DNA of 36,269 nt from a virus: the IMG/VR virus record IMGVR_UViG_3300025120_000211, positions 1 through 36,269 of that record; one strand, written 5' to 3'. The notes beneath the pieces are model-generated. The model saw only the letters and a program-made list of their open reading frames with translations. It was not told where the DNA came from and ran no database searches. Made by a program: the position numbers and the translations under genes. Position 1 is the first letter of the stretch. Every line of letters begins with the position of its first letter. This document shows, piece by piece, positions 1 through 36,269 of the stretch.

Positions 1-1
1 A

Positions 2-220
2 AGTTGGACTGATGTAGGTTTCTTAGCACAGGATGTTGAAGAAATAGAAGCAGAATATGGTCATAAGATAGATGATGAAACTAACTTAACAACACACATG
101 AGCGAAGATAAAAACGCTTATGGTCTTACTTACGCAAAGTTTGTACCAATGTTGGTTAAAGCAGTACAAGAGCTTTCAGCAGAAGTTGAAGAATTAAAAA
201 TCAAATTGGGAGATAAATAA
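2..220 (+). CDS. Tail fibre/spike C-terminus, S74 intramolecular chaperone domain (partial)
   Basis: Only the last 72 codons are in the window; the gene enters from the left. The visible peptide has GFLAQDVEE near its start and YGLTYAKFVPMLVKAVQEL towards the end, followed by a short coiled-coil tail. This is the typical C-terminal half of the peptidase S74 (endosialidase-type) chaperone, which trimerises receptor-binding fibres or spikes and then cleaves itself off. The self-cleavage site lies at the N-terminus of the domain and is not in the window. The stop overlaps the next ATG by one base (TAATG). I am fairly sure of the domain and infer that the protein is a host-recognition fibre. Confidence 0.85.
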   Translation, partial: SWTDVGFLAQDVEEIEAEYGHKIDDETNLTTHMSEDKNAYGLTYAKFVPMLVKAVQELSAEVEELKIKLGDK

Positions 221-495
221 TGGCAACAGTAGCCGAATGTTTAACATCAGCAACAGATAGCGTAACAGTTATTACAGATATAAATACAAAGGGTTCGTCA
301 TCTAGTCATGCAGCATCGTGTGTAAATCAAACAGAAATTAATGAATTGGTACAACGTAACGTAGACCATCTAACAGCTATATTAGCGTATGATGGAACAA
401 TCGGTAATCAACCAGATATAGCAGGTGCATCAGATGATAAATCATCTTACACAGGTGCAATTACAACTGGCACAGATTACATAGCAGCTAACTAA
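220..495 (+). CDS. Hypothetical protein, 91 aa, downstream of tail fibre
   Basis: A small acidic protein rich in Thr, Ser, Ala and Asp. It has no signal peptide, membrane segment or motif I recognise. A GGGAG ribosome binding site lies about 7 bases before the ATG, inside the end of the fibre gene, so it is translationally coupled to it. The middle (NQTEINELVQRNVDHLTAIL) looks helical and the rest looks like flexible loops and strands. Its position suggests a fibre accessory or small virion protein, but that is only inference. Confidence 0.75.
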   Translation: MATVAECLTSATDSVTVITDINTKGSSSSHAASCVNQTEINELVQRNVDHLTAILAYDGTIGNQPDIAGASDDKSSYTGAITTGTDYIAAN

Positions 496-498
496 ATT

Positions 499-717
499 AT
501 GAGTAACGTAGAAAACATTGAACCTGTAGAAGTAGAACTTACAGAAAAACAAAAGTACATACAGTCTCAATTAGAAGATTTAGGAAATAAAGAAGCAAGA
601 CTTATGTTTCAATTAGATCAAATTAAGGCTTCACAACAAGTCTTTAACCAAGCTTTAATAAATGCTTCTAAAGAAGTAGCTGAAGAAGTATTAGAAGAAA
701 ATAAAGAGGTAAATTAA
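499..717 (+). CDS. Small coiled-coil protein, 72 aa
   Basis: Almost the whole protein is predicted to be a long charged helix: residues 15-68 follow a heptad-like pattern (QSQLEDLGNKEARLMFQLDQI) and the C-terminus is strongly acidic (EEVAEEVLEENKEVN). There is no membrane segment and no catalytic motif. It sits between the fibre accessory gene and a small membrane protein with spacings of a few bases, so it belongs to the same transcript. It could be a small chaperone or assembly factor; the function is unknown. Confidence 0.7.
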   Translation: MSNVENIEPVEVELTEKQKYIQSQLEDLGNKEARLMFQLDQIKASQQVFNQALINASKEVAEEVLEENKEVN

Positions 718-721
718 AATA

Positions 722-910
722 ATGGAAAAATCTTCTGAATTATTTGAAGTACGTCTTAAAGGACATGAAGATTTATGTTCTTTACGTTATGACAATATTG
801 AACAAAGATTAGAATCAGGAAATAAACGTTTTGATAAAATAGATAAAATGTTATTAGGCATATATGGAATTATTCTTTCTTTTGCAGGTTATATAGAATT
901 TATTAAATAA
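722..910 (+). CDS. Small protein with C-terminal membrane anchor, 62 aa, holin/XhlA-like layout
   Basis: An N-terminal charged helix (residues 1-40, coiled-coil character) is followed by one hydrophobic segment at about residues 43-60 (MLLGIYGIILSFAGYIEFI). Helix plus a single C-terminal membrane segment is the layout of XhlA-type phage lysis accessory proteins, but I see no diagnostic motif. A clear 3-TM holin is encoded 6 kb downstream, so this one may be an accessory or unrelated membrane protein. The stop overlaps the next ATG as TAATG. Confidence 0.6.
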   Translation: MEKSSELFEVRLKGHEDLCSLRYDNIEQRLESGNKRFDKIDKMLLGIYGIILSFAGYIEFIK

Positions 911-1164
911 TGCGTAATTACAGAAAAGAATACGATAATTATCAAGGAAAACCTAAACAAAAAAAAAATAGAGCAGGAAGAAATAAAGCTAGAGCTATTT
1001 TAACTAAAGCTAAAAAAGTAAAAAAAGGTGATGGAAAAGATGTTCATCATGTTGATGGTAATCCTAAAAATAGCAATAAAAATAATTTAAAAGTTACAAC
1101 AAAATCTAAAAATAGATCATTTAAAAGAAATAAAGATGCTACAAAAAAAACCCGTAAAAAATAA
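910..1164 (+). CDS. Small HNH-like basic protein, 84 aa
   Basis: The protein is very basic. It contains DGKDVHHVDGNPKNSNKNNL (about residues 38-57) followed by KVTTKSKNRS. This matches the core of HNH endonucleases (HH, then an Asn in N-P/K-N-N, then a final N-L). The zinc-binding cysteines seen in larger HNH enzymes are absent. Proteins of this size and motif recur in marine and T7-like phages next to virion genes and are usually annotated as HNH endonuclease. Whether it cuts DNA, or only binds it, cannot be told from sequence. It starts inside a TAATG and overlaps the next gene by 29 bases. Confidence 0.7.
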   Translation: MRNYRKEYDNYQGKPKQKKNRAGRNKARAILTKAKKVKKGDGKDVHHVDGNPKNSNKNNLKVTTKSKNRSFKRNKDATKKTRKK

Positions 1165-1456
1165 AACTCAAATTAAAGTAAAGAAAGTAATTAAAGGTTT
1201 AAAAAAAGCTAGTAAAACTCATGCTAAACAAGCAAAAACTTTACAAAGTTTAAATTTAAAAAAAGGTGGTTCTACTACTAAGAAAAAAAGCACAGTTAAT
1301 AAAGCAGGAAATTATACAAAACCTACTTTAAGAAAAAGTATTTTTAATAGAATAAAATCAGGTACAAAAGGCGGCAAAGCTGGTCAATGGAGTGCTAGAA
1401 AAGCACAAATGCTTGCTAAACAATATAAAGCCAAAGGTGGAGGTTATAAAAGTTAA
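1136..1456 (+). CDS. Basic protein, 106 aa, conserved phage family of unknown function
   Basis: A lysine-rich protein of about 106 residues. The N-terminal half is low-complexity Lys/Ala. The C-terminal third (roughly residues 62-106) carries a well-formed pattern: KPTLRKSIFNRIKSGTKGG, then GQWSARKAQMLAKQYKAKGGGY. I recognise this C-terminal pattern as recurring in phage and giant-virus proteins of unknown role. It begins 29 bases inside the preceding gene in another frame, and no later in-frame ATG would remove the overlap without losing most of the N-terminus. A nucleic-acid-binding role is plausible from charge only. Confidence 0.7.
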   Translation: MLQKKPVKNKTQIKVKKVIKGLKKASKTHAKQAKTLQSLNLKKGGSTTKKKSTVNKAGNYTKPTLRKSIFNRIKSGTKGGKAGQWSARKAQMLAKQYKAKGGGYKS

Positions 1457-1474
1457 TTATAAAGGAGCAGAAAA

Positions 1475-2161
1475 ATGTCACATCTTATTAGTAATATACC
1501 TTATTTTAAATGTTGGATAAGAAAAGAGTTTACTTGTGATCATCAAAGACATCATGGAGAATTTGTACACGCTTTAGCTATTGCTGTAAATACTATTCCT
1601 GATAGGTCTTTAAGTTTTCAAGTTGTTTTTACAGGTTGTGAAATAGATAACGATGAAGACATAGAAAATATTCATGGTGGTGCTATGTGGGCTAGAATGC
1701 CCATACAGGGTATTGTTTTTGATATGGCAATGAAAAATTTTCCTATACCTATGGAAAATCATTTAGTTCAACCGTGGGATTGTGAATCAAGAGATCATTC
1801 TGTAATTGTAATGGACAGAGTAAGTTCTAGTCCGTGGATATGCAAAATTAATAATGAGTTTTATCAAGGTAAATATCTATTTACTGTAGATTATACAAAT
1901 AACACTATAGCTGATAGTCCAGATCAACATAAACAATCTCATGTTATATACATAACGGAAGAATGTGAATGGCAAGGTAACTTAGTTGCTTTACCTAATA
2001 ATAGAGTAAGAGCAACAAGTCCTGCATTATGGAGAACAGGAGAAGGTGCTCCAGACTTTGCTCCATCACAATATATACATTCAGCAGAAGAACACGAAAG
2101 TTATTTAGACCCTACAATTACATTTAATAATTTGTATAGTGAGGAATTAGAAAAAAAATAG
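1475..2161 (+). CDS. Hypothetical protein, 228 aa
   Basis: It is preceded by an excellent ribosome binding site (AAAGGAG, 7 bases before ATG), the strongest in this block. The protein is mixed alpha/beta, not repetitive, and has many His, Trp and Cys residues (CDHQRHHGEFVHALAIAV near the start; CESRDHSVIVMD in the middle). There is no signal peptide or membrane segment. The composition is that of a soluble globular protein, unlike the lysine-rich neighbours. I do not recognise the family. The strong ribosome binding site suggests a well-expressed, possibly structural, product. Confidence 0.75.
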   Translation: MSHLISNIPYFKCWIRKEFTCDHQRHHGEFVHALAIAVNTIPDRSLSFQVVFTGCEIDNDEDIENIHGGAMWARMPIQGIVFDMAMKNFPIPMENHLVQPWDCESRDHSVIVMDRVSSSPWICKINNEFYQGKYLFTVDYTNNTIADSPDQHKQSHVIYITEECEWQGNLVALPNNRVRATSPALWRTGEGAPDFAPSQYIHSAEEHESYLDPTITFNNLYSEELEKK

Positions 2162-2169
2162 GAAAAAAC

Positions 2170-2412
2170 ATGGCATTAAAAAAAAGTCAAAAAAGCCTAA
2201 AAAAATGGACTAAACAAAAGTGGAGAACTCCTAGCGGTAAAAAGTCTTCTGAGACTGGAGAAGTATATGCACCAGCAGCCACTATAAAAAAATTAAAATC
2301 AACTGCAGCAGGTAAAAAAAAATTAGCAGCAGCTAATAAAAAGAAACGAGCAGCTACTAAAAAAGGTAAACAACACGCTAAACACGGATTACATAAAAAA
2401 AAGAAAAAATAA
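2170..2412 (+). CDS. DUF5872-like basic protein, 80 aa
   Basis: The N-terminus reads KKSQKSLKKWTKQKWRTPSG followed by SSETGEVYAPAATIKKL. This closely matches the phage/viral DUF5872 pattern (KSLK-W-TKQ-WRT-SGK ... TGERYLP..AI). The C-terminal 35 residues are a Lys/Ala/His tail ending in five lysines. The role is unknown; the charge suggests nucleic-acid binding, perhaps packaged with DNA. It sits in a run of tiny basic genes. The antisense strand is also open here, but only because lysine and phenylalanine codons mirror each other. Confidence 0.7.
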   Translation: MALKKSQKSLKKWTKQKWRTPSGKKSSETGEVYAPAATIKKLKSTAAGKKKLAAANKKKRAATKKGKQHAKHGLHKKKKK

Positions 2413-2522
2413 TGGAAAAAGAAAATATACAAAATAAAAAAATTTTTTCTATAAATAACAATAATTGTTATAAAGGTTGGTTTTGGAATGGAAAAACATT
2501 TAAACGTTGGGGTAAAAAATAA
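2412..2522 (+). CDS. Micro-protein, 36 aa, Asn/Lys/Trp-rich
   Basis: A 36-codon frame fits exactly between two genes: its ATG overlaps the upstream stop (TAATG) and its stop ends one base before the next ATG. The peptide begins MEKENIQNKKIFSI and ends with an aromatic/basic patch (YKGWFWNGKTFKRWGKK) containing three Trp. The exact tiling with neighbours is the main argument that it is translated. No family is recognised; the Trp/Lys tail could bind membrane or nucleic acid. Confidence 0.55.
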   Translation: MEKENIQNKKIFSINNNNCYKGWFWNGKTFKRWGKK

Positions 2523-2813
2523 ATGGCTAAGAAAAAAGATTCAAGATTAGATAGAGCAGGAGTGTCTGGTTTTAACAAACCTAAAAGAACTCCTAGTCAT
2601 GCAAAAAAATCTCATATAGTAGTAGCTAAAGAAGGTGACAAAATTAAAACTATTAGATTTGGTCAACAAGGTGTTTCTACTGCAGGAAAACCAAAAAAAG
2701 GTGAGTCTGCTAAACAAAAAGCTAGACGTAAATCTTTTAAAGCAAGGCATGGTAAAAACATAGCTAAAGGTAAAATGTCAGCAGCTTATTGGGCTAATAA
2801 AGTAAAATGGTAA
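2523..2813 (+). CDS. Conserved basic phage protein, 96 aa
   Basis: The pattern is distinctive: DSRLDRAGVSGFNKPKRTPS at residues 6-25, then KSHIVVAKEGDKIKTIRFGQ, and a C-terminal RHGKNIAKGKMSAAYWANKVKW. I recognise this family as recurrent in marine podoviruses and cyanophages, where it remains without assigned function. It is strongly basic (lysines and arginines throughout) and has no membrane segment or signal. It is encoded in the string of small basic genes after the tail fibre, so a DNA-condensing or virion-associated role is possible. This is one of the surest real genes of this stretch. Confidence 0.85.
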   Translation: MAKKKDSRLDRAGVSGFNKPKRTPSHAKKSHIVVAKEGDKIKTIRFGQQGVSTAGKPKKGESAKQKARRKSFKARHGKNIAKGKMSAAYWANKVKW

Positions 2814-2827
2814 TAAGTAGAGCTAAT

Positions 2828-2899
2828 ATGAAAAATCAAGTTACAAAAGGTTCTTCAAAGAAAAAAAAGAAAAAAAAATCTAATAAAAATAAAAAATAA
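2828..2899 (+). CDS. Possible 23-aa lysine-rich micro-peptide
   Basis: ATG at 2828, 23 codons, stop at 2897-2899, three bases before the next gene. The peptide is MKNQVTKGSSKKKKKKKSNK plus a short tail, that is, almost pure Lys, Ser and Asn. It fills an otherwise empty 89-base gap between two sure genes. There is no clear ribosome binding site beyond AGTAGAG. It could equally be untranslated A-rich spacer; confidence is low. Confidence 0.3.
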   Translation: MKNQVTKGSSKKKKKKKSNKNKK

Positions 2900-2902
2900 A
2901 AT

Positions 2903-3349
2903 ATGTATGAATATAGTTGCGAAGTTAAAAGGGTGGTTGATGGTGACACTATGGATGTTATTCTTGATCTCGGCTTTGATATTCTGTATTTTTCTAGGGT
3001 TCGTTTGGGTGGGATTGATACTCCCGAGTCGAGGACTCGTAACTTGGATGAAAAAGCACGGGGTAAGCTTGCCAAAGCTTTTCTTCAAGAATGTATTAAA
3101 GGAAAAAAAGTTGTATTAAAAACAAGATTAAAAGACTCAAGAGGAAAATTTGGAAGAATAATAGCAGATGTTTGGGTTGAATTTGAAAAAGGATCAATGC
3201 AAAACGTTAATGAATTAATGATAAAAGAATATCATGCAGTTAAATATAATGCAGAAAATAAAGCATTAGTAGAAGAAGCTCATTTAGCTAATCGAGCAAT
3301 ATTAATAGAAAAAGGTTTGTTTGTTCCAAAGGTAAAAAATAATGATTAA
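2903..3349 (+). CDS. Staphylococcal-nuclease homologue (SNase/thermonuclease), 148 aa
   Basis: A single SNase (OB-fold) domain fills the protein. VVDGDT (D13, D15) corresponds to the calcium-binding D19/D21 of staphylococcal nuclease. RVRLGGIDTPES supplies R34, D39 and E42 (R35, D40, E43 of the model enzyme). R84 in GKFGRIIADV matches R87. All catalytic residues are therefore present. There is no signal peptide, so it should act inside the cell, probably in host DNA degradation. The family is known to cut single- and double-stranded DNA and RNA. The first part of the gene (about 2941-3090) is visibly GC-richer than the rest. The end overlaps the next gene by 8 bases. Confidence 0.9.
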   Translation: MYEYSCEVKRVVDGDTMDVILDLGFDILYFSRVRLGGIDTPESRTRNLDEKARGKLAKAFLQECIKGKKVVLKTRLKDSRGKFGRIIADVWVEFEKGSMQNVNELMIKEYHAVKYNAENKALVEEAHLANRAILIEKGLFVPKVKNND

Positions 3350-4433
3350 AAATTATATTTCTTTTATTAATGTATTTTTAGTTATTTCAATATTAGGAAT
3401 TAGTTCTTTAAATTTAAATGCAGCTACAGAACAAACAGGAACAGGTTGTACTAATGGTACAGATAATTGTGAAAATAATAATTTAACAACAGTAAATACA
3501 ACAACAACAGCCAACACCAATACTAATACTTCAACTGCAACAAATACTAATAATAATACTAACTCAAATACAAATGTTAACACTACTACGACAACTGCTA
3601 CCAATACTGCTAGTAATACTAATGTTAATACTAATGCAAATACAAACGTAAATACTTCAACAGCAACTACTACAGCAACTTCTACTAACAATAATGCAAA
3701 CACTAATGTAAATACAAGTACATCAAATAATGTTTCAAATGTTACTCAAGCAGTTACAAACAACACTACATCTAACAACACCAGTAACAATACATCTACG
3801 TCAAACAATACTAATGTAAATAATAGTACATCTGACTCTAATGTTACGACAGACAATACAAATACTAACAATAACAATATAAACGCTAATAACACGAATA
3901 CAAACGTAAATAAGTCTACTTCTAAGCAAATTATTGAACAAACAGTTAAAAGTCCACCAGCGTCAGCTATAGCACCTTCAATCATGTCTTATTCACAAGA
4001 CTTATGTACAGTTGGTAGATCAGGAGCTTTTCAAGGTCAAGTTTTTGGTATATCAACAGGCAGAACAGTAATAGACCAAAATTGTGAAAGATTAAAGCTT
4101 AGTAAATATTTATATGATATGGGGATGAAAGTAGCTTCAGTAAGTTTACTTTGTCAAGATGCGAGAGTATTTAAAGCTATGGAAATGGCAGGAACACCTT
4201 GTCCTTACAATGGAAAAATAGGTAAAGAAGCTACAGCCGAATGGGAACAAAATAAATCTAAACGACCAGATTCTAAAGATGTTGAAAAAGAATATGTAAA
4301 AAAATGCACACAAAACGCAAATCCTAAAAGAAATAAAATTAATAAAGATGTTGTTGGTTTAGTTAAAAAAACTTACACAACAAAAACTAAAACTAATAGA
4401 CAATGCAAAAAAGAATTTTACTCTACGCAATAG
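3342..4433 (+). CDS. Exported Asn/Thr-rich protein with conserved Cys domain, 363 aa
   Basis: Residues 1-28 form a signal peptide: basic N-terminus, hydrophobic core VFLVISILGISSL, and an NAA cleavage-like site before TEQ. Residues about 48-195 are low-complexity Asn/Thr/Ser. The C-terminal region (about 205-300) is a compact domain with spaced cysteines: DLCTVGRSGAFQGQVFGIST, DQNCERLKLSKYLYDMGMKV, SLLCQDARVFKAMEMAGTPC. I recall this Cys domain from other marine phages but no function is known for it. The cysteines plus the signal peptide suggest a disulfide-bonded periplasmic or cell-surface protein. It overlaps the SNase gene by 8 bases and the next gene by 31 bases, so expression is coupled. 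Confidence 0.8.
   Translation: MIKNYISFINVFLVISILGISSLNLNAATEQTGTGCTNGTDNCENNNLTTVNTTTTANTNTNTSTATNTNNNTNSNTNVNTTTTTATNTASNTNVNTNANTNVNTSTATTTATSTNNNANTNVNTSTSNNVSNVTQAVTNNTTSNNTSNNTSTSNNTNVNNSTSDSNVTTDNTNTNNNNINANNTNTNVNKSTSKQIIEQTVKSPPASAIAPSIMSYSQDLCTVGRSGAFQGQVFGISTGRTVIDQNCERLKLSKYLYDMGMKVASVSLLCQDARVFKAMEMAGTPCPYNGKIGKEATAEWEQNKSKRPDSKDVEKEYVKKCTQNANPKRNKINKDVVGLVKKTYTTKTKTNRQCKKEFYSTQ
3487..3924 (+). repeat. Asn/Thr/Ser low-complexity coding repeat
   Basis: Imperfect short repeats of AAT/ACT/ACA codons encode about 145 residues of NTNTNVNTSTAT-like sequence inside the 363-aa exported protein. There is no fixed unit length. Codon choices vary between copies, so this looks like selected protein composition rather than a recent simple-repeat expansion. 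It is probably a flexible linker between the signal peptide and the C-terminal Cys domain. Confidence 0.8.
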
Positions 4434-6625
4434 CGTGTTTTTTTAGTTTTAATGTTTTAAGTGAATATACTTACGAAGCAAATCAGAGTCTTATAGATTT
4501 AACAAATCAAAGTGGTACAACTAATTTAAACGCAAGTGATGATGGTGTATCTTCTGCTTTTAACTTAGGTTTTACTTTTGATTTTTATGGTCAGTCGTTT
4601 ACTCAAGCAAGAATAGCAACTAATGGTTGTTTGCATTTTAAAACAAGTGGTGCTTATTGTAATGACTACACCCCAGATTTATTGCCTGAAGTAACTTATA
4701 CACTTTATCCATTTTGGACAGACTTAATTAGAGACAACAATTCTAAAATGTTAGGAAAAGTATTTAACGATAAAACAGTTTTTGGTTGGTACAATTTAAG
4801 AGAATACAACCGCAGTAGTTCTAACAACAGTTTTGAAGTTATATTGTGGACTAACGATACTTTTGATTTTAGGTACGGAGGTTTAGATGTCATACAACAT
4901 GATGTACTAATAGGAGAACAAGGTACTTCTTCTCAAACTTATCAATATTTATTTCACGATGAATGCGGAACTGGAACAACTAATGTTTCAGGAAGTTGTG
5001 TAAGTACAGATTGGAACAATACTAATTCTAATACTTTGTTAGAAAATGGCGGTTCTTTGTATGGAGTAGGAACAGGAAATTCATTAGATTGTTCTGATGT
5101 TTTAAGTAATACAGCTTGTGAAGGATATGCAGCAGCGTATTTAACTCAACAATGTAGTATTACTCAACTGTATAGTGAATCATGTCCTAGTTACCTACAA
5201 GCTTATGATGACCAACAATGTGATGATAATTCACAATACGCTCCATTTTGTGCAGGATATAGACAAGAATCTTCTGTAGCTTACTTTGATCCATATGAGT
5301 TTGATTATGGACATGAACAAGAAGATATGTGGTATGACACAGAATATGATGAATGGTTAGACCCTAGTGATCCTTGTTATGAAAATGCTTGTGAAAATTT
5401 TACAGATGCTGATTGGTACGAATTAGATGTTGAGCAGTTTGGACAAGAACAAGTAGATCAATGGTTTGGAAATGAATTAGAGTTTAGTAATGACGGCATA
5501 ATTAACTGGGAAACTACTTCTGTTACATCTTATGATGATATAGATATTCAAATGGATATATTTGATACACAGTATCAAGAAGATATTCTTATAGATCAAT
5601 TTACATTTCAAGAAACTTTTTTAGTAGAAGACTATAGTGAACCTGAAACATTTATAGAATTTAATAGTATAGAAGAATTAGACGAATGGTTTGAAGAAGA
5701 ATTAGAAGCACAAGAAGAACTTGCTGAAACAGAAGAAGAACTGCAAGAAATAGCTAGTATAGAAGAAGAACCAGAAGAAGAATTTATAGAAGAAATATTT
5801 GAAGAAGAAGCAGTAGAAGAAATATTTGAAGAAATAGAAGAACGATTAGCAGAAGAAGAAATTAGAGAACAAGAAGAAGAAATATTTGAAGAAGAGTTGA
5901 ATGAACTTGAAATTTCTGAAAGAGAAGAAAGAGGTGAAAGTTCTATGACAAGAGAAAGAGCTATAAGTGTGGTGAATAGTACTATAAGAACAGCTAATAA
6001 TAGTTTTTCTAATACAACTTCATTTAACAGCTCTAATGTTACAAATAATAATACTTCAAGCGTTAGTAATACATCCTCTAGTAATGGAATAAGCACAAGC
6101 AGTTCTCCAAGCAGATCAGATCAATTTAATTCTGCTACCATGCAATCTAATACAATTCTTTCGTTAAATGGAAACACAGGAACAGTTGGCAATGTATCTA
6201 TTAGTATTACTCCTATGCCAGCTTTAGACAATAACCCACAAGTAGTTATGGCTGATGTTCAAGTTAATAACATGAATAATCAAATAGATACTGCTATATC
6301 TGGTGTAATGACTTCTTCTGAAGCAGATCAAATAGCTGATAAAATAATAGCTAATAATATAAAAGAACAACAAGAAGAAGGGCAGACAGCACAAGAAGAA
6401 ACAGGTAAGTATGGCGAAGAAGCTAATTTAGTTGCTTATATGGGATATGTAGTAGGTTTTGATTCTTATAAATCTGTAGAAATTCCAACACAACCAACAT
6501 GGTATGAAGATAAAACTATATATAACACAGCATATTTGCCAGATAATATCACTGGATATTATAGTTTAGCTAGTAGTAATATAAGTATGATGAATAGTAT
6601 GATTAGTTTACAACCAAATTTATAG
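4403..6625 (+). CDS. Exported 740-aa protein with NIDO-like N-terminal domain and Glu-rich segment
   Basis: Residues 1-20 are a signal peptide (MQKRILLYAIACFFSFNVLS). Residues about 21-200 resemble extracellular NIDO/lectin-like beta domains: LGFTFDFYGQSFTQARIATN, then YPFWTDLIRD and FEVILWTNDTFDFRYGG. Residues 190-300 contain many cysteines (C188 to about C350), compatible with disulfides outside the cytoplasm. Residues about 428-510 are extremely Glu-rich helix, and 520-580 are Ser/Asn-rich. The last 100 residues look globular again. It starts 31 bases inside the previous exported protein, so the two are made together. No exact family is recognised; a surface, receptor-masking or virion decoration role is inference. 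Confidence 0.75.
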   Translation: MQKRILLYAIACFFSFNVLSEYTYEANQSLIDLTNQSGTTNLNASDDGVSSAFNLGFTFDFYGQSFTQARIATNGCLHFKTSGAYCNDYTPDLLPEVTYTLYPFWTDLIRDNNSKMLGKVFNDKTVFGWYNLREYNRSSSNNSFEVILWTNDTFDFRYGGLDVIQHDVLIGEQGTSSQTYQYLFHDECGTGTTNVSGSCVSTDWNNTNSNTLLENGGSLYGVGTGNSLDCSDVLSNTACEGYAAAYLTQQCSITQLYSESCPSYLQAYDDQQCDDNSQYAPFCAGYRQESSVAYFDPYEFDYGHEQEDMWYDTEYDEWLDPSDPCYENACENFTDADWYELDVEQFGQEQVDQWFGNELEFSNDGIINWETTSVTSYDDIDIQMDIFDTQYQEDILIDQFTFQETFLVEDYSEPETFIEFNSIEELDEWFEEELEAQEELAETEEELQEIASIEEEPEEEFIEEIFEEEAVEEIFEEIEERLAEEEIREQEEEIFEEELNELEISEREERGESSMTRERAISVVNSTIRTANNSFSNTTSFNSSNVTNNNTSSVSNTSSSNGISTSSSPSRSDQFNSATMQSNTILSLNGNTGTVGNVSISITPMPALDNNPQVVMADVQVNNMNNQIDTAISGVMTSSEADQIADKIIANNIKEQQEEGQTAQEETGKYGEEANLVAYMGYVVGFDSYKSVEIPTQPTWYEDKTIYNTAYLPDNITGYYSLASSNISMMNSMISLQPNL

Positions 6626-6633
6626 GAGACAAT

Positions 6634-6972
6634 ATGGAATGGTTTGAAAATAAAACAACACAAATAATAGCTTTAGTAGGGATAGTTGGCACATTAGCTG
6701 GCTTTGGCTATACAGGAGCTACTTATGTGAATAGGTTAGAAAACCTTGAAGCACAAATAGGTGGCATAGGCGATACAGAAGACGCTCAAAAGATTATTGA
6801 AGAAAGGTTTGTGGGTATTGAAACTTCTGTTGATTACATAAACAAGTCTATTGATGGATTAGTTATTCCAGACAACAGTGACCTTAAAGCAAGTGTTGCT
6901 TCACTAACAAGTGATGTTGAAAGAATTTGGATAGAACTAGATAAACAAGACGACAACCCTTTGGCAAAATAA
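6634..6972 (+). CDS. Small membrane-anchored coiled-coil protein, 112 aa (lysis cassette)
   Basis: One N-terminal membrane segment (about residues 9-30, TQIIALVGIVGTLAGFGYTG) is followed by a periplasm-facing coiled-coil (about 32-105). This is the topology of i-spanins and of some pinholins, and it directly precedes the holin by one base, so a lysis role is likely. No catalytic motif is present. AGGAG lies 6 bases before the ATG. I have seen very similar proteins in marine podoviruses without an assigned function. No obvious o-spanin lipoprotein gene follows, so a spanin call would be weak. Confidence 0.7.
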   Translation: MEWFENKTTQIIALVGIVGTLAGFGYTGATYVNRLENLEAQIGGIGDTEDAQKIIEERFVGIETSVDYINKSIDGLVIPDNSDLKASVASLTSDVERIWIELDKQDDNPLAK

Positions 6973-6973
6973 T

Positions 6974-7447
6974 ATGAAATTTAATTTAATAAAAAACGTA
7001 ATTGGTGCTGTAGCTCCTACTCTTGGTACTGCTTTAGGTGGTCCAATGGGCGGTATGGCAGCTAAAATGATATCTGATGTGTTAGGTGTGCCTAACAATC
7101 CTAAAGCTATAGATAAAGCTATGGCTGAAGCTACACCAGAACAAATGCTTGAACTTAAAAAAACAGAACAAGCTTTTGAGTTACAAATGAAAGAACTTGA
7201 AGTAGATGTATTTTCTTTAGAAACAGCAGACATACAAGATGCTAGAGGAAAGTTTTCTAAAGATTGGACAGCAAGAATAATGGGAATAGTTGTTGTTGGA
7301 GGATTTATGGGATATATATTTTTAGTAACACTACAACCACCTGAACAAAATAGCGAAGCACTTATTAATTTAGTTTTAGGTTATTTAGGTGGTTTAGCTT
7401 CTGCAATTGTAAGTTTTTATTTTGGTGCATCTCAAAAACAAGAATAG
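6974..7447 (+). CDS. Holin of the GTA 3-TM type, 157 aa
   Basis: A glycine-rich amphipathic N-terminus (residues 8-40) is followed by a charged middle (ELQMKELEVDVFSLETADIQ, then DARGKFSKDWTARIM) and two clear membrane segments at about 103-120 (IMGIVVVGGFMGYIFLVTL) and 130-152 (LINLVLGYLGGLASAIVSFY). The DARxxF.KDWTxRIMG...LG.LGGL pattern is that of the GTA holin 3TM family (PF11351). It would form the inner-membrane lesion that lets the downstream lysozyme reach peptidoglycan. A terminator-like hairpin follows, then the lysozyme gene 79 bases later. I am confident of the family and fairly confident of the role. Confidence 0.85.
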   Translation: MKFNLIKNVIGAVAPTLGTALGGPMGGMAAKMISDVLGVPNNPKAIDKAMAEATPEQMLELKKTEQAFELQMKELEVDVFSLETADIQDARGKFSKDWTARIMGIVVVGGFMGYIFLVTLQPPEQNSEALINLVLGYLGGLASAIVSFYFGASQKQE

Positions 7448-7465
7448 CCGACCCTTATTAATTTA

Positions 7466-7491
7466 GAGCAAGTCTGCTCCTGTTCTTTTTT
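7466..7491 (+). terminator. Probable intrinsic terminator after holin gene
   Basis: GAGCA (7466-7470), loop AGTC, TGCTC (7475-7479), then CTGTTC and six T (7486-7491). An outer imperfect helix, CCCTTATTAA (7452-7461) with TTAATAGGGG (7490-7499), brackets it. The inner stem is only 5 bp, so it may be partial, letting some transcription run into the lysozyme gene. Confidence 0.55.
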
Positions 7492-7526
7492 AATAGGGGA
7501 AGGTTTAATCAATATATAATAATAAA

Positions 7527-7967
7527 ATGAATAGAGATAAAATAATTAAAGAACTTATATTTGATGAGGGGTATAAAACAGAATCCTATGAAGATCATTT
7601 AGGTTTTCTTACATTAGGTGTAGGACATTTAGTATTACAATCTGATTCAGAATTTAAATTACCTATTGGCACTCCTGTTTCAGAAGAAAGAATTATAGAA
7701 TGTTTAAATAATGATATAGATATAGTTTGTAATGAATTAGATCGTAATTTAAATTGGTGGAAAAAATTAGACGATAATAAACAACGTGTAATGGTTAATA
7801 TGTGTTTTAACTTAGGTTATCCAAGATTAAGTAAATTTAAAAAATTTCTTGCTGCAATGAAAAAAAATGATTTTAAAACTGCTGCAAAAGAAATGATGGA
7901 CAGCAAATGGGCTACACAAGTAGGATTAAGAGCTGAAAGATTAAAACAAAGAGTTTTAGAAAAATAA
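7527..7967 (+). CDS. Endolysin, T4-lysozyme-type muramidase (GH24), 146 aa
   Basis: E14, D23 and T29 have exactly the spacing of the T4 lysozyme catalytic triad E11-D20-T26, in the context FDEGYKTESYEDHLGFLTLGVGH. Later RVMVNMCFNLG and a KWATQVGLRAERL-like end complete the GH24 family pattern. The enzyme cleaves the glycan strands of peptidoglycan. There is no signal peptide or SAR segment, so it depends on the holin encoded just upstream. GGGGAAGG lies about 20 bases before the ATG and no closer ribosome binding site is visible. The stop overlaps the next gene (TAATG). Confidence 0.92.
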   Translation: MNRDKIIKELIFDEGYKTESYEDHLGFLTLGVGHLVLQSDSEFKLPIGTPVSEERIIECLNNDIDIVCNELDRNLNWWKKLDDNKQRVMVNMCFNLGYPRLSKFKKFLAAMKKNDFKTAAKEMMDSKWATQVGLRAERLKQRVLEK

Positions 7968-9829
7968 TGTTAAAAAAATATGTATTTAAACCCGGAATAA
8001 ATAAAGAAGGTACTTCTTATGCAGAAGAAGGCGGATGGTTTGATGCTGATAAAATAAGATTTCGTAGCGGTCTTCCTGAAAAAATAGGAGGATGGCAAAA
8101 AAATTCAGAAGATACTTTTGAAGGAACTTGCAGAAGTTTACATTCGTATAGAGAAAAAGGACAAACTGATTATATAGGAGCAGGTACTCATTTAAAATAT
8201 TACGTTAAAGAAGGAAATGGTTTTAATGATATAACTCCTATAAGAGCTACAACTACTAATGGAATTTTATTTGCAGCAACTAATGGCTCATCTACTTTAG
8301 TAGCAACAGATGACGATCATGGTGCAGTTACAGGAGATTTTGTAACAATATCTGGTGCAGTTTCATTGGGTGGTGTTATAACTGCTGTTGTTTTAAATCA
8401 AGAATATCAAATATTAAAAATATTAACTGCAAATACTTATCAAATAATAGCTAAAGACACTTCAGGAGATGAAGTAACAGCTAATTCTAGCGATAGTGGT
8501 AATGGTGGTTCAGGTGTAGACGGAGTTTATCAAATAAGTATAGGTTTAGATGTGTACGTTAAAGGAACTGGTTGGGGTGCAGATACTTGGGGTGCAGGAG
8601 CATTTGGCAGCACTACTGATTTAAATTCTTTAAATCAATTAAGATTATGGTCACAAGATAATTTTGGAGATGATTTAATATCAAACATAAGAGGTGGTGG
8701 TATTTATTATTGGGATGAAAGCAATGGAATTACTACAAGAGCAATTCCTTTTACTTCTTTAGCAAATGCAAGTGATGTTCCTATATTAGCATTACAAATA
8801 ATGGTTTCAGATATAGACAGACATATTATTTGTTTTGGAGCTAATGCAATAGGATCATCGTCAATTGATCCTTTATTTGTTAGATGGTCAGATCAAGAAA
8901 GTAGTATTGATTGGACTCCTACATCAACTAATACAGCAGGTGGAACACGAATATCATCTGGATCAATTATAGTAGGAGCATTAAAAACTAGACAAGAAAT
9001 ATTAATTTGGACTGATGCAGGTATACATAGTATGCGTTATAGCGGAGCACCTTTTATATTTTCTTTTACAGAAATTATGCAAGGTCCATCTATGATTTCT
9101 CCTAAATCTGCAATTAATGCAGACGATAAAGTATTTTTTATGGATAGAGGTAGTTTTTATGTTTATGCTGGCAGCATACAAACCTTACCTTGTTCTGTGC
9201 AAGATTATATATTTTCAGATATAAATTTAAATCAATCTTATAAAATATTTGGAACATCTAATGTAGATCAAAATGAAATAATTTGGTTTTATCCTTCTGC
9301 AGATTCTATTGAAATAAATCGTTATGTTATTTTTAATTATTTAGAAAATTTATGGTCAATTGGCACAACTAACGATAATTTTACAAGAACAGCTTGGATA
9401 GAAGCTAATTCTTTAGACAATCCTTTAGCTGCTGGTAAAACTACAAATAGCAATACTAACTATTTATACAATCAAGAAATAGGCAATGATTCTGATGGTG
9501 ATGTTATGAATGCTTTTATTGAAACTTCTGATTTTGATTTAGAGCCTGACGGAGAACACTATATGTTTTTGTCAAAAATAATACCAGATTTAAAATTTAA
9601 AAATTCAACAAGTACAAATGATACTTTGTCTGTTTCTGTTAAAGGAGTAGATTTTCCTTTAGATACTCCAACAACCTTAACAACAAGTAGTATTAATTCA
9701 TCAACACAACAAGCTTTTATAAGAGCTAGAACACGACAAGCTATACTTAGATTTGAAAGTTCTGGTACTGGTTATGGATGGAGATTAGGTTCTTTTAGAA
9801 TAGAAATGAGACCAGATGGAAAAAGATAA
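7967..9829 (+). CDS. Virion structural protein, probable tail/connector beta-rich protein, 620 aa
   Basis: The protein begins YVFKPGINKEGTSYAEEGGW followed by FDADKIRFRSGLPEKIGGW. This N-terminus recurs in large structural proteins of marine podoviruses. The body is beta-rich with repeated blade-like stretches (IICFGANAIGSSSIDPLFV, ILIWTDAGIHSMRY, IIWFYPSADS), suggesting a propeller or beta-helix. The layout resembles P22 gp10-type tail stabilisation proteins, but I cannot confirm homology by eye. It lies directly after the lysozyme with a one-base overlap and is followed by other virion genes. The structural role is likely; the exact position in the virion is inferred. Confidence 0.75.
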   Translation: MLKKYVFKPGINKEGTSYAEEGGWFDADKIRFRSGLPEKIGGWQKNSEDTFEGTCRSLHSYREKGQTDYIGAGTHLKYYVKEGNGFNDITPIRATTTNGILFAATNGSSTLVATDDDHGAVTGDFVTISGAVSLGGVITAVVLNQEYQILKILTANTYQIIAKDTSGDEVTANSSDSGNGGSGVDGVYQISIGLDVYVKGTGWGADTWGAGAFGSTTDLNSLNQLRLWSQDNFGDDLISNIRGGGIYYWDESNGITTRAIPFTSLANASDVPILALQIMVSDIDRHIICFGANAIGSSSIDPLFVRWSDQESSIDWTPTSTNTAGGTRISSGSIIVGALKTRQEILIWTDAGIHSMRYSGAPFIFSFTEIMQGPSMISPKSAINADDKVFFMDRGSFYVYAGSIQTLPCSVQDYIFSDINLNQSYKIFGTSNVDQNEIIWFYPSADSIEINRYVIFNYLENLWSIGTTNDNFTRTAWIEANSLDNPLAAGKTTNSNTNYLYNQEIGNDSDGDVMNAFIETSDFDLEPDGEHYMFLSKIIPDLKFKNSTSTNDTLSVSVKGVDFPLDTPTTLTTSSINSSTQQAFIRARTRQAILRFESSGTGYGWRLGSFRIEMRPDGKR

Positions 9830-10032
9830 TGAGTAAAAAAGCATTAATAACATTACCTATTCCAGATGCTAATTACAATTATGTAAATGAAGCTTTAACA
9901 AGAGAACAAATACAAAACTCTATACAATCTATAGAAGATTCTTTGTTTTTATTAAAAACAATGCAAGAAAGTATTACAAGTAAATCTATTAAAAGACATC
10001 AATTTTTATTAATGGGAATGAAACATGTCTGA
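9829..10032 (+). CDS. Small hypothetical protein, 67 aa
   Basis: A mostly helical protein with a coiled-coil-like centre (EALTREQIQNSIQSIEDSLF, residues 21-40) and a basic C-terminus. It starts in a TAATG overlap with the 620-aa structural gene and overlaps the next gene by 8 bases. Small helical proteins at this place in podovirus late operons are often assembly factors, but there is no motif to support that here. Confidence 0.7.
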   Translation: MSKKALITLPIPDANYNYVNEALTREQIQNSIQSIEDSLFLLKTMQESITSKSIKRHQFLLMGMKHV

Positions 10033-10363
10033 TAATCTTAAAGTATTAGGTCAAATAGACCCTGCTGCAACCACAGTTACTGTACTTTATACAGTACCAG
10101 ATATGACACAAACAACTGTTAGTTCTATTGTGGCAGCAAATCGCACAGGATCGGCTATAACATTTAGATTAAGTGTTCATGTTGCTGGTGCCAGTGCTAA
10201 CGATAAACAATATTTATATTACGGCAAATCTGTTGCAGCTAATGATTCCTTAACAATAGTAATAGGTATAACATTAAATCAAACAGATGTTGTAAAAGTT
10301 TATACAAGTGCAGTGAATATGAGTTTTAATATGTTTGGTTGTGAAACAAAAGAGGAAAGATAA
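10025..10363 (+). CDS. Small beta-sandwich-like virion protein, 112 aa
   Basis: A beta-rich sequence without signal or membrane segment: VLYTVPDMTQTTVSSIVAAN, then FRLSVHVAGASANDKQYLYY and SLTIVIGITLNQTDVVKVY. This pattern (YTVP..T...V..I...N....ATFRLSV...G......YIYY....A.DS....G..L...DVV.VY) is shared by many small phage structural proteins of unknown position, possibly decoration or fibre-base proteins. It sits between structural genes, overlapping the one before by 8 bases and ending one base before the start chosen for the next. Confidence 0.75.
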   Translation: MSDNLKVLGQIDPAATTVTVLYTVPDMTQTTVSSIVAANRTGSAITFRLSVHVAGASANDKQYLYYGKSVAANDSLTIVIGITLNQTDVVKVYTSAVNMSFNMFGCETKEER

Positions 10364-10364
10364 A

Positions 10365-13304
10365 ATGGATGCTAAGAAGCAAGCACAAGAATTAGCAAAT
10401 ATGGGTCGCTATGGCGATACCATGCTTATGCACGTTAATCCTAAAGAAGTAGAGGGATTAGCTTCTATTATGCCTATAACAATAAACCCGCAAACAGGGC
10501 AACCAGAAGCGTTTATAGGGGCTATATTAGGTAGCCTTATAGGAGGCACAGTCTTTCCTAATTTGTTAAGTATGGGGATTGTAGGGGCAGCAGGTGGTGC
10601 TGCATTAGGTTCAGGTTTAGGTACTTATGCAGAAACAGGAGATTTAGAAAAAGGTTTAGCTTCTGCTGTATTAGGTTACGGAGTAGGTAATATATTAGGA
10701 GATGTTGGAACTTCTGGACTTGTAGAAGCCGAAACTCAAATAGCAACTGATGCAGCATTACAAGAAGCAGGAAAGCAAGTATCAGAAGAAGCAATAAGAA
10801 ATGCTGCATTAAATTCTAATTTAACAGGAGAGGTTATAGGTAAAGAAGCACTTAAAAAATTAGGACAAGATGCTGGTCAGGCATTTATGGATGCTGGGGT
10901 TTTATCTAATCCACAAACAATTAAAATAGCTGATGCAGCAAATGTAAAAGCTCAAAGTGAATTTATGAATATGACTACAGGAGATAGATTAGGAGAAATA
11001 GGTTCTAATATATTTTCTGGTAATACTGTAGATGCAGTTTCTAATAACTATCTTCCTATAGCTTTAGGAGGAGGTTCTTTATCAGCACAAAATGCTCAAG
11101 AAGAATACGAAAGAGAAATGGCTGAATACAGAGCTAACAAGGACAAAAGAAAAGAAGAACTGTATGCTAAATATCCTGAACAAATACATAAAAGAAATCC
11201 TTATTATGATATTTATGGTGTTGCTGAAGGTGGTCAAATACCTTCTTATGCAGAAGGAGAAACTGTTTATGGTGTAGGAAGCGAAGGTCAATACAGACCG
11301 TCAAATACTTACATGCCGGGATTTGATTCTGAATTTAATTATTTCCCTAATAGAGTAATACCTGCTAGTGCAATAAGTGCTAGACAAGCAGCAAAAGGAG
11401 AAACACCAGCAGTTATTGCTCCTAATCCTATAACTAGCAGATATCAACCAATGGTTTTACCTAATTATGCTTATGATCAAGTTCCTGCAGGAAGTGTATT
11501 AGGAAGAGTACAAGATGCTTACAATGCTGGGCTTCCCACTACAACACAACTATTAAGTCCTTTTCGTAACACAGGATTAGATACTGTAATAGAAGGTGCA
11601 GGTCGCTCATTTATTAATAAAGGAACAGGAACAGGAACAGACACAGGAACAGGAACAACTACACAAACAAACACAGGAACAGGAACAACTACACAAACAG
11701 ACACAGGATACATAAATACTGAACAAACTTATAACACTGGTGATGGTAAAACAAATGCTACAGACAATGATCAAACAAATAATCCTAATACCCAAGTAAT
11801 AAATAATAACGATGGAACTTCTACTGTAATTTATGAAGATGGAACTACAACTACAGTTTCAAATGAACCAATTAGCGGACCTGTAACTGTTGACAGTAAC
11901 ACTAATTTAGAAACAGGAAAACAACTACAAGAAGGTGATGAAGGTTATATTAGCCCTGATAGTGAAGATTATTCATCCACTACTTATCAGTATGGATCAG
12001 GAGGAGGTCCTGATGGTATGAATCCATATTTAGGAAGTGATGCTACAACATACGATCAAGTACAAGAAAATAAAGAATCTGTTAAAGAAGCTGCTAGAGG
12101 ACAAGGAGAGTTAGATGCTTATAAAGCTGCTGTAGCAGCAGGAATTGATCCAACTAGAATAGTTTATGGTGCTGATTACAATACAAATACTGTATATTCT
12201 GAAGATGATGTAATAGTAGGTACAACAGGTTATACAGCAGATGGCACATTTGTATACACAAATACCGATCCGCTTTTAGGCAATGTAGAAGATGGTAATA
12301 ATTTTTATCCCGGAGAACAAAGACAAGCAACTTCAGGCATTCTTATAAGACCAGATGGAAGCACTGAACAAATAAATGATTTAAGTAATTTTACAAATCC
12401 CGGAGATGGAAGCGTAATAGAATTAGATAATGGTTATAGCGTAATTAATGATCCTAATAATGGTATTAATAATTATGGGGGAGTGGGAATGTATGCAGAA
12501 TCTCCTGATATGGGAGTAGCTTATGAAAAAGACCCTGCTATTCGTTCTCCTGAATATGTTTATCAAACTTTATCAGTAGAAGATAGAAATGCTGCAGAGA
12601 ATGCATATAATCAAGCAATAGCAGATTCAATAGCAAGAGGAGATATACCATCTGAGGCTTATGCACAACAACAAGAAGAAGCTTACGAAAATTATTTAGC
12701 TGAACTTGAAGCTGCAAAAAAAGAAGAAGAAGAAAAAGAAGCTGAAGAAGCTGAAGAAGAAGAAGAAACTACAGAAGAATCACCACCTTTATATGTTGAA
12801 CCCGGAATGTATTCAGGAGGTTTAGTTAATTTAACAGAGGGAATGAATGTTCCTAATATGCAACAGCCTATGCAACAGCCTATGCAACAGCCTATGCAAA
12901 ATCCATTAGAACAAGAAGTTATACAAGCTGTATTAGGAAGTCATCCTAATCCTGATTCTGTAATACAAGCTTTTATACAACAATTTGGAATTGATGCTTT
13001 TTTACAATTAAGAGATAAAATATTAAAACAACAAGTTCCTAATGCACAAACTGAAGGAAAAATTGAAGGTGCAGGAGGGGGAATGGATGATTTAGTTATG
13101 GGTCAAATTGGTAATCAATCTGCAGTAGCAGTTTCTCCGGGTGAATATATAGTTCCTGCCGATGTAGTTTCAATGTTAGGGGATGGAGATAGTGATAACG
13201 GTTCCGATAAACTTGATGGTATGCTAGATAGAGTTAGAGTAGAAAAAACAGGAACTAACAAACAAGCTAAACCACTTGGTAATAAAAAAATAATGGCAGC
13301 TTAA
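10365..13304 (+). CDS. Large virion-associated protein, 979 aa, Gly-zipper N-terminus and low-complexity middle
   Basis: I start it at 10365 because AGAGGAAAG lies just upstream; an in-frame ATG at 10335 would overlap the previous gene and lacks a ribosome binding site. Near the N-terminus there is a long glycine/alanine zipper (AFIGAILGSLIGGTVF through GAAGGAALGSGLGTY), as in ejection proteins that enter membranes. The middle is Thr/Gly/Asn-rich with tandem repeats. A Glu-rich helix and three MQQP repeats follow. The C-terminus carries QSAVAVSPGEYIVPADVVSM and LDGMLDRVRV, a recurrent ending in marine podovirus internal or tail proteins. GG-[LQ]-[IV] motifs (AEGGQIPSYAEG, YSGGLVNLTEG) recur here and in the 433-aa gene downstream. 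An ejected or tail-internal role is inference. Confidence 0.75.
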   Translation: MDAKKQAQELANMGRYGDTMLMHVNPKEVEGLASIMPITINPQTGQPEAFIGAILGSLIGGTVFPNLLSMGIVGAAGGAALGSGLGTYAETGDLEKGLASAVLGYGVGNILGDVGTSGLVEAETQIATDAALQEAGKQVSEEAIRNAALNSNLTGEVIGKEALKKLGQDAGQAFMDAGVLSNPQTIKIADAANVKAQSEFMNMTTGDRLGEIGSNIFSGNTVDAVSNNYLPIALGGGSLSAQNAQEEYEREMAEYRANKDKRKEELYAKYPEQIHKRNPYYDIYGVAEGGQIPSYAEGETVYGVGSEGQYRPSNTYMPGFDSEFNYFPNRVIPASAISARQAAKGETPAVIAPNPITSRYQPMVLPNYAYDQVPAGSVLGRVQDAYNAGLPTTTQLLSPFRNTGLDTVIEGAGRSFINKGTGTGTDTGTGTTTQTNTGTGTTTQTDTGYINTEQTYNTGDGKTNATDNDQTNNPNTQVINNNDGTSTVIYEDGTTTTVSNEPISGPVTVDSNTNLETGKQLQEGDEGYISPDSEDYSSTTYQYGSGGGPDGMNPYLGSDATTYDQVQENKESVKEAARGQGELDAYKAAVAAGIDPTRIVYGADYNTNTVYSEDDVIVGTTGYTADGTFVYTNTDPLLGNVEDGNNFYPGEQRQATSGILIRPDGSTEQINDLSNFTNPGDGSVIELDNGYSVINDPNNGINNYGGVGMYAESPDMGVAYEKDPAIRSPEYVYQTLSVEDRNAAENAYNQAIADSIARGDIPSEAYAQQQEEAYENYLAELEAAKKEEEEKEAEEAEEEEETTEESPPLYVEPGMYSGGLVNLTEGMNVPNMQQPMQQPMQQPMQNPLEQEVIQAVLGSHPNPDSVIQAFIQQFGIDAFLQLRDKILKQQVPNAQTEGKIEGAGGGMDDLVMGQIGNQSAVAVSPGEYIVPADVVSMLGDGDSDNGSDKLDGMLDRVRVEKTGTNKQAKPLGNKKIMAA
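11641..11708 (+). repeat. 30-base tandem repeat in coding sequence
   Basis: A 30-base unit beginning ACACAGGAACAGGAACAACT occurs twice (11641-11670, 11671-11700; only the last base differs) with a partial third copy (11701-11708). It is preceded by more GGAACA hexamers from 11622. It encodes Thr/Gly repeats in the 979-aa protein. Near-identity of the copies suggests recent slippage or recombination, so length may vary between related phages. Confidence 0.9.
12858..12905 (+). repeat. 12-base tandem repeat encoding MQQP
   Basis: ATGCAACAGCCT occurs three times in perfect tandem (12858-12893), followed by a diverged fourth unit (12894-12905). It encodes MQQPMQQPMQQPMQNP in the 979-aa virion-associated protein. 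Being a multiple of three, unit gain or loss keeps the frame. Confidence 0.9.
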
Positions 13305-13306
13305 AT

Positions 13307-13798
13307 ATGTTAAATGCAAATAGTTTTGATGAAGCAGATACTAATTATGTTGATATTAAAGAAGAATATCCAGATTATATTATTAGTTTAATACCTCTTA
13401 ATTATATCTATACAGTTTGGGATGATGCTAAACCACATTTAGAAAAAGCAGTAAAACGTTCTAATGGACGTTGGACAATAGATTCTGTGCATCAAGCATT
13501 ATTAAATGATCAACAACAGTTGTGGGTAACTTTAGATAAAGATAATAAGTTATTAGGAGTAGCTACAACTCAATTTGTAAGGTATCCCGCTAGTTTAATG
13601 TGTGCTATTCAATACATTGGCGGTGATGAATTTAAACACTGGGCTTGGTTGCTCTGCAAAAAACTGGAAGCTTGGGCTAAAGACTCAGGTTGTGACGGTA
13701 TTGAAGGAACAGCTAGGTTTGGATTTTGGAAATGGTTAAGTAGGTCTAATTGGAAGAAAGCTTATACGGTATTTGAAAAGAGGTTTGACAATGAGTAA
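13307..13798 (+). CDS. GNAT-like protein in virion gene cluster, 163 aa
   Basis: The pattern suggests a small acetyltransferase-type (GNAT) fold: an N-terminal helical part with AKPHLEKAVKRSNGRWTIDS, a central strand pair (QQLWVTLDKDNKLLGVATTQ), a helix (LLCKKLEAWAKDSGCDGIEG) and the ending FWKWLSRSNWKKAYTVFEKR. Phage proteins with this ending and size, placed next to tail or internal virion genes, are common and are usually called acetyltransferases, though the acetyl-CoA loop is poorly conserved in them and also here. A substrate cannot be named. It overlaps the next gene by 8 bases. Confidence 0.65.
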   Translation: MLNANSFDEADTNYVDIKEEYPDYIISLIPLNYIYTVWDDAKPHLEKAVKRSNGRWTIDSVHQALLNDQQQLWVTLDKDNKLLGVATTQFVRYPASLMCAIQYIGGDEFKHWAWLLCKKLEAWAKDSGCDGIEGTARFGFWKWLSRSNWKKAYTVFEKRFDNE

Positions 13799-14816
13799 AG
13801 GCGGTAGCGGAAGTGGTGTTAATGAAACCACATCAACAGTAACACAATCTAATCTTCCTGAGTATGCAGAGCCATACATAACGAGATTAATGCAACGAGC
13901 AGAGACAGAATCTCTTGCTCCTTATACAACTTATGAAGGGCAAAGACTTGCTACTTTTACTCCTGAACAAGAGTTAGCTATGACAGGTAAAGCTGGTTTA
14001 GCTGTAGCAGGAGACCCTGCTCAATTTGGAATAGCATCAGATGTAACAGGAAACTTAGCACAAAATCAAATACAAGGTCCAGATGGACAATTGAGAACAG
14101 CAATTGGTTCTGGACAAAATTTAGCTTTACAAAGATTTAATCAACAAACTGGTGTTGATGCAAGCGGTGCTCCTGTATATGGAAATATAAATTCTTACAT
14201 GAATCCATATCAACAACAAGTTATTGATATGGCTCAAAATGTAGCTAGAGAACAATCTCTTAGAGATTCAAATCTTATAGCACAGGATGCTGCTTTTTCT
14301 GGAGGTTTAGGTGGGTATCGTGAAGGAATAATGCAATCAGAAAGAGAAGGAAATTTAAATAAACAAATATCAGATATACAACTTGCAGGTTCAGCAGCAA
14401 ATTATGAACAAGCACAATCTGCTTACAATACAGATAGAGCAGCAAGATTAGGTGCTATTGGAATAGATCAACAAACCAGACAACAACAGTTAGCAGCAGC
14501 CAATCAATTAGGTAATTTAGGATTTGCTGGACAAACTGCTGAAATACAAAGAATGGATCAATTAGGGCAAGCAGGAACTGCTAGACAAGCTATGCAACAA
14601 CAACTTTATGATACAGGTTATCAAGAATTCCAAGATCAATTAGCTTATCCAAGACAGAACATAGCTTTTTATCAACAAGCATTGCGTGGAATGCCTATAC
14701 AACCGGGTCAGCAAGTATCTACTTACGCACCTACTCCTTCTGCAGCATCATCAATGTTAGGAATGGGTCTTGGAGGTTTAGGTCTTTATCAAGCAATGGG
14801 AGGAATGGGAGCTTAA
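13791..14816 (+). CDS. Virion structural/internal protein, 342 aa
   Basis: I choose the ATG at 13791 (MSKGGSGSGV) because GAGG is 7 bases upstream; an in-frame ATG at 13773 lies further inside the previous gene. The N-terminus (NLPEYAEPYITRLMQRAETE followed by YEGQRLATFTPEQELAM) recurs in structural proteins of marine podoviruses. The body is a long helical, Gln/Ala-rich region (EREGNLNKQISDIQLAGSAA, NYEQAQSAYN) and the C-terminus is Gly/Met-rich. No enzymatic motif is present. It is most likely a tail or internal core protein. Its stop codon lies inside the first palindromic repeat, after which the 433-aa gene begins. Confidence 0.75.
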   Translation: MSKGGSGSGVNETTSTVTQSNLPEYAEPYITRLMQRAETESLAPYTTYEGQRLATFTPEQELAMTGKAGLAVAGDPAQFGIASDVTGNLAQNQIQGPDGQLRTAIGSGQNLALQRFNQQTGVDASGAPVYGNINSYMNPYQQQVIDMAQNVAREQSLRDSNLIAQDAAFSGGLGGYREGIMQSEREGNLNKQISDIQLAGSAANYEQAQSAYNTDRAARLGAIGIDQQTRQQQLAAANQLGNLGFAGQTAEIQRMDQLGQAGTARQAMQQQLYDTGYQEFQDQLAYPRQNIAFYQQALRGMPIQPGQQVSTYAPTPSAASSMLGMGLGGLGLYQAMGGMGA

Positions 14817-14838
14817 ATATTGAACGTTCAATATTTAA
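14813..14838. repeat. Palindromic element copy 1 (perfect 26 bp)
   Basis: A perfect inverted repeat: 13-base arms 14813-14825 and 14826-14838, core TATTGAACGTTCAATA. It overlaps the stop codon of the 342-aa gene and ends 12 bases before the next ATG, just ahead of its AGGA ribosome binding site. The same core occurs at 24702, 26546 and 34538. It may be an operator, a promoter part or an RNA hairpin; see findings. Confidence 0.85.
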
Positions 14839-14850
14839 ATAGGACATAAC

Positions 14851-16152
14851 ATGAACATATTACAATTAGAAGACGACATAAAATCATTACCAGATAAAAA
14901 TTTAATGAATGCAATGCAAACAGGAGATTATCCTCAGTATTTAGTATTGTCTGAATTAAAACGTAGAAAAGAAATGAGAGATGACTATAAAGGTCGTATG
15001 GCAGCTCAAGAGCCAGATAATACTGTTGCAGATAGAATTGTAAATGAAGCTAGTATGGACATGAGCAATCAAGGAATTGGTAACATAGTTTCTCCAGAAG
15101 TAAGAAATATGCAAGGAATGCCACAGAATACACCTCAAATGCCTATAGACAATCAAGGTATAGGACAAATGATGCCTAGTAGTATGCAAGGCATGAAAGA
15201 CGGACGTACAGTTTATCCAAATGCAGGTCTTGCAGCATTAGCAGAAAAAGCTCCTGATGTAGTAAAAAGTATGGGATATAGTCAAGGAGGCATTGTACAG
15301 ATGGCTCCGGGACAAACCGTTCCTTTTTCTGACCCAAGACTTACAGGTTATTTAAATATGTTTGAAGAAAGATTAAAAAGTAGTCCTGAAGAAGATGCTT
15401 ATAGAGAACAAATAAATCAATATTTTAATCCATTAGAACAAGAAAAAAGAAGAAAACAACAACAAGCGTATCAACTTATGAAAGCTGGATTAGCAGTAAG
15501 CAGCTCAGCTACACCAGAACAATTAAATAAAAATCTTGCACCTGTTATAGATTCGGCAATGAAAAGTTCTGGCGATAGAAGTAAAGAAAGTTTATTGCAA
15601 GGAAAATTACAATCTGGTTTTGCTAAAGAAGATAGAGAAAGAATTAGAACTGCAACAGAATTAGCATCTAAAGCTATGTACACAGATACTTTAAGAATGC
15701 AGGGAGACAAACCTACTTCTGAACAATTTTGGGTAAATTCTGTAGTAAATTCTGATCCATCAAAATTTGGAATTCCAATAATAGAAGATGGAAAAACAAC
15801 AGGTTATGAACCTAATGCAGCAGCTTTAGAACGAGCTGCTATATTGAAAAACTTTGGACAAGTTAATAGTGCTGAACAACGATTAATATCAGAGACTTAT
15901 GATAAAGCAGAAAAAAGCTGGGAAGATTTTAGTAGAAAACTGAGGGTAAATATAGAAAACGATAATAAAAATAACAAATTAGGTAAAACTGATAGTGAAA
16001 TTTTAGCAGAAGTAGAAGCAGCCAAATCTCAATATATGTTAAATCAAATACAAAAAGTAAAAGATACTTTAACAAGATACGGTAAAAAAGAAGGAGGACA
16101 AATTCCTATGCAAGATATTATGTATCCTAATTTTGAAAGTTATTCTGATTAA
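14851..16152 (+). CDS. Internal virion/ejection protein candidate, 433 aa
   Basis: The N-terminus (LEDDIKSLPDKNLMNAMQTG, DYPQYLVLSELKRRKEMRDD) is a helical pattern I recognise from proteins encoded just before the large internal virion protein of marine podoviruses. Met/Gln/Gly-rich loops (residues 75-120) follow, then the short motif SQGGIVQMAPGQTVPFSD, and a long helical half (160-400) with coiled-coil character. The protein ends with EGGQIPMQDIMYPNFES. There is no enzymatic motif. It lies 12 bases after a palindromic repeat and 3 bases before the 2848-aa gene, so it is probably made and packaged with that giant protein. Confidence 0.75.
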   Translation: MNILQLEDDIKSLPDKNLMNAMQTGDYPQYLVLSELKRRKEMRDDYKGRMAAQEPDNTVADRIVNEASMDMSNQGIGNIVSPEVRNMQGMPQNTPQMPIDNQGIGQMMPSSMQGMKDGRTVYPNAGLAALAEKAPDVVKSMGYSQGGIVQMAPGQTVPFSDPRLTGYLNMFEERLKSSPEEDAYREQINQYFNPLEQEKRRKQQQAYQLMKAGLAVSSSATPEQLNKNLAPVIDSAMKSSGDRSKESLLQGKLQSGFAKEDRERIRTATELASKAMYTDTLRMQGDKPTSEQFWVNSVVNSDPSKFGIPIIEDGKTTGYEPNAAALERAAILKNFGQVNSAEQRLISETYDKAEKSWEDFSRKLRVNIENDNKNNKLGKTDSEILAEVEAAKSQYMLNQIQKVKDTLTRYGKKEGGQIPMQDIMYPNFESYSD

Positions 16153-16154
16153 TA

Positions 16155-19100
16155 ATGTCTATTCAATATTTGCCTGACGGAAGGTTAATTAGCTTAAAAG
16201 ACAATTTAAGTCAAAATGAAATTGAAAAAGAAATTGAATTGTATTTACAAAATTATCCTCTTGAAATACAAGAAGAAATTATAGAAACAGATAATCAACA
16301 AATACCTGTTCCTAATACTGTAAAACCAATATCTGAATATACTGTAAAAGATTATTTAGGACAAGTTGGATTTGGTTACTCTGGAGGAATAAATCTTGGA
16401 GGTAATACAATACCTGAATTTGAAGATGTTGATAAAGATATTAAAGAAGAATTGTTGTCTTATAAACAAGGAGATAAAGAAGAAGGGGCAAGTTTTGGAA
16501 AAATAGCTAAAAACAGTTTAGGTATTGTAGAAAATTTAGCAAATCCTCTTCAAGACTATGCCGATAAAGTTCTTGAATTAAATGAATATGAAAAAGAATT
16601 AAATAATTTATCTGTAAAACAAAATTTATCCAAAGAAGAACAAGATCGTTATAAAGAGTTAGAATTAAAAATTAATGGTTCTGGTAAATCAAAAGAAGAA
16701 ATAAACCAAGAAGTAGCATCTAGTTTAGGAATGGGAGATATGCCTCCTTCTGCTGAAGCTTATTATGCTCGACAAAATCTTGAAGAACAATTAGGTTTAA
16801 AAGAACTAATTAGAATAGAAGTAGAAAGAAGAAAAAGACTTGAACAAAGACAAGAAGAAGCACCTGTAAGTAATGCTACTAAATATTTATTTGCATCTGC
16901 ACAAGACGAAAGAGCAGGTGGTGCTTTAGGTAAGGCTTGGGATAGTTATTGGAATGACTTATCAAAAGAACAAAAATTTGATGCTTTAGGAGATGTTGTT
17001 GGTATGTCAGCAGCTCCTGCTGCTTTAATTCTTGGTGCAAACTTTGCATCTGCTCTTACACTTCAAAGAATGCCGTGGATGTATCAATTTTTAGGGGCAG
17101 GAGCAGCAACAGGAACTACTTCTGGATATATTACATACGGAACATCGTTTGACGAATATCTTGTACAATCAGGATTAGACTTAACTAATCCAGAATCTGT
17201 TTTAGAAGTTTTTCAAGACAAAGAACTTATAGAAGAAGCAAAAGATTATGCAATGAATAGAGGATTAGCAGTAGGTTCTTTTGATGCAATTTCAGGTGGT
17301 TTTGCAACAAGAATGTTAGCTCCTGCACAAATAAATAACAAACTACTTGCAAGTATTATTAGAAAACCAACAGGAACGGATTTAGGATATTTACGCAGAA
17401 CAGGAATCAATATAGTTGCTCAAAGTCCTTTGCAAACTGGTTTACCAATGATAGGAGAAACTATTGCACAAGCCACAACTTTAAAAGACAATGAAAAATA
17501 TTCTGGTTTTGATATATTTGCTGAAGGTTTAGGAGAAATTCCATTTATAGGAGCTGATGCAACATTAGGTGGAATTTTATCTAGTCAAATGGATTCAACT
17601 AGAACTAAAAAAGAAAGAAAACAAGCAGATTTAAAACAAGCAGAAAGAGAGTATATATCTGTTTCATCTGTTTCAAATGATTTTGGTTATGGAAAAATAA
17701 CAGGAGAGTTTGTAAGTATAGATGAAGATACAGGAATAGAAACAACAGGTCTGCCTTACGGTAAAGATGTTTTTACAAATTATTATTCTAAAGAAGATTC
17801 TTTTAATATTTTTGCTAATACCGAAGAAGATATAGAAGCACCTAATCAGTTTGTTGCAAAATCTAACAATAGGGGTAAATTTAAAATAATAGATACCTAT
17901 AATAATGTAATAGAAGACGACATAGATTCTCAAAATGAAGCAGAAGAAAAATCTGGAACATATAATGTTTACTCAGGTATTAGATATTCTAAATATTTAA
18001 AAGATAGTAATTTAGAAATACAAAATATTCCAGATTCAAATTTAACAAGTAGAATTTCTGAATTTATGCTTGATCCTTATGAATCTAAAATTGCTATAGA
18101 AGAAATAAAAAACGACACTTTTATTTTTAATCAACCTCAATTTAATAGAATTTTAAATGCTATTGGAGAAAACACAACTGAATTTAATGTTCTACATTTA
18201 CAAAAAGTATTAAACGTTAAAGATTTTGATACGTTATTAAATCAAAAAGCTGAAGATTTATTGTTCAGAAAAACTAACACAATGCCTCCTGTTAGGATTA
18301 AGAAAAAAGATATAACTAATTTAAGTGAAGAATTAAATATAAATATAGATTTTCAATCTAATGGATTTAAATCTTTATCTTTAAAATTAGTTGGTCAATC
18401 TGATTACAACAAAATGAATAATGCTCAAAAACGTTATTTATATTCTTTTTTAAAGACTTTACCTGTTAACGAAACTGATAATAAAAATTTTCCTGATATG
18501 TCTCGAAGAGACTATTCTGTTAAACAAAAAGAACAAGTTATTGATTCATTAATTAAAAATCCAAAAAAAACCAATTTAAACGATATTTCTTTATCTTTAG
18601 GTTTAGACCCTACTGTAATAGAAAACAAAAGATTAGCTTCCCGTGTAAGGGAAGATTTAGTAATTTCTGGAGTTATTAACAAAACAGGAAGTAAATATAA
18701 ATTTAACCCTCAAGGCAGTTGGATTTTATCTAGACAAAATCAAATAGATTTAAATAACGATCCTACACTTCAAGAAGATTTAAATAAAACATTAAGATTT
18801 CAAGAATTTTTTGAAAATAAATTAAAAGAATTAAATTTACCAGATATTATAACTAAATTAAAACAAGGAATTATTTCTGTAAATGGTCAGAAAGATCAAG
18901 AAGCACTTGGAGTTTTTAATCCTTCATTAAAAGAAATAATATTAAGTGTAGCGAGTGCTAGAGAAAACGCATTAGCTAAAAATAATAAAGCTACTGAACA
19001 AGATATTTTAAATGAATTAACTGTAACATTTGGTCACGAAACAGTACATGCTACTAAATTATTAGATTTGTTTTCTGCTCAAGAATGGCAAAATTTAACA

Positions 19101-22100
19101 AACGCAACAGCTTCTACTCTTGTACCAAGAAAAACCGTAGAAGAAGTTACTGGTTCTAAACAAGCATATAGTCAATACATACAAAATTTAGGAAGAAAAC
19201 CTACATACTTTGATTTGCAAAGAGATGCTTATAAAAATCAAGAATACGACTCGGCAGAAGAAGCTCAAGAAACTGTAGTTGAAGAAGCTGTAGCTCTTCT
19301 TTTAGAAGATTGGTTTAAAAATCAAATAAAGTTAAATGGACAATCAAAAGGTATAGCAAACAAGACTAAAGATTTTTTTAAAGCTATAAATAATGGTTTA
19401 GAATATTCAGGATTTCAAACTTATGAAAATATTTTTAATAAATTATTATCAGGAAAAATAGGTAAAAGAGAAAGGGTTAATCAATATTCAAAACCTATTC
19501 CTGTCACAGTTAGAGATGAATTTGGAAATGTTTTATCTACTTATGAACAACAACCAAAAGTTTTAAGATCATCAGGAATAAATCGTTATAGAAATCTTTC
19601 AGGAGCTGTTGGAATAGATTTAGATAATGATGAATTAATACCTTCTTCGATGGATGAAGAGATTCCTATAATAGAACGTCCTTTGCAAGATTCACCAAAT
19701 CTAAGATTTAGTTTAAATAATATTCAACAAAGACCTACAAGTTTAGTAATTGAATTTATGCGTAATGCTAGAGAAGCAACTTATGGCAATGATTTTTCTA
19801 CAATACCTGCTGCTATATTAGAGAAAACAATGTCTAGTGATATTAATACCATTAGAAGATTTGGAAGAAAATTAAACTCTCAAGAATTTCAAGACGCACA
19901 AGCTCAATTATATTGGTATACGCAAGAAAATTTAAAACAATTAGGTTATAAAAATGGAAATGATATTGCTACATTATATTTAGTAGGTAACGCAAGTAAA
20001 TACAATGTTCTAACAACAAGCCAAGTAGAAGCAGAATCGTTTGCAAATGGTTTAACTCAAAGTCCTTATTCAATAAAAGGCGATGCAAAAAAAATAACAG
20101 AATATAAAGTTAGAAGATCAGATATTATTTTAACAACTGATATTATGTTTGCAAAAAATCCTCCTGCTTGGGCTGATAAAAACAATTTTTATATTACAAA
20201 ACCTCAAGCATTAAGAGGTGGCGGTAAAAATATTAGTTATCAAGAAGTTAAACCTATTAGAAAATTAAAAACAGGATTTAATAATGGTTATAGTAAATCT
20301 AAATTCAGTCTTAATAAAAGAAATCAAATATCTTCAATGGAATTTATGCGTTCCAAAGGAACAAGAGGTAAACAGGTATCAGAAAATTTACGAACATACA
20401 GCAAACCTACTGAAAGAGTAGGACAAGCCACACTTGAAGAAAAAAAATTAGCTAAAAGATTTAAACTAATTCCAAAAGAAAACGAAAGACTTATTTACGC
20501 TGCCAAAACATTCGAACCTAAAATAATTAAAGAAGTAGGAGATTTTAAAATAGTTAAAGATGATTATTTAGAAGGTAATTTAAATGTAGGAAAAATATTA
20601 GATGTAGATGTTGAATTGTTTCGTGATCCGGGTGGATTTGAAGGTGAAAATTATTCAATGGTAATAACAGATTCAAGAGCTATAGGAGATGGAAATGTAG
20701 GTTTGTATGCTAATAATTTAAAACAAGCTAAATTAGAAGCAGTATGGGAAATAGAAAAATTTGTAAAAGAATCTGTTTTAACAGACATAAGCGGAACAAG
20801 GTTATATCAAGTAGCAAACAACACAAAACTGTATCATTTTGAAGATAGTCCTAATGTTTTAAACTACTTAGAAGATAAATCGAGTTACGGTTTAGATGAA
20901 ATTGAATTTAAAGAAGGTAAAGAAGCTTTATTAAAGGCTATTAATTCTATTGATTATCAATATGATTTATTAAATCACTATGCTGTTACGGAAGGTTTAC
21001 GAAGAATGTTTGCAATAGAAGAAACTGCACCTAGTTTTAAAGAAAAATTAGGTGAAAATTGGGTAACTAAAAAAGAATATTTTCTTAATAGAGAATATAT
21101 AAATAATGGAAAAACTTTTAAAGGATATACAAAGTTACTTAATCTTGTTCAAGTTAAAGCTGAAAGTTACTCTCCTAATGAAGTAAAAAATAATAGAAAT
21201 GCTTTTATAGTTTTAGGTGCTCCTGCTTCTGGTAAATCATTCTTTTCTAAAGAAATAGCTAAAGAAAACAATTTAGCAATTTTAGACAGTGACGATATAA
21301 AAGCATTTATACCTGAATATGCAGGTGGTGTAGGAGCTAATGCAGTTCATCAAGAAGCTAAAGTTATAAATCAAAGTGTTTATGAAAATTTTCTTAGTGA
21401 AGGTAAAGATATGCTTTTACCTAGAGTTGGTGGAAAAGAAAATTTTAATCAAATAAAAAACACCATAAAACAATTAAAAAATAATGATTACAATGTTAAT
21501 CTTGTATTAGTAGATGTAGATACATCTAACAGTTTGCAAAGAATGTTAACTCGTTTTGCAGAAACAGGAAGATTATTACCTCCTAGTTATTTAGAGTCAA
21601 TTGGAAATACTCCAATAGATACTTATAATAGATTACAATATGAAGCAGATCAACACGCATGGATAGATAACAATGGCAAACCAAATCAAGAAATCATTAG
21701 GCAAAACACGGGAATATTACCCCCTTCTATCGGACGAGAACGAACAAATATCAGACAAAGAATCTCTGAGGGTAGCGAGGCTATTAACGACCAAATTATC
21801 GCAGAACAAACAACCCAAGAATACATAAGAGATTTAGATATTGCGATAGAGGGTGTTAAAACACTCAATGATGAGTCAGAAAAAAATAATTTAGTTCCTA
21901 AATACAATTTAAATGCTTCACAAGATGCACTTAAAGTAGCTTTTGAAACCGCAGCTAATAAATCTACAAGAACAGAATTATCTCCAGAAATCAAAAATAA
22001 ATATTCATTAAAGAAAGGAAAGCCTCTTAATCCTAATGCAGAAAGTTTAATCGAACATTATCAAACAGTAGACAATACACCAGACAAAACTTTCGGTGAA

Positions 22101-24701
22101 ATTTTATTAGCTACGGCTGATGCAACAAGGGAATTATCTAAAGACATCAGAAGTGGATTGGTAGATCAATACAGTATTTTTAATAAAATAGAAAAAGAAG
22201 CAGCAAAAGTACAAGGAATTTCAGAACAAAAAATATTAGCAAACACAAGTGCTTATGCTTCTATGTTGTTGTCAGACAGATCAGGAGAAATATGGAAAGG
22301 TTCTTTTTTTGAAGGCTTTCCTGTTTACGATGAAAAAGGTTATGTAAGGGTAGAGGTTATTTCTCCTAAAGACAATAAACCAGTTGTTCCTCCTATGAAA
22401 TTTTTAGAACCTCTTATGGTAAATTCACAATTACTTGGTTTATTTACATCAGTAAGAAATGTAGAAAGAGAAATAAATTTTGATCAACAAGGAAGAAAAG
22501 TTAAAACTACTAAAAAACAAATTGCAGAAGCAAAACAAGCTTTAAAAGATTATCCAATTTTAAATAAAGTATCAGAAGAATATAATCGTTGGAATGAACA
22601 CCTTGTTGATTTTTTAGTAGCAACACAAGTATTAGATGAAGCCACAGCTAAAATATGGCTTCAAAATTCTGATTACATACCTTTTTATAGGTCTTTAAGT
22701 GTTGATGAAAAAGGTCAGCAAGTAAAAACTGTAGGACCACAAGTATTAAAAGGTTTTTCTATGTCAAAAAATCTTTTTGTAGAAGCAAAAGGAAGCGAGA
22801 CAAAAAAAACTACCGATGCCATAACAGGTATAGCTCAAAATTTAAGAGCAGCAATAGAATCTGGAATGAAAAATGTCGCAGCAAATCGTTCTGTTAGAGA
22901 TTTGGTTAGTTTAGGTTATGCCCAACAAGTAGGAAATAACGTAAAAGGTAAAGAAGTAATTACTATAAGAGTTCAAGGAAAAAATAAAAGTTTTAATGTT
23001 AGTGATAAGGCAACTTACGAAGCGTATTTAGGATTTCAAGACGGATTTAATCCCTATACAGGTGGTTATACTATGCAAGCTGCAATAGGAGCTAAACTAT
23101 TATTTAGTGAAGTTATTACTAGAGCACCTAAATTTTGGGCAATGCAACTTTCCAGAGACTCTATTTCTGCTTGGGCATTATTAGGCATAGATGAATATAC
23201 ACCTTTTTTTACTTCATTAAATAATGCTGCAAAAATAACAGCAGGTATGATAACGGGTCGAGTTCCAGAAGGTTTTACTAAAATGCAAAGAGCTGGAGTT
23301 GTAACTAGATATGATCAAGGTATATTACAAACACAAGAAGATGCCAATATAATATTAAAAAGAGCTAAAAGAAATGCTATTAAAAGAAGTAAAAATTTAA
23401 CCCCAGAAAAAGTAGTTAGTCAACTTTGGGATAATAGTTTTATGCTTGCTTGGAACGCTACAGGACAAGGAACTCTTATAACTGATGCTGCTACAAGATT
23501 AGCTGTTTATGAAAGTATTTTAAAACAAACAGGCAATGAAGCAGAAGCAGTTTTTCAATCAATGGAAGTTATGAACTTTACTAGAAGAGGTAATAACCCA
23601 ATGATTCAAATAACGACTTCTTTAATTCCTTTTTCAAATCCTACAATGCAAGGTCTTGATCTTTTTATAAGAGCAATAACAGGAAAATACGGTCAGACAA
23701 ATTTAAAGAAAAAAGAAAGATTAAGAAAATTGTCTTTACGTCTAGGAAGTATCATGGCAACAACTCCTCTTTATTACTTAGCAGTAAAAGATACGGAAGA
23801 ATATAAAACAACTCCTCCAGAAATTAGAGCAAAAAATTATATATTTCCTACTAAAGAATGGTTTGGTCTTGATTATACAGTAAGATTTCCTAGTGCTTTT
23901 GAAGTTGGTTTTGCAACAAAAGAAATACCAGAAGCTTTACTAAGATATTTTGACAGTACAGATTCAGGCAAAATTGCAATAAAAAATATTCTTTCAAGTG
24001 CAGAAGACACTATTTTAGGTCCAATAAATCCTTTAAAAATTACTGCTTTAGCTCCAATAGCAGAAAATTATTTTAACAGAGACTCTTTTACTAAAGGACC
24101 AATAGTTCCAGAGCGTATGAGAGCAGGAGAATTAGATTATCTTAAAGACAGACCTTCTACTCCTTCAATTTATAAAAGTATAGGAAAATTAACAAACACA
24201 TCTCCTTTAATGATAAGAAATTTATCTGAAGGTTATTTTGCTTATCTAGGAACATATGCAGCTACATTGTATGATACTGCTAAAGATATTGGACCTTCAA
24301 CGGGTTGGGAAAAATCTTTGTTTACACAAGGTTTTGTTTTACCACCAGAACAAAAAGGATATGTAAAACACTTTTACGACATGAAAAAAATATTAGATGA
24401 TTACTTTGCTGATGCACAGAGGGTTATGGACAAAGAAGAATTCCTTCTTAACAATCCTTACGATGATAAGTATGACGATGATTTTACAATTCAAATGAAA
24501 ACATTACAAAAAGAACTTAATTTAAGGGGAGAATTAATTAAGGCTTACAACGAAGACAAAGAAGCAATATATTCATCAAATGTTTATGATGCAGATGAAA
24601 AGCGAGACAAAATAGAAACTATAGATAGAATAATAAATAAAGAATTAAAAGGTATTGATCAAGAAAGATTCAATCTTGAAAAACAACTAAGAGAAAGATA
24701 A
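16155..24701 (+). CDS. Giant polyvalent ejection protein, 2848 aa (peptidase-like, ART-like, zeta-kinase, LPD38-like)
   Basis: Reading along the protein: a helical N-terminus with coiled-coil (about 110-240); a hydrophobic segment at 275-305; a helix-turn-helix-like stretch at about 795-860; a metallopeptidase-like segment (about 890-1105) with HETVH at 961-965 and a downstream E-E-A-V-A at 1043, ending FQTYENIFNKLLSGKIGKRE; an ART-like segment (about 1205-1350, LYLVGNASKYNVLTTSQ); a zeta-toxin-type P-loop kinase (about 1680-1840) with Walker A GAPASGKS at 1688-1695, D1711/D1713, and RMLTRFAETGR at 1796-1806; and near the C-terminus (2300-2510) an LPD38-like region ending FTRRGNNPMIQITTSLIPF. 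This combination is typical of polyvalent proteins, which phages inject with DNA to disarm host defences. Domain names come from motif reading only; the kinase and HExxH are the surest. Confidence 0.85.
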   Translation: MSIQYLPDGRLISLKDNLSQNEIEKEIELYLQNYPLEIQEEIIETDNQQIPVPNTVKPISEYTVKDYLGQVGFGYSGGINLGGNTIPEFEDVDKDIKEELLSYKQGDKEEGASFGKIAKNSLGIVENLANPLQDYADKVLELNEYEKELNNLSVKQNLSKEEQDRYKELELKINGSGKSKEEINQEVASSLGMGDMPPSAEAYYARQNLEEQLGLKELIRIEVERRKRLEQRQEEAPVSNATKYLFASAQDERAGGALGKAWDSYWNDLSKEQKFDALGDVVGMSAAPAALILGANFASALTLQRMPWMYQFLGAGAATGTTSGYITYGTSFDEYLVQSGLDLTNPESVLEVFQDKELIEEAKDYAMNRGLAVGSFDAISGGFATRMLAPAQINNKLLASIIRKPTGTDLGYLRRTGINIVAQSPLQTGLPMIGETIAQATTLKDNEKYSGFDIFAEGLGEIPFIGADATLGGILSSQMDSTRTKKERKQADLKQAEREYISVSSVSNDFGYGKITGEFVSIDEDTGIETTGLPYGKDVFTNYYSKEDSFNIFANTEEDIEAPNQFVAKSNNRGKFKIIDTYNNVIEDDIDSQNEAEEKSGTYNVYSGIRYSKYLKDSNLEIQNIPDSNLTSRISEFMLDPYESKIAIEEIKNDTFIFNQPQFNRILNAIGENTTEFNVLHLQKVLNVKDFDTLLNQKAEDLLFRKTNTMPPVRIKKKDITNLSEELNINIDFQSNGFKSLSLKLVGQSDYNKMNNAQKRYLYSFLKTLPVNETDNKNFPDMSRRDYSVKQKEQVIDSLIKNPKKTNLNDISLSLGLDPTVIENKRLASRVREDLVISGVINKTGSKYKFNPQGSWILSRQNQIDLNNDPTLQEDLNKTLRFQEFFENKLKELNLPDIITKLKQGIISVNGQKDQEALGVFNPSLKEIILSVASARENALAKNNKATEQDILNELTVTFGHETVHATKLLDLFSAQEWQNLTNATASTLVPRKTVEEVTGSKQAYSQYIQNLGRKPTYFDLQRDAYKNQEYDSAEEAQETVVEEAVALLLEDWFKNQIKLNGQSKGIANKTKDFFKAINNGLEYSGFQTYENIFNKLLSGKIGKRERVNQYSKPIPVTVRDEFGNVLSTYEQQPKVLRSSGINRYRNLSGAVGIDLDNDELIPSSMDEEIPIIERPLQDSPNLRFSLNNIQQRPTSLVIEFMRNAREATYGNDFSTIPAAILEKTMSSDINTIRRFGRKLNSQEFQDAQAQLYWYTQENLKQLGYKNGNDIATLYLVGNASKYNVLTTSQVEAESFANGLTQSPYSIKGDAKKITEYKVRRSDIILTTDIMFAKNPPAWADKNNFYITKPQALRGGGKNISYQEVKPIRKLKTGFNNGYSKSKFSLNKRNQISSMEFMRSKGTRGKQVSENLRTYSKPTERVGQATLEEKKLAKRFKLIPKENERLIYAAKTFEPKIIKEVGDFKIVKDDYLEGNLNVGKILDVDVELFRDPGGFEGENYSMVITDSRAIGDGNVGLYANNLKQAKLEAVWEIEKFVKESVLTDISGTRLYQVANNTKLYHFEDSPNVLNYLEDKSSYGLDEIEFKEGKEALLKAINSIDYQYDLLNHYAVTEGLRRMFAIEETAPSFKEKLGENWVTKKEYFLNREYINNGKTFKGYTKLLNLVQVKAESYSPNEVKNNRNAFIVLGAPASGKSFFSKEIAKENNLAILDSDDIKAFIPEYAGGVGANAVHQEAKVINQSVYENFLSEGKDMLLPRVGGKENFNQIKNTIKQLKNNDYNVNLVLVDVDTSNSLQRMLTRFAETGRLLPPSYLESIGNTPIDTYNRLQYEADQHAWIDNNGKPNQEIIRQNTGILPPSIGRERTNIRQRISEGSEAINDQIIAEQTTQEYIRDLDIAIEGVKTLNDESEKNNLVPKYNLNASQDALKVAFETAANKSTRTELSPEIKNKYSLKKGKPLNPNAESLIEHYQTVDNTPDKTFGEILLATADATRELSKDIRSGLVDQYSIFNKIEKEAAKVQGISEQKILANTSAYASMLLSDRSGEIWKGSFFEGFPVYDEKGYVRVEVISPKDNKPVVPPMKFLEPLMVNSQLLGLFTSVRNVEREINFDQQGRKVKTTKKQIAEAKQALKDYPILNKVSEEYNRWNEHLVDFLVATQVLDEATAKIWLQNSDYIPFYRSLSVDEKGQQVKTVGPQVLKGFSMSKNLFVEAKGSETKKTTDAITGIAQNLRAAIESGMKNVAANRSVRDLVSLGYAQQVGNNVKGKEVITIRVQGKNKSFNVSDKATYEAYLGFQDGFNPYTGGYTMQAAIGAKLLFSEVITRAPKFWAMQLSRDSISAWALLGIDEYTPFFTSLNNAAKITAGMITGRVPEGFTKMQRAGVVTRYDQGILQTQEDANIILKRAKRNAIKRSKNLTPEKVVSQLWDNSFMLAWNATGQGTLITDAATRLAVYESILKQTGNEAEAVFQSMEVMNFTRRGNNPMIQITTSLIPFSNPTMQGLDLFIRAITGKYGQTNLKKKERLRKLSLRLGSIMATTPLYYLAVKDTEEYKTTPPEIRAKNYIFPTKEWFGLDYTVRFPSAFEVGFATKEIPEALLRYFDSTDSGKIAIKNILSSAEDTILGPINPLKITALAPIAENYFNRDSFTKGPIVPERMRAGELDYLKDRPSTPSIYKSIGKLTNTSPLMIRNLSEGYFAYLGTYAATLYDTAKDIGPSTGWEKSLFTQGFVLPPEQKGYVKHFYDMKKILDDYFADAQRVMDKEEFLLNNPYDDKYDDDFTIQMKTLQKELNLRGELIKAYNEDKEAIYSSNVYDADEKRDKIETIDRIINKELKGIDQERFNLEKQLRER

Positions 24702-24725
24702 TAAGTATTGAACGCTCAATACTTA
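24702..24725. repeat. Palindromic element copy 2 (10-bp arms)
   Basis: Arms 24702-24711 and 24716-24725 (TAAGTATTGA / TCAATACTTA) with centre ACGC. It begins directly after the stop of the giant gene, and its right arm contains the stop codon of the convergent 46-aa gene. Relative to copies 1 and 4, an A-T pair in the arm is replaced by G-C on both sides, so the dyad symmetry is kept. Confidence 0.8.
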
Positions 24726-24863
24726 ACGACCTTGCCCCCTATACAGTTTTAAAGACCGTTTTTTAGATTTGTTCATTGTTGATCTGCTTATATTTCCTCT
24801 TCCTATAGAAGTTTTCTTAGGACTCTTAGTTTCTCTTAAAAATAATCCGGTTGTTTGTTTCAT
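24723..24863 (-). CDS. Small basic conserved phage protein, 46 aa
   Basis: A short gene on the minus strand. The peptide begins MKQTTGLFLRETKSPKKTSI and ends SKKRSLKLYRGQGR. The ending K-S-K-K-R-S-x-K-x-Y-R-G-Q-G and the TSIGRGNISRS stretch before it recur in tiny proteins of marine phages, so this is very likely a real gene. It is convergent with the giant gene, and its stop lies in palindrome copy 2. No good ribosome binding site is visible (AACTAAAG about 10-17 bases upstream). The charge suggests nucleic-acid binding; the function is unknown. Confidence 0.65.
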   Translation of the reverse strand: MKQTTGLFLRETKSPKKTSIGRGNISRSTMNKSKKRSLKLYRGQGR

Positions 24864-25136
24864 GTGCACATAATAACTTTAGTTTTATCTATGTTTCAAG
24901 CTATATATCTACAACTAAAAATAAAAATCTAAGTTAGCCCTCTATCTTTTTTTAATGCTTTGTTGTTAAATCAACGTATAAACCAATATATCCGTAACAA
25001 ATAGCTTGCTGCCGGTCAGCCGGGCTAAAATTACAGGTTGTGGTAATGTAGCAATAGGTAAATAACCTATTGAGTAGGTAATGTTTCATGTGAAACATCT
25101 TTTTTTTGTTTAGACTTCTCTAGTCCAACGGGTAGG
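24864..25136. other. Hairpin-rich junction between convergent modules
   Basis: No gene is seen in these 273 bases. They hold the 14-mer ATATATCCGTAACA (24986-24999; repeated at 34576-34589), a small GC-rich island (about 25002-25027) with CCGG-TCAG-CCGG in an otherwise AT-rich stretch, a hairpin CAATAGGT-AAATA-ACCTATTG (25052-25072), and the terminator at 25081. It separates the rightward virion module from the leftward recombination operon. Confidence 0.6.
25081..25107 (+). terminator. Strong intrinsic terminator of the late transcript; also parS-like
   Basis: ATGTTTCA (25081-25088), TG, TGAAACAT (25091-25098), one C, then eight T (25100-25107). On the plus strand this is a canonical rho-independent terminator about 360 bases after the giant gene. 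The inner 16 bases TGTTTCATGTGAAACA differ by one base from the ParB-binding parS consensus TGTTTCACGTGAAACA. Confidence 0.75.
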
Positions 25137-25511
25137 CTAACTGTTGTTGAATCTTTGCTCGGCTCTAAGACGGTTTTCTTCTTCTTTTTGTTGAATAATC
25201 CCATGTTGTTCTCCTCTCTCATGTTTTAAAGGCTTGGTTCTAAAAAATTTTTTGTAATCTGGATATGTGTGCATAAAGTATCTAGCATAATAAGCTATCC
25301 AATCGTTTGATATTTTAAAAGAATCCCCTTTAGTTACTATATCAGTTTCCCACCTAATACGCTGTATGATCGCCCAATGGCTGTAGTTTTTATGCCCAGA
25401 TTTTATAGCTTCAAAAGTAAAACGCTGAAACAAAACCCACACTTGAGGGTTCTTCTTGTGCCACTTCCACCACTTCTTTTTCTTTTCTTCATGCAATGCG
25501 GTTAAAGTCAT
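25137..25511 (-). CDS. Conserved hypothetical phage protein, 124 aa
   Basis: AAGGAG lies 7 bases before the ATG. A compact, aromatic-rich protein: WKWHKKNPQVWVLFQRFTFE, IIQRIRWETDIV, FKISNDWIAYYARYFMHTYP and KKFFRTKPLKHERG. This pattern (hydrophobic RFTFEAI..G, IRWET, FKI-N, YYAR) is shared by a widespread family of small phage early proteins without known function. The C-terminus is a charged helix. It is the second-last gene of the leftward operon and overlaps the previous gene by 23 bases. Confidence 0.8.
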   Translation of the reverse strand: MTLTALHEEKKKKWWKWHKKNPQVWVLFQRFTFEAIKSGHKNYSHWAIIQRIRWETDIVTKGDSFKISNDWIAYYARYFMHTYPDYKKFFRTKPLKHERGEQHGIIQQKEEENRLRAEQRFNNS

Positions 25512-25896
25512 TGACCAACTCCTTAAAAGTTTCTCTGGCTTCTCTGTCAGTAGCTAATTTTGATCTACTCACTATCTCTAATCGTTTCTTTAATTCTATA
25601 GAAGCTTGTTCTTCTGAAAACACACCCAAGTATGCCCAAAAAGATTTCTCTCTACAAAGCAATCCCGCTTGTGAAACTGCCTTTTGTCCTTCGCCTTTTA
25701 TCTTAGGCATAACAGGTTGCTCTTGATCATTGATCAATACCATTGCCACTTGATACCTAGACCCTGTTGGCTGTCGAAATAAATCCTCTGGTACATCGTC
25801 TGGATGTATAACTAGTGTCAGGTTAACTCCTTTAACATCTTTCCTCATGTAACTTTGTATTGCTTCAAAGCTCATTGCCATATCTCTAATCTTCAT
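25489..25896 (-). CDS. Conserved hypothetical phage early protein, 135 aa
   Basis: I start at 25896 (MKIRDMAMSF) because TAGGAGAAAAC directly precedes that ATG; the open frame extends 25 codons further but into the upstream gene. Central pattern: NLTLVIHPDDVPEDLFRQPT, GSRYQVAMVLIND, then SQAGLLCREKSFWAYLG. This arrangement (HPDDVP...GTR....V.I.DDE.P ... AG.LC....FW..LG) is a known but unassigned phage family often found near replication or recombination genes. There is no nuclease motif. It overlaps the Mom-like gene by 11 bases. Confidence 0.8.
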   Translation of the reverse strand: MKIRDMAMSFEAIQSYMRKDVKGVNLTLVIHPDDVPEDLFRQPTGSRYQVAMVLINDQEQPVMPKIKGEGQKAVSQAGLLCREKSFWAYLGVFSEEQASIELKKRLEIVSRSKLATDREARETFKELVNDFNRIA

Positions 25897-26536
25897 GTTT
25901 TCTCCTATTACTATCATCATTAATTTTTTTCCAATTTTTAGATTGCCATTTGCATTTAAGTTTTTTATCAAATACTAATAGAAATCTATGTTTTTGACTC
26001 CTTTCCTTCCATTCTCCTTCAAGACCTTTTATCTTTCCTCTGCTGTGTTTTATTATTTGTTCTCCTAAAAACAAATCATCTTGTTTAGATTTTATATAAA
26101 AATCTTTTTTCTTTTCTGAGAGTCCGTAATAACCAAAGTTTGATGCGGAATATATAACCCCACTATGATAATCATTGTCAGCGTAACTAAGAATTGCTCT
26201 GGTATATTCACTTGTTTTTAATAATTTAATTGCTCTAGCCATAAACCAAGTTGCTAGATTGTGTTCCTTGACTTGATGATTTGGTTCTAATACAAATCGG
26301 CTTAGTTCCCACAAACCATTCTGATCGTTTCTTTCTAAACCAAAACAAGATTGACTCAACTCTGGAACAGGGAAGCCTGTAAATATGCAACCACCAACAA
26401 TTTTTTTTTTATATATCAAACCCACATTGAAACCACTCTTAAATGAAATAGATACTTTAGATAAATAGTGATGCTCTCTCATTAAACGTTCTAAAACTTT
26501 TTTAGAAACTAGCATAACGTTGTAATCAGATTTCAT
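25886..26536 (-). CDS. Mom-like GNAT-fold acyltransferase, probable DNA modification protein, 216 aa
   Basis: I start it at the ATG at 26536; a TTG at 26560 is in frame but lies in the palindrome. Features match the Mu Mom-like branch of the GNAT superfamily: HHYL near residues 22-25, a strand pair around GGCIFTG (48-54), WELSRFVL (76-83), a helix (96-107), SYADNDYHSGVIYSASNFGY (117-136) and YYG. In Mom proteins the LSR and S-[YF]-AD...H-[ST]-G-x-[IV]-Y-x-A segments form the cofactor/active-site core, and Mom itself hypermodifies adenine so the phage escapes restriction. Length is close to Mom (about 230 aa). The exact chemistry here is unknown. It is preceded directly by palindrome copy 3 and has no clear ribosome binding site. 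Confidence 0.65.
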   Translation of the reverse strand: MKSDYNVMLVSKKVLERLMREHHYLSKVSISFKSGFNVGLIYKKKIVGGCIFTGFPVPELSQSCFGLERNDQNGLWELSRFVLEPNHQVKEHNLATWFMARAIKLLKTSEYTRAILSYADNDYHSGVIYSASNFGYYGLSEKKKDFYIKSKQDDLFLGEQIIKHSRGKIKGLEGEWKERSQKHRFLLVFDKKLKCKWQSKNWKKINDDSNRRKHED

Positions 26537-26545
26537 TGTTGTTAT

Positions 26546-26563
26546 ATATTGAATGCTCAATAT
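26546..26563. repeat. Palindromic element copy 3
   Basis: ATATTGA (26546-26552), centre ATGC, TCAATAT (26557-26563). It sits 10 bases upstream of the ATG of the Mom-like gene (minus strand) and abuts the stop of a possible 26-aa frame. Its core differs from copy 1 only at two central bases. A further, badly decayed look-alike lies at 26614-26628. Confidence 0.75.
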
Positions 26564-26644
26564 TTAAGAAAAATCAGAGTTTTGGGTAAAAAGTCGATCC
26601 CACAACACGGTTGTATTGAACGAATCAAGATCAAGTAATACCAT
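26564..26644 (-). CDS. Possible 26-aa micro-protein
   Basis: ATG at 26644 with AGGGGGA a few bases upstream; stop at 26564-26566, touching palindrome copy 3. The peptide begins MVLLDLDSFNTTVLWDRLFT. The good ribosome binding site and position between two operon genes make translation possible, and as a leader peptide it could couple the Mom-like gene to upstream translation. No family is recognised and a chance frame of this size is not unlikely. Confidence 0.35.
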   Translation of the reverse strand: MVLLDLDSFNTTVLWDRLFTQNSDFS

Positions 26645-26658
26645 AGCATCCCCCTAAT

Positions 26659-26766
26659 TTAACTATTTTTAGTCTTTTTAACCTTGATAACTTCCATTAT
26701 AAGTTCTTCGTCTGATCTCGTTTCTTTCCAAACTTTATAAAGTTTTCTCATTCTTTTGTTTTCCAT
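26659..26766 (-). CDS. Small basic helical protein, 35 aa
   Basis: Starts inside the end of the HNH gene (32-base overlap) with GGGGAG about 7 bases before the ATG. The peptide begins MENKRMRKLYKVWKETRSDE and continues as one amphipathic charged helix ending in KKTKNS. It fills a gap of the operon that would otherwise be empty. No family is recognised. Confidence 0.5.
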   Translation of the reverse strand: MENKRMRKLYKVWKETRSDEELIMEVIKVKKTKNS

Positions 26767-27028
26767 TCTTGTACTCCCCATAAGTATTTTTTGCCCAATC
26801 CAAAACATCTATTCCTTTCATTGCCCACCACAAACTTTCGTTTCCTTTAGTGTGACAATTCATATGATGCTCTGCACAAAGGGGAACTGCAAACTCATCT
26901 GAATTCTTAGTTCCCAAACCCCTTCTTTCCGCATGTCTTAAATGATGTGCGTGTTCTCCAACCCCACCACAAACCAAACAAGGATGTGATCTTATGTGTT
27001 TTAGATAAGCTTGGCTTCTGTACTTCAT
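26735..27028 (-). CDS. HNH-type nuclease, DUF968/Ref-like, 97 aa
   Basis: HPCLVCGGVGEHAHHLRHAE (residues 15-34) gives the CxxC zinc knuckle half and the AHH general-base part. NSDEFAVPLCAEHHMNCHTK (42-61) gives the second metal half (PLC..HH...H), followed by GNESLWWAMKGIDVLDWA. This is the pattern of short phage HNH nucleases related to DUF968 and the RecA-dependent nuclease Ref. All conserved Cys and His are present, so it is probably active. It lies next to an SSB-like gene and an annealing protein in the same operon, which suggests a role in recombination or processing of replication intermediates. The ribosome binding site is weak. Confidence 0.8.
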   Translation of the reverse strand: MKYRSQAYLKHIRSHPCLVCGGVGEHAHHLRHAERRGLGTKNSDEFAVPLCAEHHMNCHTKGNESLWWAMKGIDVLDWAKNTYGEYKNGKQKNEKTL

Positions 27029-27346
27029 TTAAAAAGGAACATCCTCATCAGAAGCTTCTGCTACTGCAACTGTTTCAGCTACTTGCTGTGCTTGTTGCTG
27101 TTCAACTTTAACGTATGGCATTTCTAATCTTGCAAACTTGTATTGCTTTCCTGTATTTTTAGCAACCCTATCCCACATAGCTAAATCCATTTCTATTTCT
27201 GGAATATTAGATTCCTTAAACTTCTCAGCCATTGCCTTAACAAGTGCTTTAGGTATTTTAATTTTACCTTTCATATCTGGATGACTCTTCATCTTCTTAT
27301 AGTCATTAGTAAATATGTTGCCTTCGCCTTTAATGTATTCAGTCAT
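27029..27346 (-). CDS. SSB-like protein with acidic C-terminal tip, 105 aa
   Basis: I start at 27346 (MTEYIKGEGN) because AGAGGAGAAATATA precedes that ATG and it overlaps the upstream stop as TAATG. Residues 1-75 have an OB-fold-like strand pattern (GNIFTNDYKKMKSHPDMKGK, IEMDLAMWDRVAKNTGKQYK, FARLEMPYV). A Gln/Ala/Val linker follows, and the last residues are DEDVPF, equivalent to the DDDIPF tip by which bacterial SSB recruits partner proteins. It is shorter than E. coli SSB (about 178 aa). The neighbouring annealing protein and nuclease fit with single-strand DNA handling. The family is inferred from tail and context more than from the core. Confidence 0.65.
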   Translation of the reverse strand: MTEYIKGEGNIFTNDYKKMKSHPDMKGKIKIPKALVKAMAEKFKESNIPEIEMDLAMWDRVAKNTGKQYKFARLEMPYVKVEQQQAQQVAETVAVAEASDEDVPF

Positions 27347-27483
27347 TATATTTCTCCTCTGTATTCTTTGCACAAGTTAATCGTGAACTGTTTTAAATCC
27401 CTTCTCTTTTCTTCTAGTTCAACACTTGATAACTCAACATCAATAGCAAGCAATAATTCCTTTTCTAATAAGTTAAAGTTCAT
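27346..27483 (-). CDS. Small acidic helical protein, 45 aa
   Basis: Tiled exactly between neighbours: ATG overlaps the upstream stop and its own stop overlaps the SSB-like start (both TAATG). GAAGGAG lies about 8 bases upstream. The peptide begins MNFNLLEKELLLAIDVELSS and continues as charged helix with one Cys near the end. No family is recognised; tiling and ribosome binding site make it a likely real gene. Confidence 0.65.
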   Translation of the reverse strand: MNFNLLEKELLLAIDVELSSVELEEKRRDLKQFTINLCKEYRGEI

Positions 27484-27758
27484 TATTTTTCTCCTTCTGT
27501 TGTATTTTCTTGTTTATAAGTACCAGAATAAATCTCTTTACCTTCTTGTTCTGCGGTATCTGTTTCTGATATTTGATTAGCATCCCAATCAATAATATTA
27601 AGCGGGGTAACTTGTGCAACATAATTTGTACCTTGATAAGTAACGTAAGCGAATTGCTGTGCTTGCGTTTGACTATCAAAAAGTCCAATAGCAGTAGTTA
27701 ATGGTAAAAGACTATTGGGATCACCGTAAGTAACGTGAACTATCCATTTATTATTCAT
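27483..27758 (-). CDS. Hypothetical protein, 91 aa
   Basis: A small alpha/beta sequence: KWIVHVTYGDPNSLLPLTTA, then FDSQTQAQQFAYVTYQGTNY and VAQVTPLNIIDW, followed by an acidic, disordered C-terminal third. The first two thirds look like a SPOR- or DUF-type strand-helix-strand unit, but no family is certain. GAGGA precedes the ATG. It overlaps the annealing-protein gene by 8 bases and the next small gene by one base, so it is part of the recombination operon. Confidence 0.7.
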   Translation of the reverse strand: MNNKWIVHVTYGDPNSLLPLTTAIGLFDSQTQAQQFAYVTYQGTNYVAQVTPLNIIDWDANQISETDTAEQEGKEIYSGTYKQENTTEGEK

Positions 27759-28476
27759 TTATATTTTCCTCTGTTGTTGTATCTTTACTAGGTAAATCTG
27801 CTTTAGTTTTAGCTAATAGATTTAATATTTCATCGTAAGCTTTAGAGTCATGTTTTTCTAATAAAACAAACTGACTCTTACTCCCGTTATAAAGTTCTAA
27901 TAAAGATTCTTTTGTTGTAGGTGCTAATTTTGATTCTAATATTGCTTTAAAACTTTCTACAAAAAAATCTGTAGTCCATAATTTTCCTTCGTGAAGAATT
28001 GATTCTTCTTGTGCAACTTCTTCTATCTCAACTACCTGTTCTTTTTTTGGTTTAAGTTTCACTACTGTCTTTGGTGCTTCTCTATCAGCAATATCTTCTC
28101 CTCGATACACATGTGCTCCTAATCCAAATAAACTTATATTTTTAACTAAACACCTCATTTTAGTATTAGCAACATCAACAACATCCCAATCTTTTTTTGC
28201 TCTGTTATTGAAATCAGTTATTGCCAACCACATAGGATGTGTCAAACCGTCTATAGTAACTTTACTATGCACAGAAGCAGTACCGTTGGGATAAACCATG
28301 CAGTCCATAATTCCATGTATAGGATGTTCAAACTGTTGAAATTCAAATTGTATTTCTGGAAAATGTGTATTTATTTCTTGCCACATATCAGTCCAACTGA
28401 CGTAATCAAATTGACCCTTCTTATCTTTCTCTACAGTAACGGAGTTTAATTTACTCCAAATACTTTCTTTACTCAT
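27751..28476 (-). CDS. Single-strand DNA annealing protein, DUF1071 type, 241 aa
   Basis: The N-terminal two thirds match the DUF1071 annealing-protein pattern: DYVSWTDMWQEINTHFPEIQ (residues 24-43), a YPNGTASVHSKVTIDG segment (77-92), HPMWLAITDFNNRAKKDWDV, then TKMRCLVKNISLFGLGAHVY and RGEDIA. The motif MRCLVK..SLFGLG..VY..ED is the family hallmark. Such proteins anneal complementary single strands for phage recombination, working with an exonuclease and an SSB, both of which are encoded nearby. The last 90 residues are a charged, probably flexible tail. AAAGGAG precedes the ATG. It overlaps both neighbours by 8 bases. Confidence 0.85.
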   Translation of the reverse strand: MSKESIWSKLNSVTVEKDKKGQFDYVSWTDMWQEINTHFPEIQFEFQQFEHPIHGIMDCMVYPNGTASVHSKVTIDGLTHPMWLAITDFNNRAKKDWDVVDVANTKMRCLVKNISLFGLGAHVYRGEDIADREAPKTVVKLKPKKEQVVEIEEVAQEESILHEGKLWTTDFFVESFKAILESKLAPTTKESLLELYNGSKSQFVLLEKHDSKAYDEILNLLAKTKADLPSKDTTTEENINE

Positions 28477-28705
28477 CTTCTGCTCCTTTATTGGTTAATA
28501 AATCTAGTAATTCAATTTTGTCTGTTTTGACAAATTCTTTTTTGTTCGTTGTATGTTCTATATCCAATCCATTGTATTTGAATTTAATAGTCAACCTCTT
28601 CCCTTCCTCTATCAATTTTGGATTCAATCCCCTTCTTGTAGAAGCTTGTATAAATCCAATAATTGATCTCTCATAAGTATTTTGTTTTTCATAATCAAGA
28701 AACAT
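28469..28705 (-). CDS. Hypothetical protein, 78 aa
   Basis: A basic N-terminal helix (YERSIIGFIQASTRRGLNPK), a strand pair (KRLTIKFKYNGLDIEHTTN) and an acidic end. No recognised family. AGGAAG lies before the ATG. The gene overlaps the nuclease gene by 11 bases and the annealing protein by 8 bases, so it is sandwiched between two recombination genes and could be a cofactor for one of them (inference from position only). Confidence 0.7.
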   Translation of the reverse strand: MFLDYEKQNTYERSIIGFIQASTRRGLNPKLIEEGKRLTIKFKYNGLDIEHTTNKKEFVKTDKIELLDLLTNKGAEDE

Positions 28706-29591
28706 TTTCTTCCTCCCATTTTTTAAATTGACTACAGTATTTACTGACGTTGCAATAGTTAAGACATCTAATCGGTTCTGACTTCCTTTCTTCTATGTAA
28801 TAATCATCGTGATCGTTGTCTTTAAGTGCCTTTTCTGCTTCTTCTTTGTTGTCATATACCTTTAGTGCCCTGACTCTTTTTTTCTTCATTACAGCATACT
28901 TATCGTCCTTCGCCCATGTATCGTCCTTACTGCAAAGAGGTAACTCTTTTCCTTCCATATGTGCCAATACAGCCTTTTGATGTTCTAGCACTCTGCCCTC
29001 GACAAATTTATCTTGTTCTTCTTCACTCCATAAAGGAATATCAATAACTTGTATAGGGGCATCTGGATAGTCTTCTTTTTGCTGATAATTGTTTGCTTTA
29101 TGATCTCTGAATATAGCTATAATCTCTAGCTTTTTGACCTTTAACCCTTTAGCTTTTCTAACCATATACGCATAGCTGTTAAGTTGTTTAACCCAATCTG
29201 GCTTTGGCTGTTCTCCCATGATCACGCTGTAAACTCCAACGTACTTATAGTCTTGTATAATTACACCGTCATCCTCTATTTGTTGAACGTCTATTGCTCC
29301 TGATAGCGTCCACCCTTTAACCTCTGTATAAAGTCTTTCTTCGCTAATTGTCGTATCACTTTCATCAATGCCAACCTCTAAAACTTTGTGCATCATTGTT
29401 CCCATGATTGCGTAATATCTATCTACAACATCTTCTACCAATTGATTTTTGTGTAAATTTTTCAACAAAGATATTCGTGCTGAACCTATCGCTTCTGTTA
29501 TCGACAGTCTTGAACCTTTTTTTGTGTATTCGTCACGCTGAACTAAGTTAACAAAAACCTGTGGTAAATTTTTCTTATTTGTAAGTTTCAT
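28695..29591 (-). CDS. PD-(D/E)XK nuclease, Cas4/RecB-like with possible Fe-S cysteines, 298 aa
   Basis: Core motifs are in order: H68 in GTMMHKVLE, D101 in LSGAIDV, D114-Y-K116 in IIQDYKYVG, and Q136 in WVKQLNSYAYM. This is the RecB/Cas4/AddB nuclease motif set. C220 (ELPLCS) plus C276, C280 and C286 (RCLNYCNVSKYC) give the one-plus-three cysteine spacing that binds a 4Fe-4S cluster in Cas4 and AddB. It probably resects double-stranded ends to expose single strands for the neighbouring annealing protein, replacing the lambda-exo role. No Cas genes are near, so this is a phage recombination enzyme rather than a CRISPR adaptor. AAGGAGAGG precedes the ATG. Confidence 0.85.
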   Translation of the reverse strand: MKLTNKKNLPQVFVNLVQRDEYTKKGSRLSITEAIGSARISLLKNLHKNQLVEDVVDRYYAIMGTMMHKVLEVGIDESDTTISEERLYTEVKGWTLSGAIDVQQIEDDGVIIQDYKYVGVYSVIMGEQPKPDWVKQLNSYAYMVRKAKGLKVKKLEIIAIFRDHKANNYQQKEDYPDAPIQVIDIPLWSEEEQDKFVEGRVLEHQKAVLAHMEGKELPLCSKDDTWAKDDKYAVMKKKRVRALKVYDNKEEAEKALKDNDHDDYYIEERKSEPIRCLNYCNVSKYCSQFKKWEEENVS

Positions 29592-29754
29592 TTTTCCTCT
29601 CCTTTTTTGCGTTTACCATTTCTTTTTCATATTCTAAACCTGACACCAAAATTTCAATACGTCCTAAAATAGCAACACACTCTTTAAGATTTCTAATCAT
29701 TTCTTGACAGTTATCATCTGCTTCTTTTATTTGTTTATAGATATCTTTTTTCAT
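29575..29754 (-). CDS. Small coiled-coil protein, 59 aa
   Basis: ATG overlaps the upstream stop as ATGA, and the end overlaps the nuclease start by 17 bases. The peptide begins MKKDIYKQIKEADDNCQEMI and is one long charged helix with heptad spacing and two cysteines. The nuclease's ribosome binding site lies within it, so the two are translationally coupled. No family is recognised. Confidence 0.6.
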   Translation of the reverse strand: MKKDIYKQIKEADDNCQEMIRNLKECVAILGRIEILVSGLEYEKEMVNAKKERKNETYK

Positions 29755-30032
29755 TGTGTTATTTCTGTAGAAGTTATAACTCTAAAAACTCTCAGTCCTT
29801 CTTTTTCAACAAAAGTTTTAACATAAAACTTATCTATCTCTTCCAACTTCACGTTAATAGCCGTTATACAGCGATAAACTTGTTGTCTGGACGTTTCAAC
29901 GTCTAGGTCTTTGTTGGGTATGAAGAACGTATCTCCTACGTCTAAAGCTTCTAATGTAGTTCTAATCTTGCTTTTCTTTCTGCCCCTAGTATCGTCTGGC
30001 ATAGGAAGTTTTTCTATCTGATAAATTTCCAT
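29751..30032 (-). CDS. Conserved hypothetical phage protein, 93 aa
   Basis: Pattern: IEKLPMPDDTRGRKKSKIRT, then LEALDVGDTFFIPNKDLDVE, with a C-terminal strand-rich part (KLEEIDKFYVKTFVEKEGLR, VFRVI). Small phage proteins with G-R-..-K-.. followed by L..L..GDSF.IP... are common in early regions. The shape suggests a small DNA-associated protein with a helical centre (SRQQVYRCITAINVK) that recalls helix-turn-helix units, but this is not certain. GAGGA precedes the ATG. It is the second gene behind the early promoter. Confidence 0.75.
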   Translation of the reverse strand: MEIYQIEKLPMPDDTRGRKKSKIRTTLEALDVGDTFFIPNKDLDVETSRQQVYRCITAINVKLEEIDKFYVKTFVEKEGLRVFRVITSTEITQ

Positions 30033-30173
30033 TTAATAGTCCTCTGTTAATTGATTGGCAAGTGATGTTTTGCAAGCGTAATGACTGTAATGAGGTTTAA
30101 TAAAAGTATCGCCACATACAGAACATATGTTATTTTCTTGCTCAACAATTATTGTGTTGTTAGTTTTGCTCAT
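30033..30173 (-). CDS. Small zinc-finger-like protein, 46 aa; first gene of leftward operon
   Basis: The peptide begins MSKTNNTIIVEQENNICSVC. The segment CSVCGDTFIKPHYSHYAC places two Cys, two His and a further Cys at zinc-finger-like spacing. The stop is directly before the next start. It is the first frame behind the sigma70-type promoter at 30203-30232. The ribosome binding site is weak (GAGAACC). Such a small leading zinc protein in an early operon may be a host-takeover factor; function unknown. Confidence 0.6.
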   Translation of the reverse strand: MSKTNNTIIVEQENNICSVCGDTFIKPHYSHYACKTSLANQLTEDY

Positions 30174-30202
30174 GTTTGGTTCTCGTAAAAATCTATTGTT
30201 GC

Positions 30203-30232
30203 ATTTTAATCTTTCTTCAATAATAATGTCAA
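30203..30232 (-). promoter_or_regulatory. Sigma70-type promoter for leftward early operon
   Basis: On the minus strand, TTGACA (30232-30227) is followed after 18 bases by TAAAAT (30208-30203): a perfect -35 box and a five-of-six -10 box. The expected start would be about 12 bases further on, ahead of the first gene at 30173. It is the best host-type promoter match I found in the window. Confidence 0.7.
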
Positions 30233-30281
30233 CATAATAATTTTTAGAAGAGCAAACAAAATTATTTTAGGAGAGCAAAAA

Positions 30282-30575
30282 ATTAAAGACGAAACGACCA
30301 ATCAAGAAGCAAAAGAAGAATTGCAATTTGCTATACTTGTCCAAGCCATAAGAGACTGTGCATCTAAAAATAGAGATACACAAATCAAGGCTATTGAATG
30401 GTTTATTTCTGATGAATTTAAATTGTTTTGCGAAGATTTAGATTTAGATACATACTCTCTTAGAGAGTCCATGATGTCGATTTTATCAACTCCAAGTGCC
30501 ACGCTAAAAGAAAATGCTGAAGACACTATATCAAGTTTGAGAGCGTCAGTGTGGCAAAGAAAAACTCACTCGTAA
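30282..30575 (+). CDS. Conserved phage protein of unknown function, 97 aa, probable ATT start
   Basis: No ATG or GTG is available for this frame: the only standard start is a TTG at 30321, poorly placed for translation and cutting into the conserved part. AGGAGAG (30269-30275) is followed after 6 bases by ATT at 30282, which gives the protein (M)KDETTNQEAKEELQFAILVQ..., then AIEWFISDEFKLFCEDLDLD and LRESMMSIL. The pattern LQ.A...QAI.D....... A.EWF.S.EF...C...L recurs in small phage proteins of unknown function that usually start well before LQ. If ATT is not used, the product is the 84-aa form from TTG (30321). It lies ahead of the primase-helicase. Confidence 0.65.
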   Translation: MKDETTNQEAKEELQFAILVQAIRDCASKNRDTQIKAIEWFISDEFKLFCEDLDLDTYSLRESMMSILSTPSATLKENAEDTISSLRASVWQRKTHS

Positions 30576-30603
30576 GAGTTAGAAATAGATGAAAGGTTCT
30601 AGA

Positions 30604-30623
30604 TTATAACTAGCTAGTTATAA
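30604..30623. promoter_or_regulatory. Perfect 20-bp palindrome before the primase-helicase gene
   Basis: TTATAACTAG (30604-30613) with CTAGTTATAA (30614-30623), flanked on both sides by CTAGATTATA direct repeats. It lies 45 bases before the primase-helicase ATG, in the only gap of this rightward segment. AT-rich sequence following it (TATATAAATATAG) could hold a -10 element. It may be an operator or an origin element; there is no U-run, so it is not a terminator. Confidence 0.5.
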
Positions 30624-30668
30624 ACTAGATTATATAAATATAGTATTAATATAGAGAGAGAGCAAGAA

Positions 30669-32480
30669 ATGATTACAAGTAATTTAGAAGAAGCGGTTAG
30701 ACAAACAAATTTATTAGGAGAAGACGGTACAAGAATTATATGCCCTGAATGTTCGCAAGAAAGAAAAAAGAAAAACGAAAAAACTTTAAGCATAACTCAA
30801 AAAGACAATAAGTATTTATACAATTGTTGGCATTGCGGAGTCTCTGGAAGTTACAATTTAAATTTCAAACAAAAAACCCAGCAGCCAGCTGCAGCAGTTG
30901 TAAACAATAAACCAATTGCGGATAATTGGTCTAAAAACGTTGATACTGAAGCACCACAAAAAGTATTAGATTTTCTACAGAGCCGTGCACTTTCGTGGAA
31001 AGTATGTGAAGGATTAGGTGTAACATCAGCAACAAAAGGATTTAATGGTTCGGGCATAGGACAGGCGGTAGGATTTCAATATAAAAAAGACGGAGAAGTT
31101 TACGCTGTAAAATGGAGAAGTGTTGAAGGTAAAAACTTTACTCAGAGTGGTTCGGCAAATACTTTTTTTAATATTGATAACGTAACTATTGAAGACTCAA
31201 TAGTTATTTCAGAGGGAGAGTTTGATGTTTGTGCTCTTGTTGAGGCGGGAGTAAAAATTCCATGCGTGTCTGTACCAAATGGTGCTCCATTAAAAGTTTC
31301 TCATAATCAGGTATCTCCACAAGAAGACAAAAAGTTTGCTTACGTTTTTGAAGCAAAAGACATACTTGATAAATGTAATAAAGTTATATTGGCTGTAGAT
31401 AATGATTCTGCGGGTTTAGCTTTAAGTGAAGAACTTGCTAGACGTATAGGAAAAGCTAAAGTTTACCAAGTAACTTATCCTGAAGATTGTAAAGACGCAA
31501 ATGATGTTTTGATTAAACACGGTGCAGAGAAATTAAAAGAAGTAATAGATAGTGCAAAACCTTTTCCAATTACAGGTCTTAACGATGCAAATTTTTATAC
31601 TGAAAGATTGACCGAACTTTATGTAGGCGGGCAGTTTAGAGGGGTTTCAACAGGCTTTGAATCATTAGATAAAATTTATACTCTAGCAACAGGTATGCTT
31701 ACTACTATCACAGGAATCCCTTCAAGTGGTAAATCACAATTCTGTTCACAGATTATGCTTAACACAGCAATTAACGAAGATTGGAAATGGTGTGTGTGTA
31801 GTTTTGAGAACCCTGTAGAAATATTGATTGCTACTATTTCTGAAATGTATGTTGGAAAAAGTTTCTTTGAAGGTGAAAATAGAATGAATGATCTGGAAAG
31901 AGAAGAAGCTTTAAAATTCGTTAACGATCATTTTGTTTTTATAGATCATATGGGTGGAGCATCAACAGACATTAAATCAATTATTGATCTCACTCAATCA
32001 AGTATACAAAGATTGGGTTGTCGTGGTCTTCTCATTGATCCTTTTAACTTCATATCATTGCCCAAAGGGGAAACAAGTGAGACTAATCAGATTAGCAAAA
32101 TGCTTACAGACTTACAGTTGTTTGCAAAGAGTTCACAGATTCATGTTTTGTTTTGTGCTCATCCACACAAGATGTACCCAGATTCATCAGGGCAAACACA
32201 AATTCCAACAGGACATCAAATTAGCGGGTCTGCAAGTTGGTTTGCGAAGACTGATCATGGAATCACAGTAGACAGATCAGACGGAGAAGGAGTAACAATT
32301 CTTAGTTGGAAGTGTCGCTTTCGTTGGTTAGGAAAGCAAGGTATGATTAAGTTAGGGTTTGATGAAAAAACGGGTAGGTATTTAGAGCAATCTACTTTTG
32401 GTATGTACGATCCAATGAAAACAAATATTGAGGTTTCAATAGATGAAGAAGAAGACGACAGTTGGCTTGATGAACTCTAA
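30669..32480 (+). CDS. Bifunctional primase-helicase, T7 gp4-like, 603 aa
   Basis: Domains in order: a zinc ribbon with C25/C28 (IICPECSQ) and C53/C56 (YNCWHCGVSG); a Toprim primase core with E182-G-E184 (VISEGEFDVC) and D244-N-D246 (ILAVDNDSAG), followed by DANDVLIKHG; and a RecA-like DnaB-type helicase with Walker A GIPSSGKS (349-356) after TGFESLDKIY. The later part (SASWFAKTDHGITVDRS, LSWKCRFRWLGKQG) is the usual T7-type C-terminal segment. It unwinds the fork 5' to 3' and makes RNA primers. The C-terminus is very acidic (EEEDDSWLDEL), like the T7 gp4 tail that contacts the polymerase. Size is close to T7 gp4 (566 aa). GAGAGAG lies upstream. Confidence 0.95.
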   Translation: MITSNLEEAVRQTNLLGEDGTRIICPECSQERKKKNEKTLSITQKDNKYLYNCWHCGVSGSYNLNFKQKTQQPAAAVVNNKPIADNWSKNVDTEAPQKVLDFLQSRALSWKVCEGLGVTSATKGFNGSGIGQAVGFQYKKDGEVYAVKWRSVEGKNFTQSGSANTFFNIDNVTIEDSIVISEGEFDVCALVEAGVKIPCVSVPNGAPLKVSHNQVSPQEDKKFAYVFEAKDILDKCNKVILAVDNDSAGLALSEELARRIGKAKVYQVTYPEDCKDANDVLIKHGAEKLKEVIDSAKPFPITGLNDANFYTERLTELYVGGQFRGVSTGFESLDKIYTLATGMLTTITGIPSSGKSQFCSQIMLNTAINEDWKWCVCSFENPVEILIATISEMYVGKSFFEGENRMNDLEREEALKFVNDHFVFIDHMGGASTDIKSIIDLTQSSIQRLGCRGLLIDPFNFISLPKGETSETNQISKMLTDLQLFAKSSQIHVLFCAHPHKMYPDSSGQTQIPTGHQISGSASWFAKTDHGITVDRSDGEGVTILSWKCRFRWLGKQGMIKLGFDEKTGRYLEQSTFGMYDPMKTNIEVSIDEEEDDSWLDEL

Positions 32481-32985
32481 CCTAATTGATATAGGTAATT
32501 CATATTTGAATCAACATTTTATAATGATGTTAGAGAAGTTAGGCACTAGCGATAAGTTAGTTAGGTCGAAAATAAAAAATCAAAACATGATTGATCTTTT
32601 GCATTTTCTAGAACTAATAGATAATTATCAACACTCTGCGGGAGAGCACTTACTTGATCTTGCTGTAAAAAGTGGATATTTTTTAAATCCAACAAGTTAT
32701 GAAGATCAGATACAAAAAAATCGCCCCCCTTCATCTACATCTAATTTTGCTTTGCGATCTTTAAAAATATTAAAGATAACTAAGATTTTAGATGAAGAGT
32801 TAGGGGAGAAATCTAATTTTGTTTTTAACGTTATTGTTTTAAACCGTCAAGTCAAAACAATAGATCAGCTTGAAGCTGTTAAGAAAGGTCTGGATGTAAT
32901 CCAACATTCTTTGGGTCTTTCGAGCCAACGGTATGTTGCTTCTGGTTTAGCTTTGCAATCTGTGGCAAAGACTGTTTCAGTATAA
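32443..32985 (+). CDS. Hypothetical helical protein downstream of primase-helicase, 180 aa
   Basis: The start is uncertain: ATG at 32443 has GAGG 9 bases upstream but overlaps the primase tail by 38 bases; ATG at 32470 would give 171 aa with a shorter overlap. The protein is mostly helical and leucine-rich (MLEKLGTSDKLVRSKIKNQN, MIDLLHFLELIDNYQ, GEHLLDLAVKSGYFL), with a basic middle (FALRSLKILKITKILDEELG). No motif is recognised. Being coupled to the helicase, it may be a replication accessory protein. Its 3' end overlaps a repressor-like gene on the other strand by 107 bases. Confidence 0.65.
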   Translation: MKKKTTVGLMNSNLIDIGNSYLNQHFIMMLEKLGTSDKLVRSKIKNQNMIDLLHFLELIDNYQHSAGEHLLDLAVKSGYFLNPTSYEDQIQKNRPPSSTSNFALRSLKILKITKILDEELGEKSNFVFNVIVLNRQVKTIDQLEAVKKGLDVIQHSLGLSSQRYVASGLALQSVAKTVSV

Positions 32986-33091
32986 ACATTATTTGACTAG
33001 ACAAACTACGGTCTGAATCTCTGGCTATGTTTTCTAGTTCTTGTTTAACTTCTTCGCTGACTCTTATTGAAATGTAAGCATCTTTTTTCAT
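32879..33091 (-). CDS. Ribbon-helix-helix (Arc/CopG-like) regulator, 70 aa
   Basis: Residues 5-45 (AYISIRVSEEVKQELENIAR, then DSDRSLSSQIMFILKQSL) have the strand-helix-helix pattern of Arc/CopG/MetJ repressors: alternating hydrophobic/polar strand ISIRV, first helix EEVKQELENIA, and second helix SSQIMFILK. Such proteins dimerise to insert a two-strand ribbon in the DNA major groove. It is the last gene of the right operon, tied to the previous one by ATGA. It could bind the palindromes in this genome, but that is speculation. Its last third lies antisense to the end of the 180-aa gene, so the two transcripts collide. Confidence 0.8.
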   Translation of the reverse strand: MKKDAYISIRVSEEVKQELENIARDSDRSLSSQIMFILKQSLPQIAKLNQKQHTVGSKDPKNVGLHPDLS

Positions 33092-33291
33092 TGTATATTT
33101 CCTGTAAAATTTAAATTATCTTTGTGTATTTCTGAACATATCTCAACAATACATTCTCCGCTTATGTTTATGCCATAATGAATATCCCATGAAGAAATAT
33201 CAAGATTAGCATGAAGCCATAAGTAAGCTTCTGGTGTATGAGGAAGGATGACGTATATATCTCCACCACCTTCTAAAGTAAAGTCACTAAT
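33088..33291 (-). CDS. Hypothetical protein, 67 aa, probable ATT start
   Basis: An open frame of 68 codons including stop, tiled between a TAA and the ATG of the regulator (ATGA overlap), contains no usable ATG, GTG or TTG at its start. AAGGAGGT, a perfect ribosome binding site, lies 6 bases before an ATT at 33291 that overlaps the previous stop as TAATT, exactly parallel to the TAATG overlaps of the two genes before it. The peptide would be (M)SDFTLEGGGDIYVILPHTPE AYLWLHANLD and so on, ending GNIQ: a beta-rich small protein. No family is recognised. The frame stays open further upstream, but only over another gene. Confidence 0.6.
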   Translation of the reverse strand: MSDFTLEGGGDIYVILPHTPEAYLWLHANLDISSWDIHYGINISGECIVEICSEIHKDNLNFTGNIQ

Positions 33292-33407
33292 TACCCACCT
33301 CCTTGTAATTTTATAATATCTAAACCTATCCCTAACGCTATTAGAACCAAAGGTATTTTTGTTAAAGCATGATACTTCCAGAAATTATTATGTACCCATT
33401 TATTCAT
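33291..33407 (-). CDS. Small membrane protein, 38 aa
   Basis: ATG overlaps the upstream stop as TAATG, with AGGAGG 8 bases before it. MNKWVHNNFWKYHALTKIPL is followed by a hydrophobic stretch VLIALGIGLDIIKL, enough for one membrane pass, then LQGGG. The codons for the final QGGG include the ribosome binding site of the next gene. Strong signals make it likely real; function unknown. Confidence 0.6.
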   Translation of the reverse strand: MNKWVHNNFWKYHALTKIPLVLIALGIGLDIIKLQGGG

Positions 33408-33517
33408 TAGCTTTCCTCCTCTGGTTTATAATATTCGCACCCTTGCTTTTTAAAAACGCAATAGTGATCAATCTCTGGGTAATGGCTCATACAAGGTTTA
33501 TCTCTAGTATCACTCAT
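33407..33517 (-). CDS. Small Cys/His-containing protein, 36 aa
   Basis: ATG overlaps the preceding stop as TAATG, with AAGGAG in front. The peptide begins MSDTRDKPCMSHYPEIDHYC and has three Cys and two His, so it might bind zinc. It is strictly tiled with its neighbours. No family is recognised. Confidence 0.6.
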   Translation of the reverse strand: MSDTRDKPCMSHYPEIDHYCVFKKQGCEYYKPEEES

Positions 33518-34518
33518 TATTTTTCTCCTTTTATTAAATAATCTTTTTCTACAACACCTATGTTTTTGTCTCCTCTAAAGTGAGGCTTAACAAACACTTT
33601 CTTACCGCTATTAAGCTGTCTTAAATGCTTTCTAACCGCATGAAATCTTTTACCATTACCTTGACCGTTGCCACCGCTACTTGAGCCACTAGCGTACAAA
33701 TCTACAGTTAAAACCTTGTGTTCCCATTTGGGTAAGGCATTCATGGTTGAAGATTTATATTTGCCAAGCTTATTGTAAGCTATTGGTTTTCTACCGCTAA
33801 CAAATTGTGTCTTGGCAAGACTCGGATAAGATAATAAAACCTGTAACCAATAAATACATTTTTTAGTAACTTTTGCCCAATCAGCAACTTGCTGAGAATT
33901 AAAATTTATGTAGTTACTGTGCTGTTTGTTTTTCTCCCATGCTCTAACTGATGAACTGTTTTTGCTATTAAAAAATGTAAACATAGGACAGGGAACATGA
34001 GCAATTTTTCCGTCATTTAAGTATTGTATGTATAAGTGTGATTTTACTATCAAGTCTCCTTCTTGTATTTCTCTTGTAAAAAGTTTTTCATTTCCAAATA
34101 AAGTTTTTTTATATTCTTCAAATTTGCCTAAATAAGATTCTGTTACGTCTTCTAAATATAATGCTGTAATACCGTCTGCAAGAGTAACTTCAACATAATT
34201 TTTTTGAAAAGGTAAAAAAGGTTTTATATCTTTCAAGACAGTATTAAAATCTTTTTCAGAAATTTCACTCATTAATTCAGCATTGATTTTAAATTTTGCT
34301 GATTGCTGTATTCCATTAGATATATCCAATAATTCATTCTTGTAATTGTTATGAAGAAAATCACTATGAGCTATAGCTTTAATTTTTTCGTGTTGTTTCA
34401 TAACATTTATTGAGTCGCCTCCTACAAAAGTTTTTTCAAATTTTGGAAAGTCATCATCCCATAATGAGGGAGCATGTATTAATTGCTGTAAAAGTTTGTT
34501 GTTTATAGTTTCATTCAT
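33517..34518 (-). CDS. Conserved phage protein of unknown function, 333 aa
   Basis: AAGGAAGA precedes the ATG, and palindrome copy 4 lies 20 bases upstream. The first two thirds are mixed alpha/beta without a recognised motif. The last 60 residues carry a pattern I know from many phage early proteins: HAVRKHLRQLNSGKKVFVKP, HFRGDKNIGVVEKDYLI, preceded by a Gly/Ser/Asn-rich linker. In other phages this ending reads RGHWR.L.SGK.VWV..H.RGD...G.V.KDY and has no known function. Its small basic module might bind nucleic acid or a ribonucleoprotein. It may be regulated by the palindrome in front of it. Confidence 0.75.
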   Translation of the reverse strand: MNETINNKLLQQLIHAPSLWDDDFPKFEKTFVGGDSINVMKQHEKIKAIAHSDFLHNNYKNELLDISNGIQQSAKFKINAELMSEISEKDFNTVLKDIKPFLPFQKNYVEVTLADGITALYLEDVTESYLGKFEEYKKTLFGNEKLFTREIQEGDLIVKSHLYIQYLNDGKIAHVPCPMFTFFNSKNSSSVRAWEKNKQHSNYINFNSQQVADWAKVTKKCIYWLQVLLSYPSLAKTQFVSGRKPIAYNKLGKYKSSTMNALPKWEHKVLTVDLYASGSSSGGNGQGNGKRFHAVRKHLRQLNSGKKVFVKPHFRGDKNIGVVEKDYLIKGEK

Positions 34519-34537
34519 ATTCTTCCTTTAGTTATTT

Positions 34538-34559
34538 AAATATTGAACGTTCAATATTT
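34538..34559. repeat. Palindromic element copy 4 (perfect 22 bp)
   Basis: Arms 34538-34548 and 34549-34559, core TATTGAACGTTCAATA as in copy 1. Read on the minus strand towards the 333-aa gene, the identity with copy 1 continues for five more bases past the palindrome (TAAATA), in the same orientation relative to the downstream start codon. Confidence 0.85.
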
Positions 34560-34670
34560 GATTGAGTTACAGACGATATATCCGTAACAGGTAATTAAAA
34601 ATCTGGTAAGCAGGACGGAGTAACTGAAAACGTTACAAAAATAATTAATTATTTTTCCTTAAAAATGTGT
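34560..34670. promoter_or_regulatory. AT-rich intergenic region with GTTAC/GTAAC motifs
   Basis: No gene is seen. It holds GTTAC at 34566 and 34632 and GTAAC at 34584 and 34620, arranged as two inverted pairs. It also holds the 14-mer ATATATCCGTAACA (34576-34589) shared with 24986-24999, and a perfect 20-bp AT palindrome (34637-34656). It could be an origin, an operator array or a promoter region; no known consensus is matched. Confidence 0.45.
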
Positions 34671-34743
34671 GGACAGATATCAGATAACGTCTGTTTTTCC
34701 CCTCGTTATCTGACTTGGTTGTGCCGATCTGTCCGTTCAGCAC
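34671..34743 (-). ncRNA. Candidate structured RNA element (long hairpin with possible pseudoknot)
   Basis: Two nested helices: GGACAGAT (34671-34678) with ATCTGTCC (34727-34734), and TCAGATAACG (34680-34689) with CGTTATCTGA (34704-34713). One side has a 1-base bulge and the other a 13-base bulge; the loop is 14 bases. On the minus strand GTGCTG (34743-34738) can also pair with CGGCAC (34726-34721), crossing the outer helix. One pair there is G-U on the minus strand but would be A-C on the plus strand, favouring a minus-strand RNA like its neighbours. It lies between the 40-aa gene and the 333-aa gene. Confidence 0.5.
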
Positions 34744-34768
34744 TAGGAGAAGGGGAGATCAATTCAAA

Positions 34769-34891
34769 TTATTCTTGATTCATGTAACCTTCATGGCAAA
34801 CTTCACAACCGCAAGTTTCTCCATTAACGTATTCAACACTTGGATTTTCACATACTTCGCAAGGATGTATTGTAATTACAAATTTTTTCAT
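34769..34891 (-). CDS. Small zinc-ribbon-like protein, 40 aa
   Basis: ATG overlaps the preceding stop (TAATG), with AAGGAG about 8 bases before it in the preceding gene. The peptide begins MKKFVITIHPCEVCENPSVE and has C11/C14, then C27, C29 and C32 in the second half (ETCGCEVCHEG), a clear two-knuckle zinc-binding layout. It resembles rubredoxin or zinc-ribbon mini-proteins. It probably binds DNA, RNA or a host protein; function unknown. Confidence 0.7.
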   Translation of the reverse strand: MKKFVITIHPCEVCENPSVEYVNGETCGCEVCHEGYMNQE

Positions 34892-35520
34892 TACGCACAC
34901 TCCTTCTTTCCCCATTCAAGATCATAGTTACTGGCACAAGTAGCACCGTAACCAACTGCCTTACTTCTTTCGTCTGTCAGCTTCCTGTTACAGAAACTAC
35001 AACTACCAGTAAGTTTTCCAAACTCCGAAGCAACCCTTGAAGGGTCGTTGCCTAATTTGGTTAACAACTCTTTCAAGTCATCTTCTACTTGTTTACCGTC
35101 TGGATAAACAAACAACTCTCCGTTAGCTGTTATTCTTCCGTAGTAAGCACTCCCATAACCGCCACCTGTTAACTGAAACTGCCCCGCATACTTTGATCTA
35201 TCAGTAGCTTTATAAATGCACAGGTCGTTACCGTTAGGCAACTTAAACCACATCTTAGGGAAGCCTTTCTTTCTGCTAATAAAAGAAACCACCCTACCCA
35301 TAGAGCCAACGTTACTAGAGTTCTTTAAGAAGTCTGGTTTGTTAGCTTCTGGATTCTCTTGGGTAGAGATAATCTTCTTAATGCAATCCCATTGCTTTTC
35401 CGATAACTCTCCTCTTTCTTTTAATTGTTTTAACACACTTAGAGAAAAGTCTTTGTTCCAACCTTTAAGCTTTCCTTCCTGTAAATACTTTCCGATCTTT
35501 TCAATCATTGATATTTTCAT
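34891..35520 (-). CDS. DUF6011-domain protein, 209 aa
   Basis: The C-terminus has GSCSFCNRKLTDERSKAVGY followed by GATCASNYDLEWGKK. This is the DUF6011 pattern (CxxCgRxLtdpxSxxxGyGpxCa), a treble-clef-like zinc-binding module of phage proteins. The centre (MWFKLPNGNDLCIYKATDRS, QFQLTGGGYGSAYYGRITAN) is beta-rich with a repeated YGR/GxxxFGRI look seen in the same protein class. The N-terminal 60 residues are helical (ERGELSEKQWDCIKKII). Known members are early phage proteins with no assigned function. The start ATG overlaps the stop of the upstream gene. Confidence 0.75.
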   Translation of the reverse strand: MKISMIEKIGKYLQEGKLKGWNKDFSLSVLKQLKERGELSEKQWDCIKKIISTQENPEANKPDFLKNSSNVGSMGRVVSFISRKKGFPKMWFKLPNGNDLCIYKATDRSKYAGQFQLTGGGYGSAYYGRITANGELFVYPDGKQVEDDLKELLTKLGNDPSRVASEFGKLTGSCSFCNRKLTDERSKAVGYGATCASNYDLEWGKKECA

Positions 35521-35717
35521 TATTCTATTGCCTCGAATGACAGGACATATCTAACTGCATCATCTAAAGATTCATGGCTAGTAAAAGTACCACTAGCCAA
35601 TCTTCTATCTTGAACTGTCCAAGAATGAGAATCGTATGCTGTAAATCGTAAGTCTAAATGTATGTCTTTTTTTGTAGACGGACATATTATCGTCATTGTA
35701 AATTTATCTATTTTCAT
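35520..35717 (-). CDS. Hypothetical protein, 65 aa
   Basis: A beta-rich small protein: KFTMTIICPSTKKDIHLDLR, then SWTVQDRRLASGTFTSHESL and DDAVRYVLSF. No family is recognised. AGGAGCAAAT precedes the ATG, and the identical sequence precedes the neighbouring gene at 35995, so the two share a duplicated or selected translation start. The stop overlaps the next ATG as TAATG. Confidence 0.7.
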   Translation of the reverse strand: MKIDKFTMTIICPSTKKDIHLDLRFTAYDSHSWTVQDRRLASGTFTSHESLDDAVRYVLSFEAIE

Positions 35718-35725
35718 ATTTGCTC

Positions 35726-35995
35726 CTATATTAAAAAATGTTTTAAAGTATTAAGTTCTTCTTCGGATATATTCATAACAGAATTAACCCAAACGCAACT
35801 TGTATCAAACCAATACTTTTCTCTATCTTTATCAAAATAATCATTATCTCCAAACTCAATACCATAAAACTCAGATAAGATTTCTCTATCGGTTATCTTG
35901 CCTTCCAAATAATCAGTTTGAGTAAAGTTATTATAGTAATTCCATTCGTCATATTCTCTTTCACCGTCTTGTATTCCTATCTTAACTATTATCAT
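35726..35995 (-). CDS. Hypothetical acidic protein, 89 aa
   Basis: Rich in Asp, Glu, Tyr and Phe: IGIQDGEREYDEWNYYNNFT, then FYGIEFGDNDYFDKDREKYW, and a final amphipathic helix (EEELNTLKHFLI). The high acidity could point to a DNA mimic or protein-inhibitor type of early phage protein, but no family is recognised. AAGGAGCAAAT precedes the ATG. It overlaps the upstream gene by 4 bases. Confidence 0.7.
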   Translation of the reverse strand: MIIVKIGIQDGEREYDEWNYYNNFTQTDYLEGKITDREILSEFYGIEFGDNDYFDKDREKYWFDTSCVWVNSVMNISEEELNTLKHFLI

Positions 35996-36240
35996 ATTTG
36001 CTCCTTTTTAAATCGTTCTAATCTTTCATACAGAAGAAAATCTTCTTCATCTTCCATATCCAAACTATCTATAAACCTCTGGAATAAATTTCCAAGCCTC
36101 GTAGGTAATTCAAATCTTCGGTAACATTTAATACAACAAATTCCGACAAACGGAAATACTGCTGTTACGTCTTCTGCTGTTCTTGTGTCGGTATCTTCTC
36201 CGCATATATCACAAGCTTCTTCTAACAAATTTATTTTCAT
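35992..36240 (-). CDS. Small zinc-binding protein, 82 aa
   Basis: CDICGEDTDTRTAEDVTAVF and GICCIKCYRRFELPTR give CxxC ... CCxxC, a zinc-ribbon layout in the first half. The second half is an acidic helix (FQRFIDSLDMEDEEDFLLYE). AGGAGCAAGAATA precedes the ATG. Frames in the last 29 bases of the window cannot be resolved, so the preceding gene, if present, is cut off. The role is unknown, but it belongs to the same operon as the other zinc proteins. Confidence 0.7.
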   Translation of the reverse strand: MKINLLEEACDICGEDTDTRTAEDVTAVFPFVGICCIKCYRRFELPTRLGNLFQRFIDSLDMEDEEDFLLYERLERFKKEQI

Positions 36241-36269
36241 TATTCTTGCTCCTAAATTAAATTTTTGAG

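Follow-up and report, generated by a model that had tools for sequence, protein, structure and literature searches.

The 2848-amino acid protein encoded in a viral contig of 36,269 bp (an IMG/VR record; the whole stretch is called the window below) is a phage-type polyvalent protein and adds a member to the LPD38 group. New here are a short motif that marks the joints between its segments and the recognition of its C-terminal module in full; the original prediction, made from the DNA letters, had overlooked both the motif and the much larger extent of the module. The explanation that we consider best overall, and on balance probable, is that of a virion-packaged, ejected multi-effector protein of a marine-type phage, processed by its own peptidase at the motifs.

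The gene is a single ATG-to-stop frame with zero internal stops, in agreement with the predicted uninterrupted 8.5-kb frame for 2848 residues, and its start codon lies 2 bases past the stop of the preceding gene. The protein and its two upstream neighbours were mapped as follows (aa, amino acid positions; all on the plus strand).

13773-14816, +, DNA ejection protein family (phrog_4287), upstream partner; PHROG match, E 3e-16
14851-16152, +, directly preceding gene, possible ejection partner; place conserved in the relatives L018, L019 and L022
16155-24701, +, polyvalent protein gene, 2848 aa; open frame
16155-16274, +, N-terminal leader (...YLPDGRLISLKDN...); similar, by eye, to the N-termini of relatives (MYNVELPDGTLVQVPDN...)
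16932-17714, +, Gly/Ala-rich N-terminal segment, aa 260-520; L018 and L019 have homologues
18705-19469, +, zincin-type metallopeptidase-like domain, aa 851-1105; HETVH 961-965, EE 1043-1044
19704-19718, +, junction motif RFSLN, aa 1184-1188; in a linker modelled at low confidence
19704-20300, +, degenerate ART-like cassette, aa 1184-1382; similarity to L019
20301-20315, +, junction motif KFSLN, aa 1383-1387; motif scan
20301-21194, +, cassette without assigned function, aa 1383-1680; relatives searched for, none found
21198-21608, +, zeta-toxin-type kinase, aa 1682-1818; Pfam, Walker A GAPASGKS at 1688
21999-22013, +, junction motif KYSLK, aa 1949-1953, start of the C-module; low-confidence linker of the model
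22011-24698, +, C-terminal delivery module, aa 1953-2848, helical, with LPD38 inside; alignment, profile and model
23796-24311, +, Pfam LPD38 match, aa 2548-2719; Pfam

Family searches of the open reading frames of the window identified gp10-like, ejection and replication genes. Of the two ejection-protein-like genes predicted upstream of the giant gene, the first was matched by PHROG as listed, but the product of the second (14851-16152) gave zero family matches in the same search. Because no terminase, portal or major capsid gene was recognisable among the scanned open reading frames, the record is a fragment; open frames are interrupted at both contig ends (1-220 and 35992-36267), which fits an incomplete contig. 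The piece at 1-220 resembles the C-terminus of a tail fibre. The nearest counterparts of the gp10-like protein are those of 52-65 kb phages, and contigs that share the order of ejection genes, giant gene and replication genes with the window reach 55-64 kb. The phage had been described as having a small genome and the size of its protein as remarkable. The small genome was not confirmed, since the record is incomplete and syntenic relatives occupy these 55-64 kb contigs, and to say that the gene fills a quarter of a small genome would be misleading. The protein size is not remarkable either, as similar giants are found in 37-kb phages, such as the 2715-residue relative of Vibrio phage 1.211.A in 37 kb (phage JC1 has a 4515-residue protein in 61 kb).

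Several other genes of the window were recorded. The minus-strand gene at 25886-26560 encodes a member of the Mom family (PF25680, E 3.9e-18), which modifies DNA bases and is linked to restriction avoidance. A tblastn search of the L018 and L019 stretches gave no match to this gene. Neighbouring genes at 3342-4433 and 4403-6625 encode proteins that both start with a hydrophobic stretch; one is Asn/Thr-rich and of low complexity and the other is Glu-rich with 740 residues, and no family matched the second of the pair (4403-6625). At 1475-2161 a PHROG family named ferredoxin was matched (E 2.3e-29), possibly an auxiliary gene.

The LPD38 match (PF18857, aa 2548-2719) was strong, with E 6.6e-25 and 88.7 bits against a cut-off of 27. 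LPD38 had been predicted at 2300-2510; the domain is present but lies further downstream, and 2300-2510 falls inside a larger homologous C-module (1953-2838, about 890 residues). Alignment revealed that about 850 residues of the C-terminal region are conserved, far beyond the Pfam domain, and 31 phage records match the C-terminal third alone at 21-27% identity. A scan of viral contigs yielded 67 loci and 42 non-redundant proteins, 36 of which have both a zincin and a C-module. The closest relatives, L018 and L019, are 35-43% identical in the C-terminal part, keep the zeta kinase, and have the same genes on either side of the giant gene. In every phage neighbourhood inspected, a protein of 2.2-3.2 thousand residues closes the virion genes. 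The model of the C-module (pLDDT 71, pTM 0.71) is similar to numerous predicted structures of phage proteins (best E 1e-43, TM 0.77); no solved structure was matched. A sequence search of the PDB gave nothing.

The C-module profile also matched proteins of cultured phages that are devoid of a zincin or recognisable cargo, namely gp8 of phage Lederberg EXVC029P, HTVC033P gp52, HTVC010P AGE60290 and Bacillus phage Page gp20. In EXVC029P the gene is flanked by an internal-virion protein region on one side and the tail fibre gene on the other, the slot at which T7-like phages keep their internal core proteins. In many phages, members of the C-module family close the virion module or take an internal-virion-protein slot. 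Since the module is present by itself in such slots, it is likely the constant delivery part of these proteins, a role read from genomic context, and the upstream domains are likely its cargo. The module is widespread, being shared by phages that infect Pelagibacter, Vibrio, Escherichia, Aeromonas, Achromobacter and Bacillus.

Some records of this survey deserve comment. Other slot occupants (HTVC027P gp85, 023Pt_psg01, HTVC023P, DSL-LC04 and CRP-901) were not matched by the C-module HMM, HTVC027P gp85 despite a resemblance by eye. The C-module gene of HTVC010P (L085, 5743-7257) encodes 504 residues versus 1254 in EXVC029P and has an unannotated gap upstream, possibly the sign of a broken or split gene. 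A 2392-residue zincin and C-module protein (L084) comes from a contig placed in a Candidatus Peregrinibacteria bin; either this phage infects a CPR bacterium or the binning is wrong. Limnohabitans phage DC33 (L172, PQ492659) carries an Inoviridae label, yet has 39 kb and a 3125-residue protein, and its taxonomy looks wrong. Three records of 65,014 bp each (OQ594354, OL906435 and PP438419) gave the same matches with Synechococcus, Planktothrix and Planktothricoides as stated hosts.

Zeta-type kinases are known as toxins, and the protein might accordingly stay unpackaged as a late intracellular toxin or host-takeover factor whose kinase works during lysis. We consider this very improbable given the virion-module position of the gene, the internal-virion-type slots of other C-module proteins, and the finding of an LPD38 relative in virions: gp69 of the Bcep22-like phage JC1, with LPD38 at 4195-4401, was detected by mass spectrometry, through 51 unique peptides, in virions purified on CsCl (PMC9144972). 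The last two observations make packaging and ejection of the window protein likely, and this part of the original prediction is well supported by homology. The polyvalent nature that had been proposed was also confirmed. One chain holds at least two biochemically disparate domains (zeta kinase and LPD38, both above cut-off, and a zincin signature), and the gene adjoins late/virion genes, following gp10-like and ejection genes in an order shared with L018 and L019.

Upstream of the C-module, the segments differ in how firmly they can be named. The N-terminal leader gave no match in a profile search. The Gly/Ala-rich segment at aa 260-520 is possibly membrane-active; an iterative profile built from this slice drifted to the end of the C-module and was not used. 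For the predicted metallopeptidase-like segment (890-1105), the HExxH sequence (HETVH, 961) and the downstream EE (1043-1044) show no variation across an alignment of 35 relatives, and the region matched relatives at E about 1e-7, but a Pfam search gave no match. An AF2 model (pLDDT 72) is mainly helical and contains the HExxH and Glu helices; it has no canonical zincin sheet, and comparison with PDB structures gave no match. Accordingly, aa 851-1105 is termed a peptidase by signature only. The ART-like segment, placed here at 1184-1382, does resemble the ART-like domain of L019 (Smith-Waterman score 67 versus 30 +/- 4.8 for shuffles), but the likeness is confined to this one close relative, and neither Pfam nor an ART profile built from relatives matched it. 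The expected catalytic Arg of the R-S/T-E triad is replaced by Leu (LYLVG versus VYRGG in L019), which probably leaves the segment without ART activity. For the next segment, 1383-1680, the protein set contained no relatives. The zeta-type kinase was predicted correctly (slice 1680-1840), with PF06414 matching aa 1682-1818 at E 1.4e-13 and 51.2 bits (cut-off 22.3). Its Walker A motif is intact, the kinase is common to L018 and L019, and it is the sole effector that could be identified. The proposal that the protein counteracts host defence found no support, as a PADLOC search gave nothing and no counter-defence domain was found.

The junction motif, [KR][AFYKM]S[LI][RNK], was defined on three relatives (L013, L014 and L016), in which such a pentapeptide recurs ahead of domains, and then tested on the 36 proteins. 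Between zincin and C-module it occurs 88 times in 45,020 residues, compared to a mean of 2.2 and a maximum of 7 in shuffles; 21 of the 88 copies are supplied by near-copies of the defining relatives (L062, L068 and L066). Elsewhere we counted 1 copy in 26,857 residues of N-termini, 0 in zincins and 1 in 29,928 residues of C-modules, so that 88 of the 90 copies are located between zincin and C-module. At least one copy is present in 30 of the 36 proteins, and in 27 a copy lies 30-75 residues ahead of the C-module (random windows, 2.2). Motif sites inside mapped cargo domains numbered 0/36 (P 5e-4); the Pfam-mapped ParB, GP88, topoisomerase IB, ART, GNAT and zeta domains sit between successive motifs, and L066 carries nine motifs bracketing known domains. 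Substituted or permuted control motifs were much rarer, with 0-10 occurrences in all 36 proteins. The information resides in K/R, F/Y, S, L and R, with little outside. In the window protein each of the three motifs (RFSLN 1184, KFSLN 1383 and KYSLK 1949) is at a junction. L019 has KYSLS, KYSLK and KYSFK at apparently matching junctions; the strict motif is absent from the closest relative, L018, which has KYSFN at its C-junction.

A functionless origin of the motif, as an inherited linker (for example the tail of ART-PolyVal domains) that spread with cassettes through duplication and recombination, would account for the copies that trail an ART tail (NPDIRYSLR) and for weak clustering of the motif on the zincin tree. 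We judge it improbable: copies also trail zincin, ParB, GP88, topoisomerase and other domains without a name, and 88 copies contrast with 2.2 expected. An intrinsic ART tail was rejected because ART proteins of other phages and families have no motif series, and a DNA-level recombination repeat because codons differ from copy to copy; both observations also speak against the inherited linker. A strict dependence on zincin clade was not clear-cut, as clustering on the tree was weak.

The main rival to cutting is that the protein is packaged and ejected uncut, with the motif as a docking peptide or hinge for packing, unfolding or threading the cargo. The position of motifs in flexible linkers would be expected of a docking peptide or hinge too, and the N4 virion RNA polymerase has a zincin domain yet is packaged unprocessed, which counts against cutting (Iyer et al., 2017, PMC5512222). 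However, the motif is concentrated in proteins having a zincin of the window type, and the motif series is absent from ejection-type C-module proteins that have long N-terminal parts and no zincin. We consider a docking or hinge role unlikely, if less so than an inherited linker.

Cutting by the embedded peptidase would be the simplest reading of the motif. The N-terminal zincin-type peptidase may, with a chance that we put at slightly below even, cut the linkers at [KR]-[FY]-S-[LI]-[RKN] motifs. Ser-Leu is the candidate cut bond, and it is plausible because thermolysin-type zincins favour Leu or Ile at P1', just past the cut bond. Cutting is weakened as a reading because the copy number of the motif varies, L018 has no strict copy, clustering on the zincin tree is weak, the zincin model lacks the canonical sheet, and many broader zincin relatives have no motif, including that of the cultured Ruegeria phage 45A6. 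None of the isolates checked carried it. Self-processing by zincins was proposed on other grounds, with no site named (Iyer et al., 2017, PMC5512222), and the motif would give content to this idea.

In the mechanism that we favour, the C-module of about 890 residues would probably bring the protein into the head together with the other ejection proteins, and deliver it at infection. The cassettes upstream would be interchangeable cargo accumulated by phages; here they would comprise the degenerate ART-like domain, a domain without assigned function and the zeta-type kinase, acting in the cell at entry. Tentatively, the kinase might slow host growth or wall synthesis by phosphorylating a small substrate such as a nucleotide-sugar. 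Cutting, in the virion or after ejection, would free the cargo from the delivery module. A large family of phage proteins might then be true polyproteins, a suggestion we make with some reserve, each consisting of an N-terminal zincin, a motif-closed series of cargo and a constant C-terminal ejection module; if so, cassettes would be freely exchangeable and released upon delivery. How domains are released from polyvalent proteins is a question raised in 2017, and a defined peptide at the joints makes it directly testable. It would also allow the cargo domains of giant phage proteins to be delimited by sequence alone, and it could shed light on the exchange of entry effectors among phages and on their delivery.

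Neither the junction motif nor the extent of the C-module is described in the open-access polyvalent-protein papers that were checked, although an earlier description elsewhere is possible. The N4 virion RNA polymerase is an ejected giant and also has a zincin domain associated with it (Iyer et al., 2017, PMC5512222), but its cargo is an RNA polymerase, and no sequence or fold match to the window protein was found. EXVC029P gp8, HTVC033P gp52, HTVC010P AGE60290 and Page gp20 share the C-module (E 5e-46 to 8e-83) in proteins of 504-1679 residues that lack a zincin, cargo that could be recognised and a motif series. JC1 gp69 (DarB-like, 4515 residues) resembles the window protein in its near-C-terminal LPD38, its position as the last large virion gene and its presence in virions, but differs in its lytic transglycosylase, methylase-helicase cargo and LPD3, with no zeta kinase listed (PMC9144972). 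The giants of Vibrio phage 1.211.A, the Escherichia phages Pondi/PTXU04, phage MinM2/Pag-Yong1, Aeromonas phage phiARM81mr and Achromobacter phage CF418P1 have a C-module that is 20-24% identical, the same genome slot and HExxH or HExxxH, but other cargo and no motif series of the window type. In place of this motif, the MinM2 giant (L005) repeats ESAR; its four copies are apparently near domain joints and are possibly the junction motif of another family. With the phage-type polyvalent proteins of the LPD38 group (Iyer et al., 2017, PMC5512222), the window protein shares disparate domains, a zincin, LPD38 and a location among virion genes.
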